From Candidatus Zhuqueibacterota bacterium (GTDB lineage: Bacteria; Zhuqueibacterota; Zhuqueibacteria; Oceanimicrobiales; Oceanimicrobiaceae): 64,000 nucleotides of DNA. Positions 1-64,000 of the stretch are shown here, piece after piece. A program made the position numbers and the translations under genes. Positions within the stretch are counted from its first letter, which is position 1. Each line of letters starts with the position of its first letter. The stretch is taken from the NCBI GenBank assembly GCA_029262055.1, contig JAJDAD010000043.1:62001-126000 (forward strand), in the 5' to 3' direction. The notes beneath the pieces were generated by a model, which was given only the letters and a program-made list of their open reading frames with translations, ran no database searches and was not told the DNA's origin.

Positions 1-1414
1 ACACAAACGCCATCGGCAGTACCGCTGCTATTACGGTAAAAGTCGCAAGTATCGTTGGATTGCCGACCTCATCGATGGCTGCGATAGCTGCCTGTAACGG
101 ACGGAGCTTCCGCATCGAAAAATGCCGGTGGATATTTTCCGCGATAATGATAGAGTCATCGACGACGATTCCGGTTACGAAAATCAAGGCAAACAGCGTA
201 ACGCGATTAAGGGTATAGCCAAAAAGGTAGTAGACAAAAAGGGTCAGTGCAAAGGTCACGGGCACTGAAGCGAACACCACAAGTCCGCCGCGCCAACCGA
301 GAAAGAGACTAACCACAATCGTCACTGCCACGATAGCGCCCAGCAGATGCTCAAGCAAGGTCGTGACTTTCTCAGAGGCGCTCGCTCCGTAGTTTCTGGT
401 TTCTTCAATGCGAATGTCCGCCGGAATGAGGGGGCCTTTAAGCGCTTCGACTTTGCCGAGTACCGCTCTGGCCACGGTCATGGCATCGGCGCCTTTGCGC
501 TTGGCAATGGCAATCGTCACTGCCGGAAACTCACTTCGGGGGCTTTCCTCCTGCAACTCTTCAACCGCTTCTCCGAAGCCGATGAAGGTGTAATTGTCCG
601 GTTCTTCCGGTCCGTCTTCGACAGTGGCCACATCACGCAGGTGGACCGGGTTTTGATCAAAAACTCCGATCACCAGGTCCTCGACGTCCCGTGCGGTTTT
701 AAGAAATTCGCCGGCCTCAACCAGGAACTCCCGGTTCAAACGCTGGAAGCTGCCGGAGGGGAGATTCTGATTCGCGGCCTTGATTTGTTCAGCGATCTGC
801 AGCGGTGAAACATTGTAAGCGCGGAGCCGGGCCTGGTCCAGGATGACGCGTAGTTTGCGGCCTGGCCCGCCTTTAATCTCAACTTGCGATACGTCCTGGA
901 TCTGCTCGAGCGACCTGGCCAACTCACTCCCTACCCGGCGTAGTCGGTAGGCGTCGTAGGTTTTGCTCCAAAGTGTCAGGCTGACAATGGGGACGTCGTC
1001 GATGGATTTTGTCTTGATGAGCGGGAAGATACCCGGAGCCGGCATCATGTCCATGTTTTTCATGAGAACGGCCCAGAGCTTGACCAGACTGTCCTCGGAA
1101 TCTTCTCCGACAAGATATCGCACCGTGATGAGGGCAAAACCGGGGAAGGAGGTTGAATAGATGAATTCCACACCATGGATTTCGTTTAGAACACTTTCCA
1201 GCGGCCTGGTGACACGTTCCTCGACTTCTTTCGGTGAACCTCCGGGATACGGAATCATGATATCTACCAGAGGAACGACGATCTGCGGCTCCTCTTCGCG
1301 CGGAGTCATCAACGTAGCGCTCAACCCGATCAGCAGTGCAGCCAGCATGAGCAGCGGTGTTAGGTTTGAATCGATAAAAGCACTTGCTATTTTGCCTGCC
1401 AACTGTCCCTTCAT
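1..1414 (-). CDS. RND efflux pump inner-membrane subunit, partial
   Basis: N-terminal part (about 471 residues) of an AcrB/MexB-class resistance-nodulation-division transporter; the gene continues past the left edge. Visible features are the first membrane helix (about residues 17-36), the following PREEEPQI stretch, the YPGGSPKEVE porter-domain segment, and near the edge a run of membrane helices containing VVDDSIIIAENI, whose paired Asp are the expected proton-relay residues of TM4. The ATG overlaps the stop codon of the adaptor gene by four bases (ATGA), so the two are translationally coupled. It should pump substrates from the periplasm or inner membrane out through the TolC-like protein, driven by protons. 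The substrate cannot be read from the sequence. Confidence 0.93.
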   Translation of the reverse strand, partial: MKGQLAGKIASAFIDSNLTPLLMLAALLIGLSATLMTPREEEPQIVVPLVDIMIPYPGGSPKEVEERVTRPLESVLNEIHGVEFIYSTSFPGFALITVRYLVGEDSEDSLVKLWAVLMKNMDMMPAPGIFPLIKTKSIDDVPIVSLTLWSKTYDAYRLRRVGSELARSLEQIQDVSQVEIKGGPGRKLRVILDQARLRAYNVSPLQIAEQIKAANQNLPSGSFQRLNREFLVEAGEFLKTARDVEDLVIGVFDQNPVHLRDVATVEDGPEEPDNYTFIGFGEAVEELQEESPRSEFPAVTIAIAKRKGADAMTVARAVLGKVEALKGPLIPADIRIEETRNYGASASEKVTTLLEHLLGAIVAVTIVVSLFLGWRGGLVVFASVPVTFALTLFVYYLFGYTLNRVTLFALIFVTGIVVDDSIIIAENIHRHFSMRKLRPLQAAIAAIDEVGNPTILATFTVIAAVLPMAFV

Positions 1415-2493
1415 TGCATCGTCCTTACTGCTTGTCCGTCCGAGAGCTTCGTCTCGCTTCGTACCACCACTGTTTCTCCCGGGCTGAGTCCGGCGAGGAT
1501 TTCAACCATTCCGCCATCTTGCAGTCCGGTCGTTACCCAACGCAACCACGCTCTGCTTGCCAGCGTATCGACCACAAAGAGGCCCTGCAACTGTCCTCTC
1601 CTGAAGAGCGCTAATCGCGGTACTTGCAGAGTCAGGCTTTCGGCGCCAGCGACGGATACGCGCGCAAACATCCCGGGTTTTATCTCATCACCGTTGTTGT
1701 TGAGGAAGAGGTGTACGTCGAATTGCCTGCTCCTCGGATCGCCGGCAGGGACGACACGGTCGAGGCTGGTTGCGAGGGTTCGATCATTCCCACCGTTTTT
1801 CGTGGCGAAAGAAACCTGCGCGGGCATCCCGGCCGTCATGCTCTTCACCGAGCTTTCCGGGACTTTGGCCACGACTTTCAGGTCTGTTAAGTCTTCAATT
1901 TGCAGCAGCGTGCGGCCCGGTGCTGCCAGGTCACCGACCTGCACGGATTTACCGGTGATTACGCCGTCAAAGGGAGCGCGGATAGTAGCGTAGGCGAGCA
2001 TTTCTTCCGCTTCCCGTTTCATTCCTTCAGCGGCTGTTGCGCCGGCAGTCGATGCGGCGTGGGCCGTTCTGATATCGTCCAGTTCTTTGTCAGTCGCTGC
2101 TTTGCGGGCATGCAACGATGCAATTCTCTTCAAATTGGTAGCGGCATTGTCCAGGTGTGCCCGCGCTTTTGCTAACGTCGCCTCTGCTTGTGCATGCCTG
2201 GCGACGATGTCATTGTTGCGCAACTTAACCAGAATATCGCCAGCCTTGACCGCAGCGCCTTCATTGAACGGCATCTCTTCGACCCAGCCCATTACTTTTG
2301 TGGCCAACCTGGCCCTGTGGTTTGACTCAACCGTTCCGGCGAATTGCGGGCCGAGGGCCAGAGGCAGCACCCTGGCTTCGGCAGTTGTCACATTTGCGAC
2401 ATCTTCAGAATCCTTTTCGCCGGCCCCATCGCCGGAACATGCAGCCAAAACTGCGCAGACCAGAAAGACAGAGTATTTTCTGATGTGTGTCAT
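1411..2493 (-). CDS. RND efflux periplasmic adaptor (HlyD/MFP family)
   Basis: Membrane-fusion protein of about 360 residues linking the RND pump to the outer-membrane channel. The ATG at 2493 is preferred over upstream alternatives because AGGAGG lies six bases before it and the product then begins with a lipoprotein signal ending LAAC. Next come a lipoyl/barrel-sandwich half (VMGWVEEMPFNEGAAVKAGD), an alpha-hairpin rich in Ala and Lys, the second lipoyl half (IRAPFDGVITGKSVQVGD) and a beta-barrel region. It lies 19 bp after the TolC-like gene and overlaps the pump gene by 4 bp. The gene order TolC, adaptor, pump is common for tripartite systems in FCB bacteria. Family is certain, substrate unknown. 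Confidence 0.93.
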   Translation of the reverse strand: MTHIRKYSVFLVCAVLAACSGDGAGEKDSEDVANVTTAEARVLPLALGPQFAGTVESNHRARLATKVMGWVEEMPFNEGAAVKAGDILVKLRNNDIVARHAQAEATLAKARAHLDNAATNLKRIASLHARKAATDKELDDIRTAHAASTAGATAAEGMKREAEEMLAYATIRAPFDGVITGKSVQVGDLAAPGRTLLQIEDLTDLKVVAKVPESSVKSMTAGMPAQVSFATKNGGNDRTLATSLDRVVPAGDPRSRQFDVHLFLNNNGDEIKPGMFARVSVAGAESLTLQVPRLALFRRGQLQGLFVVDTLASRAWLRWVTTGLQDGGMVEILAGLSPGETVVVRSETKLSDGQAVRTMQ

Positions 2494-2512
2494 GCAGCAA
2501 CCTCCTGTGGCT

Positions 2513-3862
2513 TCACTCCTCAGTGGTGTTAATTGATAAGCCAAGCGCATAGCGCAGCTCGCTTTTTGCAATGAAATAATCATACCTCGATTTCAGATAG
2601 CGTAAGCGGGCATTGGTCAAAACTGCTTCCCGGTCGAGCAATTCAGAAACCTTTTCAAGTCCCTGGTCGAACCGCTCTCTGATCATGCGCAAGCTTTCTG
2701 ATGCCATCTTGACGACGGTTTCGGAAACGCGAACTCTCTCACCGGCTGCCAGCAGAGCACGGTGCGACTTGCGGGCTTCCAATTCGGCAGCGCGTAATGC
2801 CTGACGATGGTAAACCTCTGCTTTCTCCCTTTGGGCCGCGGCTTTCTTTGCACGACCGAAGCGGCCCAAGCCCTCGAACAGACTCCATTGCAGTTGCACT
2901 CCCACTGTCCAGTTTGAGGCATGATTGGAAAAGGAGTCCGTTCCGTTCCACTCCAGACCTCCGAATGCATTCATACGCGGCACCCATTCACTCACATTGC
3001 GTTGATGATTGCGCGCGGCAGCCCGGGCCTGCAGGCCGATCGCACGGACATCAGAGCGCTCTGCGCTGCCCGGGACAGGAGAGCTGTTGGGCGTCGCCGG
3101 GTCGGGAAGCATGAGTGTGTCGGTAGGAAAGATAGAGCGGCCGTCTGTGATCCCCAGAATGAACTTGAGTCCATCGTCCGCGTTATCGATATCGTGGCCG
3201 GCGCTGATAAGCTGTTCCTGCAACTCCGCCAGACGAACTTGCGCGGCAAGATGGTCTGCCTCACTGATGATTCCCTGCTCGACCGCAGCGCGTGCGTTAT
3301 CCCGGTGCGCTGCGGCGGCGGCCACTGCCTTTGCGAGGGCTGTCTGTTTTTCAATCGCGAGGAGCAATCCATAGTACGCGCGCTCAGCATGCAGGGCTGC
3401 CCCTTCTCTGGCCCGGCTCAGCGCGAGTTCCTTGGCCTGTACAGCGAGCCCGGCGGCGGCCTTCCCGTAGATTGCGTCAAGGTTCACAAGTGGCTGTTGA
3501 ATGTGGAGGGCGGTCGTAAAATTATCAAAAGCGTCGGGGTCATTCAAAATGGGTAGAGCAAAATCACTTTGGCCGAATACGCCCTGCTTTAGTTTTAGGC
3601 TAAACACTGTCACCGGATCATTTGACTTGATAAAATTTTCCGACAGAGACAAGCGTGGCAGGAAGCCGCTCCAGCTTTGCAAGTTGTCGCCCCTGGACTC
3701 GTGCAACTCGTTTTCCGCAATCTGAACCTGGTAGGACTGACTGGATGCAAGCTGCACAGCTTCACGCAGAGAAAGCGGCAATGTCCCTTCCCCATCTCCA
3801 GCAAGGAGAAGAGGGGCAAGAAGAATGGTCGTGATACTACCAATGACATTTGTTGTCTTCAT
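2513..3862 (-). CDS. TolC-family outer membrane efflux channel
   Basis: Outer-membrane factor of 449 residues with an N-terminal signal peptide (MKTTNVIGSITTILLAPLLLAG) and the two-fold repeated coiled-coil/strand layout of TolC proteins. Recognisable parts are LREAVQLASSQSYQVQIAEN at the start of the first repeat and LQWSLFEGLGRFGRAKKA at the start of the second. Length fits the family. It is the first gene of the efflux operon and should form the exit duct for the adaptor and RND pump that follow. Its promoter must lie in or beyond the repeat-filled gap to rlmB; none was identified. Confidence 0.9.
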   Translation of the reverse strand: MKTTNVIGSITTILLAPLLLAGDGEGTLPLSLREAVQLASSQSYQVQIAENELHESRGDNLQSWSGFLPRLSLSENFIKSNDPVTVFSLKLKQGVFGQSDFALPILNDPDAFDNFTTALHIQQPLVNLDAIYGKAAAGLAVQAKELALSRAREGAALHAERAYYGLLLAIEKQTALAKAVAAAAAHRDNARAAVEQGIISEADHLAAQVRLAELQEQLISAGHDIDNADDGLKFILGITDGRSIFPTDTLMLPDPATPNSSPVPGSAERSDVRAIGLQARAAARNHQRNVSEWVPRMNAFGGLEWNGTDSFSNHASNWTVGVQLQWSLFEGLGRFGRAKKAAAQREKAEVYHRQALRAAELEARKSHRALLAAGERVRVSETVVKMASESLRMIRERFDQGLEKVSELLDREAVLTNARLRYLKSRYDYFIAKSELRYALGLSINTTEE

Positions 3863-3920
3863 AACAATTTGCCCTAACCCGGACGAGCCGGAACAAACAG
3901 CGATTCTATTTGAAGAACTT

Positions 3921-4171
3921 GTCTCGCTAAGTCACCAAGCACGCAAAGGGAAACAAGGGACTATTTTGTTCTTCCTGTTTTTTCTGCGTTCTTCGCGTCT
4001 TTGCGAGGAAACCTAGTCTCGCTAAGTCGCCAAGAACGCAAAGGAAGACAAAGGGATATTTTGTTTTTTCTGCGTCTCCGCGAGAAAACCTAATCTCGTT
4101 AAGCCGCCAAGCATGCGAAGGAGAACAGCAGCACTTTGTTTTACCTGTTCTTCTTCGCGTCTCTGTTAGAA
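3921..4171. repeat. Three tandem copies of a palindromic intergenic repeat
   Basis: Three related units lie head to tail at about 3921-4015, 4016-4092 and 4093-4171. Each begins with a form of TCTCGCTAAGTCGCCAAG, has ACGCAAAG shortly after, then an A/T-rich centre, and ends with a form of TTCGCGTCTTTGCGAG, which is an imperfect inverse of the beginning. Each unit could therefore fold into a long hairpin. Units differ by substitutions and an indel of about 15-18 bases. Similar CTCGC...CCAAG...CGCAAAG repeats are, from general knowledge, scattered in many environmental genomes. The third unit extends into rlmB and supplies its last codons. No open reading frame or transposase is present. Confidence 0.8.
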
Positions 4172-4902
4172 ATACTCCGCTGTCGCCTCACCTCAAAAAA
4201 CAGCAGCGCTGCCGCCACCGAAGCGTTGAGGGAGTTCATCCTGCCGTGCATGGGAATTCTGACCAGGAAGTCGCAGTTTTCCCGCACAAGGCGATGCATG
4301 CCTTTGCCTTCGGCGCCGACCACAACTGCCAGCGGGCCGGTCAAATCTGCTTCGGTAAAATCCTGCGGCGCATCTTGATCCGCGCCAACCACCCAAATGT
4401 TGTCGCGCTTGAGCTCTTTGATGGCATTGCTCAGGTTTGCCACGCGTGCTATGGGAACATGGGCAGATGCGCCAGCCGACGTTTTGACAACTGTGCCGGT
4501 GACACCTGCGGATCTTTTCTTAGGCAACACGACCCCATGAAACCCGGCTGCATCGACTGATCGTAGGATCGCGCCAAGGTTGTGTGGGTCCTCAATGCCA
4601 TCGAGTAAAGCTATGAGCGGTGGTTCTGCTCTTGCGCGGCTTTGCGCCTGGATATCCTGCAATGACGCGTCGTCCTTGTCGCCAACTCTGGCCAGCACGC
4701 CCTGGGTCTTGCTATCGCCTGCCAGATCCGCCAGAACAGTTTTGGAAACCACTTTAACGGGGACTTTTTGGGTTTTTGCGAGTCGTTTTATGGCTGCCAA
4801 CCTTTGGTGCTCCAGGCCATAGGCCAGCAGGACCTCAACGATGTTGTCGTTGGCGCGCAGTGCTTCCATAACAGCGTTGCGGCCATAAATGATTTCTGAC
4901 AT
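4141..4902 (-). CDS. rlmB: 23S rRNA (guanosine-2'-O)-methyltransferase, RlmB/TrmH family
   Basis: SPOUT-class 2'-O-ribose methyltransferase of 253 residues. The N-terminal substrate-binding domain starts with IIYGRNAVMEALRA. The C-terminal knotted domain has LDGIEDPHNLGAILRSVDAAG, LAVVVGAEGKGMHRLVRENCD and IPMHGRMNSLNASVAAALLFFE, which are the three SPOUT motifs of RlmB/TrmH. It should methylate G2251 of 23S rRNA or an equivalent site. The last ten or so residues (ISNRDAKKNR) are read from the inverted end of a palindromic repeat, so the native C-terminus has probably been replaced or extended. Confidence 0.92.
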   Translation of the reverse strand: MSEIIYGRNAVMEALRANDNIVEVLLAYGLEHQRLAAIKRLAKTQKVPVKVVSKTVLADLAGDSKTQGVLARVGDKDDASLQDIQAQSRARAEPPLIALLDGIEDPHNLGAILRSVDAAGFHGVVLPKKRSAGVTGTVVKTSAGASAHVPIARVANLSNAIKELKRDNIWVVGADQDAPQDFTEADLTGPLAVVVGAEGKGMHRLVRENCDFLVRIPMHGRMNSLNASVAAALLFFEVRRQRSISNRDAKKNR

Positions 4903-5026
4903 TGCTCAATCTTTTCTGTCAAACCGGGCGACCTGTGTATCGAAGTTTAGTAATTACCACTACGGCAAGCAACCTAAAAACGTCGGTCTTTCCTATGATT
5001 TGACCCGTTGGAAGCATGATTTTCCC

Positions 5027-5055
5027 TTGACATTTTTGCAGTATTTGCCTAAATC
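5027..5055 (+). promoter_or_regulatory. Candidate sigma-70-type promoter for the SRPBCC/HAD pair
   Basis: TTGACA at 5027-5032 and TAAATC at 5050-5055 are separated by 17 bases, about 40 bases before the ATG at 5092. The -35 matches the consensus exactly and the -10 is weak. Confidence 0.4.
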
Positions 5056-5091
5056 GAATACACACTTTCCAACCATCCCCATGAGCTATGA

Positions 5092-5580
5092 ATGGTAAAT
5101 GTCAAAAGCAGCCGGGTCATCGACGCTGATCCGGAACGCATTTGGAACTTCATCATGCAGGTGGAGCGTTTTCCGGAATGGATGCCTGGTGTGGTCTCAG
5201 CCAAGGTCGAAAACAGTTCCAGCCGAACTGCATCGGCCCTCGGCCAGCGCCACACTCTGAAAACCAAAACCGGCTTGGGGACAGGTGAAACGACTCAGGA
5301 AATCATTTCCTGGGAACCTCCAAACAAGATCACGTGGTACCACGTACGGGACGTCATCAATGGCAAAGAGGTGAAATACTCAAAAGAGATCCGCACTACT
5401 CTGTCGATCAGCAACGTGGACGGCCGGGTTACGTTTCGGATGGTCGGTTCCTGGCAACCCGCGGGGATATCGGGCCGTTTGATGAAGCGTCTGTTGCAGC
5501 GAACGGTCAGAAAGAACTTTCGTCAAGCACTGGCCAACCTTGAAAAGCTGACACAGGAAGATCAAGTTTTGGCAGCATGA
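5092..5580 (+). CDS. SRPBCC (START-like) ligand-binding protein
   Basis: Protein of 162 residues resembling the polyketide cyclase/dehydrase and lipid-transport branch of the SRPBCC fold. It has the typical opening VKSSRVIDADPERIWNFIMQVERFPEWMPG, a central strand region containing ISWEPPNKITWYHVRD, and a C-terminal helix (LMKRLLQRTVRKNFRQALANLEKL) that would close the cavity. No signal peptide is seen, so it is probably cytoplasmic and binds a hydrophobic molecule. Its stop overlaps the start of the HAD phosphatase gene by four bases (ATGA), which implies co-translation. The ligand and any enzymatic activity are unknown. Confidence 0.8.
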   Translation: MVNVKSSRVIDADPERIWNFIMQVERFPEWMPGVVSAKVENSSSRTASALGQRHTLKTKTGLGTGETTQEIISWEPPNKITWYHVRDVINGKEVKYSKEIRTTLSISNVDGRVTFRMVGSWQPAGISGRLMKRLLQRTVRKNFRQALANLEKLTQEDQVLAA

Positions 5581-6356
5581 AGGAGCAGTTACGCGGATTT
5601 CTAATCGATCTTGACGGTGTGGTTTATAGTCATGACAAGCTCATCGCAGGCGCTGCCGAAACCCTGCAAAGCCTCCGTTCCAGTAAGATCCCCTTTCGTT
5701 TCCTGACCAATACAACCATTGATTCCAGAGATTCTCTTGTTGCCAAGCTGAATGGCCTGGGCATTTCAGTCGGGCCGGAAGAAATTTTTAGCACGTGCGT
5801 GGTGGCGGCACACTGGGCCAGAAAGCAGGGTTGGTCGAAACTCCACCTCCTGCTGCCGGAAGAGCCCAAACGTGATTTCTCGGGCTTCGAGACCAGCGCT
5901 GCGGAACCGGATGCCGTCATCGTAGGGGATCTGGGCGATGGTTTTACCTTCGATATTCTGAACCAGGCATTTCGCATGCTCAAGGCGGGAGCCAAATTGG
6001 TAGCCCTGCAGAAAAACAGGTTCTGGATGACAACGGGCGGTCTATCTCTTGATGCCGGGCCATTTGTCACGGCCCTGGAGTATGCTGCGCAAACCACGGC
6101 CACTGTGATCGGTAAGCCGAGTCAGGAGTATTTTCAGGCAGCGCTTGCGGATCTTGCTCTGCCGGCAGCCAGCGTCGCGATGATTGGGGATGACGTTGAC
6201 ACCGACATCGCCGGGGCAAAAAAACTGGGTTTGCAGACCGTTCTGGTGAAGACCGGAAAGTATCGCGGAGAACGCTTACGGCATGGCAGAATAAGACCCG
6301 ACTGGGTGCTTGAATCTATCCGGGACTTGAGCTCACTATTGCAGCCGCCGGAATAG
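5577..6356 (+). CDS. HAD-superfamily phosphatase, NagD/HDHD2 type (IIA)
   Basis: Protein of 259 residues of the HAD subclass IIA. Motif I is IDLDGVVYSHDKLIAGAAE, motif II is FLTNTT, the motif III lysine is in VIGKPSQEYF, and motif IV is MIGDDVDTDIAGAKKLG. The large C2 cap between motifs II and III has the length seen in NagD and in the mammalian HDHD2/LHPP group. It should hydrolyse a small phosphate ester in the cytoplasm; the physiological substrate cannot be inferred. Translationally coupled to the preceding SRPBCC gene and convergent with another HAD gene of a different subclass. Confidence 0.88.
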   Translation: MKEQLRGFLIDLDGVVYSHDKLIAGAAETLQSLRSSKIPFRFLTNTTIDSRDSLVAKLNGLGISVGPEEIFSTCVVAAHWARKQGWSKLHLLLPEEPKRDFSGFETSAAEPDAVIVGDLGDGFTFDILNQAFRMLKAGAKLVALQKNRFWMTTGGLSLDAGPFVTALEYAAQTTATVIGKPSQEYFQAALADLALPAASVAMIGDDVDTDIAGAKKLGLQTVLVKTGKYRGERLRHGRIRPDWVLESIRDLSSLLQPPE

Positions 6357-6389
6357 CGATGTGGCCGAGGGAGGCCAGCGTAGCCTACC

Positions 6390-7118
6390 CTATCCCAAAG
6401 AAGGCGGCCTCGAGCTGTGGGCAAACAACGTCTGCAATTGCCACAAACTTTGGACTTCAAGATTTGCCACACCGTTTGAGACCTTCTGTTTGCTGGGGTT
6501 CAGGAAAACCACCGGCCAGCCGACGCCACTTGCCCCCACAACGTCACTTTCATAAGAATCTCCGATGTAGAGCACTTCGGCGGCCGACGTACCTGACCGC
6601 CGGTTCGCAGCATGGAATATTTCCGGGTGCGGTTTCATGACTCCGACTTCACCGGAAAAAACAGTGACAGAAAAATAGTCCATCAACTCCAGGTTCTTCA
6701 GCTTGCGAAATTGCACATCCGGAAATCCGTTCGAAAGAATCGCAAGCTTGTAGCGCGGCCGTAGAAAGTCCAGCAGCTCCCTAGCGTGCGGCACCCAAAA
6801 ACGCTGTTCGATGTAAAGGTCGAGATATCTTGCCGACAACTCATCGTAATCCGGGTAGTCCGTGCCCAGTGCGTTTAAGGTCAGTTCGAAACGCAGGGGC
6901 TTCAACTCTTCCTTGGTGAGTTCACCATTGGCCATCCGGGTCCACAAACGCGTGTTGACTTTGTCGTAGGTTTGTACAAAGCGCGTTTCATCCAAACCAC
7001 GGAAATGCTCAAGCGTGCGGCAAAGTGTTTTTAAGGTTTGCTGCTCAGCCCTGGAGTGATCGAAAATCGTATTGTCAAGGTCGAAGAAAATAGTAGAGAT
7101 GTTATCCCAATCGAACAT
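6390..7118 (-). CDS. HAD hydrolase, YjjG-like pyrimidine nucleotidase family
   Basis: Protein of 242 residues with a HAD core and a small helical C1 cap. Motif I is FFDLDNTIFDHSRAEQQTL, motif II lies in LAILSNGF, the motif III lysine in VGVMKPHPEIF, and motif IV is YIGDSYESDVVGASGVGWPVVF. The opening and length resemble YjjG, a nucleotidase that removes non-canonical pyrimidine monophosphates. The resemblance is to the family and the substrate is inferred. It converges on the HAD IIA gene with a 33-bp gap. A divergent intergenic region of about 150 bp separates it from the dehydrogenase gene. Confidence 0.8.
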   Translation of the reverse strand: MFDWDNISTIFFDLDNTIFDHSRAEQQTLKTLCRTLEHFRGLDETRFVQTYDKVNTRLWTRMANGELTKEELKPLRFELTLNALGTDYPDYDELSARYLDLYIEQRFWVPHARELLDFLRPRYKLAILSNGFPDVQFRKLKNLELMDYFSVTVFSGEVGVMKPHPEIFHAANRRSGTSAAEVLYIGDSYESDVVGASGVGWPVVFLNPSKQKVSNGVANLEVQSLWQLQTLFAHSSRPPSLG

Positions 7119-7271
7119 AATCGCAATATAATGAAGGCCGCGGGAAATAACAAGCTAACGCCTTCTGCGACGACTTCCATTTGCAGAATCAACGCAGCAG
7201 GAGATGACTGTCCGGTTGCATCTCAAGCGATTTTATCTTAGATTACCCGTTGACTAAATCAGGGAGATTTC

Positions 7272-8336
7272 ATGCCAGACAACAAGAAGATTGCCGTTAT
7301 TCCCGGGGATGGAATAGGAATCGACGTTACACGCGAAGCGGTAAAAGTACTCAAAACAGTTCAGGCAAAGGATCGCCTGCCTTTTATGATAACCGAATTC
7401 GATTATGGGGCGGACAGATATTTGAAAGATGGGACAACTATGCCGGAAGTGCAGGTAGAGGATTTTCGGAATAACTATGACGCCATTTTCATCGGAGCCC
7501 TTGGGGATCCCAGGGTTCCCGATATGGCACATGCACGCGATATCTTGCTAGGCCTGCGGTTCAAACTGGATCTCTATGTCAATTACCGGCCCGTCAAACT
7601 CACGGATGTTCGCCTTTGCCCGCTTAAAAACAAGGCTGAGACGGACGTCGACTTTGTTGTTTTCCGTGAAAATACCGAGGGGTTGTATGTCGGTATGGGA
7701 GGTATTTTTAAGAAGGGCACAGCGGACGAAATCGCAACACAGGAGGACGTCAATACCCGTAAAGGGGTCGAGCGGATCATCAGGCACGCATTTGACTTTG
7801 CGTCCCAAAAGGGACGCTCCAAAGTGACCATGTCGGATAAAAGCAATGCGCTGCGTTTTGGGCACGATCTGTGGCAACGGGTCTTTTTTGAAGTGGGTGA
7901 GGAATACCCCGCAATCGAAAAAGAACATTTTTATGTGGATGCCCTGACCATGCAGATGATAAAGCGTCCGGAACAGTTTGAAGTGATCGTTACCTGCAAC
8001 ATGTTTGGCGATATCGTTACTGACCTGGGTGCGCAATTGCAGGGGGGACTCGGGCTGGCGGCGTCTGGAAATATCAACCCGGCGGGAACTTCGATGTTCG
8101 AGCCGGTGCACGGTTCGGCCCCGAAGTACGCCGGAAAAAACGTTGCGAACCCGTTGGCTGCGATCCTGACGGCTGGGCTACTACTCGACCACCTGGGCTA
8201 TTCGGAGCAAAATACCCAAATCGAACAATCGGTAGAAAATGCCATCAGAACGGACAATACGACCAGGGATTTAGGCGGGAACCTCGGGACAACTCAGGTG
8301 GGAGATTTTATCAGTGACCGCTTGACGAATCTTTAA
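7272..8336 (+). CDS. Isopropylmalate/isocitrate dehydrogenase family oxidoreductase
   Basis: NAD(P)-dependent beta-decarboxylating dehydrogenase of 354 residues. It has the opening IAVIPGDGIGIDVTREAVKVL, the substrate-loop region LLGLRFKLDLYVNYRPVKL, the FRENTEGLYVGMGG segment, the metal-binding CNMFGDIVTDLGAQLQGGLG and the nucleotide loop EPVHGSAPKYAGKNVANP. The sequence is nearest in feel to 3-isopropylmalate dehydrogenase (leucine synthesis) and to tartrate/malate dehydrogenase paralogues. No leuA, leuC or leuD is adjacent, so the substrate remains open. AGGGAGA lies seven bases before the ATG. Its 3' end overlaps the convergent S4 gene by 26 bp. Confidence 0.88.
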   Translation: MPDNKKIAVIPGDGIGIDVTREAVKVLKTVQAKDRLPFMITEFDYGADRYLKDGTTMPEVQVEDFRNNYDAIFIGALGDPRVPDMAHARDILLGLRFKLDLYVNYRPVKLTDVRLCPLKNKAETDVDFVVFRENTEGLYVGMGGIFKKGTADEIATQEDVNTRKGVERIIRHAFDFASQKGRSKVTMSDKSNALRFGHDLWQRVFFEVGEEYPAIEKEHFYVDALTMQMIKRPEQFEVIVTCNMFGDIVTDLGAQLQGGLGLAASGNINPAGTSMFEPVHGSAPKYAGKNVANPLAAILTAGLLLDHLGYSEQNTQIEQSVENAIRTDNTTRDLGGNLGTTQVGDFISDRLTNL

Positions 8337-8721
8337 TGTCGTCCAACTGACGCCGCTCCTTCTTGGTCGGCCGTCCTTTGTATTTTCTCTTGCCCTGTTT
8401 ATCCCAGTCGCGCAGCAGGGTTATTAACTCCTTTGCATCGTCAGAGACCTCGTTAACCTGCTCTGCGTAAAGCTCTCTGGCCAGTTTCTTCGGGATGCTC
8501 TTTTGGACAACCTTGAGGACATCAAACGTCCTGTACTTGCTGCGCATCTTGATCGTGATGACGTCACCGGCCTTTATTTGACGCGCGGGTTTTGCTTTCG
8601 CATCGTTGACCTTGACTTTACCGTCCTCGCAAGCACGCGTAGCCAGCGCCCGTGTCTTAAACAGACAACTGACCTTGAGCCATTTGTCGAGGCGAACACC
8701 ACCCGAATCAGATGCACTCAT
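8311..8721 (-). CDS. S4-domain RNA-binding protein (Hsp15/HslR-like)
   Basis: Basic protein of 136 residues with an S4 domain at its N-terminus: VRLDKWLKVSCLFKTRALATRACEDGKVKVNDAKAK follows the usual alpha-L motif pattern, then KPARQIKAGDVITI. The C-terminal tail is rich in Lys and Arg (GKRKYKGRPTKKERRQLDD), as in Hsp15, which recycles nascent-chain-bearing 50S subunits. Binding to rRNA or tRNA is likely and the exact role is inferred. Convergent with, and overlapping by 26 bp, the dehydrogenase gene. Confidence 0.85.
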   Translation of the reverse strand: MSASDSGGVRLDKWLKVSCLFKTRALATRACEDGKVKVNDAKAKPARQIKAGDVITIKMRSKYRTFDVLKVVQKSIPKKLARELYAEQVNEVSDDAKELITLLRDWDKQGKRKYKGRPTKKERRQLDDIKDSSSGH

Positions 8722-8792
8722 GACGAATCGATGTAACAGATTGTAGTGACGGAAAAAATACAGAAAGGTGGAGTGTGGGGGCCAGTGCCAGG

Positions 8793-10052
8793 TCAGTTAC
8801 GAATTCTTGCATAAAGCGTTTTGGGTGTAATCCCCAGCATTTTTGCAGCTCGCGACTTGTTGCCTCTGGTCAGGCGAAGGGCCTTTTTGATGTGTTCGTC
8901 GACCATGTCATCCAGGGTCGGATATTTTTGGTAGGCCATATCGGAGAAATCTAGCTGGTGCAAGTGTTTCTGCAGAACAATGTGGTCCTGGCATGTTAGC
9001 AGCAGGCTTTCGATCACCAGTTCCAGTTCATCGTAGTTCAGCGGCCAATTGTATTCTTCCAAAAGCTCGTACAACTCTTCGGAAACCGTGTCCGGTTTTG
9101 AGAAATACTCCTTCTTCTTTTGCTCAAACACAGCAGTAATGACTTTTCGCAGGTCGTGCTTTCGCAGACGTAATGGGTCCACCCTTACCTCAACCCTTGC
9201 AAGAAGCTCTACCAGCTCGGACCAGGCAGAAGAGCCATTGTCATTGCCCTCGCTTGCAACGCTCTTGTTGATGGAGGCAATAAGTCTGAACTTAGGATAG
9301 GATTGGCCGTGGTGTCCATTGTCGGGCTGCATGTCTTTTAATACATTGAGAAGGAAAATCTTTTCGTCGTCGCCGAGATGCTCAATTCCCTCCAAAAACA
9401 GAGTGTCGCCGTTCTGCAGGTTGTAGGGCAAAATATTTTTCAGAGACTCGCCACAGACTTTTTGGAAGAAGAGCTTACCATCGGTTTGTCGATGAATGAT
9501 CTCCGCTATTCGGGCAGGCTTTGAACCAACTTCGGATCGAATCAAGACAGGCGTCATGCGACCGTCGCTGTCCAAGCTTCCGATATGTTCCCGGATTTCG
9601 TCAAAATCCAAGTTGTACAGGTCGCGATGGTATCTGGCGGCGTCCTTACTTTGCTTTTCGTAATTTTCCAGTTTGCGCAGAGCACGATTGTAGCGCAGGG
9701 CACCTTTGATGTTCTGGCGCAGATCGATCATGTCAATCGGCTTGCCGTAATACTGAAACACGCCAATCCGCAAGAACTCCTGACGCAACACCACACCCTG
9801 GCCGGACATGATAATCATGGGAACCGTGTGATTCGACTTTAGCAGCTTCTCGACCATCGTGAACGGGTCGACGCTCAGGCCGGGCATATTCACGTCGAGA
9901 ATAGCTGCATTGAGCCGCCAAACGTTCGATTCGAACTTTTCAAGTACTTCATTCCAATTGCGGGCAACCAGGAGATTGTGGTCCTTCTTGAGGATTCTGA
10001 CCATCAGATCCAAAAATGCCTGCTCGTCATCCGCGATTAGAATTGTGTCCAT
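8793..10052 (-). CDS. NtrC-like response regulator with a degenerate AAA+ domain
   Basis: Protein of 419 residues laid out like an NtrC activator. The N-terminal receiver is intact (D8/D9, phospho-acceptor D53 in ILDVNMPG, S83, K104). A central region (about 165-345) aligns with the sigma-54 AAA+ domain, and a C-terminal Fis helix-turn-helix (385-419) has GNKSRAAKMLGITPKTLYARI. The central domain is eroded: the Walker A position reads RSEVGSKPA instead of GESGTGKE, Walker B reads TLFLEGIE instead of TLFLDEIG, and the segment carrying the GAFTGA loop is missing. It should be phosphorylated and bind DNA but is unlikely to hydrolyse ATP or remodel sigma-54. An isolated ATTATA (minus-strand TATAAT) lies at 10076-10081. 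It is divergent from the sigma-54-type promoter at 10807. Confidence 0.85.
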   Translation of the reverse strand: MDTILIADDEQAFLDLMVRILKKDHNLLVARNWNEVLEKFESNVWRLNAAILDVNMPGLSVDPFTMVEKLLKSNHTVPMIIMSGQGVVLRQEFLRIGVFQYYGKPIDMIDLRQNIKGALRYNRALRKLENYEKQSKDAARYHRDLYNLDFDEIREHIGSLDSDGRMTPVLIRSEVGSKPARIAEIIHRQTDGKLFFQKVCGESLKNILPYNLQNGDTLFLEGIEHLGDDEKIFLLNVLKDMQPDNGHHGQSYPKFRLIASINKSVASEGNDNGSSAWSELVELLARVEVRVDPLRLRKHDLRKVITAVFEQKKKEYFSKPDTVSEELYELLEEYNWPLNYDELELVIESLLLTCQDHIVLQKHLHQLDFSDMAYQKYPTLDDMVDEHIKKALRLTRGNKSRAAKMLGITPKTLYARIRN

Positions 10053-10878
10053 AACGTTTCCCTATTACGGCCCTTATTATAGTTTTTTCAAATACTTAAA
10101 GATGGTACCCGAACAATATAGAAAAAATGGTAGAAAACACAATAGAAATTAACAAATCTTAACCCAATGTCACACGATTTTACGCGTTGCCGGAAGTCGG
10201 GGTCACTCGGAATTCGATTCTTATATTTTCTATCGTTTGTGTGTGGATCTGGCGGATTCAAAACAGCTAACTTTTAATTAAACAAGTATAAAGAATACCT
10301 TCGTGCCTTCCACGGATGTGAAGATCGTGCAGGATGATAGTCTTATGCGACCAGTCCGTCTACATCTTTGCGTCAAATCTCCGCAGTGACAAAATCCAGC
10401 GAATAGTTGTGGGAACATTGTCCCAAGTAGAAACAGGTGCCTCCGTGGTTTAGCGGTTGGCGTGCAGGGCGACCGGCTATTTGACGGATATATTGGTGCG
10501 CTCTATACTGCTCGGGACAACTATCGGGTAATTAGAACGCATAAAATTGAAATACGCAATCTGGATTGACCAGAAGTGCGCATAGTTATGGCATGCCAGG
10601 ATGTTGGATTCTAAACGACGAAACAAGTCGAGGCCAAAAGTAGTCATAAGTTGCAGTTTTTTAAGATAGATACGTAAGTGTATCACCAAGGTATAACGCC
10701 CACCGTTTGCAATCTCATGATCGTACACATAAGGAACAGATCTGTGATGCGGATAATGTGAGATAACGTCAAAAAAATCAATGTATTGTGATTCATGTGT
10801 TCCGTTTTGGCACTAAACTTGCAAATGGCAGTGCTGTCAAGGAAGACAACTTTAAACTGCTTAACAGTAGGTGAAATT
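10053..10878. other. Long intergenic region between regulator and OmpA-like gene
   Basis: About 825 bp with no convincing gene. The left 120 bases are A/T-rich. The 10-base palindrome ACAGATCTGT at 10736-10745 lies about 65 bases upstream of the sigma-54-type promoter at 10807-10823, a distance at which an activator could bind. The leader from the likely transcription start (about 10834) to the ATG at 10879 is about 45 bases. The rest could hold activator sites or a small RNA, but nothing else was recognised. Confidence 0.6.
10807..10823 (+). promoter_or_regulatory. Sigma-54 (RpoN) -24/-12 promoter
   Basis: TTGGCACTAAACTTGCA matches the sigma-54 consensus YTGGCACGNNNNTTGCW. GG at 10809-10810 and GC at 10821-10822 are separated by exactly ten bases. 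The predicted start near 10834 lies 45 bases before the ATG of the OmpA-like gene, whose Shine-Dalgarno AGGTG precedes that ATG. Confidence 0.75.
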
Positions 10879-11865
10879 ATGAAGAGAGTAAGTTTAAGTA
10901 CGGTGGTAGTGGCGTTACTCGCACTGTGCTGTACAGCTCTTGGGCAAACATCGGGGACTTTGTGGATAAAGACATTCGAGCCTGGCAGTACTTCATTGGA
11001 TGATCAAAACATAGACCGGGAAGCGTTGACTGCCCTGGATGGGCTGATGCGCGACACGAATATTGAGGTTACTTTTCTTGGGTCGGCTGACAGTGTGGGT
11101 TGGGTTATGAATGGAAGAGCCGTGCACACGCACATCTCTGAAGCCTGGAACGACGCAAAGCGGCTGGGCCGGGCCAGGGCTTTACGCGCCCGCTATCGGC
11201 GCGGCAGCGTCGGCGTAACCCACGAGAACATTGCCGGGGTCAAAGTAATGTGGCGGCGACAGGTGTCTCGTGACGAGTACGACTACGATCTGACAGACCT
11301 GCGTAACCAGAGCGACAATCTCTCAGACAAAGTCGCTCAACTCCAGGACCACATCGAGAACCTGGAGCCAGTTGCGATTACCCACACCGGCCAGGGAATA
11401 GGCGGAAGCTACACCGAAAGAACGAGTTTCTTCGATTGGGCGCTACAAGGTGGGTTGTGGACCTGGCAGTCGGCATCCGGTAGGAATATCTTATCCCCGG
11501 CGATTGCATTGGGCATTGTTATTAACAATACAACATTCATCATGCAAGGCGGTGTCACACCGTGGCACAATGCCAGTCCTGAGGGTAACCAGTCGGAGTC
11601 ATTTGTTTATCTTGGCCTGAAACACATGAAGAATGAGCGCTTTGGATTCACCGGTGGCGTCTTCCGTGGTTGGGAATTCTTTACGGCCACTGACGACTGG
11701 GCATTCAAGACAACGGGACTTGCGGCCGGGTTTATCGCCAAGAATGGCATTCTCGAGTTTAACCCCACATTAAGCTACTCCCACTCAAACTCTGTGTTCG
11801 ATGAGTCCAAATGGAAATTTGGGACAACCATCGGATTGAACATTAGTTTTAATGAAGCCTTCTAA
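10879..11865 (+). CDS. OmpA-like domain fused to an outer-membrane barrel-like domain
   Basis: Exported protein of 328 residues. The ATG at 10879 is preferred because AGGTG precedes it and a signal peptide follows (MKRVSLSTVVVALLALCCTALG). Residues about 30-105 follow the OmpA/Pal pattern: a Phe-x-Pro-Gly-Ser start, a Leu-Asp-x-Leu helix, VTFLGSADSVGW, then KRLGRARALRARYRR and a terminal VKVMWRR strand. A short coiled coil (LRNQSDNLSDKVAQLQDHIE) leads to a C-terminal half with alternating aromatic/hydrophobic strands ending in Phe, as in barrel proteins. The order, peptidoglycan-type domain before the barrel, is the reverse of OmpA. It is followed after 23 bp by the Ig-repeat lipoprotein. Function not recognised; an envelope-spanning role is inferred. 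Confidence 0.72.
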   Translation: MKRVSLSTVVVALLALCCTALGQTSGTLWIKTFEPGSTSLDDQNIDREALTALDGLMRDTNIEVTFLGSADSVGWVMNGRAVHTHISEAWNDAKRLGRARALRARYRRGSVGVTHENIAGVKVMWRRQVSRDEYDYDLTDLRNQSDNLSDKVAQLQDHIENLEPVAITHTGQGIGGSYTERTSFFDWALQGGLWTWQSASGRNILSPAIALGIVINNTTFIMQGGVTPWHNASPEGNQSESFVYLGLKHMKNERFGFTGGVFRGWEFFTATDDWAFKTTGLAAGFIAKNGILEFNPTLSYSHSNSVFDESKWKFGTTIGLNISFNEAF

Positions 11866-11888
11866 AGAAATAGGATATAGGCATAGTG

Positions 11889-14657
11889 ATGTGCACACAC
11901 ACGTTCCAGAGGTGGGGGAACCCTGTCATGCTGTTTTGGTTGACTTTGGCCCTGGCAGCAATTGGGTGCAGCAAAGCCGATATTCCGGTTGCACCAACAA
12001 CGCCGCAAACAACTCTGCACGTAACCGCAATCAACGACGAAGGGCAGGCAGTTGACTCTGCCGATGTGTTCTTCGATGGCACCCGCGTAGGCGTCACCCC
12101 GTATCAGAATCGCGTTCTGAGCCCCGGACTTCATTCTATCCGGGTTTCGGAAAATGGCTATCAGATTTTTACCAACCAGATTCTAGTGGTCCAGGGCCAA
12201 TCGTATGCAATTGAAGCGTTGCTGGAGAGAATCCCTGCGGGTGAAGGCCAGCTAGTCGTCAGCGCTAATCTGGACTCGGTTCGAATTACCGTCACGAATT
12301 CCAACGACGAATTGGTAATCGAGACATTCGAGCAGCTCTCCACGCACATTCTTCTCCCGGGCCGCTACAGAGTCAGTGGACAAAAGGCTGGTTGCCCGCA
12401 CGTCACCGAAGAAGTGGAAATAGTTGCAGGTGAGACCCGCACGATTTTTCTTCGCTTGCTAGCGCAACAAACTCAACCCACACTGCAGTTCAGTATTACA
12501 GAAGATACCGTGACAACAGGAGAAGCGGTCAATTTGTCCTGGCAGTCAGACGGTGTGCGCGTCATAATCGATCAGGGTGTCGGTGAGAGAGGACCGAACG
12601 GCTCTGAAAAGATCATTTGCTCAACGCCGGGAAAGAAGGTTTTTACCGCTACCGCCTTTAGCCAGGACAATCTTACCACTGAAGTGCGGGACACAGTTTA
12701 TGTTGAGGTTTCACTGGTGGCGCCGCCTGCCTTGCAGTTTGAGGTGGTGCAGGATACAGTCGAAATTGGCGAAGCATTCGATTTACGCTGGCAGTCCGAT
12801 GGTCACCACGTTGTTATCGACCAGGGCGTCGGTGTCCGGGGTCCGAACGGAAATGATAGCATTGTTGCGACCAGGGTGGGACAACGAGTTTTCACTGCCA
12901 CTGCCTATAATAGTGATAACCTGGCGACTGCAAAAAAGGACACTATCTACGTAGCCGCAAACCCCGCAATTCAGCCTTCCCTGCAATTCCGGGTCGTGCA
13001 GGATACGGTCGTGGTCGGCGAGACATTCGATTTAAACTGGCAGTCGGATGGCAATCATGTTGTTATCGACCAGGGTGTCGGCGTGCGCGGCCCCAATGGC
13101 AGTGAAGGCCTGACCGCGACAAGTACGGGCGAGAGAATTTTTACGGCTACTGCTTACAACATCGACAATTTGACCACAGAAAAAAGTGATACCATTTACG
13201 TCGCCCCCAAAGAAGCTGTGCGTCCGCTACTCGAGTTTAATGTCGACCAGGATTCGGTCAGGCTTGGCGAGGCCGTCGACCTGACCTGGGAATCCGACGG
13301 ACATCATGTCGTGATCGATCAGGGCGTTGGATTGCGCGGGCCGGATGGAAGCGAAAAGGTAGTCTGCTCCATTCCGGGCATCAAGGTCTTCCGGGCTATC
13401 GCTTTTAACGAGGACGATTTAACCACGGAAGGACTCGATACGGTTTATGTGATACCCGAACAGCCGGTTGCGCCGACTCTGAGTTTTCAGGTTGTGCAGG
13501 ATACCGTTGTCCTGGGTGAGCCCATCGACCTGAGCTGGGACTCTAACGGTGACCATGTGATCATCGATCAAGGTATCGGTACCCGCGGTCCAGCGGGGTC
13601 GGAAAGGGTCGTCTGCCCGACTCCGGGAACAAAAGTCTTCAGCGCTACGGCCTATAGCACGGCAAACCTAACAACGGTCCTGAAAGATACGGTCTATATT
13701 GTCGAGCTCGCTCCTGAGCCGCCAACGCTGCAGTTTGAGGTGGAACAGGATACGGTAGAGGTCGGCCAGTCAGTCAACCTGTCCTGGCAATCGAATGGTC
13801 TCCAGGTTGCCATCGACCAGGGCGTCGGCAACCGCGGCCCCTTCGGCAGAGACGAGGTTGTGTTCGCCAACCCGGGAAACAAGGTATTCACTGCGATTGC
13901 CTTCGGAGAGCAAAACCTGCTCACGTCGCGCAAAGATTCGGTCTACATCAAAGAGGCGCCACTACCGCCCGAGCCGGTGGTCATGCTTGCCACGACGCGC
14001 CTGGTGACGGTGGGCACGCCCGCGACTATTACGTGGCAGTCGCAGAACGCTGACTTCCTGGTTATAGATCACATCAGCAGCCCTGCATCCGAGGGTAGCG
14101 AGCAGATTACATTTAGTACTCCGGGTATTAGAATCATTACGGCCACAGCTTTTAATCAATCCGGCTGGAGAACCGCCACCGATACCATCGAGGTTGTTCA
14201 ATTAGTTGTAACTCCGCCGGTGGATGACATTCTCGTTCTGGCAGATGTGAGCATTAGAGCTGACAGAGGGCCGCAAGGAATGGTAGAAAGGGCTGCCGGG
14301 CTGTTTCAGATTCAAACCGCCGGCAAGTATAAAGTGATGGCTGAAGTTTGGTACAACAGCGGTGACACGCAACGTAACGAGAGTTATTATCTCGAATTCG
14401 AGAGCACGACCAACAGTTCCATCCTGCCCAAGAACCCCAATGCAGGGTTACAGAGAGTTGTCCCTGACGACCCGGGCGACCCGCATACGGTCAGTCGCAA
14501 CAGCGGCGTTTTCGGGTTAAAGCAAGGTGCTCATCTCATCAATGTTTACCACTACGGTGTGATATCGGACAGCTATCCTGAGTTTCTAAACGGTCCGCTG
14601 GCAGGAGCCGAGAGCGTAAAGATTCTGGGTTTTCGTCTGATTTATCTCGGTAACTGA
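11889..14657 (+). CDS. Large lipoprotein: PEGA domain plus seven Ig-like repeats
   Basis: Protein of about 922 residues. The ATG at 11889 gives a lipoprotein signal with Arg in the n-region and LAAIGC as lipobox; ATG at 11928 is possible but would lack a positive charge. After the Cys come a PEGA domain (VFFDGTRVGVTPYQNRVLSPG) and a second related beta domain. Seven tandem Ig-like repeats of 83 residues follow, with the core pattern WQSDG-x2-VVIDQGVG-x-RGPNGSE and endings like DTVYV; the seventh is diverged. The last 145 residues form an unrecognised beta-rich domain. Probably a membrane-anchored stalk in the periplasm or at the surface. It follows the OmpA-like gene closely and ends at a clear terminator, so the two form one transcript. 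No enzymatic motif seen. Confidence 0.82.
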   Translation: MCTHTFQRWGNPVMLFWLTLALAAIGCSKADIPVAPTTPQTTLHVTAINDEGQAVDSADVFFDGTRVGVTPYQNRVLSPGLHSIRVSENGYQIFTNQILVVQGQSYAIEALLERIPAGEGQLVVSANLDSVRITVTNSNDELVIETFEQLSTHILLPGRYRVSGQKAGCPHVTEEVEIVAGETRTIFLRLLAQQTQPTLQFSITEDTVTTGEAVNLSWQSDGVRVIIDQGVGERGPNGSEKIICSTPGKKVFTATAFSQDNLTTEVRDTVYVEVSLVAPPALQFEVVQDTVEIGEAFDLRWQSDGHHVVIDQGVGVRGPNGNDSIVATRVGQRVFTATAYNSDNLATAKKDTIYVAANPAIQPSLQFRVVQDTVVVGETFDLNWQSDGNHVVIDQGVGVRGPNGSEGLTATSTGERIFTATAYNIDNLTTEKSDTIYVAPKEAVRPLLEFNVDQDSVRLGEAVDLTWESDGHHVVIDQGVGLRGPDGSEKVVCSIPGIKVFRAIAFNEDDLTTEGLDTVYVIPEQPVAPTLSFQVVQDTVVLGEPIDLSWDSNGDHVIIDQGIGTRGPAGSERVVCPTPGTKVFSATAYSTANLTTVLKDTVYIVELAPEPPTLQFEVEQDTVEVGQSVNLSWQSNGLQVAIDQGVGNRGPFGRDEVVFANPGNKVFTAIAFGEQNLLTSRKDSVYIKEAPLPPEPVVMLATTRLVTVGTPATITWQSQNADFLVIDHISSPASEGSEQITFSTPGIRIITATAFNQSGWRTATDTIEVVQLVVTPPVDDILVLADVSIRADRGPQGMVERAAGLFQIQTAGKYKVMAEVWYNSGDTQRNESYYLEFESTTNSSILPKNPNAGLQRVVPDDPGDPHTVSRNSGVFGLKQGAHLINVYHYGVISDSYPEFLNGPLAGAESVKILGFRLIYLGN
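12483..14204 (+). repeat. Seven in-frame tandem repeats of exactly 249 bp
   Basis: Units begin at 12483, 12732, 12981, 13230, 13479, 13728 and 13977, each 249 bases after the last, with no indel. Units 1-6 are clearly alike in protein and share DNA stretches such as CAGGATACGGTCG. Unit 7 keeps only the spacing and the WQS, ID and TATAFN landmarks. Confidence 0.9.
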
Positions 14658-14683
14658 GAAGCTGAATCGCCATGAATCGAAAG

Positions 14684-14720
14684 CGCTGCCTGAAGTTGAC
14701 CTGGCAGCGTTTTTCTTTTT
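14684..14720 (+). terminator. Rho-independent terminator after the lipoprotein gene
   Basis: The seven-base arms CGCTGCC (14684-14690) and GGCAGCG (14703-14709) enclose a 12-base loop and are followed by a T-rich run TTTTTCTTTTT. It lies 27 bases after the stop of the Ig-repeat lipoprotein gene. Confidence 0.85.
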
Positions 14721-14761
14721 GGAGTTGGCGCGGGCGGCGTAGTCCGGCTCTGTGGCGCGGG

Positions 14762-15910
14762 TCAGATCAAATACTCGGAGTTCCGAATCATCATTTCACG
14801 CGTCAGATCGGCGTAGACTAGCGTCACCTCCGGAACTTTGATCTTGGGTTGCAACTCAGGGATAAACACGTGATCGATGTGAATGACGTTTGCGGGGTTG
14901 TGAAAATCGGTGGGTGAGACCGCGCCGCCAAAATGGTCACTGCGCCCAAAAGCGATGTGCAACCCGAGTTTTTCATCAAGAAGCACCACCCCAACCGGCT
15001 TAATCCCGAATGACTGCAAAACGCCGACGCCGATTTCGGCGATGTTGCCGTAGGCTGGCTCCGCAAGAAGTTTCTCACTCTCATGGTCAAAGTGCGGGCC
15101 TGCGCCGGTCAGCTGAGTTGCCCGGTTTTGTTCAATTTGGAAGTAGACAACTTCGTTTTCAAATTGAACCGGCAGTGTTCCGGCGGTTAAACTTGAGGTT
15201 TCCAGCTCGCCCTCATACGGGACAATGAACGCCTCACCGCTCGGCAGATTGCCGGCACTACCGCGCTGCCTGAGCAAGCCGCTGCTGGCGTGCGCTTGCC
15301 GGTTGCGCAGATCAACATACAAATTGCTGACTTGGCCGCTGCTGTCAAACTGCATTTCCAGCGCAATAGCCCGGTCCAGCCGCCGCTTGAAGAACATCAC
15401 CCGTTCATGCACCACTTCGTAATCGATGCCGAGCGCCGGGATCATGGCACGGCTGAATCCCGGCATGGAAGCAGCTTTGAAACTCAACTCACGGCTCAGG
15501 CCTTTCATCGGAGCTGTCGCGGAGAACTCAGTCGGACACAAGACAATATGTGCTTTGGCGAGCACCTGTTTTAGCGCCAGCGCAGAGCCCTGCGAAGTCA
15601 GCCTGCTGAAGCTGGCCTGTGCCGCCGGGCCGTCCCATGCATAGACCGTGTCGGGTAGCTCGGCATTATTGCTTCCTGTATTTCTAAAGAAAAGCAATTC
15701 AACTCCGTCAAAACCAATCTTTTCGCTGATCTTGTTCAGAAGGGTGGACCATTCTGCGGCGATCAGGCGCCGGTCACGCCATGCCTGCGAGTCGGGAGTC
15801 CGGTCATCCGGGACATCGACCAGGATCAGGCAACTCGTGTCGTTTGTGTCCGGCGCAAACACTTTTGCGACGAGTTGTTGCATTTCCTGAGCGTTCAGGT
15901 TATTAATCAT
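14762..15910 (-). CDS. M29-like (thermophilic aminopeptidase family) metallopeptidase
   Basis: Protein of 382 residues without a signal peptide. The C-terminal half carries landmarks of peptidase family M29 (AmpS/aminopeptidase T): LPSGEAFIVPYEGE, GNIAEIGVGV and LDEKLGLHIAFGRSDHFGG, then HIDHVF. Conserved acids and His in these would bind the co-catalytic metals. The N-terminal half is less familiar and may have diverged. It lies 56 bp downstream of the M28 peptidase gene on the same strand, so the two may form a peptide-degrading unit, one secreted and one cytoplasmic. The family call is by motif only. Confidence 0.7.
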   Translation of the reverse strand: MINNLNAQEMQQLVAKVFAPDTNDTSCLILVDVPDDRTPDSQAWRDRRLIAAEWSTLLNKISEKIGFDGVELLFFRNTGSNNAELPDTVYAWDGPAAQASFSRLTSQGSALALKQVLAKAHIVLCPTEFSATAPMKGLSRELSFKAASMPGFSRAMIPALGIDYEVVHERVMFFKRRLDRAIALEMQFDSSGQVSNLYVDLRNRQAHASSGLLRQRGSAGNLPSGEAFIVPYEGELETSSLTAGTLPVQFENEVVYFQIEQNRATQLTGAGPHFDHESEKLLAEPAYGNIAEIGVGVLQSFGIKPVGVVLLDEKLGLHIAFGRSDHFGGAVSPTDFHNPANVIHIDHVFIPELQPKIKVPEVTLVYADLTREMMIRNSEYLI

Positions 15911-15966
15911 GACAGATTATCCCTGTGAACCATTGATGGTGGAACCTCCCGTAACCAGCGCCAGTG

Positions 15967-18945
15967 TTAGTTGCGCGCTTCGGGCACGATGCTCAATGTA
16001 ACCTTTTCGCCATTTCGCATTACCACGACTTCGGTGGCCTCGCCAATCTTGACCGCGTCGATGGCAAATGTGTAATCGTAAATATTGGTGATGTCCTGAC
16101 CGGCTAGTTTAACGATCAGATCCCCGCTCTGCAAACCCGCTTTGTCTGCGGGTCCACCGGCGCTTACACCTGACAGCTTAACCCCTTCAGTGCCGTCAGA
16201 GACGTAGTCCGGGATCGTGCCCAGGTAGGCGCGCATGGCGTCCCGGTTGCCACCCTTATTGCGCACCCGTTCTACTTTGAGATAATCAGGCGATTCCTTC
16301 CTGGTGGCCAAATCCCGAATAATCGCATGGGCGAATTTAGAGATGCGCTCCATGCCCACATAATCGAGCGTTTGGGCGTCGTCAGTCGGACGATTGTAAT
16401 TATCGTGGCTGCCGGTGAAAAAACTCAGGACCGGCACGCCCTTTGGATAGAAGGCCGTGATATCTGTCGGTTGGTACGGGTCGTCCTGAATCACGAGATT
16501 GAACCCGGCGGCAACGTTACGTCTCTCAATTACTTTGCGCCAGAGTGAGGATGAGCCCACGCCTTGCAGGATCAGTTTGTTGTCCCGCAACCGGCCGACC
16601 ATGTCGAAATTGAGGTATGCAGACATTTTGTCCAGCGCAATGGGCGGCTGTGCTACGAAAGCCGAAGACCCGATAATACCGAGCTCTTCTCCCGACCAAA
16701 GACAGAAAACAATATCACGCCGAAAAGTGGACCCGGTTCTCTTCAGTTCGCCGAGCGCAGCGGCCAGCTCGAGTACCGTAGAGGTGCCGGAAGCGTTGTC
16801 GTCCGCACCATTGTGGATTTGACCTTCTTCCCCTTTTCTGGCGAGAGAACCAACCTCGCCGTACCCGATGTGATCGTAGTGCGCCCCAATGAGCACTGCC
16901 TCACTAACGCCGTCACTCGCACGCAGAACCCCGACAACATTGTTGTCTGTTTTTTTGATTCTCTCGACACCTGCCTGGATTTTTACATGCGTGCCTGCAA
17001 GCGCAAGTGTTCCTGTAAAGTGGGGATTCTCATCATCGAGGCCGGTTTGTAGTTCGGCCAGGCTTTTGTCCGATCCGGCCAGTAGCTGTTCGGCAACTTT
17101 GCCTGAAATGGAGGCCGCGACAATGCCTGAGCTCGCCGAACTATTGTCAAATCGCAGCGGAACCAACTTGCCGGCATTGGGAGAATTGGGGCCGCTGACC
17201 ACCAGGACCGCCTTTGCGCCCCGCTCTCTGGCGATGTGGGCTTTGTATCGCAGGCCAGCATACAGGTTTAGTTTCTGCCGGCGTTCGACATCGACGGCTT
17301 CCGGGACGTAGCGCAAAACCAGGACGATTTTGTCTTTGACGTCGAGGTTGGCGTAAGAGTCGACGCCCTCTTCCCGCTCGCCCGGTACCGCGAGCCCGTA
17401 GCCTGCAAATACGACCTCACCTTCGACAACTCCGTCCGTGGTAAATGGCAACGGTCGAAAATCTGTTTCAACTTCGAACTGGGAAGCGCTGTCGTTCGAA
17501 GTCAGTTGCATGGCGTTCTCTTCTGTCTTGATTTTGATGCCTGAGGTAAACTCAAATGCCTGCAGAAAAGTGCCGTTGTCGCCAAGCGGCTCCAGACCAG
17601 CCTGCCGGAACCTCTTGATGATAAAATCCGCCGCCTGCTTGGTGCCGTTACCGCCGGACATGCGTCCTTCAAGTTCGTCAGACGCAAGAAATGAGGCGTG
17701 CCGTTTCAAATCGGCACTCAGGATTTTCGGACTGAATTCCGTTGCATCGGCCTCCCGAACGGCGGTTTTAGCGGTACTGCCACCGTCGTCTGAATCTTCG
17801 TGAGCTGCGCTGAGATTTCCGGCGGCGCGCATGGGCGCACCGGCCAGAGCGGCCAGGGCTGCCAGATGATTCCAATCTGCCAGGAATATCTGCGACTTCT
17901 TGTCGGCGGTGCGGTTTGATGTCCAGGAAATCTTGGAGCCATCGGAAGAGAATACCGGCAACCCGTCAAAACCATCCGAACTGGTGACCCGGACAGGCTC
18001 GCGGGTTCCTTCGCTGTCGACCATATAGATTTCAAAATTTGCAAACCCCAGTTTGTTTGCTGCGAAAAGTATATAATTGCCTGATGGGTGATAGTACGGT
18101 GCCCAGGACATGGCCACGAAGTCTGTTATTCGCCGCCGGTCGCTGCCGTCAATCCGCATGGTATAGACATCCGCCAGTGCGCCGTCTTCCTTGAAATGAC
18201 GCCAGATAATCCGGCTACCATCCGGCGAAAAGAATGGTCCGCCGTCGTAGCCGGGCCAAGCCGTAAGCCTGGTCTGGTTGGAGCCGTCGGCGTTCATGAC
18301 ATAGATTTCACCAAAATAGGACTGGTCGACTTCTAAGAGCTTGCGTTCCTTCTCAGGTAGGGTTGTATCGTAGGCGTCCCGCAGTGAGCAAAACACGATG
18401 CGGGAGCCGTCGGGAGAATAGGACGCTTCGGCATCATACCCCTTGACATCGGTTAGCTGTTTCAGATCCGTGCCCTTTCTCGTGGTTGAAAAAATCTCCA
18501 TAAAAGGGTCGTAGTCCCATGAGTATCTACGCTGCTTGCCTGAGGCGCGCGCGTCAAACTCTGCCTTTTGGGTCAGACGAACCTCGGGGTCCAGGTGTGA
18601 CGAAGCGAACAGGATCCGATCGCTGCCGGGCTGGAAAAAAGCGCAGGTTGTTTTCCCCAGACCGGTTGAGACTCTACGACTGTCTCCGGACTCAAGATCC
18701 AGAACATAGATTTGAAAGAAGGGATTATCGGACTCCCGTTCACTTTGGAAAATCATCGCCTTGCCATCGTCGGAAAAATAGCCCTCGCCGGAGCGTTGCC
18801 CCTCGTAAATCAGTTGCCTCGTATTCGAAAAGAATAATACTTCGTTCGCTGAGTCATCGCCGGTTGGGCGGGCAGATCCGGTTTCTGCGAAAAGCAGAAG
18901 AATTGCCAGGACGAATTGAAATATTAGATTATGATTCATGTTCAT
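15967..18945 (-). CDS. Secreted multidomain M28 peptidase (propeller + PA + M28 + PDZ)
   Basis: Exported protein of 992 residues with a signal peptide at about 1-25. Residues about 40-370 form a TolB/PD40-type propeller with repeated YSPDGSRIVF and FSPDGSRIIW strands. After a linker comes a PA-like insert and the M28 zinc-peptidase core: LIGAHYDHIG, HNGADDNASGTS, LWSGEELGIIGS, LNFDMVGR and FFTGSHDNYNRPTDD hold the expected His, Asp and Glu ligands and the general base. The last 95 residues are a PDZ domain (AGGPADKAGLQSGDLIVKL). It should act as an aminopeptidase in the periplasm or outside; the propeller and PDZ would handle substrates. Followed by the M29-like gene. Confidence 0.9.
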   Translation of the reverse strand: MNMNHNLIFQFVLAILLLFAETGSARPTGDDSANEVLFFSNTRQLIYEGQRSGEGYFSDDGKAMIFQSERESDNPFFQIYVLDLESGDSRRVSTGLGKTTCAFFQPGSDRILFASSHLDPEVRLTQKAEFDARASGKQRRYSWDYDPFMEIFSTTRKGTDLKQLTDVKGYDAEASYSPDGSRIVFCSLRDAYDTTLPEKERKLLEVDQSYFGEIYVMNADGSNQTRLTAWPGYDGGPFFSPDGSRIIWRHFKEDGALADVYTMRIDGSDRRRITDFVAMSWAPYYHPSGNYILFAANKLGFANFEIYMVDSEGTREPVRVTSSDGFDGLPVFSSDGSKISWTSNRTADKKSQIFLADWNHLAALAALAGAPMRAAGNLSAAHEDSDDGGSTAKTAVREADATEFSPKILSADLKRHASFLASDELEGRMSGGNGTKQAADFIIKRFRQAGLEPLGDNGTFLQAFEFTSGIKIKTEENAMQLTSNDSASQFEVETDFRPLPFTTDGVVEGEVVFAGYGLAVPGEREEGVDSYANLDVKDKIVLVLRYVPEAVDVERRQKLNLYAGLRYKAHIARERGAKAVLVVSGPNSPNAGKLVPLRFDNSSASSGIVAASISGKVAEQLLAGSDKSLAELQTGLDDENPHFTGTLALAGTHVKIQAGVERIKKTDNNVVGVLRASDGVSEAVLIGAHYDHIGYGEVGSLARKGEEGQIHNGADDNASGTSTVLELAAALGELKRTGSTFRRDIVFCLWSGEELGIIGSSAFVAQPPIALDKMSAYLNFDMVGRLRDNKLILQGVGSSSLWRKVIERRNVAAGFNLVIQDDPYQPTDITAFYPKGVPVLSFFTGSHDNYNRPTDDAQTLDYVGMERISKFAHAIIRDLATRKESPDYLKVERVRNKGGNRDAMRAYLGTIPDYVSDGTEGVKLSGVSAGGPADKAGLQSGDLIVKLAGQDITNIYDYTFAIDAVKIGEATEVVVMRNGEKVTLSIVPEARN

Positions 18946-19089
18946 TGCCGGTTAAGTGATTACGTATCTTATCGTTTGTTTTCAGTGTTGATACTGAAAC
19001 CGCATACAGACGGAATGTATCGAATGCCTTCGTCAAAATCAATCCTCTCACAGCTCGGGAGTGGTCCATGACTAAAATATTTGACCACC

Positions 19090-20157
19090 TCACAACTTTG
19101 AAATTTCTTCAGCAAGCAGTTCAGCGGTGAGCGCATGTCCCGCCTCATTCCAGTGCCGGTCAAGGCGGAAGTATAAATCCTGAGACTCTCCCGCGCTGCG
19201 GAAGTGACGAAGCAGGTCCAGGCACTCGATACTCTCTCGTGCGGCAAAGGCTCGTAGTCTCTTTTGCGGCAAATCGAGTTCGACATCTTGCGGATCCAGG
19301 TCTTCGACCTGCAAGGTCTTGTGCCACACTTTCTCTGAAACTTGATATAGCGTGGGAATAAGCATCACGAGAAAGTCAGCGTTGATCTTGGCGCATTGCG
19401 AGCTGATCTGCGACAATGCCCGGTAGGTTTTTTGCCAGTGTGCTTCAAGCTCTTGCGACACCGGCGTACGAAAGACCTCGGGAAAGTAGTACGGACGCAA
19501 TCCAAGTCGCCAGAGCGGATAGTCCAGCCGGGCGCGCGCGAAGATAAAAAAGTGCGACCTTTGTTCGAGAAAGTTGTTGACGGCATAGAGTGCTCTTTCC
19601 CGGTAGCCCCGGTCCGGTAGCCCCGGCTGAGGTGCAAGGTCGAGCCAGTCGGTGATATCGTTCTCTACGTAAAGGCCTGCGACCACAACATCAGGATTGA
19701 ACTTCAGACCAAAAGTTTTCAGGACGGCTAGGTAGTGTTCCGGGCCATAACCACCGCAAGCCATACTCAGGACTTCGTATTCTTGCCCGGCTTTATTGCG
19801 ATTCAGGATTCTTTCGGTGACAGCGGGATAGATTTGCTCCTGCTGCACTCCAGGTCCGTAAGTAAAGGAATCACCCAGGAGCAGAACACGCTTGACACCG
19901 GTAGCCTTTACCACCTGATGCTCATAGTCTCTGAAACCGATGGCATTCGTCCTGACCGTATATTTGTATTCGGCGGAGGCGAATTCAAAAGTAGAGTCGG
20001 GGACCAGACGCTTCTCTACTTCAGAGTCAGCCAGTACGATCGAGTGGTTGTTGATCAGGTTTTGCGGCAGGAAAAGCCGGAAGCCGGCTTCGACAAGAGC
20101 GACTATCAAAAGGGTGGAACCCAGGAAAAGCGCAGCCTTACCGAGCAATGGTTGCAT
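19090..20157 (-). CDS. Membrane-anchored SGNH/GDSL hydrolase
   Basis: Protein of 355 residues with one N-terminal membrane helix (LLGKAALFLGSTLLIVALVEAG) and an SGNH hydrolase domain. Block I is LLLGDSFTYGPGV with the catalytic Ser, a Gly block is CGGYGPEHYL, the Asn is in YVENDITDW, and the Asp/His pair is in RLDRHWNEAGH. All catalytic positions are present. It probably removes or transfers an acyl group on a lipid or glycan outside the inner membrane; the substrate is unknown. AAGGCGGA precedes its ATG. It lies 8 bp after the histidine kinase gene as the last member of the trkA-trkH operon. Confidence 0.83.
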   Translation of the reverse strand: MQPLLGKAALFLGSTLLIVALVEAGFRLFLPQNLINNHSIVLADSEVEKRLVPDSTFEFASAEYKYTVRTNAIGFRDYEHQVVKATGVKRVLLLGDSFTYGPGVQQEQIYPAVTERILNRNKAGQEYEVLSMACGGYGPEHYLAVLKTFGLKFNPDVVVAGLYVENDITDWLDLAPQPGLPDRGYRERALYAVNNFLEQRSHFFIFARARLDYPLWRLGLRPYYFPEVFRTPVSQELEAHWQKTYRALSQISSQCAKINADFLVMLIPTLYQVSEKVWHKTLQVEDLDPQDVELDLPQKRLRAFAARESIECLDLLRHFRSAGESQDLYFRLDRHWNEAGHALTAELLAEEISKL

Positions 20158-20165
20158 TTTCCGCC

Positions 20166-21971
20166 TTAGGCGTTTGTGTCCGGCGGTTCGACTTCGCCGA
20201 CCGGCAAAACCACCGTAAATGTAGTGCCCTCTTCCACTTTGCTGCGCACCACAACCTTGCCCTGGTGTTCGTCCACAATCTGTTGCACGATAGCCAGGCC
20301 TAGACCCGAACCGCTACTTTTGGTCGAGTAGTAAAAATCGAAAACTTTGCCCAAGTCCTCTTTTGCAATTCCGTGACCAGTATCCGAGAATGACAGCACG
20401 ATGGTCTTGGCATTTTCCCGGCTCGTGCTCTCGCGCAGACCGATCTTCAGCTTGCCGCCGCCAGGCATTGACTGAATGGCATTAATGGTCAAGTTCAGGA
20501 TAACCTGTCGCATCTTGGCAACATCGACGCTAGCCGTGACCGGCGTCCGGTCATAATTGCGTTCGAGCCGGATTCCCTTATTGAGTGAGTCTGCGACTTG
20601 CATCATCACAACGTCGTCGACGATCTGATCGATGGCGATGTTCTCGCGCTTCATTTTAGGTGGCCGCGCTACTGCGAGAAAATCTGTGACGAGCGAATCG
20701 ACCCGTCTGATCTCGGCAGCGAGGATGCCGTAGAATTTCTCCACCCGTTCTATATCGATCTGCTTTTTCCCAAACTCCCGCTTCAGAACCTGCATATTGA
20801 TGACCATGGAGTTGAGTGGATTTCTGATTTCATGGGACAGGACCGAAGCCAGCTTGCTCAGTGTTTCAAGAACTTCGGTGCGTTTCAGACGGCCCTGAAT
20901 CTCGGTCAGGCGCTCGGCCATTTCATTGAAATTTTCCGCGAGCGTCCCGATCTCATCATCAGTTACTTTCTCAATGCGGTAGTCGAGATCGCCGTGGGAA
21001 AAGCGATCCATGCCCGCGACCAGGAGGTTTACCGGCTTGACGATCCAACGGGAGTAAAAATAAGCCAGCAGCGATGCGAACAAAACACTGATGCCCATGA
21101 ATTGCATCACGCGAAAACGCATCCGGCGCGCTGAAGCAAAAGCTTCGCTCGTGGGCTGTTGCAGCATGGCGCCCCAACCCGAGTCGCCGATAGGCGCATA
21201 CGCGGCAAGCACTTCAACGCCCTCCTCATTTTCATAAATCAGTTGGCTGCTCTCTTGCTCACGAACAATACGAGACACTGCAGTGTTTCGGAATCTCTCC
21301 TTGGCGTAGACTTTCCTGCGGTCGGTATGCGCGATATAAACCCCCTTCTGGTTGAAGATGAACGCTTCGCCGTTTTTGCCGACCTTGTTTTCATCCACAA
21401 TATCCCACATGGTTTTCAGATCCACCACAGCATACAGAATTCCCACCACCTGGCCGTAAGCTACTACCGGCTCTGCAATGTCGAGCATGGGCAGGTTGTC
21501 ATCGTTGATGTAAACATCTGTCCTGTAGCTTTCACCGTTTGCAAATTGCGCCAGAATCTTTGCCGCAGTACCGTTGGTGGCCCAGCTCTGCAAGGTCTCG
21601 AAGGAGGTGCTGGCCAGGACGTGACCCAAGGTGTCAATTATGGACAGTTCATCAAAGAGGTCGAACTCAGTGAGCAGGGTATTGACCGCAAGCTCCTGGG
21701 TGCTCTTGCTCATTTCGAAAATGGACTGAAACTTGGCCTGACTCTTGACCAAATCAGTTGCTGTGGTGAGCTTGAGGTCGATAAACCGCGTGGACCGGTT
21801 GGCAAACTCCAGGTTGCGCTCCAGGATGGTTTCCTTGATCGAGTCCTGTGCTGTGTCGACCAGTACGTTGCCCGTAATAAAAAGGGGAATCAGGACAATC
21901 ATGATGTGCGAGACCAGAAGCCTCGTTAACAAGCGATGTCTGATTCTGATATTATGCGTTTGCTCTGCCAT
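20166..21971 (-). CDS. Membrane sensor histidine kinase (Cache-HAMP-HisKA-HATPase)
   Basis: Kinase of about 601 residues, starting at the ATG at 21971. Two membrane helices (about 20-40 and 280-305) flank a periplasmic double-Cache-like sensor (VVGILYAVVDLKTMWDIV, FIFNQKGVYIAHTDRRKV). A HAMP segment, the H-box LSHEIRNPLNSM, and an ATPase domain with NLTINAIQSMPGGG (N box), FSDTGHGI (G1) and GSGLGLAIVQQIV (G2) follow. The kinase core resembles the NtrB type that partners NtrC regulators. No response regulator is adjacent; the nearest is the NtrC-like gene at 8.8-10.1 kb. It is co-transcribed with potassium-uptake genes and a solute-binding protein, which may supply its signal. Confidence 0.9.
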   Translation of the reverse strand: MAEQTHNIRIRHRLLTRLLVSHIMIVLIPLFITGNVLVDTAQDSIKETILERNLEFANRSTRFIDLKLTTATDLVKSQAKFQSIFEMSKSTQELAVNTLLTEFDLFDELSIIDTLGHVLASTSFETLQSWATNGTAAKILAQFANGESYRTDVYINDDNLPMLDIAEPVVAYGQVVGILYAVVDLKTMWDIVDENKVGKNGEAFIFNQKGVYIAHTDRRKVYAKERFRNTAVSRIVREQESSQLIYENEEGVEVLAAYAPIGDSGWGAMLQQPTSEAFASARRMRFRVMQFMGISVLFASLLAYFYSRWIVKPVNLLVAGMDRFSHGDLDYRIEKVTDDEIGTLAENFNEMAERLTEIQGRLKRTEVLETLSKLASVLSHEIRNPLNSMVINMQVLKREFGKKQIDIERVEKFYGILAAEIRRVDSLVTDFLAVARPPKMKRENIAIDQIVDDVVMMQVADSLNKGIRLERNYDRTPVTASVDVAKMRQVILNLTINAIQSMPGGGKLKIGLRESTSRENAKTIVLSFSDTGHGIAKEDLGKVFDFYYSTKSSGSGLGLAIVQQIVDEHQGKVVVRSKVEEGTTFTVVLPVGEVEPPDTNA

Positions 21972-21997
21972 GACCACAGTCTGGTGAGGTGTGTTGA

Positions 21998-23224
21998 TTA
22001 GGGAAGTCTCTTAAAGACCCACTCTTCATATGGCCGGATTTTCCCGCGCTTGGGTCCCTGGGTATGGCGAAAATTCGAAAACTTTGAGACGTTAACCAGG
22101 TGGTGGGTCAACCACTTGAAGTATAAAACGGTGACCGGCTGGCTTTGGTTAATGATCGCTTGCACACCCTGGACCAGTGTTTTCCGGCGCTTGCTATCTG
22201 TTGCATTGTTGTAGAACCGGAAGTAATTCTCCACAGTACTGCTGTGATAACCGGAATAGTTTTGACTGCCGCCTTTTCCAAAGAACTCGATGAGACTGGT
22301 CATGTCCTCCTCGAACACATGGTCGGTCAGCACCGCCTCAAAATCGCCGGTGGCCAGCCGGTCGTTCAGGACCTTCTTGGGTAACGGTCTGGGCCGGACA
22401 TCGATGCCGAGCTTGATGAGATTGATTTTTACAATTCGTGAAATGGCCTCATCAGTGCGCAGTCCTTTTTGATAAAACAGATTTATCACGAGCCGGCGAC
22501 CACTTTTTTCGAGGATTCCGTCTTTGTTGGTATCGCGCCAGCCAGCGGCCTGAAGCGTTTCAAGCGCAACTCGTGGGTTGTATTTGTAGGAGTTTAGTCC
22601 GGAAGTATAGAGATCGGAACTGTCATCGAATGGTCCTTTTGCAATGCTTGCTTTTCCGCCGATCAGTTTTTTGATGATATATCCGTGATCAATGCCGTAG
22701 GATAGCGCGCGCCGGACGTCTGCATCGGCAAACGGCTCATGGCGATTGTTGTAAATGATCATTTTGACATCATTGCGTTGCATCTGCAGGGGGTAGGGCA
22801 GGAAATGGTCGTTGGACCTGCTCACCTCGCGTGCCGATTCTTCGTTTTCCAGGACGGCGGCGTCGACCTGCTCAAGAATCAAGGCCGTGATCAGGGCCCG
22901 CTCCGTTTCAAAAAACTTGAAAACCACGGCATTGGGGTTGTCAGCGGTGATCGTCGGGGATGAATGAAGCCGGACAACCAGGCGATTCTGTGAACGGCGT
23001 GCGGTGGTAAAGGGTTTGCCATTGCCTCCGCTCGTCACTGGTAGAAGTCCGCGCGCAGTCAACAGTTTTAGCTCACGTATATCGGTCCGGCCGATGAGAT
23101 CACCCACAACTATCTGGCGCCGGACTTGACTGCTCCTGCCCTGCGCCAAGAGCGCACAGGTAAAGACCAGGGTGTAGAGGCAGGCCGCTAGCTTGATGGT
23201 TTTCTTTGATTGCAGCAATCGCAT
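21998..23224 (-). CDS. Periplasmic solute-binding protein, family 5 (peptide type)
   Basis: Exported protein of 408 residues related to the SBP_bac_5 (DppA/OppA/NikA) family. After the signal peptide, the typical segments are FADADVRRALSYGIDHGYIIKKLIGGKASIAKGPF, YKYNPRVALETLQAAGWRDTNKDGILEKSGRRL and the later LKKLGID-like stretch KINLIKLGIDVRPRPL. Usual members are about 500-550 residues; this one is shorter at the N-terminal lobe. No permease or ATPase genes are near, so it may act as a ligand-sensing partner of the histidine kinase 20 bp downstream. The trkH gene ends 11 bp upstream. Confidence 0.82.
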   Translation of the reverse strand: MRLLQSKKTIKLAACLYTLVFTCALLAQGRSSQVRRQIVVGDLIGRTDIRELKLLTARGLLPVTSGGNGKPFTTARRSQNRLVVRLHSSPTITADNPNAVVFKFFETERALITALILEQVDAAVLENEESAREVSRSNDHFLPYPLQMQRNDVKMIIYNNRHEPFADADVRRALSYGIDHGYIIKKLIGGKASIAKGPFDDSSDLYTSGLNSYKYNPRVALETLQAAGWRDTNKDGILEKSGRRLVINLFYQKGLRTDEAISRIVKINLIKLGIDVRPRPLPKKVLNDRLATGDFEAVLTDHVFEEDMTSLIEFFGKGGSQNYSGYHSSTVENYFRFYNNATDSKRRKTLVQGVQAIINQSQPVTVLYFKWLTHHLVNVSKFSNFRHTQGPKRGKIRPYEEWVFKRLP

Positions 23225-23235
23225 TGTTTTGAAAA

Positions 23236-24678
23236 CTACCTAATCCAGAAATGGCGATTGAATATTACCAATACGGTAAAAATCTCGAGACGGCCGGCCA
23301 GCATGAGAAAACTCAGAAACCATTTGCCGATGGCCGGCACGTGGGCAAAATTCTCAGTAGGGCCAATCGTGCCGATGCCCGGACCGATATTGCTCAGACT
23401 TGACAAAACCGTACTGACTGAAGTAATCAGGTCCAGTCCCATCAAGCTCATGATGAAGGAAGATCCGGTCAGAATAAGAAAGTAAACCAGCAGAAATCCC
23501 AGGATATCAACGATTGCGTCACGTGAAATCGATAGGTTGTTCAACCGCAGCGGAATAACCGCGTGTGGATGCACGAGTTTCTTCATTTGAATAAAAATGT
23601 ACTTTACGGACAAATGAACCCGCACAACCTTGATGCCACCTCCGGTAGAACCCGCGCACCCGCCCACCAGCATGATCAGAACCAGCATCATCTGAGTCGG
23701 CAGAGGCCACAGTTCGTAGTCGGCGGAATGGAACCCCGTGGTCGTCAAGAGGGAAAGAACCTGAAAAATCGACTTGAGAAACGCCGTCGGCACACTTTCA
23801 TAAATATGCAAGCGCAACATGACCACAAGAAAAACCGTGACGCCCGCAATCAGGCCGAGGTAGGTTCTGAACTCTGCGTTGCGCCAGTATACGATAGGCT
23901 TGCCGCGCAACGCCCGGTAGTGCAACGCAAAGTTTACCCCCGCAAGTAGCATGAACACCGCAATCACGGTCTCGATGTACGCGCTCTGAAAGTGCATTAT
24001 ACCGGCATTCTTGGTTGAGAATCCCCCGGTGGCCATGGTCCCGAAAGTATGACAGAATGAATCGAAAAGTGTCATGCCGCCAATCTTTAACAGTACGACT
24101 TCGAGGCCGGAAAGGAGGACATAAACACCCCAAAGAATCTTTGCCGTGTCCTGCACCCTGGGCTTGAGTTTGTCGACCGACGGGCCGGGTACTTCCGCCT
24201 TGAACAGTTGCATGCCACCGACACGCAACATCGGCAAGATGGCCAGGGACAGCAAAATGATCCCCATGCCGCCAAGCCAGTGCGTGAGGCTGCGCCAGAA
24301 TAGCAGTGCATAAGGCAGAGCTTCGACGTCCGGAAGGATCGTCGCGCCGGTGGTAGTAAAGCCGGACATGGTTTCAAAGAAAGCGTCCGTATACGAAATA
24401 TCCGGCATGCTCAGCACAAACGGCAAGGCCCCAAAAGCAGACAGCAGGATCCAGGCAAAAGTCACCACACCAAATCCTTCGCGGATGCGCAACTCACGAT
24501 CGCCCGGCGTCAGCTTCCATATCAATAATCCGCAGATGAGCCCTGCGCCTTGCGTGATGAGAAAACTCATCACCGCCCCTTCTTTGTAGAAAAGGGCGAC
24601 GCCTATTGGAAAAAAAAGCGTTAACGAGATGAAGATCAGCAGAGCGCCCAGGACGTGCGCTACGGCCTTAATATCCAT
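23236..24678 (-). CDS. trkH: Potassium uptake membrane subunit TrkH/KtrB
   Basis: Polytopic membrane protein of 480 residues of the Trk/Ktr/HKT superfamily with four membrane-pore-membrane repeats. The pore-loop landmarks are MSGFTTTGATILPDVEALP (P1), GTMATGGFSTKNAGI (P2), LLTTTGFHSADYELWP (P3) and LSSLSNIGPGIGTIGP (P4). It conducts K+ across the inner membrane under control of the TrkA ring. Its ATG overlaps the trkA stop (TAATG), which indicates coupled translation. Confidence 0.93.
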   Translation of the reverse strand: MDIKAVAHVLGALLIFISLTLFFPIGVALFYKEGAVMSFLITQGAGLICGLLIWKLTPGDRELRIREGFGVVTFAWILLSAFGALPFVLSMPDISYTDAFFETMSGFTTTGATILPDVEALPYALLFWRSLTHWLGGMGIILLSLAILPMLRVGGMQLFKAEVPGPSVDKLKPRVQDTAKILWGVYVLLSGLEVVLLKIGGMTLFDSFCHTFGTMATGGFSTKNAGIMHFQSAYIETVIAVFMLLAGVNFALHYRALRGKPIVYWRNAEFRTYLGLIAGVTVFLVVMLRLHIYESVPTAFLKSIFQVLSLLTTTGFHSADYELWPLPTQMMLVLIMLVGGCAGSTGGGIKVVRVHLSVKYIFIQMKKLVHPHAVIPLRLNNLSISRDAIVDILGFLLVYFLILTGSSFIMSLMGLDLITSVSTVLSSLSNIGPGIGTIGPTENFAHVPAIGKWFLSFLMLAGRLEIFTVLVIFNRHFWIR

Positions 24679-26024
24679 TATTCAAACATGCCCTCTATGG
24701 ACGCAATGGCGTTAGGCAAGGCGAACACAACGACTTTGTCCCCGGCCTGGATGGTCGAATCGCCAACCGGGACAAAGACCTCCTGGTTACGTGTGACCGC
24801 ACCGATTATGCCCCCTGCCGGGAACCTCAACTTCCGCAGTGGCTTTATCGTGACCTTTGACTCTTTATGGGCAACCAGTTCAATTGCTTCCGCTTCGACA
24901 CCGCGCAGGGTTGCCACCGAAACGACCTCACCACGATGGATGAAGCGGGCGATGGCGTTGGCGGTGATGATGCGTTTGTCCACCGCCGCGTCCAGACCGA
25001 TAGAGCTCATCAGCGGGACGTAGTTGGCCTGGGTTACCATCGTGATGGTGCGACGAACACCCAAATGCTTGGCCAGCAGGGAGGTGATGATGTTCGATTC
25101 CTCATCATCGGTTACGGAGACAAAGGCGTCCATGTCGAGGATGCCTTCCGATGCCAGTAAATCCACGTCCGTTCCATCTCCCTGAATAACCAGCGTCCGG
25201 TTGAGCTGTTCCGCCACGAACTGAGACTTCGATAAACTGGACTCAACCAGCCTGACGTCGAGGTCCTTGTCTGTTTCCAGCTCCATCGCCAGCAGGCGTC
25301 CGACTTTGCCGCCTCCGAGGATCATTATCTTCTCAATGCGTTCATCGGATTTCCCGCAGAGATTCAGCAATTCCGGAACCGACTCCGTCTTAGAGACAAC
25401 GAAAATCTGATCGGCGTCGTGGAAATAGTCGTCGCCTGTCGGAATGATGGTTTGCCCGTTCCGGACGATGGCGACGGTGCGATAAGTCAGGTCCGGCATG
25501 CTCATGCTGACTTCATGCAACTGGCGCCTGATGATTTTTGCTTTTGTATCCAGCCGGAGGCCCACGAGCTGGATGGCGCCCTCGGCAAACTCTATAACGT
25601 CGGTGGCAGCCGATCTTCGGATCAGCCAGGCAATCTCGCGAGAAGTTTCCAGTTCCGGATTGATGATCAAGTCAATCCCGAGTTGCTGGGCGGTCAGGAC
25701 TGCGTCGTCGATGAGGAACTCGCGATTACGTACCCTGGCTATTTTGCGCGGAACCCCCAGTTTGTCGGCAAGCATACAGGCGACGATATTGACCTCATCG
25801 CTGGTGGTTACGGCAATGACGAGATCTGCCTGCTTGACGCCGGCTTTCATTAAGGTCCGCACACTTGAGCCACTGCCTTCTATTCCCAGGAGGTCGCATG
25901 CCTCCTCCGCGCGATTGATCTTGGCCTTATTGGGATCGATCATCGTAACGGGATGACCCTCCCGTGAGAACAACTTGGCGAGATGAAATCCGACTTCGCC
26001 ACCACCGATGATGATAATTCTCAA
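24678..26024 (-). CDS. trkA: Trk potassium uptake regulatory subunit TrkA
   Basis: Cytoplasmic gating protein of about 448 residues with two RCK modules. The first Rossmann domain opens MRIIIIGGGEVGFHLAKLF; the second has IMILGGGKVGRLLAMEL at about residue 230. Each is followed by a TrkA_C domain. The TTG at 26024 is preferred because GGAGA lies five bases upstream and the protein then begins directly at the first strand; a further in-frame TTG lies at 26045. The nucleotide (NAD or ATP) controls the TrkH pore. First gene of a five-gene run ending with the SGNH hydrolase. Confidence 0.92.
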   Translation of the reverse strand: MRIIIIGGGEVGFHLAKLFSREGHPVTMIDPNKAKINRAEEACDLLGIEGSGSSVRTLMKAGVKQADLVIAVTTSDEVNIVACMLADKLGVPRKIARVRNREFLIDDAVLTAQQLGIDLIINPELETSREIAWLIRRSAATDVIEFAEGAIQLVGLRLDTKAKIIRRQLHEVSMSMPDLTYRTVAIVRNGQTIIPTGDDYFHDADQIFVVSKTESVPELLNLCGKSDERIEKIMILGGGKVGRLLAMELETDKDLDVRLVESSLSKSQFVAEQLNRTLVIQGDGTDVDLLASEGILDMDAFVSVTDDEESNIITSLLAKHLGVRRTITMVTQANYVPLMSSIGLDAAVDKRIITANAIARFIHRGEVVSVATLRGVEAEAIELVAHKESKVTIKPLRKLRFPAGGIIGAVTRNQEVFVPVGDSTIQAGDKVVVFALPNAIASIEGMFE

Positions 26025-26096
26025 ATCGTATCTCCAAAGTGGCAATTGTTACAATATATGAGCATGGACAGAAAGACCGCGGCAGGGAATATTGTC

Positions 26097-27128
26097 TCAG
26101 GCCAAAACGCTTCGGAAAATCCCGAGCGCAACTTCGATATCGTCTTTGCTGATACCAAGATGTGTGACGGCACGAAGTACGGTCGGGCCGAAAGGCGTGA
26201 CCCGAATGCCTTTGCTTTGCAGCAGCCTGATAGCGTCAACCGCCGCAACCCGGCAGTTTGCAACATCAAACATCACAATATTCGTTTGAACAGAATTCAG
26301 ATCGACCTGCACGCCCTCGATAGCAGCTAACCCGTTTGCCAGCAATTTGGCATTGGCATGGTCGATATCCATTTTTGACAAATTGTGCTCTAGGCCAAAA
26401 AGAGCCGCCGCCGCTAGAATACCTACCTGGCGCATGCCGCCGCCAAACAGCTTCCGCATCCGGTGGGCCTCCTTGATGAATTCCCGCCCCCCGACAATTG
26501 CCGAGCCGACAGGTGCGCCAAGGCCTTTTGAAAAACAGATCGACATGGAATCACAATGCCTGGCATAATCAGACAATGGGATGCCCGTGGCCACAGACGC
26601 ATTCCAAATCCGCGCGCCATCCAGATGAACGCGCAGATGACGCTGCCGGGCCTGTTGACAAATTTCCCTTAAATTCTCCAGCGGAAAAATCGTTCCGCCG
26701 GCGTGATTGTGTGTATTCTCCAGCGTGATCAATGACGTGCGCGGTAAGTAGTACTGCTGCGCACGGATACTAGGCTCAATCTGTTCCCAGGTCAGAATGC
26801 CTCTCCGGCCTTGCACCAGGCGGAATTGCACTCCGGCCAGCAGCGGCGCAGCCCCGGATTCATAATTGAATACATGCGCATTGGTCTCGCAGATGACCTC
26901 GTCGCCGGGGTTTGTGTGGCATTTCAGGCAGATCTCGTTGCCCATGGTGCCACTCGGGACAAAAAGAGCGGCCTCTTTCCCGAAGAGCGCAGCAACGCGA
27001 TCCTGTAATCGCAGGACTGTAGGATCGTCACCGAAAACATCATCTCCGACCTCGGCTTCGGCGATAGCCGTTCGCATTTCTGCGCACGGTTGAGTTACGG
27101 TGTCACTTCGAAGGTCTATGGCGTGCAC
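26097..27128 (-). CDS. ltaE: Low-specificity threonine aldolase (PLP enzyme)
   Basis: Protein of 343 residues of the beta-eliminating lyase/threonine aldolase family. It opens [35 protein letters not shown], has the [17 protein letters not shown] and [18 protein letters not shown] segments, and the PLP lysine in [18 protein letters not shown]. It cleaves threonine or allo-threonine to glycine and acetaldehyde. It stands alone, divergent from the HNH gene, 72 bp beyond the trkA start, and is probably its own unit. Confidence 0.93.
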
Positions 27129-27450
27129 GGAACCTCACATATTACGTTATCGTTCGGGCTCTCCAGCAACGTACCAAGGTACGTTGTCGACAAGGCCTGT
27201 AGGTAGAAAATTCTCTGTGCTGACGCACGCCGAAAGCAGGTTGCTAGCGATATTGGTAGCGGGCCGTACCGGATCCGGACCTGCCACAAGTTCGTTAAAA
27301 TCAAAAAATAGACTGTTAGTTTAATGGTTTCGTGGGCAAATTGCAAGCAAAAGAGGCCTTGACTAAAAGTCAGGAATTGTTTAAAATAATTCAATTGTTT
27401 GCGGAGACATCCAGACCATATGTGGCTTCAGACACAAAACCGAGTCGAGC
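27129..27450. promoter_or_regulatory. Divergent region between ltaE and the HNH gene, with a palindrome
   Basis: The 322-bp gap holds CAACGTACC-AA-GGTACGTTG at 27167-27186, a perfect nine-base inverted repeat around two bases, 39 bases upstream of the ltaE start. It is shaped like a dimeric repressor operator, but no regulator gene is nearby. No gene was recognised in the gap. Confidence 0.4.
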
Positions 27451-27963
27451 ATGTTCTCTCAAGTACTAGTTCTCAACGCCTCTTACGAACCCATCCACAT
27501 CTGCGACGCCAGGAGAGCCATCATCCTGATTGTCAAGGGATTGGCTCGCAGCGAACAAGATACTCCGCGAAGCCTGCGGTCTCCGTCGATTGTCTTTCCG
27601 GTTCCTGCCGTTATCCGCTTGACCGAGTACGTAAAGATACCTTACAGGAAGAAGGCATACTCGAAGAATCATATTTTTGTGCGCGACAATCATACCTGCC
27701 AATACTGCGGCCGCTCTGATGTCCCCAACAAGCTGACTCTGGACCACATTCTTCCCCAGTCGCGCGGTGGCAGAAGCGCCTGGGAGAATCTGGTAACCTG
27801 TTGCGGTCAATGCAACTCGAGGAAGGGAGACCGGACTCCGCGGGAAGCGAAGATGAACCTGCTTAACAAACCACGCCCACTCAATAGCTATTTCTATTTG
27901 CACCTGGTCAGGTCAAAAGCACAGGGCAATCACTACTGGCGCAAATACCTTTTTTACGATTAG
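27451..27963 (+). CDS. HNH endonuclease family protein
   Basis: Protein of 170 residues with the small opening domain common to bacterial HNH proteins (VLVLNASYEPIHICDARRAI). A zinc-supported HNH core follows: CQYCGRSDVPNKLTLDHILP, then SRGGRSAWENLVTCCGQCN, holding two CxxC pairs, the catalytic His of LDHI and the Asn of WENL. It is likely a DNA nuclease or nicking protein in the cytoplasm. This chromosomal class is widespread and usually not tied to a mobile element; nothing here suggests one. Confidence 0.9.
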   Translation: MFSQVLVLNASYEPIHICDARRAIILIVKGLARSEQDTPRSLRSPSIVFPVPAVIRLTEYVKIPYRKKAYSKNHIFVRDNHTCQYCGRSDVPNKLTLDHILPQSRGGRSAWENLVTCCGQCNSRKGDRTPREAKMNLLNKPRPLNSYFYLHLVRSKAQGNHYWRKYLFYD

Positions 27964-28071
27964 GGTGTGTTGTAAAGGTGAGGTGGTGCCCCCAGCCAAG
28001 GGTCCCGGCGCGGTTTTTCCTGCTACGTACGTCCGGAAGACCGGGTTCAATTCAACCGGAGAATCTACAGA

Positions 28072-29424
28072 CTATCCTGATTTGTCCGGTGCTTCATCGC
28101 GGGGGGAGTCGAGTTTTGCTGCTTTGGCCTTTTTCCCCAACAGTAAGCGCACCAGAGAAATGCGTTGCCGGTCGATAGCTTCTACGATAAAAGAACCGCC
28201 GTCAAAATCTATTCCGTAGCCATTTTCCGGAATTCTGCCAATCATGCTAAAGACCAACCCACCAATGGTCTCTACATCAAATCTGGGCAGTTCAATCCCC
28301 AGTTGCTTTTCACATTCTTTCGACGGGCACAGACCGTCAATCAGGTACTCTGACTTGCCGACGCGACGTATGAAGGTCACCGGTTCGTCAAACTCATCAT
28401 AGATCTCCCCCACCAACTCCTCCAGCACATCTTCCAGAGTTACCATCCCTGTGGTGCCTCCGTGCTCGTCAATCAGAACCGCCATGTGGAGCTTGGTGCG
28501 CTGAAATTCTCTGAACAGGGCATCTAAGCTGATGGTTTCAGGGTAGTAGATAACGTCTCGTTTCAGGGAAAACATGCGCAGGCCGCGGTCCCCGCGAGTG
28601 GTTGCCGTGAGCACATCCTTTATATGGATCATACCGACAACATGATCGAGATCACCGTCGCACAAAGGGTAGCGCGTGTGCTGGCTCTCCTCCGCGATGC
28701 GCAGGTTTTCCGCAAAAGTGTGGGTCGTGGACAGATAGGCCACCGCTGTGCGCGGGATCATGATCTGCTTGGCGGACTTGTCGGCGAGGGCGAGGACGTT
28801 TTCCATGATCTCCACTTCCCGGCCGGTGAGATGACCGCTCTTTTCCGAATGGGCAAAGATGATCTTGAGCTCTTCTTCCGAGTGTGCCGTATCGCCTTCC
28901 AGGCCGGGTTTAAGCCCGAACATGCGTACGATGAGCAAGGCAGAGTGGTTAAAGAACTCTATGAACGGTTTAAGCACGCGGTAGAATACATGGAGCGGAA
29001 TGGCAGTCATGAGTGAGGTTTTTTCCGCCAGACGTAAAGAAAGGGACTTTGGCGCCATCTCGCCAACCACGATATGCAGGTAAGTGATAATGGCAAATGC
29101 CACGCCAAAAGCGAGGCTGTGGACCATGGCCGGGGATTCGATGCCGGCCCGTTGGATAAGAGGCTGCAGGAAGCCCGCGATGTACGGTTCGCCGATCCAC
29201 CCAAGGGCCAGACTCGCCAGAGTGATGCCTACCTGACAGGCCGAAAGATACTCATCGAGATGCTCGCGGATATTCCTGGCCGTCTTGGCCGCAAAAGTGC
29301 CCTGCGCCACACGTTGTTCGAGCTGCGAAAGTCTGACTTTTACAAAAGCAAACTCTGCAGCGACAAAAAAACCATTCAAAAGAACGAAGAAGAATACTAT
29401 GAGTATTTGAAGTAGTTGTTCCAT
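28072..29424 (-). CDS. CNNM/CorC-type membrane protein (DUF21-CBS-CorC_HlyC)
   Basis: Protein of 450 residues: an N-terminal DUF21 membrane domain (FFVLLNGFFVAAEFAFVKVR opens it), a CBS pair (residues about 215-335, with TRYPLCDGDLDHVVGMIHIKDVL and LIDEHGGTTGMVTLEDVLEELVGEIYDE) and a C-terminal CorC_HlyC domain. Proteins of this layout act in magnesium or cobalt export and are often annotated as hemolysin-like. Convergent with the HNH gene across about 100 bp. Confidence 0.9.
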   Translation of the reverse strand: MEQLLQILIVFFFVLLNGFFVAAEFAFVKVRLSQLEQRVAQGTFAAKTARNIREHLDEYLSACQVGITLASLALGWIGEPYIAGFLQPLIQRAGIESPAMVHSLAFGVAFAIITYLHIVVGEMAPKSLSLRLAEKTSLMTAIPLHVFYRVLKPFIEFFNHSALLIVRMFGLKPGLEGDTAHSEEELKIIFAHSEKSGHLTGREVEIMENVLALADKSAKQIMIPRTAVAYLSTTHTFAENLRIAEESQHTRYPLCDGDLDHVVGMIHIKDVLTATTRGDRGLRMFSLKRDVIYYPETISLDALFREFQRTKLHMAVLIDEHGGTTGMVTLEDVLEELVGEIYDEFDEPVTFIRRVGKSEYLIDGLCPSKECEKQLGIELPRFDVETIGGLVFSMIGRIPENGYGIDFDGGSFIVEAIDRQRISLVRLLLGKKAKAAKLDSPRDEAPDKSG

Positions 29425-29504
29425 AATCCGCTACCTGATCCTGCATCTTGAGCCCAACGACTGCCTGCGCGTATCTGCTGTGTTTCGTCTATTTATCTTC
29501 GGCT

Positions 29505-29807
29505 TTACTGGTAAATGGATTTCTCGCCTCGATTTTTTATGAAAGAATCGACCAGGCCACGCACCGAATAAATGAACAGTACAAAGAAAAAATAAGTAGG
29601 ACTGATCATGTCGAAAACTTGCTCCCGCGCCAGCGACATCCAGAATCCGACGGCCAGAAGCGCCCACACCAGTTGCCCCAGCAGAACTCTTAGTTTGAAA
29701 TGAGGCATCCACCGTTTGAGGAAACCGGCATACCACAGCGTAAACATGTCGATAACCCAGATCAAAAACAAAGAGCCAACGGAAATAACCAGCAGGTTCG
29801 TACCCAT
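29505..29807 (-). CDS. Small membrane protein, unknown
   Basis: Protein of 100 residues with about three hydrophobic stretches (LLVISVGSLFLIWVIDMFTL, VLLGQLVWALLAVGFWMSLA, YFFFVLFIYSVRGLVDSF). AAGGTG stands six bases before the ATG, which favours this frame over a longer, low-complexity frame on the same strand. No family recognised. It lies about 80 bp upstream of the CorC-type gene on the same strand, so the two could be co-transcribed. Confidence 0.6.
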   Translation of the reverse strand: MGTNLLVISVGSLFLIWVIDMFTLWYAGFLKRWMPHFKLRVLLGQLVWALLAVGFWMSLAREQVFDMISPTYFFFVLFIYSVRGLVDSFIKNRGEKSIYQ

Positions 29808-30254
29808 AAGACACCTTATTGTGATTCTTTTTGTGAAATAGACGTTGCCGGAGTTTTTGACCGCGCATCCAGGGCCATCCTGAGTGCGAAGTGATGGAAT
29901 ATTCGATGACGAAACCTACAGAAAACACGAATCCTCTCCGTACGGCCCGGCCGTCTGGGAGCAAGCTGCGCTCCCTGCCTGCGTTTCCTACTATTATAAC
30001 ATAATTGATTGTTGAATGCGAGTCAATTCCTGTCCATCACCGGGCTTAAATCGACCTGGAAAGCCGGAAAAACAACCAGCCCCCGACCGGCGAAAACCGG
30101 GAGAGGGCCCCTCACTATATATTCTCGCATCTTGTATGGCGCAGGGATTCTGCGCGGAGGCTCCTTCCTGTCGCACTGAAGTCAAGGAGTTCTTGCTCAG
30201 AATGAGTCCGGGTAATAGTTGCGAGGATGGGCATGCAAGTGCGGACGCGATCGC
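29808..30254. other. Intergenic region without a recognisable gene
   Basis: About 447 bp between the small membrane protein and the GH3 gene. It contains a minus-strand TTGACT and TATAAT, but at spacings that do not make a good promoter, and a G/C-rich stretch with short CCGG inverted repeats near 30060-30105. Frames of 60-80 codons here look like chance. Nothing else seen. Confidence 0.5.
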
Positions 30255-32195
30255 TTATTCGTAGCTTAGACCATATCCGAACTTGAACAAAGGCTCCCGG
30301 CTGTCTGAAGGTACATCCGTTTTTTGGTTTCTGACGGCTTGCATGGAGGAGGGTAATTCAAACGGAAGTTTTCCCTCTGGTTTTTCAACACCAAACAGTA
30401 CTTTGCAAACGGAATGATCGCTGGCGCCATAGTTTGCAACCAGTGCTTTTGCCCGGTCAGCAATTTCCGGGATGACCGCCGGACGGTCTAAATAGATATC
30501 TACAACGGTTGGGAGCGTCTCCAGCAGGTTCAGGATTCTTTGCTTTTCTTCTCCTTTAAAGTCCAGATCGCCGTGATGAAATCCTCTGGCGAACGGGTTG
30601 TTGGTCTCAACAGGATACCAGGGCGTCCGGATTCTGATAATCGCCAGATCCGCTTCCTGCGGCGTTTGGACGACCTGCGCATAGTTAGCCACGGTGGCAC
30701 TGTCCACATTTTCGACGTAGATTTTCAGATTGTCCCGTTCCAGGGGCAGGGTATTGGCCTCATTCTTGAGCAACGTCATGGCTTTTTGCTGGCTCTGTTC
30801 ACCGAGCCGGCGCGATTCCTCGGTTGCGACGACCTGGTGTACTCTGGACTCGTCCACAAAAGGATTGTCGAACAGCCCCAGTTGGAATTTTTGTCGCAGC
30901 AGCCTCGTTACTGAAAGGTCGATGCGTTCTTCAGCAAGCTTACCTTCTTTGACCACTTTGACAATTAACTCCGAACGACTCTCGCCTCCGAACTGGTCGC
31001 AGCCAGCTCGGATGACTTTCAATGCTCTCTCGGACGGGCTCAAGTGCTCTGCGCCCCACGCGCGCGCAGGCCAGACGACCCCAGGTCCCATCTGAGTGTC
31101 TGTCAGCAGCCCCCAATCCGTGCATACCACACCATCATATTTGTACTTTTCACGCAGTAAATCGGTGATGATTGCTTTGTTATAAGACATAGCAACGTCT
31201 TCATCCGTCTGTCCGACGGGGATGCCGTAATACGGCATAATGGCGGCAGTTTTGGCTTTAAAGGCCGCTTCAAAAGGAATGAGGTGATAGTCAAAATTAT
31301 CCCCCGGATAAATCTGTCCCTTCTGAAACTCGAAGTGCGGATCCAGGCCTTCCTTCTGCGGGCCACCCCCAGGAAAGTGTTTTGTCATGCACGCAACCCC
31401 TTCCTGGTTTAGTTCCTGTCCTTGCAGGCCTTCGATGTACGACTTGGCAATCCTTGCTGTGAGCTGTGCATCTTCTCCGAAGCCCCCGCTGATTCTCGCC
31501 CAGCGCGGTTCTGTAGCAAGGTCGATTTGCGGGTGCAACGCTTCCCTGATGCCGATGGCCAGGTACTCCCGCCGCACAATATCGGCGAACCCTCTTACCA
31601 CAGCTGCATCGCCAATCGCGCCAAAACCCAGTGTTTCACAGAATTGCGAGAATCCCTGCGCACTCAAGGAAAAGATGTTATGACTGAAATGATGTCTCGG
31701 ATCTGATGCCATGGTGATGGGGATGCCCAGCCTTGTCTGTTCGGCGTATTGCTGCAAACTGTTATACCACCTGGCAAAAACAGCCGGATCGGGCGGGATA
31801 TCCCAGACATTAAAGTGGGTCATTTTGAGCTCAGCGATGTTGTAGATTGCCGCGCGCATCCTGGCGGCCGGGCCCGGGGCTGCCTCTTTCTTTTCCAGGC
31901 TTGCGTCCTCGTTTACGGGCACTCCGTTGATAAACATCATTCCGGCTTTTTCTTCCAGCGTCATCTGCGACAGCAGGTCGGTCACTCTGGCCGCGATCGG
32001 TTGCTGTTCATCTTCATAAATGTCCAGACGCCCGTTCTTATTCAAATCCCTGAAGTAGGTGTCACCCTGTTCTACTTTCACTGTCGTCTTGTCCAGCAAA
32101 ATCTTTTCTGACACAATGGTGCCGCGATCATTGTTCTGGCAGCCTGCCAGGAGCAGTATCGGCAAGATGAAACGGATGACTCTGATGGAGTTCAT
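30255..32195 (-). CDS. Glycoside hydrolase family 3 lipoprotein
   Basis: Protein of 646 residues with a lipoprotein signal ending LLAGC. It has the GH3 N-terminal barrel (MTLEEKAGMMFINGVPV, GIPITMASDPRHHFS, EPRWARISGGFGEDAQL, MTKHFPGGGPQKEG) and the nucleophile region KYDGVVCTDWGLL with the conserved Asp. A C-terminal alpha/beta sandwich follows. It should hydrolyse beta-linked glucosides or related sugars in the periplasm or at the outer membrane. The opening carries DLNKNGRLDIYED, which resembles an EF-hand or dockerin-like calcium loop. 200 bp downstream of the ceramidase-like gene. Confidence 0.9.
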   Translation of the reverse strand: MNSIRVIRFILPILLLAGCQNNDRGTIVSEKILLDKTTVKVEQGDTYFRDLNKNGRLDIYEDEQQPIAARVTDLLSQMTLEEKAGMMFINGVPVNEDASLEKKEAAPGPAARMRAAIYNIAELKMTHFNVWDIPPDPAVFARWYNSLQQYAEQTRLGIPITMASDPRHHFSHNIFSLSAQGFSQFCETLGFGAIGDAAVVRGFADIVRREYLAIGIREALHPQIDLATEPRWARISGGFGEDAQLTARIAKSYIEGLQGQELNQEGVACMTKHFPGGGPQKEGLDPHFEFQKGQIYPGDNFDYHLIPFEAAFKAKTAAIMPYYGIPVGQTDEDVAMSYNKAIITDLLREKYKYDGVVCTDWGLLTDTQMGPGVVWPARAWGAEHLSPSERALKVIRAGCDQFGGESRSELIVKVVKEGKLAEERIDLSVTRLLRQKFQLGLFDNPFVDESRVHQVVATEESRRLGEQSQQKAMTLLKNEANTLPLERDNLKIYVENVDSATVANYAQVVQTPQEADLAIIRIRTPWYPVETNNPFARGFHHGDLDFKGEEKQRILNLLETLPTVVDIYLDRPAVIPEIADRAKALVANYGASDHSVCKVLFGVEKPEGKLPFELPSSMQAVRNQKTDVPSDSREPLFKFGYGLSYE

Positions 32196-32395
32196 TCGGA
32201 TTTCCTTTCATACTCAGTGATCGTGTTCAGATGCCCGGAAAGCGGATTGCCGAAGGCAAGGTCAACAACGGCAGCGTGATGATACGCAGGGATAAGGTAA
32301 AAACTTAGACTTCGGGAAGCAATGAAAAGGACTCATGTCGCACCTTTGCCACAACCAACAAATCGTCGGCGCAAGCAACGAGCCGGAGCATTCAT

Positions 32396-33139
32396 CTATT
32401 CCAGCCTTGGCTCTCGTTTTCGTAGCATCTGTAATATGGCATAACCACCGGCAGCGGCGAAAAGATGCTTGATGGTGTGCCCGCTCATGGCGCCCTGCAA
32501 GCCATCGAATATGACCAGGTCGTAGGTCTCAGCGAGTTTGGCCAGGACATAGCAGGCCAGAGCGACCAGCAGCAACCGCTGGTGCGTATAGGCGCTTCTA
32601 AACAAGAGCATGATCACCGGTAATGACAGTAATGGCATGATTTGAACCCAGGCATAAAGGCGCAGGTCGTCGCTCACATGCCAGTAGAGCACCGAGCCCA
32701 GCCCGATTATGACGGCAGGTATGAGCAAGATGGAGGCCAATCGGCTATTTACATATTCCGAGAGCAATGCTACGAACAGGCCCATGAAGCCTATTGTCAT
32801 GGGCAAGCGATCCAGGACCAACGAAGCGTTGCCAGGTTGCCAGTGATAGTAGGCTGAACCAATGCTTACCGCTCCAACGCCGAAGAAAAGAACTGTCCAC
32901 GCTGTACGCGCAGGGTCGACAGCGTTTTTCAGGCAAAATCTAACCCCTGACAGTCCCACTAAAAGGAACGGCAAATTGGACACCACGTCGAAAAAGTTGG
33001 GTATCCCCATCATCGTGCGAGTGTCGGCGAACAAGTGGTAACTGGGGTCTTGCGGAATCGCTGCCAGACTCGGTAGCAAGGCAAGAGGACCCAGAGTAAT
33101 CACCGCCAAAACCGAATGACGCCAACCCGATTTGTCCAT
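32396..33139 (-). CDS. CREST-superfamily membrane protein, alkaline ceramidase-like
   Basis: Polytopic membrane protein of about 247 residues from the ATG at 33139, with roughly seven membrane helices. It has the conserved pattern of the alkaline ceramidase/PAQR/Per1 (CREST) group: YHLFADTRTMMGIPNFFDVVSNLPF, then GSAYYHWQPGNASLVLDRLPM with the Ser, His and Asp, and a terminal SGHTIKHLFAA with two His. In eukaryotic members these residues bind zinc for amide hydrolysis. The bacterial substrate is unknown. It lies between the RidA gene (137 bp upstream) and the GH3 gene on the same strand. Confidence 0.8.
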   Translation of the reverse strand: MDKSGWRHSVLAVITLGPLALLPSLAAIPQDPSYHLFADTRTMMGIPNFFDVVSNLPFLLVGLSGVRFCLKNAVDPARTAWTVLFFGVGAVSIGSAYYHWQPGNASLVLDRLPMTIGFMGLFVALLSEYVNSRLASILLIPAVIIGLGSVLYWHVSDDLRLYAWVQIMPLLSLPVIMLLFRSAYTHQRLLLVALACYVLAKLAETYDLVIFDGLQGAMSGHTIKHLFAAAGGYAILQMLRKREPRLE

Positions 33140-33275
33140 TGCAGGTATCAACCTCGTCCAGGTACGAATCGCGCCAGGGCAGTCACATCCCGGTCGACTA
33201 CTAAACTATGCTCGGATATCCTGGGGTAACTGCCTGAGCTCACCGAAGATTGATCTCTGAAGAGATTTCGAATAT

Positions 33276-33716
33276 CTAATTCGTTTTGACAGCCGTTACC
33301 ATAATCTCCACCAGCGCATCCAAAGGCAGGCGGGCAGCTTGCACGGCCGCACGTGCCGGGGGCTCTTCTTTGAAATAGGTTGCGTAAACACCATTCATCG
33401 CCGCGTAATGATTCAAGTCGGAAAGAAAGACCTGGCTTTGCACCACGTCACTGATTTGAAAACCAGCCTCCTGCAAAACGGCCTGGATGTTCTGCAGGAC
33501 CCGGTGGGTTTGCTCTTCCACGCCGCCATCAATCATCTTTCCGGTCGCGGGATCGATGGCAATCTGTCCGGCGAGATAAAGCGCGTTCCCGGCACGAATG
33601 GCTTGCGAATAGGGTCCGATGACTGCCGGAGCGTTATCCGAAGAAATGACTTCTTTATCCGCCTGTTGCTGCGCGTTGCAGCCAATCAACAAAACTGCTA
33701 GTAGAAATATCCTCAT
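33276..33716 (-). CDS. RidA-family enamine/imine deaminase with a lipoprotein signal
   Basis: Protein of 146 residues. The first 13 residues form a lipoprotein signal ending LLIGC. The rest is a complete RidA domain: GPYSQAIRAGNALYLAGQIAIDPATG, then QNIQAVLQEAGF, and PARAAVQAARLPLDALVEI with the substrate-binding Arg and the Glu near the end. Most RidA proteins are cytoplasmic and hydrolyse reactive enamines released by PLP enzymes; export is unusual. The start overlaps the stop of the upstream Tat-exported PLP enzyme by four bases, so the two are probably made together and sent to the same compartment. Confidence 0.88.
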   Translation of the reverse strand: MRIFLLAVLLIGCNAQQQADKEVISSDNAPAVIGPYSQAIRAGNALYLAGQIAIDPATGKMIDGGVEEQTHRVLQNIQAVLQEAGFQISDVVQSQVFLSDLNHYAAMNGVYATYFKEEPPARAAVQAARLPLDALVEIMVTAVKTN

Positions 33717-35020
33717 GTCTTGGGCAGTCCTTTCTTGATGACAGTTTCCATGGCATCACAAAAGCGATCTATTTCCTCCAACGTGGTATATACATTGGGC
33801 GTCACCCGAACCCCCTGAAAGTCTTCATGTTTGATTGGTGTGACAATGATGCGATGCCCGGTCCAAAGATATTTGCTCAATGCAGCGGGCTCGATGCCCT
33901 CTATTTCGACGGTGGCGAGGCCACAGGCAAAACCGGGTTTCAGGCTGGTGTGCAGACGTACGCGCTCGTGTTCGAGCAGTCTCCTGGCCCAGCGATCGCG
34001 CAGGTAAACCAGGCGGGCTTCCTTGCGTTTCGGGCCAATCCCCTGATGAAACGTCAGCGCTTCGGCAATTGCCAGATAATTGGCAGCGGGATGCGTGCCG
34101 ATTTCCTCAAACTTGCGGATGTCACTGGCCATTTCTTCAGTGGCCGCCATCATTGGCCAGAGGCCGGGTATTTTGTCTTTCTTTACGTAAAGCATGCCGG
34201 TTCCGTGAGGAGCAAATAACCATTTGTGCAAACTGGTACTGAAGTAATCGCAGCCGAGATCCTCGTGAGTAAAATCAAAGTGCGCAAAGGAATGAGCGCC
34301 ATCGACAATGACCGGCACGCCCCTTTTCTTCGCCATTTGCACCACCTGCTTCACCGGCAAAATCTGACCGGTGATATTGATCATGTGGCTCATTAAGATG
34401 GCTTTGGTACGGGGACCCATGTTCTGCTCGAACAGTTTCACTATCTCTGTGGGCTCCTCCACCGGAATGGGAATCGGGAATAATTTGAGCTTAATGCCCT
34501 CGCGCCGCTCACGTTGCCGGAACGTGGTCAGCATACGTGGATAGTCCTGATTGGTGGTCAAAACTTCGTCACCGGATTTGAAATCGAGACCGAGTTGGCA
34601 AATCTGCAGGCTCTCTGACGCATTGCGCGTCAACGCGATCTCTTCCGGGGAACATTTAAAGGCTCTGGCGAGTCGTTTGCGCACACCCTCGCGTTGCGGC
34701 TCCAAGATCCGCCACATCGTATAGACCGGCGCTTCGTTCGAGTAATCCAGGTGCCGCTTCATGGCGTCTTGCACAACAGCCGGGGCCGGACTCACGCCGC
34801 CGTTATTGAGATTCACCAAACTGCGATCAACGGTCCATGCCTGTTGTACCTCAAACCAGAACGATTCGTCCGCGGCGATTTCTTCCGGGGTGCCGGAGAC
34901 GTTGGCCAGAGCTGCCACTGCCCGCCGCATGCCTAACGGATCGAGCACAGCCACCGCCGTTGCCACCGCAACCGGCCGGCCAATTACCCCCATAAACTGG
35001 CGTCGATTAAGCGAACTCAT
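33713..35020 (-). CDS. Tat-exported class V aminotransferase-like PLP enzyme
   Basis: Protein of about 435 residues, starting at the ATG at 35020, with GGAGGAGGGAG just upstream. It begins with a twin-arginine signal (SSLNRRQFMGVIGRP) and continues as a fold-type-I enzyme of the class V/isopenicillin-N epimerase-like group: LVNLNNGGVSPAP, LTRNASESLQICQLGL, VIVDGAHSFAHFDF with the cofactor-binding Asp and His, and DYFSTSLHKWLFAPHGTGML with the PLP Lys. The reaction (epimerase, desulfurase or aminotransferase) cannot be told. Coupled to the lipoprotein RidA gene, suggesting it yields an unstable imine or enamine outside the cytoplasm. Confidence 0.85.
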   Translation of the reverse strand: MSSLNRRQFMGVIGRPVAVATAVAVLDPLGMRRAVAALANVSGTPEEIAADESFWFEVQQAWTVDRSLVNLNNGGVSPAPAVVQDAMKRHLDYSNEAPVYTMWRILEPQREGVRKRLARAFKCSPEEIALTRNASESLQICQLGLDFKSGDEVLTTNQDYPRMLTTFRQRERREGIKLKLFPIPIPVEEPTEIVKLFEQNMGPRTKAILMSHMINITGQILPVKQVVQMAKKRGVPVIVDGAHSFAHFDFTHEDLGCDYFSTSLHKWLFAPHGTGMLYVKKDKIPGLWPMMAATEEMASDIRKFEEIGTHPAANYLAIAEALTFHQGIGPKRKEARLVYLRDRWARRLLEHERVRLHTSLKPGFACGLATVEIEGIEPAALSKYLWTGHRIIVTPIKHEDFQGVRVTPNVYTTLEEIDRFCDAMETVIKKGLPKT

Positions 35021-35416
35021 ACTCCCTCCTCCTAAAAGGTCTGAGCAAAGGTAGAAACTGTTTCGGAAAGTATGAAAAGATATCTTCTTTGCAGAATAGA
35101 AGCAAGGGTTTTGGCCCTCTCCCCAGGTTAGGGACCAAGTGCACACGGGTTCTTGACTTGATGTCCGGGGCATCGGGCGGTGGACCGGGCATCTACTGAG
35201 TCTGGGTGCATCAAAACCGCGAGCCATCCCCGTGGGCATGAGCAGTAAAGGTCCGTAGCGGCTTGCACGCACGTACGCGACTCAGCGAATTAATACTGCT
35301 TGGCTCAAAGCGCGCTTACCAGGTGAAGCGCCTGTCACCACCCTGTTTAAAAAAAACTCCACTTGCCATTGACCCATATTGTGACTATTTTTGAGTCGTA
35401 TTAATTGGAGAGTAAA
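35021..35416. other. Divergent intergenic region, PLP operon / toxin-antitoxin
   Basis: About 395 bp without a recognisable gene. It marks the change from the G/C-richer backbone on the left to the A/T-richer block on the right. No tRNA, integrase or direct-repeat boundary was seen. Confidence 0.5.
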
Positions 35417-35698
35417 ATGAAACCAAGTGAGTCCATAAAACCCATCAGTTACTTGAAAGCTCATGCTGCTGAGCTAATTCGTGATGTCTCCTCAAATCAA
35501 AAGACCTTGGTAATTACGCAGAATGGCGAAGCAAAAGTAATCCTTCAAGATGTCAAGATCTATGAACAGACCCAAGAAAGTTTGGCCCTCCTCAAAATGC
35601 TCGCTCAAAGTACCAAAAGCCTCAAGGCTGAAAAACACAAGCCAGTCAAACAAGCATTTACCGATCTGAGAACAAGAATAGAAGAAACTCGTAAATAG
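35417..35698 (+). CDS. Phd/YefM-family antitoxin
   Basis: Protein of 93 residues. The ATG at 35417 has GGAGAG just before it. The N-terminal half has the Phd/YefM DNA-binding pattern (ISYLKAHAAELIRDV, LVITQNGEAKVILQDVKIYEQ); the C-terminal half is charged and likely disordered until it wraps the toxin. Expected to neutralise the downstream toxin and repress its own promoter. The stop codon shares one base with the toxin start. Confidence 0.9.
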   Translation: MKPSESIKPISYLKAHAAELIRDVSSNQKTLVITQNGEAKVILQDVKIYEQTQESLALLKMLAQSTKSLKAEKHKPVKQAFTDLRTRIEETRK

Positions 35699-36027
35699 TG
35701 AAATATCAGGTTCATATTGTTACCGAAGCCGAAGAAGACCTCTTCGGTATTCATCATTTCGTTGCGTTAAACGATTCGCCGGAGCGCGCGGATAAGCTAC
35801 TCGCCAAGCTCGAGGAAACTTGTTTGAGTTTGAGCAAGCTACCAAATCGTGGCCACATCCCACCAGAACTTCAAAGAGTCGCCATTCACGATTATCTAGA
35901 GATACACTACAAAGCGTACCGAATCATTTATCAGATCACTGCAAAGAGCGTCTTCATTCATGGCATCCTCGATGGAAGAAGAGATCTTGAAGAACTGCTA
36001 CAAGAACGACTACTCCGTCATTCCTAA
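35698..36027 (+). CDS. RelE/ParE-family toxin
   Basis: Protein of 109 residues starting at GTG, which overlaps the antitoxin stop (TAGTG). It follows the ParE/RelE fold: YQVHIVTEAEEDLFGIHHFV, then LSKLPNRGHIPPEL, and YRIIYQITAKSVFIHGILDGRRDLEELL near the end. ParE members poison gyrase and RelE members cut mRNA; the ending resembles ParE, but the target is not certain. With the antitoxin it forms a standard two-gene module at the left edge of an A/T-rich block. Confidence 0.9.
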   Translation: MKYQVHIVTEAEEDLFGIHHFVALNDSPERADKLLAKLEETCLSLSKLPNRGHIPPELQRVAIHDYLEIHYKAYRIIYQITAKSVFIHGILDGRRDLEELLQERLLRHS

Positions 36028-36050
36028 CCATATCCCAGGACTGCGCGCTT

Positions 36051-37601
36051 TTAAAATTCTATTTTACCATTCAAGACGTCTTCCCAGCGAATCGGAGCCG
36101 TCTTCACATATTCATGCCTGTCTTTCGGGATTAGATCCTTTAATTTTTGTTTTACATGTTTGAGGGATGCCTCATCAGCACGATTATGCCATTCATTCGG
36201 ATCCTCTTTTAAGTTGTATAATTCCTCATCTTTCCCGGCATAATTGATATAATGCCACTGATCCTGAATAACCGAATAATGATTATCATTCAGAGACGTA
36301 ATAACCGGATTATTCCATTGCTTTGTCGGATTTGACAAAAGCGGAGCAAGACTTTTCCCTGTGATTCCCTCCTTAGAAGGTAATCCGCAGAGATCCGTCA
36401 AAGTCGGGAATATGTCTACCAGCGACACATTCTTGTCACAGGTAGTTCCGTTCTTAATATCCGAATTCCCGGCAACTCCTTTTGGCACTTTAACCATGCA
36501 CACGGAATTAATAACATTTTCCCAAAGAGCAAATTTGCGCCAGTGCTCTTTCTCCCCCAACTGCCAGCCATGATCAGAATAAACAACGACAATAGTATTA
36601 TCTGCATATTCGCTTTCTTCGAGCGATCTAAGAAGCTGGCCTACCAGGTGGTCTGCATAGCAAATAGAAGCAAGATATCCCTGGACTGCTTTTTTCCAAA
36701 GCCCTGCTTTAACAACATGTTTATGGTAATTACCCCGGTGAGCGGTTCTTTTGCCCAATTCCGGCAGATCTTCCAAATCTTCATCGTACATTTCAGGTAA
36801 CTGAATTTCATCAAGGGGGAATTTATCATAAAATTCCTGAGGAACGTACCACGGTAAATGCGGTCGGTATAAACCGCAAGCCAGGAAAAAGGGTTTATCG
36901 TGTCTTCTTTTAAACTGATCGGAAATCCACTTAACGGAGGAATAATCTCCCGTTTGCTCTGTTTTGAATGGCAGCGGTTCAAAGTCAAATGCGATGTACA
37001 TTTTGTCAAAAACCGGCATGTTAAAAGTAACGCCTTTCGGATCGTCTTCGCGGATTTCGTTATCCGTTTTTTTGAAGTATCTTGATCCGGAAGTTGAATC
37101 ATAATCCGGCAGATAATAATCAGGCATGTGCTTGATTTTGGATGGATAATAGTCGTTCCAGGATCTTGGATCGGGCATATTGTTATGGTAGATTTTGCCG
37201 GCACCTGCCGTCCAATAACCAGCCTGCCTAAAATATTCCGGTAGTGTTATTTCATTAGGTAGAACATGGCGCCATATCTGTCGATTTTCATACACGCCAG
37301 TTACATGTGGATGTTTTCCTGTCATTAGCGCCGTACGTGATGGACAACACGACGGAGATGCACAATAGGCATTTGTAAAGTTAACTGCTTGATCTGCAAA
37401 ACGTTGAAGATTAGGCGTTTGTGCCTGCGGATGCCCGCCAAGCGGCTCAATCCAGTTGTTTAAATCGTCAATGGAAATCATCAAAATGTTGGGCTTCTGC
37501 CTGGTATTGTCATTCAACGTTTTACAGTCAGGCATTAATAAGCCTAGGGATGCCAATCCGGCCATACTAATAAATTTTCTACGGTCTATAGATTTTTGCA
37601 T
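36051..37601 (-). CDS. Exported sulfatase, iduronate-2-sulfatase-like
   Basis: Protein of 516 residues with a Tat-type signal (SIDRRKFISMAGLASLGLL). The sulfatase core has the metal-binding ILMISIDDLNNW and the active-site motif CCPSRTALMTG (C-x-P-S-R), whose first Cys would be turned into formylglycine. VVYSDHGWQLGEKEHW carries further metal ligands. The opening and the ASPSCCPSR context resemble iduronate-2-sulfatase-type enzymes from planctomycetes and Bacteroidetes that desulfate polysaccharides. No maturase or glycan-uptake genes are next to it. The gene is visibly A/T-richer than the genes left of 35 kb. Confidence 0.9.
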   Translation of the reverse strand: MQKSIDRRKFISMAGLASLGLLMPDCKTLNDNTRQKPNILMISIDDLNNWIEPLGGHPQAQTPNLQRFADQAVNFTNAYCASPSCCPSRTALMTGKHPHVTGVYENRQIWRHVLPNEITLPEYFRQAGYWTAGAGKIYHNNMPDPRSWNDYYPSKIKHMPDYYLPDYDSTSGSRYFKKTDNEIREDDPKGVTFNMPVFDKMYIAFDFEPLPFKTEQTGDYSSVKWISDQFKRRHDKPFFLACGLYRPHLPWYVPQEFYDKFPLDEIQLPEMYDEDLEDLPELGKRTAHRGNYHKHVVKAGLWKKAVQGYLASICYADHLVGQLLRSLEESEYADNTIVVVYSDHGWQLGEKEHWRKFALWENVINSVCMVKVPKGVAGNSDIKNGTTCDKNVSLVDIFPTLTDLCGLPSKEGITGKSLAPLLSNPTKQWNNPVITSLNDNHYSVIQDQWHYINYAGKDEELYNLKEDPNEWHNRADEASLKHVKQKLKDLIPKDRHEYVKTAPIRWEDVLNGKIEF

Positions 37602-37820
37602 AGCTCCTCAGTAATTGTTCCGATACAGTATTCTCTTCACTCGCACCTTTTCCAAGACAAACGACTGAAAGGAACCAGCCTTTTGAATTTCAAATTGCGA
37701 AAACTCTGGCACTGAAAAGGTGTCGGGTGCAAAAGCCGGGTTAAGCACCTATCTGGATAGTTCAACAAATTCTGATGTCTTGCCATTCGTTTAACACGCA
37801 AGAGTAACAGTCCCTTGCAT

Positions 37821-38357
37821 CTATTCTTGCGTCGATCCTTCAGGAGGAGCAAGTGTAAAGCCGAGTTGTTGATAGAACTCCAATACGTTCCAAAATGTCT
37901 CATCCTCTACAATCTTTCCGTCGACTATACGGGTAATAGCCAATCCAGATATGTGAAACTTTTTGCCAGTGGCTGGAAGCTCACCCAAGGGGCCTGTATT
38001 TATACCGTCCATTGAAAAGCGGCCCCAAATCTTGTCACCTTTGACAACTACTTCCTCTATGGTAGCATTGAAATCAGAAAAGGTTTTTGATGTATTCGTC
38101 ACGAGAGCCTTATAATCTTCGATACCCTTAATAGGTTCAGGGAAAAAAGGAGAGCGCAGCACAAATTCAGGGGCAATAATTTCATCGACCAAATCCAGGT
38201 CAGCCCTATTCATGGTTTCCATATACCTGTCCAGGAAAACTTTCGCTTCTTTTTCCGTGAATGCATTTTTTGCCTGCTGTTGACAACTGAAACAAGAACA
38301 AGTCAAAAATAAAAGCATAGAGATTGTTTTGGCATCAAGCCACATGAATTTTGTCAT
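37821..38357 (-). CDS. SnoaL-like (ester cyclase) domain lipoprotein
   Basis: Protein of 178 residues. The ATG at 38357 is chosen because GAGGAGAA precedes it and a lipoprotein-like signal follows, ending in CSCFSC. The mature part fits the SnoaL/ester cyclase branch of the NTF2-like fold: FLDRYMETMNRADLDLVDEIIAPEFVLRSPF, then GIEDYKALV, GKKFHISGLAITRIVDGKIVEDETFWN and the closing LEFYQQLGF. Such proteins bind or convert small hydrophobic molecules; the role is unknown. A/T-rich block. Confidence 0.8.
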   Translation of the reverse strand: MTKFMWLDAKTISMLLFLTCSCFSCQQQAKNAFTEKEAKVFLDRYMETMNRADLDLVDEIIAPEFVLRSPFFPEPIKGIEDYKALVTNTSKTFSDFNATIEEVVVKGDKIWGRFSMDGINTGPLGELPATGKKFHISGLAITRIVDGKIVEDETFWNVLEFYQQLGFTLAPPEGSTQE

Positions 38358-38501
38358 TATGTTCTCCTCATTGGTTAGCCCAGTGGTTGGATTTCTGTTT
38401 TCTGTTCTGCACGCCCGCAGAGGACACCCGACAGGGCTCAGTTGTGAGCGGCGCGGCGACAACCGCCAGCCTTGGAAATGTGAAAGCCCCCACTTACCCG
38501 A

Positions 38502-39212
38502 TTATGCGTATCTTCCAATAATGGACAAGAGGTCTTCCACATTGCTTGCCACATAGTCTGGTTTGATTTGCCAACTTTCAGGATCAGAATGGCTATATGC
38601 GGCAGCAACTGATATGACTTTAGCTTCTTCCCCCAGCGCAGATTGTAGATTACGTGCAAAATGAGTGTCAGCTTCATGGTCGCCGATATAGATCAACAAT
38701 TTACTAGTAGTGTGCCCAAACATTGCTTCAAGGCACTTAATACCACCGAGTGGATGTGGCTTTTGATTACCATTAGACACATCCTCATAGCCGACGACAG
38801 CTTTGAATGGTCCGTCTATACCATTACTGTGTAGTACCCTACGAATATTTGATTGAGAATTTTGTGAACAGATGCCGTGATAGATATGAGAAAACTGTCC
38901 AATGACATTTGTGACCCCATCAAAAAGGAAAACTTCGGTCTGATTCTTTTCTTGATGCTCCGCCCACATACTACCAGCACGTACCATCTCTTCTTGCGTC
39001 AATCCATAATAGTCAACATATAACTCTTGCCAGTTTTTTGCGGCATGGTTCGCTTCATGGTAAGAGCATTCATTTTGCAAATATTCAGGTAGGTTCTTAC
39101 CGGTTAGGTGGGGAGCAACTATTGATAATATTGCCTTTGTAACATCAATATTCTTTGGTGCGGAATTAACAAGTGTTCCATCATAATCCCACAGTATTGC
39201 ATCTAACTTCAT
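38502..39212 (-). CDS. HAD-superfamily hydrolase, phosphoglycolate phosphatase-like
   Basis: Protein of 236 residues with the HAD motifs LWDYDGTLVNSAPKN (I), a helical cap, ICSQNSQ (II), NQKPHPLGGIKCL (III, Lys) and IYIGDHEADTHFARNL (IV). The cap size and ordering fit the Gph/PhnX-like class. Motif I reads DYDGT, a common variant. Substrate unknown. It stands alone in the A/T-rich block, 144 bp upstream of the SnoaL-like gene. Confidence 0.82.
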   Translation of the reverse strand: MKLDAILWDYDGTLVNSAPKNIDVTKAILSIVAPHLTGKNLPEYLQNECSYHEANHAAKNWQELYVDYYGLTQEEMVRAGSMWAEHQEKNQTEVFLFDGVTNVIGQFSHIYHGICSQNSQSNIRRVLHSNGIDGPFKAVVGYEDVSNGNQKPHPLGGIKCLEAMFGHTTSKLLIYIGDHEADTHFARNLQSALGEEAKVISVAAAYSHSDPESWQIKPDYVASNVEDLLSIIGRYA

Positions 39213-39398
39213 GTTGTTATCTCACCTGTTCTTTCACCATGGGGAATGAACTCTTTGGCGTTTGATGACGCATAGGCATAACAAGTCGCTACAGGACTTT
39301 TGGGTCTGAATCCATAAGGCCAATGCGAGAAGTACGCCGGCTGCCCATGTTAATATTTTCAGCAGAATATTCTATATTTTTACTCTCACTCACGGTAT

Positions 39399-41426
39399 CT
39401 ATCTGACCAAAATCATTCGTCTGGCTGATTTGAAGCCAAGGGTCGTTTTCATTTCATACAGATAGAGGCCACTAGAAACGGGTAGTCCTTTCCCATTTGT
39501 TCCATCCCACTGAACTTGATGTACGCCGGAAAAGTGAAGTTCGTCACTCAAAAGCTCTTTAACCAATTTGCCAGTTATGTCATAAATTGCAAGTGAAATG
39601 TAATCTCCTTCTTCCAATTCAAATTGAATTGTCGTAGTTGGGTTGAACGGATTGGGATAGTTTTGGTAAATAGAGTGACTCATAGGTTGATTCCGATTAT
39701 TTTCATTTACTTCAACGATTATCGAACTTTCATGTGCACCCATGTCCGGTACCATACCAAAGTAGTCATCTGAATCAACTTCGATTCGAATATCGTCCCA
39801 CTCAAAATAAGCTGTCCCTGCTTCGATGCACGGAGAATTCTCAGATAGGTGATAATCGCCGTTTTCAGGGTCTATGAATTGGGGATTGGCACCAATATTT
39901 CCATCCAACCAATTCAATTTGCCCCGATTAATTTCAATCCGGGACTTATCATCTTGAAAATCCGAATGAGCAATATTCAACGTGTTGTAACCTCCGCTGT
40001 AAATCTCGAATGGCCTGTTATTCCACAATATTGAATTGACAATGGCCACCTTGCTGACTTGATGAACATTAATCCCATTGCCTGAATTGTTGAAGATGGT
40101 TGTGTTAACAATGACTGGGTTGCAATTCCGGTCAAAAAACAGACCACCTCCAATCGGGCGCTCAACTCTATTGGCCGAATTATTACTAATCGTGAGATAG
40201 GACAATATAGGATTATTATCGAAACTAAAATATATCCCCGCTCCAGGTCCTTCCGAGATGTTCCTGTTTATTGTAACATTCGTCATTGTTGCATTGTTCT
40301 TGAAGTCAAAGTAAATCCCACCACCACTATTGAACATGCCTCCGATTACGGTATTATTGCTGATATTAGCATCTGTAATACTGGGTTCCGATTCAGACGA
40401 AAAGTATATTCCACCTCCCTTACACCAGCCGCTTGTGCTTTGCACGATATTGTCAGTAATCCTTACGTCTTTCAAAATCGGTTTAGGCGTTCCAGCAAAG
40501 TGAATTCCGCCGCCCGTAGACCAGCCGTCGATGCTTCGAACCACATTTCCTCTAACAGTCACATTCCTTAGTACCGGGCTGGAGCCGTACCAAAGGGACA
40601 TACCCGCGCCGTCTAACCGATTAAGATCGTCTGATACAATGCCGGTAATTGTATTTTCGGTTATCATCACATTTTCCAGAATTGTTTCAGGATAGGAGCT
40701 AAAAAGAATGCCTCCACCGCTTGCATAAACACCACTGGCGGAATTCTTCGATACTTTGACCTGCATCAATCTCGTTTTTGAATATGAGTCAAAAAATATA
40801 CCACCTCCGGCTCCTCCAATGGCTGTGTTCCTTAAGACACTAATTTTGTACAAAAGCAGGGTAGAATTGCTGCCACATTGCAGGCCACCGCCTCTCTTTG
40901 CGACATTGTCAATAATTGTAATTTCCTCCAGCGTCATCTTGCTGCCAGCGCCACAGTAGAAGCCACCTCCGAAACCGTTCACCCGGTTCTTTGAAATATT
41001 TAAATAACAAAGCTTTGGGTTTGAGTTTCTGCAAAAAACACCACCGCCGTGGGACTCAAGCGCCCCGCCGTCCAGTGATGCAAAAGTGCCGGAGCCATTG
41101 GTTAGCGTAAACCCGCAGAGGACTGATGTTGAATCCTCACCGTTAGTAAATCTCGCTACGCTGCCGTTTTGGTTGCCGTCAATAACGGTTTGAGAAATGT
41201 AACTCGTGTCTCCCGTTGTGAGAAATAATGAACCCACGACAATGCTTTTGCCCTTAAAGTTAATATTTTCAATATAAATCCCGGGTTGTACCAAAACAGT
41301 ATCGCCGTTAAGTGCTTCTTCAATGCCTGCTTGAATGTGAAAGTAGCCGGCAGGGACATTTAGGATTTCCGCTCCTGTGGAATTGTAGGGAATAACAATA
41401 AGCAAAACTGAAATAGTCACTTTCAT
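39399..41426 (-). CDS. Secreted beta-helix protein with C-terminal sorting-type domain
   Basis: Protein of about 675 residues, starting at the ATG at 41426 (GAGGTG about ten bases upstream), with a signal peptide ending near TGAE. Residues about 30-540 form a right-handed parallel beta-helix of the NosD/polymorphic outer-membrane type, with many turns such as GGGIYFSSESEPSITDANIS and GGGIYFDFKNNATMTNVTI. The last 85 residues are a FlgD-Ig/type-A-like sorting domain (YQNYPNPFNPTTTIQFELEE, LAIYDITGKLVKELL, QWDGTNGKGLPVSSGLYLYEM). It is probably surface-exposed or released and may bind or cut polysaccharide; no catalytic residues were identified. Confidence 0.88.
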   Translation of the reverse strand: MKVTISVLLIVIPYNSTGAEILNVPAGYFHIQAGIEEALNGDTVLVQPGIYIENINFKGKSIVVGSLFLTTGDTSYISQTVIDGNQNGSVARFTNGEDSTSVLCGFTLTNGSGTFASLDGGALESHGGGVFCRNSNPKLCYLNISKNRVNGFGGGFYCGAGSKMTLEEITIIDNVAKRGGGLQCGSNSTLLLYKISVLRNTAIGGAGGGIFFDSYSKTRLMQVKVSKNSASGVYASGGGILFSSYPETILENVMITENTITGIVSDDLNRLDGAGMSLWYGSSPVLRNVTVRGNVVRSIDGWSTGGGIHFAGTPKPILKDVRITDNIVQSTSGWCKGGGIYFSSESEPSITDANISNNTVIGGMFNSGGGIYFDFKNNATMTNVTINRNISEGPGAGIYFSFDNNPILSYLTISNNSANRVERPIGGGLFFDRNCNPVIVNTTIFNNSGNGINVHQVSKVAIVNSILWNNRPFEIYSGGYNTLNIAHSDFQDDKSRIEINRGKLNWLDGNIGANPQFIDPENGDYHLSENSPCIEAGTAYFEWDDIRIEVDSDDYFGMVPDMGAHESSIIVEVNENNRNQPMSHSIYQNYPNPFNPTTTIQFELEEGDYISLAIYDITGKLVKELLSDELHFSGVHQVQWDGTNGKGLPVSSGLYLYEMKTTLGFKSARRMILVR

Positions 41427-41453
41427 CCTTTTGTACACCTCACCTTCAAACAA

Positions 41454-41561
41454 TCAGGAGCACAGCAGCTGCACCGGGCCACCAACTCGCCGCAAGACGT
41501 TGGCCAAACGAGGGTGTTGTTTGAGCTCGTTACGTAGACGAGCCATAAACGGATTTCGCAT
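41454..41561 (-). CDS. Possible 35-residue basic peptide
   Basis: Small frame of 35 codons, rich in Arg and Leu (MRNPFMARLRNELKQHPRL at its start), ending just before the beta-helix gene. No good Shine-Dalgarno site is visible. It overlaps the candidate sigma-54-type promoter on the same strand. It may be a gene fragment or chance. Confidence 0.2.
   Translation of the reverse strand: MRNPFMARLRNELKQHPRLANVLRRVGGPVQLLCS
41491..41507 (-). promoter_or_regulatory. Candidate sigma-54 promoter for the beta-helix gene (weaker)
   Basis: On the minus strand the sequence is TTGGCCAACGTCTTGCG, with GG and GC exactly ten bases apart and a good TTGC at -12, but C instead of A after TGGC and G after TTGC. 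The predicted start near 41480 is about 54 bases before the ATG. Confidence 0.35.
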
Positions 41562-41872
41562 ACTTCTTTATTCCTTCATCTTGCGTGTGCTGGCTTGGGT
41601 CTGCGTGCGCCAACAATTGTATGACCTGCTTGTGCGGCCATTTTGAATTGTCTATAGCTGTACAATTTTTCTTTCCTAGTTTCCTGGTTCCAAAACTCCT
41701 GTTTGGGAACCCAATGGGCGGAGAAACTCCGTTTCGACCCGCTGTATCTTAGCGATGGCGCTACCACACTGAGGCTAAACGGAGCCTAGCTGCGAGAGAC
41801 AATGGCAGATTTGGGGCAATATCGCCCAGATAGCGGTAACACATCTTTGCCAATTTCTACCTGTCGCAAAGA
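41562..41872. repeat. Intergenic region with a palindromic repeat
   Basis: This 311-bp gap closes the A/T-rich block. It contains GGTTCCAAAAC-TCCT-GTTTGGGAACC (41686-41711), an inverted repeat with one mismatch. Sequences of the type GTTCCCAAAC...GTTTGGGAAC are, from general knowledge, dispersed in many bacterial genomes. No gene was recognised. Confidence 0.6.
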
Positions 41873-42331
41873 CTACATAAACAACTGAAGGAATAAATCA
41901 AATTGGACACAACAAATTCCATGCAGGCAGCTAAAGGAGTTGTCCCGCGCCTCATAGCTGGTAATGCGGAATTTGCCGATCTCGGAAGTGTGGCCGACGT
42001 GTTCTCCGCTGCACGGCTGGGCGTCAAAATCGCCTATCCTGACGATTCTGATTTCCTGCATATCCGCGGGCACTTTCCAGAGGTCGTAGGCGCCGGCCTG
42101 TTCGCGCCGCGTGTGGTGGCTGGTAACCGGGTGGTTGGCCGAGATTTGCAGGTTGACCAACTCTTCGATGCGGGCGATGTCAGGGTCGCTCAGCGCGCCG
42201 GGCACCGCGTAGTCGCACTTGCTCTTCTTTTCGTTGAGATGCAGCTCGAGGTTGCGCGGTGCCTGGTAGTGTTGTTTCATCACAGCCGACAGCAGGTGTT
42301 CGGCTGTGTGCATGCGCGCCAGCCGGCACAT
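41873..42331 (-). CDS. AlaX-like tRNA-editing (tRNA_SAD) domain protein
   Basis: Protein of 152 residues resembling free-standing alanyl/threonyl-tRNA synthetase editing domains. It has the zinc-binding MHTAEHLLSAVM at the N-terminus and CSGEHVGHTSEIGKFRI near the C-terminus; the two His and the Cys/His pair are the expected ligands. The usual CGGTH is changed to CSGEH. It may hydrolyse mischarged Ser- or Gly-tRNA(Ala) or another tRNA; specificity unknown. The ATG directly follows the ccmH stop codon, making it the last gene of the tol-pal run. The last 20 residues look non-conserved. Confidence 0.75.
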   Translation of the reverse strand: MCRLARMHTAEHLLSAVMKQHYQAPRNLELHLNEKKSKCDYAVPGALSDPDIARIEELVNLQISANHPVTSHHTRREQAGAYDLWKVPADMQEIRIVRIGDFDAQPCSGEHVGHTSEIGKFRITSYEARDNSFSCLHGICCVQFDLFLQLFM

Positions 42332-42859
42332 CTAGGTGTCGAACCGGCTGAGTTCCTCCTCCACGCGTTTATGCAGGTCGGACGGGTCCTTTGTTGCTGC
42401 GCCGGCGCTGGTTTTCGCGGTCTCCGCGTCAGCCTGGCCGCGCGGTTTGAGGAGGCTGCGAATGGCCACAACTACGATGAGCCCGCCAAAGGCCATGGCG
42501 ATTGGGGTGAGCCAATAGGCCGACTTGCCCAGCAGGGTGTCTTGCGACGGTGTGGCCAGAATGCGTTCGCCGTACTGCGGCTGGGCCACAAAATAGTCGA
42601 GAATTTCTTCCTTGTCCTGTCCTTCTTTTACCAGCTCGGCTATTTGTAAGCGTACTTTCTTGGCTGCGGGCGACTCGTGTTGATCCACGGTCATGTTCCA
42701 GCAGCAGGGGGCGATTAAGCTGTGTTCGAGCTCGGCCTGCAGCTCCAACTGCTTGGCATCGAGCATGGCGTCTATCTCTTCGTCAATTGCCGCCGGCGCC
42801 GTAGCGGCCGATACAACCAGCAGCAGAACGCAAGTTGTGATAATTCTCAAGCTTGACAT
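42332..42859 (-). CDS. CcmH-like cytochrome c biogenesis protein (CC variant)
   Basis: Protein of 175 residues. The ATG at 42859 has GGAGGG just upstream and gives a signal peptide (MSSLRIITTCVLLLVVSAAT). The core has LIAPCCWNMTVDQHESPAA, then VRLQIAELVKEGQDKEEILDYFVAQPQYGERILATP, the CcmH/CycL pattern, and a membrane helix follows. Classical CcmH has CxxC; here two Cys are adjacent, a variant I believe recurs in other phyla. It would act in reducing apocytochrome c or haem handling. No other ccm gene is nearby. Lies 28 bp after cpoB. Confidence 0.8.
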   Translation of the reverse strand: MSSLRIITTCVLLLVVSAATAPAAIDEEIDAMLDAKQLELQAELEHSLIAPCCWNMTVDQHESPAAKKVRLQIAELVKEGQDKEEILDYFVAQPQYGERILATPSQDTLLGKSAYWLTPIAMAFGGLIVVVAIRSLLKPRGQADAETAKTSAGAATKDPSDLHKRVEEELSRFDT

Positions 42860-42887
42860 CTGTTCCCTCCTTTTCAAGATTAACCGA

Positions 42888-43724
42888 CTACCTGAGTGCG
42901 GCCAACCGCCCTCTGGCCAGGTTGGCTTCTTCGCTGTCCGGGTGCTCGGACAGGACTTCTTCCAGGTAGATCTTGCCTTGTTCGGTTTCATTTATGTTGA
43001 TGTACGAGTAAGCGATTTTCAGCAGGGCAGAGGCTGTTTTGTCGCCGTCTTTGTACCACTTTATTACTTTTTCAAATTCAGCGATGGCCTGCTGATAGCG
43101 GCCTTGCGCGTAGTAGACTTCGCCGATCCAGTACTGCGCATTGTCCACCAGCTCTGAGTTTTGATACTGCTGCACAAACTGCTGGAAACCGCTCAGGGAC
43201 AGTTGGTAATTGCCCCGGATCAGGTCGCGGTAGGCCGTGTTGTAAAGCTCGCGCGCATTGTCGACTGTGAAGGATTGTGTGCCGGTGCGCGCTGTGGCGC
43301 TGCTGTCCGCGGGCGGCGCCGTGTTGCCCGGCGTGAAGGCCCTTGGCACGGGCCTGGCCTTGCGGTCAAAGCGGGTCATCCGGCTGTTGGTGTCCTGGAG
43401 TTGGCTTTGGACGATCTCCATCTGCTGCATCAGCTCGTCAAAGCGGGCCACCAGGTCTGCACGGTCCTGTTGGTTGGCGACTGCAAACTCACCGATTTCC
43501 CGGGTCAGGTTGGCCAGCTCCCGCTTGAACTGGGAATTTTGCTGCTTCAGGAACTTGACCTCGCGGCGCAGATTATCCATCTGAGTTTGCTGCGAGCTGA
43601 TGCGCTGGTTACGGCTTCCGCTGCAGGCGCTGAGCAGCACGATTCCGGTACAGAAAAGCAGGAGCAATTTGCCTGCCGTCCATCCGGGTTGGCGCTGTCG
43701 AAAATTGGGGTCGTGTGTTTTCAT
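42888..43724 (-). CDS. cpoB: Tol-Pal coordinator CpoB/YbgF-like lipoprotein
   Basis: Protein of 278 residues with a lipoprotein-type signal (LLLLFCTGIVLLSAC), a coiled coil (about 45-115, rich in Gln, Lys, Leu and Arg heptads) and a C-terminal TPR domain: LYNTAYRDLIRGNYQLSLSG, then NAQYWIGEVYYAQGRYQQAI, and ALLKIAYSYININETEQGKIY. In Enterobacteria CpoB links Tol-Pal to peptidoglycan synthesis at division. It directly follows pal (15 bp), the standard place. Confidence 0.9.
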   Translation of the reverse strand: MKTHDPNFRQRQPGWTAGKLLLLFCTGIVLLSACSGSRNQRISSQQTQMDNLRREVKFLKQQNSQFKRELANLTREIGEFAVANQQDRADLVARFDELMQQMEIVQSQLQDTNSRMTRFDRKARPVPRAFTPGNTAPPADSSATARTGTQSFTVDNARELYNTAYRDLIRGNYQLSLSGFQQFVQQYQNSELVDNAQYWIGEVYYAQGRYQQAIAEFEKVIKWYKDGDKTASALLKIAYSYININETEQGKIYLEEVLSEHPDSEEANLARGRLAALR

Positions 43725-43739
43725 TAGAATGGTCGATTT

Positions 43740-44267
43740 TTAAAGGATGACGAATTCTGCGCGACGGTTGCTGTCCCAGGCGCCGGGTATGTGTCGCAGG
43801 TCGATGGGGCGTTCCTTGCCGTAACTGATAATGGTAATGCGTCCTGAAGAGATGCCGAATGAGACCAGGTAGTTGCGCACGGCAATTGCGCGTCGCTCGC
43901 CAAGGGCCAGGTTGTATTCGACCGTGCCGCGTTCATCGCAGTGCCCTTCGACCCGGATATACTTTTCCGGGTAATCCTGCAACTGGCGCGCGTTGTCGGC
44001 GAGAACGGAGCGAGCCTCTTGCGACAGAGTTGATTTGTCAAAATCAAAGTAGACCGTGCCCAATTGTAGTGGTCTCTTTTTGGGAAGATCGGGGACGACC
44101 GGCTTCACCGGTTCCGGCGGCGCTTCCACGACCGGCGGCGGCGTTATCTCTGGCGGATCCGGAAACGGATTGCGTTCCGGGATAAGGTTTTCGTTGCCAC
44201 CGCCACAAGCAGCCAGTACCAGATAAGCAAATCCCAAAACAAGGAAAGTCAGGCGGGTGTTTTTCAT
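43740..44267 (-). CDS. pal: Peptidoglycan-associated lipoprotein Pal
   Basis: OmpA-type lipoprotein of 175 residues. The ATG at 44267 has AAGGAGAA upstream and gives a signal ending LAAC. A Pro-rich linker (PDPPEITPPPVVEAPPEPVK) leads to the OmpA domain: LGTVYFDFDKSTLSQEARSV, then VEGHCDERGTVEYNLALGERRA and ISYGKERP, with the peptidoglycan-binding Asp and Arg. It anchors the outer membrane to peptidoglycan and is the target of TolB. Part of the Tol-Pal operon. Confidence 0.95.
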   Translation of the reverse strand: MKNTRLTFLVLGFAYLVLAACGGGNENLIPERNPFPDPPEITPPPVVEAPPEPVKPVVPDLPKKRPLQLGTVYFDFDKSTLSQEARSVLADNARQLQDYPEKYIRVEGHCDERGTVEYNLALGERRAIAVRNYLVSFGISSGRITIISYGKERPIDLRHIPGAWDSNRRAEFVIL

Positions 44268-44447
44268 TTTGTCTTTCTCCTTCAGATACGAAATGCGGCC
44301 GAGTCGGTCAGCTATTTGAGTGCCATTCCTGAGACGTCGCAGCCACTGCCTGCCACCGGGAAACCGGAAAGTCATGGTGCAGTGCGAAACGCTTGATTCT
44401 ACTTTTCTGCACCGGTATTCGTTCCCGGCAAGATTTGCTGCGAAACT

Positions 44448-45761
44448 TCAGTTTATCAAAAGCGGCGACCAGGCCGGTAAGTAGTTACCTCCACCAGACG
44501 TGAGTTTCTTCTGGTCGCTGCCGTCCCAAAACATCGAGTAGAGTTCTTTGGCGCCGGTGCGCGTAGAACTGAAGATCAGCGAAAAGCCATTCGGCGACCA
44601 CGACGGGTCTTCGTTGCTGCTACTGCTGTCGGTCAGGCGTATTTGGTTTTCACCGGTCACATCGATGGTGTAAATGTCGAATCCGGAAGCAGTCCGGGAA
44701 ACGTAGGCGATTCTGTCTCCGCGCGGCGACCAGGTGGGGGAGTCATTGTAGCCGCCTTCGTAGGTCAACCGGCGCAAGTTAAGGCCGTCGGTGTCCATGA
44801 TGTAGAGCTGCGGCCCGCCGCTGCGGTCGGAGGTGAAGACCAGCTCGCGGTTTGAGGGCGACCATGAAGGCGAAGAATCGATGGCGCGATTGTAGGTCAG
44901 GCGCGTCAGTTTTTTCTTGCCAAGGTCGAGCAGGTAAATCTCCGCGTTACCATCCTTGCTGAGCGTGAGTGCCAGTTTTTTGCCGTCCGGTGACCAGGCC
45001 GGCGCGGAATTCAGGCCGTTTTCCGCGGATATTTTGTACGCTGTTCCCGTGCGCAAGTTTTTGATGTAGAGATTTGGGTTGTCGTCCTGAAACGACGTGT
45101 AGCAGATCTTGCTGCCGTCCGGCGACCAGTCCGGCGACAGGTTGATGCTCTTGTCCGAAGTGAGAATGGCCGGGTTCAGGCCGTCATAGTCCATCACCGC
45201 AATTTCTTTGCCGCCGCCGCGGGTTTCGTGTACGTAGGAGATCTTGGAGCGGGCGATACCGCGCTCCCCGGTCAGGCTGTAAACGATGTCATCGGCAATC
45301 CGGTGTGCCAGCGCGCGCGTCTCGCCGCCCGTCCCGCGATAATCGGATTTGATGATGGTGCGGCCGCTGGCGCGGTCAGCCAGGTGCGGCGTCAGAACCA
45401 GCGCCTGCCCCGACAGGGAGACGTTGCCGCTGAGCCAGGCAAGTGCCCGTCCCGGCACTGGCGCGGTGCCGTTGGAGCCCGGATTAGATGCAGTCGGGTT
45501 TCCGGTCTTCTGGTTCACTTTGAAGTAGCCGGACATCCACAAATCGTTGCTGACGATACTGGTCGTCAACTCGGCCGTCGCCCGTGCTTCAGGGTTGGCA
45601 GTTTCGGCCTGAAAGGAGTAGAGGTCGATTTCCATACGTTGAAATGTCTTGGCATAGACTTTCAGATAAACGTCGGTTTGGGCGACCAGGCTTGAGCTCA
45701 AGATCGGCAGCAAGGCCACGATGCGCAAGATCTTTTTCAGAATGTCGGTTTGCTTCTGCAA
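44448..45761 (-). CDS. tolB: Tol-Pal periplasmic protein TolB
   Basis: Protein of 437 residues with a signal peptide, an N-terminal domain (ELTTSIVSNDLWMSGYFKVN) and a C-terminal propeller of repeated blades such as NLSPDWSPDGSKICYTSF, APAWSPDGKKLALTLS, SPSWSPSNRELVFTSDRSG and DPSWSPNGFSLIFSSTR. It sits between Pal and the energised TolQRA complex. The gene begins two bases after tolA/tonB, so translation is coupled; a 180-bp gap precedes pal. Confidence 0.95.
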   Translation of the reverse strand: MQKQTDILKKILRIVALLPILSSSLVAQTDVYLKVYAKTFQRMEIDLYSFQAETANPEARATAELTTSIVSNDLWMSGYFKVNQKTGNPTASNPGSNGTAPVPGRALAWLSGNVSLSGQALVLTPHLADRASGRTIIKSDYRGTGGETRALAHRIADDIVYSLTGERGIARSKISYVHETRGGGKEIAVMDYDGLNPAILTSDKSINLSPDWSPDGSKICYTSFQDDNPNLYIKNLRTGTAYKISAENGLNSAPAWSPDGKKLALTLSKDGNAEIYLLDLGKKKLTRLTYNRAIDSSPSWSPSNRELVFTSDRSGGPQLYIMDTDGLNLRRLTYEGGYNDSPTWSPRGDRIAYVSRTASGFDIYTIDVTGENQIRLTDSSSSNEDPSWSPNGFSLIFSSTRTGAKELYSMFWDGSDQKKLTSGGGNYLPAWSPLLIN

Positions 45762-45763
45762 TC

Positions 45764-46399
45764 TTATCGTCCTTGTTCAAATTCGAAATGAACACCCAGT
45801 GCGGGTTCTGAAAAATCGAAAGGCAGCGGCGGCAACGGATTGGCCAGCGTCACCGCCCGCAGCGACGCCTGGTCAAACAGATAGTCGCCGGACCGGGTTT
45901 CGATGGCGATATCGGACAGTTGGCCGTTCCGTCTGATTCTGAAGTAGACGACGGTTTTCAGCGACAGGCCGCCGATGGACGAAACCGGAGGCTCCCAATT
46001 GCTTTGGATGCGGGAGCGCAGCAAAGCAAGATAGTAGGAAAATGGAAACTCTCTCGCATCGAGGCGGATATTTTTGCTGCCGACGGTCGCTTCGCCTTTG
46101 TCAGATTTTTTTGGCTCTTCCGGTTGTTTCTGCGGTCGCTGTTCCGGCTCCTCCTTGACGACCTTGGGTTTTTCAACTGTAACGCCTTCCAGCTTTTTGG
46201 GTTGAGGTTTCGGCTTCCGCAGCTTCGGCGCGACTTTTCTGACTTCCGGCGCCTTGAAGGAGACGGGTTTTAGCTCAACCAACTCCACGGGAATCACTGT
46301 GGGATATCCTTCGAACCTTTTCGGCCCAGGCCTGAAATAAAACAGGCCGACGAGGAGAATAACGTGAAGCGAAAAAGAGAATAGAACATTGCCGCGCAT
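45764..46399 (-). CDS. TolA/TonB-like energy transducer
   Basis: Protein of 211 residues: one N-terminal membrane helix (VLFSFSLHVILLVGLFYF), a Pro/Lys/Glu-rich stalk (about 40-115) and a C-terminal TonB-type domain (YYLALLRSRIQSNWEPPV, VVYFRIRRNGQLSDIAIETRSG, FDQASLRAVTLANPLPPLP). Its place between tolR and tolB means it fills the role of TolA; the terminal domain is of TonB_C type and might also serve receptors. It lies 14 bp after tolR. Confidence 0.9.
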   Translation of the reverse strand: MRGNVLFSFSLHVILLVGLFYFRPGPKRFEGYPTVIPVELVELKPVSFKAPEVRKVAPKLRKPKPQPKKLEGVTVEKPKVVKEEPEQRPQKQPEEPKKSDKGEATVGSKNIRLDAREFPFSYYLALLRSRIQSNWEPPVSSIGGLSLKTVVYFRIRRNGQLSDIAIETRSGDYLFDQASLRAVTLANPLPPLPFDFSEPALGVHFEFEQGR

Positions 46400-46413
46400 G
46401 AGAGCTTCAAAAT

Positions 46414-46812
46414 CTATTTTTGCCTGGGCTTGAGCACCAGACCTAGTTTACCGATGCCAAGTTCTTTAATAATATCCATCACCGAGATCACGTGCCCGTA
46501 GAACACCTCTTTGTCGCCTTGCAGCAGGATCGGTTGCAGCCTGTTTGAGGTCTTGCGCTTTTCCAAACGCTCGCGCAGAATTTGGAGAGAGATTTTTTCT
46601 TTCTGCCAAAACAGATCCCCGTTCTTGCTGACCGTCAGGACGATGGCCTTGCCGGGATCTATTTCTTTGGCGACGGTCTGCGGCAGGTCGACGGTCATGC
46701 CGGTACGCAGTAACGGCGCGGTGATCATGAACACGATGAGCAGCACGAGGGTGACGTCCACCAGGGAGGTCACGTTTATCTCCGAGAGGTTGCTGTATTT
46801 AGCGGACTTCAT
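46414..46812 (-). CDS. tolR: Biopolymer transport protein TolR/ExbD
   Basis: Protein of 132 residues with one membrane helix (LVDVTLVLLIVFMITAPLL) that carries the conserved proton-conducting Asp in the NVTSLVDV segment, followed by the periplasmic ExbD/TolR domain (ILLQGDKEVFYGHVISVMDIIKELGIGKLGLV). The ATG at 46812 is preferred; a TTG at 46830 would add six residues. It overlaps tolQ by 14 bp. Forms the proton-driven motor with TolQ. Confidence 0.93.
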   Translation of the reverse strand: MKSAKYSNLSEINVTSLVDVTLVLLIVFMITAPLLRTGMTVDLPQTVAKEIDPGKAIVLTVSKNGDLFWQKEKISLQILRERLEKRKTSNRLQPILLQGDKEVFYGHVISVMDIIKELGIGKLGLVLKPRQK

Positions 46813-47560
46813 GTGGCTCTTTACGGGCAAATGCCTCGATCAGGTTCGAGTAAAATATTTCAAGTTCAGAGCTCAGGCGCTTTATTTTACTGACAAAATA
46901 GTTGTAAGCCATCACCGCGGGGATCGCCGCTCCCAGTCCCGCGACCGTGGTGATCAGGGCCTCGGCGATGCCGGGCGCAACCACACTCAGATCCGCTGAG
47001 CCGGTAAACCCGATGGACAGGAAGGCGCTCATGACGCCCCAGACCGTGCCGAACAACCCGAAAAACGGGCTAACACTGCCGGCTGTCGCCAGAAAACTGA
47101 GGTGCCGCTCAAGGTTCAGGACCTCTCTGCTCGCCACCGCATCAAAGACCCGCACCAGGTCGTCCGGTGAGTGGCCTCTTCCGTCCGCCGGTACGGTTTG
47201 TGTTGGCTGGCCAAAGTCATCGGCCTCGCCTTCAGGCCCGCGGTTCAGCAACCAGTACGCTTCCTTGAAGACGGCCGCAAAGGGATTCTGGGGTGATTGC
47301 CTGCTGGCCTGATAGATCTCGCGCACGGATCTGCGCTGTTTGAACAGTTGCATGAATTTGTCGCTGTCCCGATTGAGCTTGCGGAAGACGCGCAGCTTAT
47401 CCACAATAATTCCCCAGGAAATTACCGAGAAGAGCAACAGAATGGCCAGGACAATCTTGGCCACCAGCCCCGCGTTGAAAATTAAGTCTAACGGGTTACG
47501 CGAAAGGAACTGCTGGGCAACGACGATGGTGGTGCTAACGATGGTGAGAAGAAATGCCAT
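46799..47560 (-). CDS. tolQ: Biopolymer transport protein TolQ/ExbB
   Basis: Protein of 253 residues with three membrane helices: the first near 25-48 (GLVAKIVLAILLLFSVISWG), the others around LSFLATAGSVSPFFGLFGTVWGVM and GIAEALITTVAGLGAAIPAVMAYNYF, which are the signature segments of the MotA/TolQ/ExbB family. AAGGAGAG stands just before the ATG. First gene of the Tol-Pal operon, behind a promoter-like sequence at 47604-47634. Confidence 0.95.
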   Translation of the reverse strand: MAFLLTIVSTTIVVAQQFLSRNPLDLIFNAGLVAKIVLAILLLFSVISWGIIVDKLRVFRKLNRDSDKFMQLFKQRRSVREIYQASRQSPQNPFAAVFKEAYWLLNRGPEGEADDFGQPTQTVPADGRGHSPDDLVRVFDAVASREVLNLERHLSFLATAGSVSPFFGLFGTVWGVMSAFLSIGFTGSADLSVVAPGIAEALITTVAGLGAAIPAVMAYNYFVSKIKRLSSELEIFYSNLIEAFARKEPHEVR

Positions 47561-47603
47561 GAACTCTCCTTGCAGGCATGGACCGGATCCGAAAATATCA
47601 GGT

Positions 47604-47634
47604 ATTATACTTAAGATTGACTGTGAATGTTCAA
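47604..47634 (-). promoter_or_regulatory. Candidate sigma-70 promoter of the Tol-Pal operon
   Basis: On the minus strand a perfect TATAAT (plus strand 47604-47609) follows TTGAAC (47629-47634) at 19 bases, slightly long. It lies about 45-75 bases upstream of the tolQ start. Confidence 0.45.
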
Positions 47635-47848
47635 ATTGGCTGCAACGCAGAAAGATATCTTACCGGCGGTAGAAAAGCAAGGCAAAAGTGTTTCCTGTAC
47701 GTGCAGTGTAAGCTTTTGATAATATGGAGATAGGGCCATGACCGTATCCGGGGCGATTTGTTGTTACGGCATGCTTTGCAGGTGGTCGAACGAGGGTACG
47801 CTGCGCATGGCATGGGCGGGCGTTACAGCCTGGCGACCGCAGCCGGGT

Positions 47849-48040
47849 TTATGGTTTGTTGCTGTTAAAAAGAGCCTCCGCCAGTTCTTTCACTTCGCGT
47901 GCCCGCACCCAGGCGTTTTCTTCCGGGTCCCACACCAGGTCCGTGGGCGCAAACACGCCATGATTGAACAGGCTTCTCAGCTTATGCATTGTGATAGGTC
48001 CGATACGGTTTTCCTGGATTTTAATAATGATGTCCTCCAT
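47849..48040 (-). CDS. Small GYF_2 (DUF4339-like) domain protein
   Basis: Protein of 63 residues made of a single GYF_2-like unit: IIIKIQENRIGPITMHKLRS, then HGVFAPTDLVWDPEENAWVRA. GYF-type folds bind proline-rich peptides in eukaryotes; bacterial GYF_2 domains usually sit at the cytoplasmic end of membrane proteins. It follows the GYF_2-MinD fusion by about 100 bp on the same strand and resembles that protein's N-terminus, so it may arise from duplication and act as a competitor or partner. GGAG-like signal is weak. Confidence 0.7.
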   Translation of the reverse strand: MEDIIIKIQENRIGPITMHKLRSLFNHGVFAPTDLVWDPEENAWVRAREVKELAEALFNSNKP

Positions 48041-48139
48041 GACGACTCCCCGTTGTCTGTCGCGGTTGCAGGTCTGTTAGGCAAAGATCAGTAAGTGCGG
48101 GTTCTGCGCGCAATGGAGCTCCCGCCGGGCAAATGTCGG

Positions 48140-49462
48140 TCAGGCAGGGCGGTCCGCGAACTGTGCCGCGCTCCCTTCCCTTATGACGGGTTCCAGGTGG
48201 CGCACCCGGCAGGGATGCCCGCCCTCTTCAAATTCGCAATCCCCCCAGTAGAAGCAGTGCACCGAGCAAATCTGAGAATCATCCAGGACTTTGGACTGCG
48301 GGTACTCTGCTCCTGAATCTTGCAGCGATTTGCGCCATTGCCGGCGTTCAACAATTTCCTTCAGACCTTTTTTGCCAAGCCAGTTTACACGCAGCAAGGT
48401 TGACAAGTCCCGGGATGCTTTTGATTTGGGTGCGTGCAGCAGAAAGGGGCGCATCTGCTTGACGGCTTCGACCACATTCGGATCATACGAGATATAGCCG
48501 AGCCGCTCAACTTCTATGCTGAGCAGCTCCCGCGCGGCAGCCTGGATGGCCAGGCTCTCCTTCAGTTCCTGGCGTTCGCGTACCATGTTCAGAATCAGTT
48601 TCGGTCTGAAGTTGCTCAGCGTTTCCACAAAGATTGCGTGCGCCTGCTCATTTTGGGTTTTGACTTCGGCCAACATATCCGACACCGGGCTGGCCACCTT
48701 TCCGGGCCGGTTGAAGTCACTCCGTCGCAGGACGGCGAGTGCGTCAGGGAAGTTCTTCAGCCGGCGCCCAAGCTCACGCAGCAGGCTGACTTTGATAAAC
48801 CCGAAGGCTTCATGGACAGAGGTGGGTTCCGGCGTCATGACGATGATTTTTTCGTCGGCGAGCAGGAAAAAATCGAGAATGTTGTAGTTTGAACCTGCCC
48901 CAAGATCCAGAATGATGGAGTCGGCGCGGAGCTTCTTGAGCTCCCGCAGCAAGCGTTGCTTTTGAAAGTACTTCTGGTTGGCGATGCCGAGCGTGCCACA
49001 TGCGCCGCTGATCAGGTTGAGGTTTTCAACCGGTGTCGGCAAAAGAATGTCTTCCAGGCAGTCCACTTTAAGCGTGTAGAAATCGAAAAATGTCGATTCG
49101 GGTTCGAGGATGCCCAGGCAGGTGTGCAGGTTGGCGCCGCCGAAGTCGGCATCGACCAATGTCACGAATTGCCCGGCCGAGGCCAGTCCGATGCCGAGGG
49201 AGCCGGAGAGAATCGTCTTACCGACTCCGCCCTTGCCACCCGCAATAGCAAAAATCGTTGGATGGGAACCGTGCTGTCCCTGCACCTCTCTGAATAACCC
49301 TTGCAGTTCGCTCGCGTATTGCGCCTCCACCCATTCATTCAGCTCTTCACTCCAGACTGTGTCTTCTTCGGCAAAACTGCCCTCCCTGATCAGTCTGCGG
49401 AGTTCCGGCAGTGCAACGGGACCAAACTCTTTGTCATCCACCTTGATGAAAAAACTGTCCAT
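48140..49462 (-). CDS. GYF_2 domain fused to a MinD/FlhG-type ATPase, Cys cluster
   Basis: Protein of 440 residues. Residues 1-58 are a GYF_2-like domain (FGPVALPELRRLIREGSFAE, DTVWSEELNEWVEA). From about 66 a MinD/ParA-family P-loop ATPase follows: GGKGGVGKT with the deviant Walker A Lys, VDADFGGANLHTCLG (A'), and ILDLGAGSNYNILDFFLLAD (B), nearest in feel to FlhG/MinD. The C-terminal 60 residues carry C399, C403, C409 and C418 (C-x3-C-x5-C-x8-C), a possible metal or Fe-S site. It likely makes nucleotide-dependent dimers that position something at the membrane or pole. No flagellar or division genes are adjacent; the Tol-Pal operon lies downstream. Confidence 0.85.
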   Translation of the reverse strand: MDSFFIKVDDKEFGPVALPELRRLIREGSFAEEDTVWSEELNEWVEAQYASELQGLFREVQGQHGSHPTIFAIAGGKGGVGKTILSGSLGIGLASAGQFVTLVDADFGGANLHTCLGILEPESTFFDFYTLKVDCLEDILLPTPVENLNLISGACGTLGIANQKYFQKQRLLRELKKLRADSIILDLGAGSNYNILDFFLLADEKIIVMTPEPTSVHEAFGFIKVSLLRELGRRLKNFPDALAVLRRSDFNRPGKVASPVSDMLAEVKTQNEQAHAIFVETLSNFRPKLILNMVRERQELKESLAIQAAARELLSIEVERLGYISYDPNVVEAVKQMRPFLLHAPKSKASRDLSTLLRVNWLGKKGLKEIVERRQWRKSLQDSGAEYPQSKVLDDSQICSVHCFYWGDCEFEEGGHPCRVRHLEPVIREGSAAQFADRPA

Positions 49463-49595
49463 CCTTGCGTCCTTGTTTTAGTTCCTTTTGATCACACGTC
49501 GTGCCCGGAAGACTCCTGCAGGTGCGAAATCAAGACGGAAAAGGGCAGGGAAAGGTCGATACCTTGTTGCGATTTCAGGAGTTTAGCGAAGAGCC

Positions 49596-49624
49596 AATAT
49601 AGTGCTTTGATCATGTAGAGTCAA
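49596..49624 (-). promoter_or_regulatory. Sigma-70-type promoter for the GYF_2-MinD gene
   Basis: On the minus strand TTGACT (49619-49624) and TATATT (49596-49601) are 17 bases apart. The predicted start near 49589 leaves a leader of about 127 bases before the ATG at 49462. Confidence 0.5.
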
Positions 49625-50053
49625 GACTTGAAGCCGTGTTACCAAATTTTGAAAAGAGTATAAATTCCGCAACTTGCGCCCGTGCGCTTGTTTTTTGCTG
49701 ATTTGTGTGCTATATTTGAACCAGGAACAAGCAACATGATTTGCCACAGGTGAATTAAATCCTCTAAGTTGGCCTTTACGCAATAACATCGGGCCGGCTG
49801 AAGAATTCTATTCAATTTTACTCAAAACGTAACACCACTCGTCATGGTATTTCGAGCAGGCTGGATGTTGCCGCCATTCAATCCTGGTGAAATCCGGATA
49901 GCGGGCTCTCGGAGGATTCTGAAGCTACCGTTTGTTTTGCGGGCCTTGGGCAATCGCCAGGAACCTCTCTTTTCCACCGTCTGTCCTGAAGTATGGTACA
50001 AAAATCCCCGAGCGCTGTCGATACTTTCAGGGCTGGGCAGCCAAAATAGATGA

Positions 50054-50075
50054 GCGCCAGGGAGAGTCCTGGCGC
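50054..50075. promoter_or_regulatory. Perfect inverted repeat upstream of the sigma-54 promoter
   Basis: GCGCCAGG-GAGAGT-CCTGGCGC: eight-base arms around six bases, ending 12 bases before the -24 element of the mltD-like gene. It could be a binding site for a dimeric regulator or a terminator-like stem; there is no T tract. Confidence 0.45.
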
Positions 50076-50087
50076 AGTTGGACTGAG

Positions 50088-50104
50088 CTGGAATGGTATT
50101 TGCA
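50088..50104 (+). promoter_or_regulatory. Sigma-54 (RpoN) -24/-12 promoter
   Basis: CTGGAATGGTATTTGCA has GG (50090-50091) and GC (50102-50103) ten bases apart, with CTGG and TTTGCA as in the consensus; AA replaces CA after CTGG. The predicted start near 50115 lies about 40 bases before the ATG at 50156. Confidence 0.6.
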
Positions 50105-50155
50105 AATTTTTTGTATCAATTATTAAGGACAAGCAATAAAACTACGGGTTTGGTA

Positions 50156-52354
50156 ATGTTTTTACGCTACTTAGCTTTTTCATCACTTATGTTCAGCGTG
50201 TTGTGTTGTGTCGATGCAGGTGTCGCCGAAACTAACAGTCGCGCGAGCAAGCTCTTCCCGTTGCCTGCGGCACTCAAACCTAATGTAGACTTTTGGAAGA
50301 ACGTCTATGCCGTATATTCCGAACGCGAAGTCATCATTCACGATTCGCGCGACATGCAGAGAGTCTACGAAGTTGTCAATCTCGACTCGCTGGTCAAGGG
50401 AGCGAAGGTCAGCAACCGGATTGCGTGGAAGAAAGTAGAGCAGGTAAAGAAAGGCTATGCCAGAGTTTTGATGAAATTTTCCCGAATGGGCAAAGTGGAC
50501 CCGAAGAAGCTCAAGGGCAAGGAAAAACGTGTCGCTCAGTTGTTTGCCCCCAAAACCACTTCCAGGCAGTTTCGCGCCGCATCCAAAAGGATTCGTGGCC
50601 AAAGCGGCTTGAAAGAGCGCTTCCGGCGTGGGCTGGTGCGGTCAGGAAGATACCTGGTAGAGATGCGGGAGATATTCCGGGAGGAAGGCGTGCCGGTTGA
50701 GCTTTGCATGCTACCGCATTGCGAATCCTCCTTCAATTATAATGCTTACTCAAAAGTCGGGGCTGCGGGCTTGTGGCAGTTTACGCGCTCCACCGGCCGC
50801 CACTTCATGACGGTAAACTACAGCATCGATGAACGGCTGGATCCGATTATAGCAACCCGATCGGCCGCAAGACTTTTAAAAGAGAATTACAATGCGCTTG
50901 GGGTCTGGCCTCTGGCAATCACCGCCTACAATCATGGCCGCAACGGCATGAAGCGCGCGAAGCGCAAGTTCGGCACCGACATCGCCAAGATCGTCCACAA
51001 TTACAAGAGCCGAAGTTTCGGGTTCGCCTCCCGCAACTTCTACTCGGAATTTCTGGCAGCGTTGGAAGTAGCCAGCAACTACGAATTGTATTTTGGCTAC
51101 ATAGAGTTTGACCGTCCGCAACGCTATGTGGAATTTCAACTTCCGCATTACCTGGCGCTGAAGACGGCCCTGGACAAATTTGATGTGAGCGTGGAGGAGT
51201 TCAAGCGTTTTAATCCCGCCTTGCGCAGTCCGGTTCTGAAATCCAAAAGGCGAATTCCCAAAGGCTACCGTGTCCGCATTCCCCACAGCGACAATGTGGA
51301 TCCGAAAGCGGTCTACGCCACAATTTCTTCGAAGTTTAAGTATGATAAACAGGTGACACCCGACTGGCATCGGGTGCATGCCGGCGAGACGCTTAGCAGG
51401 ATCGCCCGGCGTTATCGTGTTTCGGTCCGGGAGCTTATGGCGCTCAATAATATCCGCAATGCGCACAAGATATTTGTTGGACAAAACCTGCAGGTTCCGA
51501 CCGGACGCGGCGCCACAAGTTCAGTTGTTGTTAGCACTGCCATGTCATCACCGGGGAAAGAAACACAACTGGCCGAAGCCGACATCACTCCGAAGGCCGC
51601 CGGCGTGCTGGATGCACCACAAGTCGTCAGGGTGAACCCGCAAAGGCCAAAACGTAGCGACAAAAACAGATCGGCGCCCGTGCGCGACAAGCCGGTGTAC
51701 GTACCGGCCAAAGCGTCTGCAGGAAAGCCCGCTGCCGGTAAGAAACAGGAACTTCTGCGTCAGGTCGCGGTGCGCAGGCTGGAATCCAACACCGAGTCCC
51801 TCGAAGATGTGATGCAGATGGCTCTGCCGGGTCACTTTGTCGAGATGACAAAAGAGATGAGGGTGCGGGTCGTTCAGGAGCCCAATCTGGAACTGGTTCA
51901 ATATTCATTCCGGGAGATCGCTCCCCCACAGAACGGACAAGTCGGAATCGAGCCGGATGAAACACTGGGCCATCTTGCCGACTGGCTAAACGTTGAGACC
52001 TACAAGCTCAGGCGTATCAATCATATTGGCGCCGGGTCCTCGATTCAGATCGGGCAGCAGATCTGGCTATCTTTTGAGAACGTTACACCGGAAGAGTTCC
52101 ACCGTCGGCGGGTTGAGTATCACGAAGGGATAGAGGAGGATTTTTATCAGAATTTTGCCATCCAGGGTGAACGGCTTTACAGAGTAAGGCCCGGTGATAA
52201 CATTTGGCTTATTTGCAATCGAAATTTCGAATTACCACACTGGTTGGTCCGGAAGTACAATTCCGACCGGGAGCTCTCAAACCTGGTGGCCGGCAAGGAA
52301 CTCGTGATTCCAATCGTGGAGGCCAGGTTTCCGCAAGAGACTTTGCCCAACTAG
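50156..52354 (+). CDS. MltD-like lytic transglycosylase with LysM domains
   Basis: Exported protein of about 732 residues from the ATG at 50156, which begins a signal peptide (MFLRYLAFSSLMFSVLCCVD). An earlier ATG at 50093 would overlap the promoter. The transglycosylase domain (about residues 175-330) has LPHCESSFNYNAYSKVGAAG with the catalytic Glu, GLWQFTRSTGR and ITAYNHGRNGMKRA. A clear LysM repeat follows (VHAGETLSRIARRYRVSV), then two more LysM-like units near residues 610-660 and 680-730 (YRVRPGDNIWLICNRN). It cleaves peptidoglycan without water, as MltD does; this copy has a long unstructured Pro/Lys/Ala linker. Confidence 0.9.
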   Translation: MFLRYLAFSSLMFSVLCCVDAGVAETNSRASKLFPLPAALKPNVDFWKNVYAVYSEREVIIHDSRDMQRVYEVVNLDSLVKGAKVSNRIAWKKVEQVKKGYARVLMKFSRMGKVDPKKLKGKEKRVAQLFAPKTTSRQFRAASKRIRGQSGLKERFRRGLVRSGRYLVEMREIFREEGVPVELCMLPHCESSFNYNAYSKVGAAGLWQFTRSTGRHFMTVNYSIDERLDPIIATRSAARLLKENYNALGVWPLAITAYNHGRNGMKRAKRKFGTDIAKIVHNYKSRSFGFASRNFYSEFLAALEVASNYELYFGYIEFDRPQRYVEFQLPHYLALKTALDKFDVSVEEFKRFNPALRSPVLKSKRRIPKGYRVRIPHSDNVDPKAVYATISSKFKYDKQVTPDWHRVHAGETLSRIARRYRVSVRELMALNNIRNAHKIFVGQNLQVPTGRGATSSVVVSTAMSSPGKETQLAEADITPKAAGVLDAPQVVRVNPQRPKRSDKNRSAPVRDKPVYVPAKASAGKPAAGKKQELLRQVAVRRLESNTESLEDVMQMALPGHFVEMTKEMRVRVVQEPNLELVQYSFREIAPPQNGQVGIEPDETLGHLADWLNVETYKLRRINHIGAGSSIQIGQQIWLSFENVTPEEFHRRRVEYHEGIEEDFYQNFAIQGERLYRVRPGDNIWLICNRNFELPHWLVRKYNSDRELSNLVAGKELVIPIVEARFPQETLPN

Positions 52355-52578
52355 GGTCGGTAGGGCTTCATACTTCACAGCTTTTTCTCGCTAAATCTAT
52401 CTTCTGAAGTTTGGGGCGTGTGAGGGTTCGGATCTGATTCACTGCGCCTAGTGTCAGGTCAAACCCGCCCGGTGACGGCAATCCCCTGTGGTAGCACCAA
52501 CCTCCGGCAACAAATAAAGTACGAACCTAAGTCACCCTTTTTTTCATCATGAATTCACAATCTAAGCCAGAGGAACGC

Positions 52579-55221
52579 ATGAGGAAAATCGCGGAAGATG
52601 TTACGCGTTCTGTTCTTGACAACGGGTTGACCGTGCTGTTGAAGAGGCGCCAAAGTTCACCGACCGTCGCGATTTATACCTATGTGAAGGCAGGGTATTT
52701 TGACGAACCTGATCGTTGCGTAGGGATTTCGCATTTGATCGAGCACATGTTCTTTAAGGGGACAAGGCGGCGGGCAGCGGGGGAGATGGCGCAGGAAACC
52801 AAAAGCCTGGGCGGCTATTTGAACGCCAGTACAATCTATGACCACACTTTGTACTATACAGTCGTGCCGAGCAGGAATTTCTCGCAAGCATTAGAGATTC
52901 AAGCCGATGCCCTCATCAATCCCACCTTCGATGCGACCGAGCTAAAGAAAGAGACCGAAGTTGTTATCCAGGAAGCCAAGCGCAAGCTGGATTCACCTGC
53001 GGCGGTGACGCGCGAGCAGTTGTTTAATGTGGCCTTTACTCAGCATCGCATTCGTCGCTGGCGCATCGGAACCGAGGAAGGGTTACGTGGGCTGACACGG
53101 GGCGATTTTCTCGAATTTCACAAGAATCTGTATCGGCCGGAAAACATCGTTTTGGTCGTGGTCGGTGACGTCGACGTTGACCACGCTTTTAGGGAAATCC
53201 GGCGATGCTATTCTTCGCTTCCCAAAGGGCGATGCCAAAAGACCGCTCAGCCGGCCGAGCCGCCACAGAGGGAGTTCCGAATGGGCCGCATGTCCGGAGA
53301 CATTCAGCAAAGCTACGTTGCTTTCGGGTTTCACACTCCGGGCCTGTTTCACCCCGATAGCTACGCGCTGGAAATGCTTGGCATCATTTTGGGCGCGGGA
53401 CGGAGCTCTCGTCTCTACCGGGAGGTGAAGGAGAAGCAGCAGCAGGTCAAGTCAATTTCGGCCGGCCATTACGCTCTCCAGGATTTTGGCATTTTCCAGA
53501 TTCTTGCCAGCGCTGAATTGTCCCGCCTCGAGGCCGCGCGCTCCGCTGTTGTTTTCGAGCTGGCAGCCTTGCACTCTGATACCGTCACCACCGCCGAATT
53601 GAAGAAAGCACGCAACATGCTCTTGTCATCCTATGTTGATGGTTTTGCGACAGCCGCCGGCCTGGCGGGGGCCCTGGCTTCCTACGAGGGGCTGGGAGAC
53701 TTTCGGCTGCTCGATAAGCACATGGAATGCTTGTTTCGGGTATGCCCCGGCGATATCAAACGTGTGGCGCGCGAATACCTCAGACTGTCCAATTTGACTG
53801 TGTTTGAATATGTCCAGAACAGTGCAGAGGGCGCTGCCCCCGATCCCCGGAAAGTTGAAGCAAAGTTAAAGCCGCTCTTTGAGGATAACTCCACTGCCGG
53901 GTCAGACAGTCCCATAGCAAGGAACGAGTGTTTTACGGTGCTGTTGCCGATGACGGTCGTTTCAAAAGATCTGGAGCGGATCGAGTTGTCGCAGCAGCTA
54001 ACTTTGTTGCTTAAGGAAAATCACGAAGTCCCGGCCGTTTCTGCGGGGGTATTTATTCCCGGCGGACGGCAGTGGGAAAAAATCGGCAATGCAGGTATCA
54101 GCAACCTGATGACACGCACCATGCTCAGGGGAACGCAGAAAAGAAGTGCCGCCGAAATCGCTTCTATGATGGAGGGTCTGGGCGCTGACCTGCGTTTGAG
54201 TGCGGAGTACGATTATTTGAGTTTTTCAGTCAGCACGGTGTCATCGCACTTTGAAGCGGTCTGGGAAATATTCTCCGATGTACTTTCACGCCCCACTTTT
54301 ACGGGCGATGAGATTAAGAATGAGCAAGACGATATTTGCGCACAATTGCTTCGGCTGCGCGACGACATGTTTCACTACCCGTTGCAGCAGTTTTATGCCA
54401 CGGTTTTCGGAGGACATCCCTACGGTTTACCGCCATTGGGAAACGCAGAGGAAATCACAGGAATTGGAACTTCGGACCTCAGCAAGTGGCATCGGCGGGC
54501 AATGGCCGGCGAGATCACCGTCGTTGTCGTCGGCGACGTTGACGCTTCGCGGTTTAAGGAGATGCTCCTGGAAAGCATAGCTGAAACAGTGCCATCCCGT
54601 CCCGGGCGCGCATTACCTGTGCCGGGGACGGCGCGATTCGAGGCCAGGCAGAAAACCGTATCCGTGCAAAAAGAGCAGAGCGCCATCATCCTGGGATTCG
54701 ACGGACCTGCCTATTCATCCCGGGACTATGACACGCTGCGAGTTGTGCAAAACATGCTCTCCGGTCTCGGGGGCCGTTTCTTCGAAGAGTTGCGCGGCCG
54801 TTTGGGCCTTGCTTACAGCGTTTCGACATTTGCCGTTGCCCGACTCCTGGGAGGGTGTTTTCTTGCCTACATCGCAACCTCACCCGACAAACAGGAGGCT
54901 GCGCGCGCAGGCTTAATGAAGGAGTTCACCAGGTTCTGTGCGGCGCCACCTGACAAAGAGGACGTCGAACGTGCCATTCGGTACACCACTGGTACTTTTG
55001 AAATAGGGATGGAAACGTACCGGGCACAAATGCGACAGTTGGCGCATTGGGAATTGATGGGGCAGTCGGGAGAAAACGTCTCAGGGTTCAGGCGTCGCAT
55101 CGAGCAGGTAACGCCTGAAAGAGTCTTCGAGGCCGCTCAGTCCTGTTTTGACCTGGACAAAATGGGAGAGACCATCTTCAGTGGCAGGGCGGGGAGCATG
55201 GAAAAGAAGATCCAGGCATGA
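52579..55221 (+). CDS. Two-unit M16 zinc peptidase (pitrilysin/PqqL-like)
   Basis: Protein of about 880 residues. The ATG at 52579 has AGAGGA upstream; an ATG at 52549 is also in frame. Four M16 folds are joined. The first holds the inverted zinc motif HLIEHMFFKGT (HxxEH) and the distal Glu in ETEVVIQEAK; the second has FRMGRMSGDIQQSYVAFGFH. The third unit aligns with an M16 active domain but reads NLMTRTMLRGT, so it has lost its zinc ligands. The fourth has LRGRLGLAYSVSTF. No signal peptide is evident. In many bacteria the active and inactive halves are separate genes; here they are one chain. Probably degrades peptides. Confidence 0.9.
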   Translation: MRKIAEDVTRSVLDNGLTVLLKRRQSSPTVAIYTYVKAGYFDEPDRCVGISHLIEHMFFKGTRRRAAGEMAQETKSLGGYLNASTIYDHTLYYTVVPSRNFSQALEIQADALINPTFDATELKKETEVVIQEAKRKLDSPAAVTREQLFNVAFTQHRIRRWRIGTEEGLRGLTRGDFLEFHKNLYRPENIVLVVVGDVDVDHAFREIRRCYSSLPKGRCQKTAQPAEPPQREFRMGRMSGDIQQSYVAFGFHTPGLFHPDSYALEMLGIILGAGRSSRLYREVKEKQQQVKSISAGHYALQDFGIFQILASAELSRLEAARSAVVFELAALHSDTVTTAELKKARNMLLSSYVDGFATAAGLAGALASYEGLGDFRLLDKHMECLFRVCPGDIKRVAREYLRLSNLTVFEYVQNSAEGAAPDPRKVEAKLKPLFEDNSTAGSDSPIARNECFTVLLPMTVVSKDLERIELSQQLTLLLKENHEVPAVSAGVFIPGGRQWEKIGNAGISNLMTRTMLRGTQKRSAAEIASMMEGLGADLRLSAEYDYLSFSVSTVSSHFEAVWEIFSDVLSRPTFTGDEIKNEQDDICAQLLRLRDDMFHYPLQQFYATVFGGHPYGLPPLGNAEEITGIGTSDLSKWHRRAMAGEITVVVVGDVDASRFKEMLLESIAETVPSRPGRALPVPGTARFEARQKTVSVQKEQSAIILGFDGPAYSSRDYDTLRVVQNMLSGLGGRFFEELRGRLGLAYSVSTFAVARLLGGCFLAYIATSPDKQEAARAGLMKEFTRFCAAPPDKEDVERAIRYTTGTFEIGMETYRAQMRQLAHWELMGQSGENVSGFRRRIEQVTPERVFEAAQSCFDLDKMGETIFSGRAGSMEKKIQA

Positions 55222-55352
55222 CAAGAGGCTGCTCCAACCAAATCGAAATAGGGCCTGAATGAGAACGGGCCTGGCTGTCATACCGCAATGTGTTGGCAAG
55301 AATGACAACGAAACCCGCTGAAACCGGTCGAGGCGCTGGACGGCTGAATAAA

Positions 55353-56600
55353 CTAGGTGTTCATGGCCTCAAGAAAATCTTTGTTGGTCTTGGTTCCACG
55401 CATCCGTTCCAGGAGGAATTCCATGGCCTCGACCGAAGTAAGGTCTGCCAGAAACTTTCTTAGGATCCAAATTCGGTTAAGCTCGAAATCCTTAAGGAGG
55501 AGTTCTTCCTTTCTGGTTCCGGACCGGTTAACATCAATGGCCGGGTAGACCCGACGATCACTCAGGCGCCGGTCGAGCTGCAGTTCCATGTTACCCGTAC
55601 CTTTGAACTCTTCGAAAATGACCTCGTCCATTCGGCTGCCGGTATCGATGAGCGCGGTAGCGATGATGGTTAAGCTGCCACCTTCTTCTATGTTGCGCGC
55701 CGCCCCGAAAAAGCGTTTAGGCCTTTCAAGAGCCGTGGCATCCAAACCACCAGAAAGTATCTTGCCGCTGTGCGGGACAACCGCATTGTGCGCACGGGCG
55801 AGGCGGGTGATACTATCGAGTAGAATAACCACATCCTGGCCATACTCCACCAGGCGCTTGGCTTTTTCCAGTACCATATCAGAGACCTGGACATGACGGT
55901 CGGGCGGTTCATCAAAGGTCGAGCTGATGACTTCCGCTTCCACAGATCGCTGCATATCAGTCACTTCCTCAGGCCGTTCGTCAATGAGCAAAACAATCAT
56001 CTTGACTTCAGGGTGATTGTCGGACACGGCATTGGCAATTTTTTGTAGTAGAATCGTTTTTCCGGTTTTGGGCTGCGCGACAATCAATCCTCTTTGACCT
56101 TTACCAATAGGGGTCAGCAGGTTCATGACGCGGGAAGAATAATCTTTTGGCTGATGTTCAAGATCGATTTTCCCATCCGGGTAAAGCGGAGTCAGGTTGT
56201 CGAACAGGATTTTCTTTTTCGCTTCTTCGGGATTTTCGAAATTGACAGCTTCAACCTTTAGCAGTGCGAAGAAGCGTTCACTTTCCTTCGGAGGACGAAT
56301 CTGTCCGGACACGGTGTCGCCGGTGCGGAGGCCAAAGCGCTTTATCTGCGAAGGCGAGACGTAAATATCATCCGGGCCGGGTAAGTAGTTGTAGTCGGGG
56401 GACCGCAAAAAGCCGTAACCGTCGGGAAGGACCTCCAATACGCCTTCCGCAAAAATGAGGCCTTCCTGTTTGGTCTGCTCCTCCAGGATCTTGAAGATGA
56501 GTTCCTGCTTTTTGAGTCCTGTCACACCACTGACGTTGAGATCTTGCGCCATCTTTGATAGTTCAGAAATCTTCAACGATTTCAGTTCAACAATTTCCAT
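55353..56600 (-). CDS. rho: Transcription termination factor Rho
   Basis: Protein of 415 residues, the usual length. The N-terminal Rho_N region ([20 protein letters not shown]) leads to the RNA-binding cold-shock domain ([30 protein letters not shown]). The ATPase core has [16 protein letters not shown] (Walker A), [16 protein letters not shown] (Walker B), the Q loop and the R loop [14 protein letters not shown]. It unwinds RNA to end transcription. Upstream lies a 16-bp palindrome that could play in autoregulation. Confidence 0.97.
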
Positions 56601-57062
56601 TTACTTGCCTTTATGTTTAACCTTAGACTATTGTTCTGTTCTGGCCATAAGTCGGAGACATGTCATTAATGACATCCGCACTAGAGTGAAAACACACATT
56701 ATTCAATTGCGCGATCAAAGAACGGGGTGGCCGAGAATTTTATTTTGTAATCTATTAGTGAGCCCAAAACCTTAGGAAGGGGGATTGCTCCTGACAAAGA
56801 ATTGATTTCCGGTCCTGAAGATCCTATAAAACAGAGTTAATAGAAGATACGAGTCAAAGTCTCAACAAAAACTTCCACGTCACATTGAGCGTTCCCAAGA
56901 AAGACATTGAATAGAGCGTGCGAGGAAAAGAATCACACGGTTAGGACTGACGAAATGATGAAAATATAAGAAAAATATGTTGATGGGAACTTTGTCTTGT
57001 TGGGAAAGTCGTCTGGTCGGACTTAATTGGTCCACAAAGTTTAGGAATAAATCCAGACTTTG
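56601..57062. other. Long rho upstream region with a 16-bp palindrome
   Basis: About 460 bp without a gene. ATGTCATTAATGACAT at 56660-56675 is a perfect 16-base palindrome 60 bases upstream of the rho start. As RNA it would make a six-base stem with a UUAA loop. No convincing promoter was seen. Long rho leaders in other bacteria carry autoregulation by premature termination, which would be in keeping with this gap. Confidence 0.5.
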
Positions 57063-58349
57063 TCAAGGTTTTTGATCTTTTTTTTGAAAATAGTCGAGGA
57101 ATTCACCCACAACATAATGCGACCCCGTGACACAAATCAGGTCATGTTTCCCGGCCTCAGCCAGGGTGGTGGCGAAGGCCTCGACCGTATGTTTGTGTAC
57201 CACGGCCTCTTTACTATTCAGTCTGAATTGCTCTGCGAGGAATTTGGCTGGCCGAGCGCGGGCGCAATCCGGTGTGACGAGATGGACCGAGTCTGCGCAA
57301 CCGGCAACCGTTGCTGCAATTTCAGTAGCATTCTTGTCATGCAGTAAACCCAGAATGAATATCAGGCGGTCACAGGTATAAATCCGGCGCAGGGACTGCG
57401 TCATTTCCCTGAACGCACTGGCATTATGCGCGACGTCTATCACGATCTTGGGCTGTTGAGCCAGCTTTTGGTGCCGGCCAGGCCAGTGCACGCCGGCGAG
57501 TCCCGAAAGAATAGCCGGCACCGGGACTTCAAAGTGGGATTGGTGCAGCAGTTCCGCCGCCGCAATCGCGAGCGCCGCATTTTTGACCTGGACTGATCCG
57601 GATAAGGGCAGGCTGACGCCACATCGTTCCGCCCTTGCAAGTCGTAAATCAAACGTGGAGTTGTCTTCCGTGGTCGTGATGTTTTCCAGCTTGCAGATTT
57701 CGTCGACCGCAACAAGCCTGATTCCGATGGTGTCGGCGGCCCTGCGGATTTCGGTGTTTGCCGCCGGCTGCTGAGTGCTGGTGAGACAGAGGACACCCGG
57801 TTTCATGATGGCGGACTTCTCCCGGGCGATCTTGGTCAGGCTGCTGCCTAAATGTTCCGTGTGGTCGAAATCGATGGAGGTAATGACGCTCAGCTCCGGA
57901 GTGATAACGTTGGTGGCATCAAAGCGTCCGCCAAGGCCGACCTCGATCACAGCGATTTCGACTTCCTGACCGGCAAAATATTGCAGAGCAATCGCAGTAA
58001 TCGCTTCAAAATAGGTACATTTGAGTTGCTCGATGAGCGGGCGCGCATCTACTATCAGTCTGCCCAGCTCGGTTTCGGGAATCGGTTCGCCGTTAACGCG
58101 AATTCTTTCGCCTATATACTGCAGGTGCGGAGAGGTGAAAAGTCCAGTGCGATAACCACTCTGGCGCATAATTGATTCGAGCACCGCGCAGGTCGTTCCT
58201 TTCCCGTTTGTGCCGGCTACGTGCACGCTTTTGAAGCGTTGCTGCGGATTTTGCATATGCTGCAAAAGCGTGGAAATTCTGGACAGGCCTAAATCCCATC
58301 CCCGGCTCTGAAGTGAATCTAAGTACTGAATTGGGTCTTGTTTAGTCAT
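57063..58349 (-). CDS. folC: Folylpolyglutamate/dihydrofolate synthase FolC
   Basis: Mur-ligase-family enzyme of 428 residues. It opens DPIQYLDSLQSRGWDLGLSRI, has the P-loop VAGTNGKGTTCAVLESIMRQSG, the FTSPHLQYIGERIRVNG segment, VEIAVIEVGLGGRFDATNVI, and SIDFDHTEHLGSSLTKIAREKSAI with the carbamyl-Lys region, then a C-terminal domain starting near PGRHQKL. It adds glutamate to dihydropteroate and to folates. It stands upstream of rho on the same strand but 460 bp away, so it is probably separate. Confidence 0.95.
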   Translation of the reverse strand: MTKQDPIQYLDSLQSRGWDLGLSRISTLLQHMQNPQQRFKSVHVAGTNGKGTTCAVLESIMRQSGYRTGLFTSPHLQYIGERIRVNGEPIPETELGRLIVDARPLIEQLKCTYFEAITAIALQYFAGQEVEIAVIEVGLGGRFDATNVITPELSVITSIDFDHTEHLGSSLTKIAREKSAIMKPGVLCLTSTQQPAANTEIRRAADTIGIRLVAVDEICKLENITTTEDNSTFDLRLARAERCGVSLPLSGSVQVKNAALAIAAAELLHQSHFEVPVPAILSGLAGVHWPGRHQKLAQQPKIVIDVAHNASAFREMTQSLRRIYTCDRLIFILGLLHDKNATEIAATVAGCADSVHLVTPDCARARPAKFLAEQFRLNSKEAVVHKHTVEAFATTLAEAGKHDLICVTGSHYVVGEFLDYFQKKDQKP

Positions 58350-58384
58350 AGTGATTAATTTTAAGACACATTAAACATAATAGT

Positions 58385-58423
58385 GTGCAAGAATTTACCG
58401 GACGGAGGGGTAAATTCTTGCAC
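58385..58423. repeat. Perfect 15-bp inverted repeat (strong hairpin)
   Basis: GTGCAAGAATTTACC (58385-58399) and its exact complement GGTAAATTCTTGCAC (58409-58423) flank a nine-base loop GGACGGAGG. It lies between the divergent folC and TonB-receptor genes. There is no T tract on either side, so it is not a usual terminator. The loop carries GGAGG. Confidence 0.9.
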
Positions 58424-58597
58424 CTGTCGCTCAGCCTTCTTTGTCTTATTACAACCGAAAGGTGCCCGCAAAGGCAGAGGATCATTCCTGCAAAAAAGGG
58501 CATTGCCCATTTGTTTTCAGTGCTTTATGATCTGTTTCAAGTCTTGACGGAACCGGTTTGAGAATCTTGTTGTGGAAAAATATGAGTCATGCGGTTA

Positions 58598-58614
58598 CTG
58601 GCATATCATTTGCA
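58598..58614 (+). promoter_or_regulatory. Sigma-54 (RpoN) -24/-12 promoter
   Basis: CTGGCATATCATTTGCA matches the consensus with GG (58600-58601) and GC (58612-58613) ten bases apart. The predicted start near 58625 lies about 42 bases before the TTG start at 58667. It lies inside the frame that would result from using the upstream ATG at 58589, so that ATG is unlikely to be the start. Confidence 0.75.
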
Positions 58615-58666
58615 AATCTCTCCTACAAGGATTTTTCCGAAGAATCAAGGACCGAAGGCAATACAA

Positions 58667-61168
58667 TTGCGTCTCAATTTCACCAATATCATTAAGCTTA
58701 GCCTGCTTCTTATCGTTGTCGCTACGACGGTTGCAAACGCCGGTATATCCGGTACGTTGAGTGGCCGGGTCTTAGACAAGCATACGCAGACTATTCTGCC
58801 CGGTGCCTCCATTCTTGTGGAGGGTACGACGCTGGGCGCAATGGCTGATAAGAGCGGCCGTTTCAAAATTCATAATCTCCCCGCCGGAACGTACAATGTT
58901 ATCTTCAGTATGATCGGCTATGCGAAGTTAACCATCAGGAACATCCAAATCAATGTTGATTTGGATACTGCGCTGGAAGGCGAGCTGACCGCCGAGGTCC
59001 TGCCCCTGGATGAAGTCGTTATTACCAGACAAAGCAACCTAATCCAGACCGAAGTGCCTTCTTCGACGTACTTTATCTCCGGTGAAGATATCAATGAACG
59101 TTTACCGATCGACTCGTTTATGGATGCAGTTGCCTTGCTACCGGGCGTTGTCGGTACGCATGTCCGGGGAGGCCGCGAGACAGACGTGCTTTACATGCTG
59201 GATGGCCTCCCGATTCAGGGCGGTCTGGCCCGCACCTTGTCCAGCAGTATTCCCAATAGCGCTATTATTGAAATGATGGTGCAGACAGGGGGATTTTCCG
59301 CTGAATATGGTCAGGCGACGTCAGGTGTGGTAAACGTGATCACCAAGGACGGGCGTAATGAAGTCGCAGCCAACATGAAGTTCTTTACGGACTTTGTCGA
59401 CACAGAGGTCACGGAGAATCACAATACACGCCGGTTGGAATTTGACCTTGGCGGGCCGATGACGATCGGCCTGGGTGGTCCAATGATCAACGCGAAGTAC
59501 TTTGTGTCTGCCAATATAAACCTCAGCGATACACCGGACCGTGAGCAATTGCAAAGTGCGCTGAAGTCACCGATCTTCTCTAATTACAACCTGAACGCCA
59601 AGCTTTCTTTTGATATTAGCAGCAATACAATTCTGACCTTGCAGGCATTGGTGTCGAACTGGGATTGGCATCAGTTCGATCCGCAATGGCAGCTAAATCC
59701 AATTGGACTGGCGGAAAACAAACATCGCAGCCACCGCCTGAGCGCCTCATTGACGCACACGTTCAGCCCGAAAGTGTTTGCCTCTCTGCGGGCTGCGAAT
59801 TATTCGTTTCGGCGCTCCGTCCTGGGAGAAATCGAAAGTGACCCGCCTGAGTTGACGTTTGCAGATCCTACCGATCCCTTCAGCCAGGTAGTTAGCGGCG
59901 GTCAGCCCTGGAATGAGAGAACCGGCGAAGACATTGACATGGTCAAGTTCGATTTGCTTGCCCAGGCGTCCGCCAGCCACATGTTCAAATTTGGTTTCGA
60001 TGTTCAGAAATTTCACCTTGAATCAAAGAAGACACAATTTACGCCGTTACCCGCCTTGAATGACGCCGGTATCGTCCTCAACCGGACATCGCATGATTTT
60101 GAGTTTGCCCCCGACTTCTTTTCGCTTTATGCACAGGACAGAATCAAACTGGGAAGCCTGACGGCTACACTCGGTCTACGATACGATGTGTTCGCGCCTA
60201 AGTTGAGCCTGGGGGAAGTTCCGCAATCGTTCAAACAGGTTCAGATACGGCTAAACGCGCCGGTGATCAACACCTCCTCGGAAGAGCACAAACCTTTGTC
60301 CCCGCGAATCGCTCTTTCTTTGCCGATTTCCGGTAATGGTCTTGTCCAGGGCAGCTACGGCCACTACTACCAGATGCCGCCGCTCTACTATCTTTACACC
60401 AATTCGGATTACCGGGTCGATACCTACTTGCCGATTGTTGGCAACGCCGACCTGCGGCCCACAAAAACCGAAGCCTGGGAGTTCAGCTACAAACGAATAG
60501 TAGATGACTGGCTGTTGATGCTGACGGGATTCACCCGCAGTTTCAGCAATCTGGTAGACACTCAAACATTCGCTCTGGCAGATAGCCTGGTTACTTCAGA
60601 CCTGACCAACATAGGCTTCACGCAATATAGAAATACGGCCTCCGGAACCACTTCGGGACTGGAACTTACCGTACAAAAGCAGATAAGCGCCAAAGTGATG
60701 AGCCGACTGAGTTACACTCTGATGACGGCGCGCGGAACGAATTCATCTGCTGAAGATGAATTCAATGGGGTTGTTTTTGGGACTCCGATTGCAGGTGGTG
60801 ACAGGTTTCCGCTTAGCTGGGACAGGAGGCATTCTTTTATTCTGGATACTTCCTATGATTCTAAGGATTTCAAACTAAGTGTGCTTTATCGTTTGCTCAG
60901 CCCCTTGCCTGTAACCACGCGGCAAAGCACAACGCCGAACGACACGAGGCTATCGTGGAAGAATCTGCTTGATTTGAAATTGCAGTTGACCTCAGCCAGG
61001 ATCTTGGGCCGACACGCAAGTCCATTTTTCGAAGTCCGCAATTTGATGAATGAGAATGCGATTTTCAGCACTACCGACCAAACCGGAATCAATGCCTACC
61101 GCTTGTTTGACCCGCTGGGAGATGACCGTGGGCGCAGACTAAGGCTGGGTATCGCTATGCAGTTTTAG
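58667..61168 (+). CDS. TonB-dependent receptor with carboxypeptidase-regulatory-like domain
   Basis: Outer-membrane receptor of about 833 residues. The TTG at 58667 is chosen because GAAGG precedes it, a clean signal peptide follows (MRLNFTNIIKLSLLLIVVAT) and the sigma-54-type promoter lies just upstream. Residues about 27-110 form a CarboxypepD_reg-like domain (GTLSGRVLDKHTQTILPGAS, GTYNVIFSMIGYAKL). The plug follows (about 115-220, with DAVALLPGVVGTHVRGGRET and DVLYMLDGLPIQGG), then a 22-strand-type barrel ending LRLGIAMQF with the terminal Phe. Ligand unknown; FCB relatives take up glycans, peptides or siderophores with such proteins. No partner SusD-like gene is present. Confidence 0.92.
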   Translation: MRLNFTNIIKLSLLLIVVATTVANAGISGTLSGRVLDKHTQTILPGASILVEGTTLGAMADKSGRFKIHNLPAGTYNVIFSMIGYAKLTIRNIQINVDLDTALEGELTAEVLPLDEVVITRQSNLIQTEVPSSTYFISGEDINERLPIDSFMDAVALLPGVVGTHVRGGRETDVLYMLDGLPIQGGLARTLSSSIPNSAIIEMMVQTGGFSAEYGQATSGVVNVITKDGRNEVAANMKFFTDFVDTEVTENHNTRRLEFDLGGPMTIGLGGPMINAKYFVSANINLSDTPDREQLQSALKSPIFSNYNLNAKLSFDISSNTILTLQALVSNWDWHQFDPQWQLNPIGLAENKHRSHRLSASLTHTFSPKVFASLRAANYSFRRSVLGEIESDPPELTFADPTDPFSQVVSGGQPWNERTGEDIDMVKFDLLAQASASHMFKFGFDVQKFHLESKKTQFTPLPALNDAGIVLNRTSHDFEFAPDFFSLYAQDRIKLGSLTATLGLRYDVFAPKLSLGEVPQSFKQVQIRLNAPVINTSSEEHKPLSPRIALSLPISGNGLVQGSYGHYYQMPPLYYLYTNSDYRVDTYLPIVGNADLRPTKTEAWEFSYKRIVDDWLLMLTGFTRSFSNLVDTQTFALADSLVTSDLTNIGFTQYRNTASGTTSGLELTVQKQISAKVMSRLSYTLMTARGTNSSAEDEFNGVVFGTPIAGGDRFPLSWDRRHSFILDTSYDSKDFKLSVLYRLLSPLPVTTRQSTTPNDTRLSWKNLLDLKLQLTSARILGRHASPFFEVRNLMNENAIFSTTDQTGINAYRLFDPLGDDRGRRLRLGIAMQF

Positions 61169-61325
61169 GCGGGCGCGTGCTCATTTCCAAGCACGACCGT
61201 GTGATAAGATAAGGGCCAACTACCTTCCCTTTGGTCCGGCTCACGCAAGACCAATTCCAACACAAACTCGAGTGTCAGACCAGCGTCCAGCCGGAGAGAA
61301 TGCAGTCAGCCCTTTTCGAGGGTTA

Positions 61326-61952
61326 CTACTTTACGTGCTTGGTGTAACGCGCGTTGATTCTGCCCCAGTGCAAGTTGCCGAGGAAATTATCAATATACTT
61401 GGCTCGCCCCGGGCCGTCCTTGTGATAATAAGCGTGCTCGAACACATCGCAGGAAATCAGCGGAATCCCACCCCAGATGGCGCCGTACTGGTGCTCATCC
61501 ACCAGAACATTCATGAGACGCTGGGAATAAAGAGCATCGTAAACCAACAAGCCCCAGCCGCTTAGTTTCGCTGAGAATGCCGTTGCTTTGAAATCCGCTT
61601 TCCAATTGTCCACGGTGCCAAAATCCTTCTCGATGGCTGCTTTGATATCGGCTCCCTGGTCCGCATCTCCGTCACCACCCAGGACATCCCAGTACACATC
61701 GTGCAGCAACGCGCCAGAATGGTTCCAGGTCAATCTGCGCTTCAGTTCGCCAAACTCGCTCCAGTTCCCGTTGGCAGCACCTGCATCTGCTGTCGCCAGA
61801 CCCTGCTCTATTTTATTCAGGAACGTGACATAACCTTTGTGATGGGTGTTATAATGCCAGTCGCTGGTTTCGGCTGACACCACTTCTTTCAGAAGTTCTT
61901 TTGCCTCGTCGTCCGAGTAAGGCCTTGCGTTAAACTTCCATTCGTATGCCAT
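61326..61952 (-). CDS. Superoxide dismutase, Fe/Mn family
   Basis: Protein of 208 residues. The ATG at 61952 has GGAGG upstream and yields a typical mature start without a signal peptide. The metal ligands are the His in THHKGYVTFLNKI, the His in TWNHSGALLHDVYW, and the Asp and His in SCDVFEHAYYHKDG, where Trp of the usual DVWEHAYY is replaced by Phe. The middle insert (GGDGDADQGADIKAAI) is longer than in E. coli SodB, as in some deep-branching forms. Converts superoxide to oxygen and peroxide; Fe or Mn cannot be told. Confidence 0.92.
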   Translation of the reverse strand: MAYEWKFNARPYSDDEAKELLKEVVSAETSDWHYNTHHKGYVTFLNKIEQGLATADAGAANGNWSEFGELKRRLTWNHSGALLHDVYWDVLGGDGDADQGADIKAAIEKDFGTVDNWKADFKATAFSAKLSGWGLLVYDALYSQRLMNVLVDEHQYGAIWGGIPLISCDVFEHAYYHKDGPGRAKYIDNFLGNLHWGRINARYTKHVK

Positions 61953-62006
61953 CAAATAACCTCCATATAGTATGAAATAAGGGTGTATTGTTTGCTTGAA
62001 TAGAGG

Positions 62007-62034
62007 AATATAGGAAAATTCGATCACAAATCAA
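62007..62034 (-). promoter_or_regulatory. Candidate sigma-70-type promoter of the SOD gene
   Basis: On the minus strand TTGATT (62029-62034) and TATATT (62007-62012) are 16 bases apart, about 55 bases upstream of the ATG. Confidence 0.4.
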
Positions 62035-62074
62035 CCAATGAGACACAGGACCGGGGAGAGAGCAAGTAACGCTG

Positions 62075-62347
62075 CTACTGTAAGCGGTTCAGGATTGCGC
62101 GGAGTTTGTCCTCATCGACTCTATACTTGAAGAGTTTGCGGCCATCGATGAAAACGACAGGGATCTGTTCCCGATACGTGGAAAACAAATCCGGATCGGT
62201 GGATATATCAATATCGACTATTTCTAAAGGATAGAGTTTGCCGGCTTTGGCGATGGTGGCCTTCGCAACTTCACAAAGATGACAGTCCGATTTTGAGTAG
62301 ATTTCAACTTTTGTCGTCTTGCGACTGCGCTTTTTGAAATTCATCAA
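62075..62347 (-). CDS. Glutaredoxin-like protein (DUF836 type)
   Basis: Protein of 90 residues of the thioredoxin fold: VEIYSKSDCHLCEVAKATI holds the CxxC (CHLC) active site, and the cis-Pro is in REQIPVVFIDGRKLFKYRVD. This is the small glutaredoxin-like family often found beside redox genes. The start lies 44 bp inside the upstream thioredoxin-like gene, so the two are coupled. Confidence 0.85.
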   Translation of the reverse strand: MMNFKKRSRKTTKVEIYSKSDCHLCEVAKATIAKAGKLYPLEIVDIDISTDPDLFSTYREQIPVVFIDGRKLFKYRVDEDKLRAILNRLQ

Positions 62348-62858
62348 ACTTCATCTTCTGGTACCAGTCTTCAGCGAGATATTTTAGAATAAGGGCAAAT
62401 CTGTCCGCCGGGATAAAGCCCGAGATAGCCGTGATCAGCTCGCCTTCCGCGGTCAGGAATGCTGTAGTGGGAAACCCGCGTACACCAAACATCATCGCTA
62501 ATTCACGGCCGGAGTAGCGACCATCCTTGAAACGGAATTTTTCATCGGTCTCAGCGTTGATTTTGGCCATGATGGCCCGGTCCTTTACGTACGCCTGCAC
62601 ACTTGCGTCTCCGTAAGTGTCTTTGTCCATGACTTTGCACCAGTGACACCAGTCGGTATAAAAATCAATCACCAGCAGCTTCTTTTCTTGTTTTGCCAGA
62701 TCCATGCCCTGGTCAAAGGTTTTCCAGTCAACCTGGGTCTTGCTGCCCGAGGTTTTGTCACCGGTAAGACTGTCCACTCTCGCCGAGAAGAGCAAAATCG
62801 GCAGAATGAATAGTGCAACGGTCATTACGGTTTTACGAGTCATAGTCATGGTTCCCAA
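62304..62858 (-). CDS. Exported thioredoxin-like protein (DsbD-gamma/thioredoxin_7 type)
   Basis: Protein of 184 residues with an N-terminal signal or membrane anchor (VMTVALFILPILLFSARVDS). The thioredoxin fold has LVIDFYTDWCHWCKVMDKDT with the WCxxC active site and FGVRGFPTTAFLTAEGEL with the cis-Pro. The DWCHWCKVM context is typical of the DUF255/thioredoxin_7 group. It should act as a periplasmic reductase or chaperone. Overlaps the glutaredoxin-like gene by 44 bp; follows the PorU-like gene by 14 bp. Confidence 0.88.
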   Translation of the reverse strand: MGTMTMTRKTVMTVALFILPILLFSARVDSLTGDKTSGSKTQVDWKTFDQGMDLAKQEKKLLVIDFYTDWCHWCKVMDKDTYGDASVQAYVKDRAIMAKINAETDEKFRFKDGRYSGRELAMMFGVRGFPTTAFLTAEGELITAISGFIPADRFALILKYLAEDWYQKMKFDEFQKAQSQDDKS

Positions 62859-62872
62859 TACTTGATCACGTG

Positions 62873-64000
62873 CTAACGTACAATAGCCAGTCTTCTAATC
62901 GTTTCCTTCTGTATCGGCCCGTCGCTTCCCTGGCCTTTAGCAATCAGCTTATAAAGATAAACTCCATTTGCCGGCACATCTCCCTGCGCATCACGTCCAT
63001 CCCATTCTACCATATTAAAACCCCTGGCCGCCGACATATATTCCACTGTCTGAATCAGTTGTCCGGACACAGTGTAGATTTTTATCTCCACATCCGCATC
63101 CTGCGTAAGGAAGAAAGTGAATGTTGTGGTTTCTCTAAAGGGGTTGGGGTAGTTCAGGACGCGTTCGACCACCAGACCATCCTGCTGGACCACCACCACC
63201 TCTACGGCTGTCGTGGATGAGTTGTTCGAGTTGTCCCACGCCTTTACCTGCAGCGTATGCCGCTGTTCCTCTCCGAAGACAGCGCAGCGAACCGTTCGTC
63301 CCCCAATCTCCACTTCTTCTGGAAACTGCAGTGGAATTTCAACAGTGCCGCGCAAGTGATCACCCTCGTTAAACTTGAACAGGTCGGTCAGGTCGATATT
63401 GCTCACCCCCTGAAAGCGATTCTTTTCGGAAAGACAAGTTTCCTCTTCAGGGTCGAGCGTCAAGGTCATACGATGGCCAATCTCTCCGGCAATGTTGACG
63501 CCACTGACAGTGTCTGCGATATCCACCACCATGGTCACGTCATCGTCAACAATGTCGCCACTGGTGAAACTCTCGTTGCCGCGAAAGAAAATACGAATCT
63601 GCGGCCCTTCACCATCCACAAGCGTGCCGGTCTGGGAACTCACCGTGATGTTGTTCCTGTACGCAAAGCCGTCGGTCTCTTCATTCCAGAAGTAGGTGAG
63701 CACGCGCGCCAGCCGGCCGCCATAAGAGATGTCTTTCGGCACGATAAATCTGGCGTGAAATTTTCCTGCCCGGACCGGCACATCGCCGCGAAAGATGGAA
63801 TTACCGGGCAAATCATAGACCTGTACACCACCGGCTTCCGGTACATTGCGCACGTTCTTTTCCGAGTCGAACACGCTGACCGACGCGGTGCCGTCAAAAT
63901 CCGAAACCAGTTGGCCATCACGCCGAACCTCTCCTTCCACTACGACCGTAGTCAGGGCGACAATCGAGTCGGGCGTCATGGATGTGATGACGGCCTCTTG
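62873..64000 (-). CDS. C-terminal part of a PorU/gingipain-like secreted protein, partial
   Basis: About 375 residues of a protein that continues past the right edge; the codons up to base 64000 remain open, so the Met at 63979 is internal. The visible part resembles the region that follows the C25 peptidase domain of PorU: TPDSIVALTTVVVEGEVRRD, then GGVQVYDLPGNSIFRGDVPV, EGPQIRIFFRGNESFTSGDIV and VKAWDNSNNSSTTAVEVVV. It ends in a sorting-type FlgD-Ig domain (LNYPNPFRETTTFTFFLTQD, EWDGRDAQGDVPANGVYLYK). The catalytic domain is not seen. It would be secreted or surface-bound. Confidence 0.8.
   Translation of the reverse strand, partial: QEAVITSMTPDSIVALTTVVVEGEVRRDGQLVSDFDGTASVSVFDSEKNVRNVPEAGGVQVYDLPGNSIFRGDVPVRAGKFHARFIVPKDISYGGRLARVLTYFWNEETDGFAYRNNITVSSQTGTLVDGEGPQIRIFFRGNESFTSGDIVDDDVTMVVDIADTVSGVNIAGEIGHRMTLTLDPEEETCLSEKNRFQGVSNIDLTDLFKFNEGDHLRGTVEIPLQFPEEVEIGGRTVRCAVFGEEQRHTLQVKAWDNSNNSSTTAVEVVVVQQDGLVVERVLNYPNPFRETTTFTFFLTQDADVEIKIYTVSGQLIQTVEYMSAARGFNMVEWDGRDAQGDVPANGVYLYKLIAKGQGSDGPIQKETIRRLAIVR

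Follow-up and report, generated by a model that had tools for sequence, protein, structure and literature searches.

The 64,000-nucleotide window analysed here, from Candidatus Zhuqueibacterota, encodes an NtrC-family response regulator in which Walker A, Walker B, the GAFTGA loop, the arginine finger and sensor II have all been lost. Alignment showed the same losses in all seven orthologues compared, and the gene is under purifying selection. The regulator lies divergent to an operon with a sigma-54 promoter, and that promoter also occurs in other families beside operons that have no such regulator. Sequence comparison suggests that the protein is probably a phosphorylation-controlled, ATP-independent DNA-binding regulator, and that the live activator of the operon is encoded elsewhere. 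Feature coordinates are given in Table 1.

Table 1. Features of the regulator gene, the divergent operon and the region between them (window positions)
Feature	Position	Strand	Evidence
S4-domain (Hsp15-like) gene, downstream of regulator, conserved neighbour	8311..8721	-	neighbourhood comparison
NtrC-family response regulator gene, degenerate, 419 aa	8793..10052	-	ORF, Pfam, orthologues in six same-family genomes
Fis-type DNA-binding region, aa 378-419	8796..8921	-	Pfam, orthologue alignment
AAA core and lid, degenerate, aa 166-366	8955..9557	-	Pfam Sigma54_activ_2, AAA_lid_14; fold matches NtrX, NtrC1
Sensor II position: WPLNYDEL, not WPGNVREL	9024..9047	-	alignment
Arginine-finger position: AWSELVEL, not FREDLYYR	9204..9227	-	alignment
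Walker B position: TLFLEGIE, not TIFLDEIG	9381..9404	-	alignment
Site of missing GAFTGA-bearing L1 segment, between aa 209 and 210	9423..9428	-	alignment
Walker A position: SEVGSKPA, not GESGTGKE	9513..9536	-	alignment with comparison proteins
Long helix aa 108-146, receiver-to-AAA joint	9615..9731	-	AlphaFold2 model
Receiver domain, aa 1-118	9699..10052	-	Pfam Response_reg, orthologue alignment
Sigma-70-like promoter of regulator gene: -10 TATATT (10115-10120), weak -35 (10137-10142)	10115..10142	-	alignment
Conserved block TTAAGATTTGTTAA, candidate autoregulatory site or UP element	10149..10162	-	motif search and alignment, seven intergenic regions
Sigma-54 promoter TGGCACTAAACTTGCA	10808..10823	+	exact consensus match
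Divergent gene, predicted secreted/outer-membrane protein, without Pfam match	10879..11865	+	conserved next to regulator
Second gene of operon, PEGA-domain lipoprotein with repeats	11886..14657	+	Pfam PEGA; conserved adjacency

The open reading frame, the Pfam matches and an alignment with 22 proteins of receiver-AAA-Fis type, drawn from this genome and its class, bore out a preliminary description of this gene in its coordinates, its strand, its readings at Walker A, Walker B and GAFTGA, and the receiver, AAA+, Fis order of a sigma-54 activator. Pfam matched Response_reg at residues 3-114 (6e-13), Sigma54_activ_2 at 151-293 (2e-6), AAA_lid_14 at 294-365 and HTH_8 at 385-417 (9e-12). The phospho-acceptor D53 and the Fis helix-turn-helix (HTH) had been called intact, and both are: receiver residues D8, D9, D53 (9894-9896), S83 and K104 were invariant in all seven orthologues, and the HTH_8 match was clear. 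The residues associated with phosphorylation competence (acidic pair, phospho-acceptor aspartate, switch S/T and lysine) were all present in the regulator.

The Walker lysine and the Walker-B DE pair were found in 22/22 comparison proteins and in none of the seven orthologues. The ELFGHEKGAFTGA column block corresponded to a gap in the regulator, and the whole GAFTGA segment was a gap in every orthologue. K178 of the regulator stands one place before the Walker lysine position, and all six orthologues have Q or R there; it thus does not restore a working P-loop. G222, at the Walker B position, was invariant in 7/7. No NCBIfam model came near its cut-off for the regulator; the best was NtrC (82 of 559 bits), followed by NtrX (NF051870; 69.7 of 600 bits, below the curated cut-off). 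The model for Salmonella PgtA is of similar extent (414 positions, with the alignment spanning residues 2-417), but with 65.6 bits, where 650 is the cut-off, the regulator falls outside the PgtA family. These sequence features identify the regulator as a descendant of sigma-54 activators that is predicted to be incapable of acting as a normal one.

The predicted structure was consistent with these losses. An AlphaFold2 model based on a 29-sequence alignment (mean pLDDT 84.8) was used in place of one based on 7 sequences (pLDDT 60). In this model the receiver leads into a long helix (residues 108-146), followed by an AAA-like core that lacks the L1 insertion, then by a lid and the HTH; the long helix is likely the dimerisation helix. 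The closest solved structures found by Foldseek were Brucella NtrX (5m7n/o/p, the best), NtrC1, NtrC4 and VpsR, and PspF was also matched. Whole-chain TM-scores were modest (0.40-0.58), which is common where several domains are flexibly arranged. In a profile match to the NtrC1 entry of the PDB (4l4u), the orthologue consensus LIRAEEGSRPAMLAKII aligned with LITGESGVGKEVVARLI, and the L1 region lay within an unaligned stretch between two matched parts. The profile and structure alignments yielded neither a Walker A nor a GAFTGA loop, so an ATPase is restored neither by sequence nor by comparison of the predicted structure. Structural alignment had been proposed as a check in the preliminary description, and the losses withstood it.

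Orthologues of the regulator, with 63-67% identity, were present in six of the seven other same-family genomes. The seventh (G003) was not scorable, its contig stopping 23 bases before the first gene of the operon; counts out of seven therefore refer to the window's genome plus the other six, which together span six genera. Publicly deposited copies of the orthologues carry the names candidate division KSB1 bacterium and Caldithrix sp. In a profile search across 82 phylum genomes, with scoring of the top 22 candidates from each, no orthologue turned up in the 74 genomes outside the family. Because all orthologues share the losses and none was found beyond the family, the regulator is, as far as these genomes indicate, clade-specific, with its losses fixed.

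Constraint differed among the domains. Mean pairwise identity of the orthologues was 92% in the HTH, 84% in the receiver and 56% in the AAA core, and the Fis-type DNA-binding region was the most conserved part, with 33 of its 42 positions invariant. Between two congeners, dN/dS (Nei-Gojobori) was 0.09 overall, 0.05 for the receiver, 0.11 for the AAA domain and 0.03 for the HTH. Decay confined to one strain had been foreseen as the alternative to be looked for in related genomes; the same losses were instead fixed in several genera, and purifying selection acts on the gene. Motifs lost in sequence could also mark a decaying pseudogene or a still weak sigma-54 activator, and we give these readings next to no weight. 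Seven full-length frames and the overall dN/dS rule out a pseudogene, the loss set was identical throughout, and no residue could fill the Walker or GAFTGA role in a weak activator.

The AAA fold and lid are retained, and the regulator could in principle enter and poison the ring of an intact activator, in a dominant-negative manner controlled by phosphorylation. We consider this very improbable: the protein has lost the arginine finger, the sensor motifs and the L1 loop, and an AAA core so much less conserved than the receiver and HTH fits poorly with a kept ring interface. From its sequence, the regulator might conceivably still bind nucleotide without hydrolysing it.

The sigma-54 promoter to which the regulator had been described as divergent was an exact TGGCAY-N5-TTGCW match, present upstream of the outer-membrane gene in 7/7 family genomes. 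The chance of such a match was at most 0.0007 per locus under a first-order Markov model. In the same seven genomes the regulator was divergent to the outer-membrane/PEGA lipoprotein gene pair; at least six of them had the S4-domain gene downstream of it, followed in six by an isocitrate dehydrogenase gene. A second exact sigma-54 promoter match was seen in the window at 58599-58614 (+ strand).

Homologues of the outer-membrane gene (31-34% identity), likewise followed by a lipoprotein gene, were found in three other families. All eight of these outgroup operon loci that were examined carried the sigma-54 promoter, with an exact match in five and a single deviation in the other three. The regulator was beside the operon in none of the eight, and those genomes had no orthologue of it elsewhere. 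Over the operon pair as a whole (10808-14657 and outgroup loci L097-L104), the promoter was present in 15/15 loci with upstream DNA, from four families. Sigma-54 control of the operon is thus independent of the regulator, since the promoter occurs in outgroups that lack it, and the sequence comparison indicates that the operon's activator is another protein. The regulator probably joined the operon later, which is the simplest reading because the outgroup operons have the promoter and no regulator. RpoN is encoded once in the genome. Candidate activators are plentiful, since about 20 related proteins inspected in the genome have their Walker and GAFTGA-type motifs undamaged.

The preliminary description had proposed that the regulator could compete with intact activators. 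As a decoy, the phosphorylated protein would occupy the enhancer sites of an intact activator and block the divergent sigma-54 operon. The kept placement beside a conserved sigma-54 promoter is compatible with this, as are GTCTCA half-sites that recur about 75-190 bp upstream of the promoter. These half-sites were picked after the fact, however, and are also present in outgroups without the regulator; they were rejected as an enhancer motif on both counts. Among the other activator HTHs of the genome none exceeded 46% identity to that of the regulator, which gives no sign of shared site recognition and speaks against simple competition for the sites of another activator. Near the regulator gene the one conserved element was at the regulator's own promoter, and the sigma-54 promoter is present in regulator-free outgroups. 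Competition thus has no specific support, and we regard the decoy as improbable. Two further roles named alongside it, repressor and sigma-70 regulator, stand as the likelier alternatives suggested by the sequence.

The conserved element at the regulator's own promoter was the TTAAGATTTGTTAA block, kept on the regulator's side in 7/7 genomes just upstream of TATATT. The sigma-70-like promoter itself scores below the consensus-scan threshold and was noticed in the intergenic alignment. The block may serve autoregulation, or it may be an UP element of the promoter. Its degenerate pattern had no other exact match in the genome, and a genome-wide regulon search gave counts that overall were not above those of a reversed-pattern control. 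ARAGORN and Rfam searches of the intergenic region found neither a tRNA nor an Rfam element; positions 10440-10475, where both programs report nothing, resemble the 5' part of a tRNA (CCGTGGTTTAGCGGTTGG).

The conserved adjacency of regulator and operon could be plain synteny, the regulator controlling sigma-70 promoters elsewhere. Caulobacter NtrC provides a precedent, with dozens of sites and both activation and repression (PMC10274813), and no regulator-specific site was evident at the operon promoter. The divergent pair was nevertheless kept in all seven genomes and six genera, and sites of the conserved-block type were not enriched elsewhere in the genome. Distant targets alone therefore seem to us rather unlikely.

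We favour a phosphorylation-controlled, ATP-independent regulator, for which the following course can be proposed. An ancestral sigma-54 activator would have lost ATP hydrolysis and sigma-54 contact before the family diversified. Phosphorylation of D53 by a kinase would act through the receiver and the long linker helix to change how the protein dimerises or oligomerises, and this change would alter DNA binding by the Fis-type HTH with no use of ATP. The AAA domain would be left as a folded connector only. The protein would then work like a classical repressor or sigma-70-type regulator. Its most likely target would be its own promoter, through TTAAGATTTGTTAA; it may also act on the shared intergenic region (10053-10878), modulating the neighbouring operon. 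A different intact activator, encoded elsewhere, would switch on the operon at its sigma-54 promoter. That the ATPase-dead regulator was added as a dedicated modulator, giving an ancient sigma-54 operon a second two-component input, is a speculative extension that we hold to be doubtful.

No histidine kinase gene adjoined the regulator in the neighbourhoods of the seven genomes. The nearest kinase gene, at 20166-21977, was rejected as the cognate kinase: it has orthologues in 30/63 class genomes and is therefore too widespread to be specific. It encodes a histidine kinase of Cache-HAMP type with no response regulator gene beside it, and by eye the genes near it look like TrkH/TrkA potassium uptake.

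Several known regulators share part of this history. NtrX of Brucella and Caulobacter has the same receiver-AAA-Fis order, the Brucella protein being the best match to the predicted fold, and Caulobacter NtrX likewise lacks GAFTGA (PMC10274813). Brucella NtrX binds nucleotide, since it was crystallised with ATP and ADP, whereas the P-loop, Walker B and arginine finger of the regulator are gone. NtrC of Caulobacter and Rhodobacter capsulatus also has the receiver-AAA-Fis order, with L1/GAFTGA deleted, and works at sigma-70 promoters (PMC10274813). Both proteins keep working Walker motifs, unlike the regulator; Caulobacter NtrC depends on Walker A and B residues, and Rhodobacter NtrC on ATP binding (PMC10274813).

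GAFTGA was lost with a switch to sigma-70 promoters in TyrR, DhaR and HupR, and probably in VpsR and YplP (PMC3162934). Similar to the regulator, all five are descendants of sigma-54 activators without a proper GAFTGA (PMC3162934). VpsR was in addition a fold match, and VpsR-type regulators are reported as not needing ATP (PMC10274813). By its sequence the regulator shares a trait of GAFTGA-less sigma-70 regulators, namely sigma-54 activator ancestry with loss of L1/GAFTGA. The documented loss in those five proteins is the GAFTGA element (PMC3162934), whereas the regulator has lost its entire ATPase centre. PMC3162934 does not describe such a loss of the whole centre, which here is fixed in one KSB1 family, and a literature search of partial coverage found no paper on the regulator. 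Loss of GAFTGA therefore has precedents; the added loss of the whole ATPase centre is what is new.

The regulator provides a natural case of a repurposed sigma-54 activator in which all ATPase and sigma-54 elements were lost together and the product was selected across several genera. It shows that receiver and HTH can remain strongly constrained after the loss of the engine. Automated annotation would wrongly name such a protein sigma-54-dependent. With a conserved sigma-54 promoter that also occurs regulator-free elsewhere, one can test how dead and live activators share the work. At least four other sigma-54-type AAA proteins of the genome were without a standard GAFTGA loop (L005, L014, L019 and L028, on G000 contigs C10, C30, C30 and C103, respectively), and loss of sigma-54 contact seems, from their sequences, to be recurrent in this genome; these proteins keep more of the Walker motifs.
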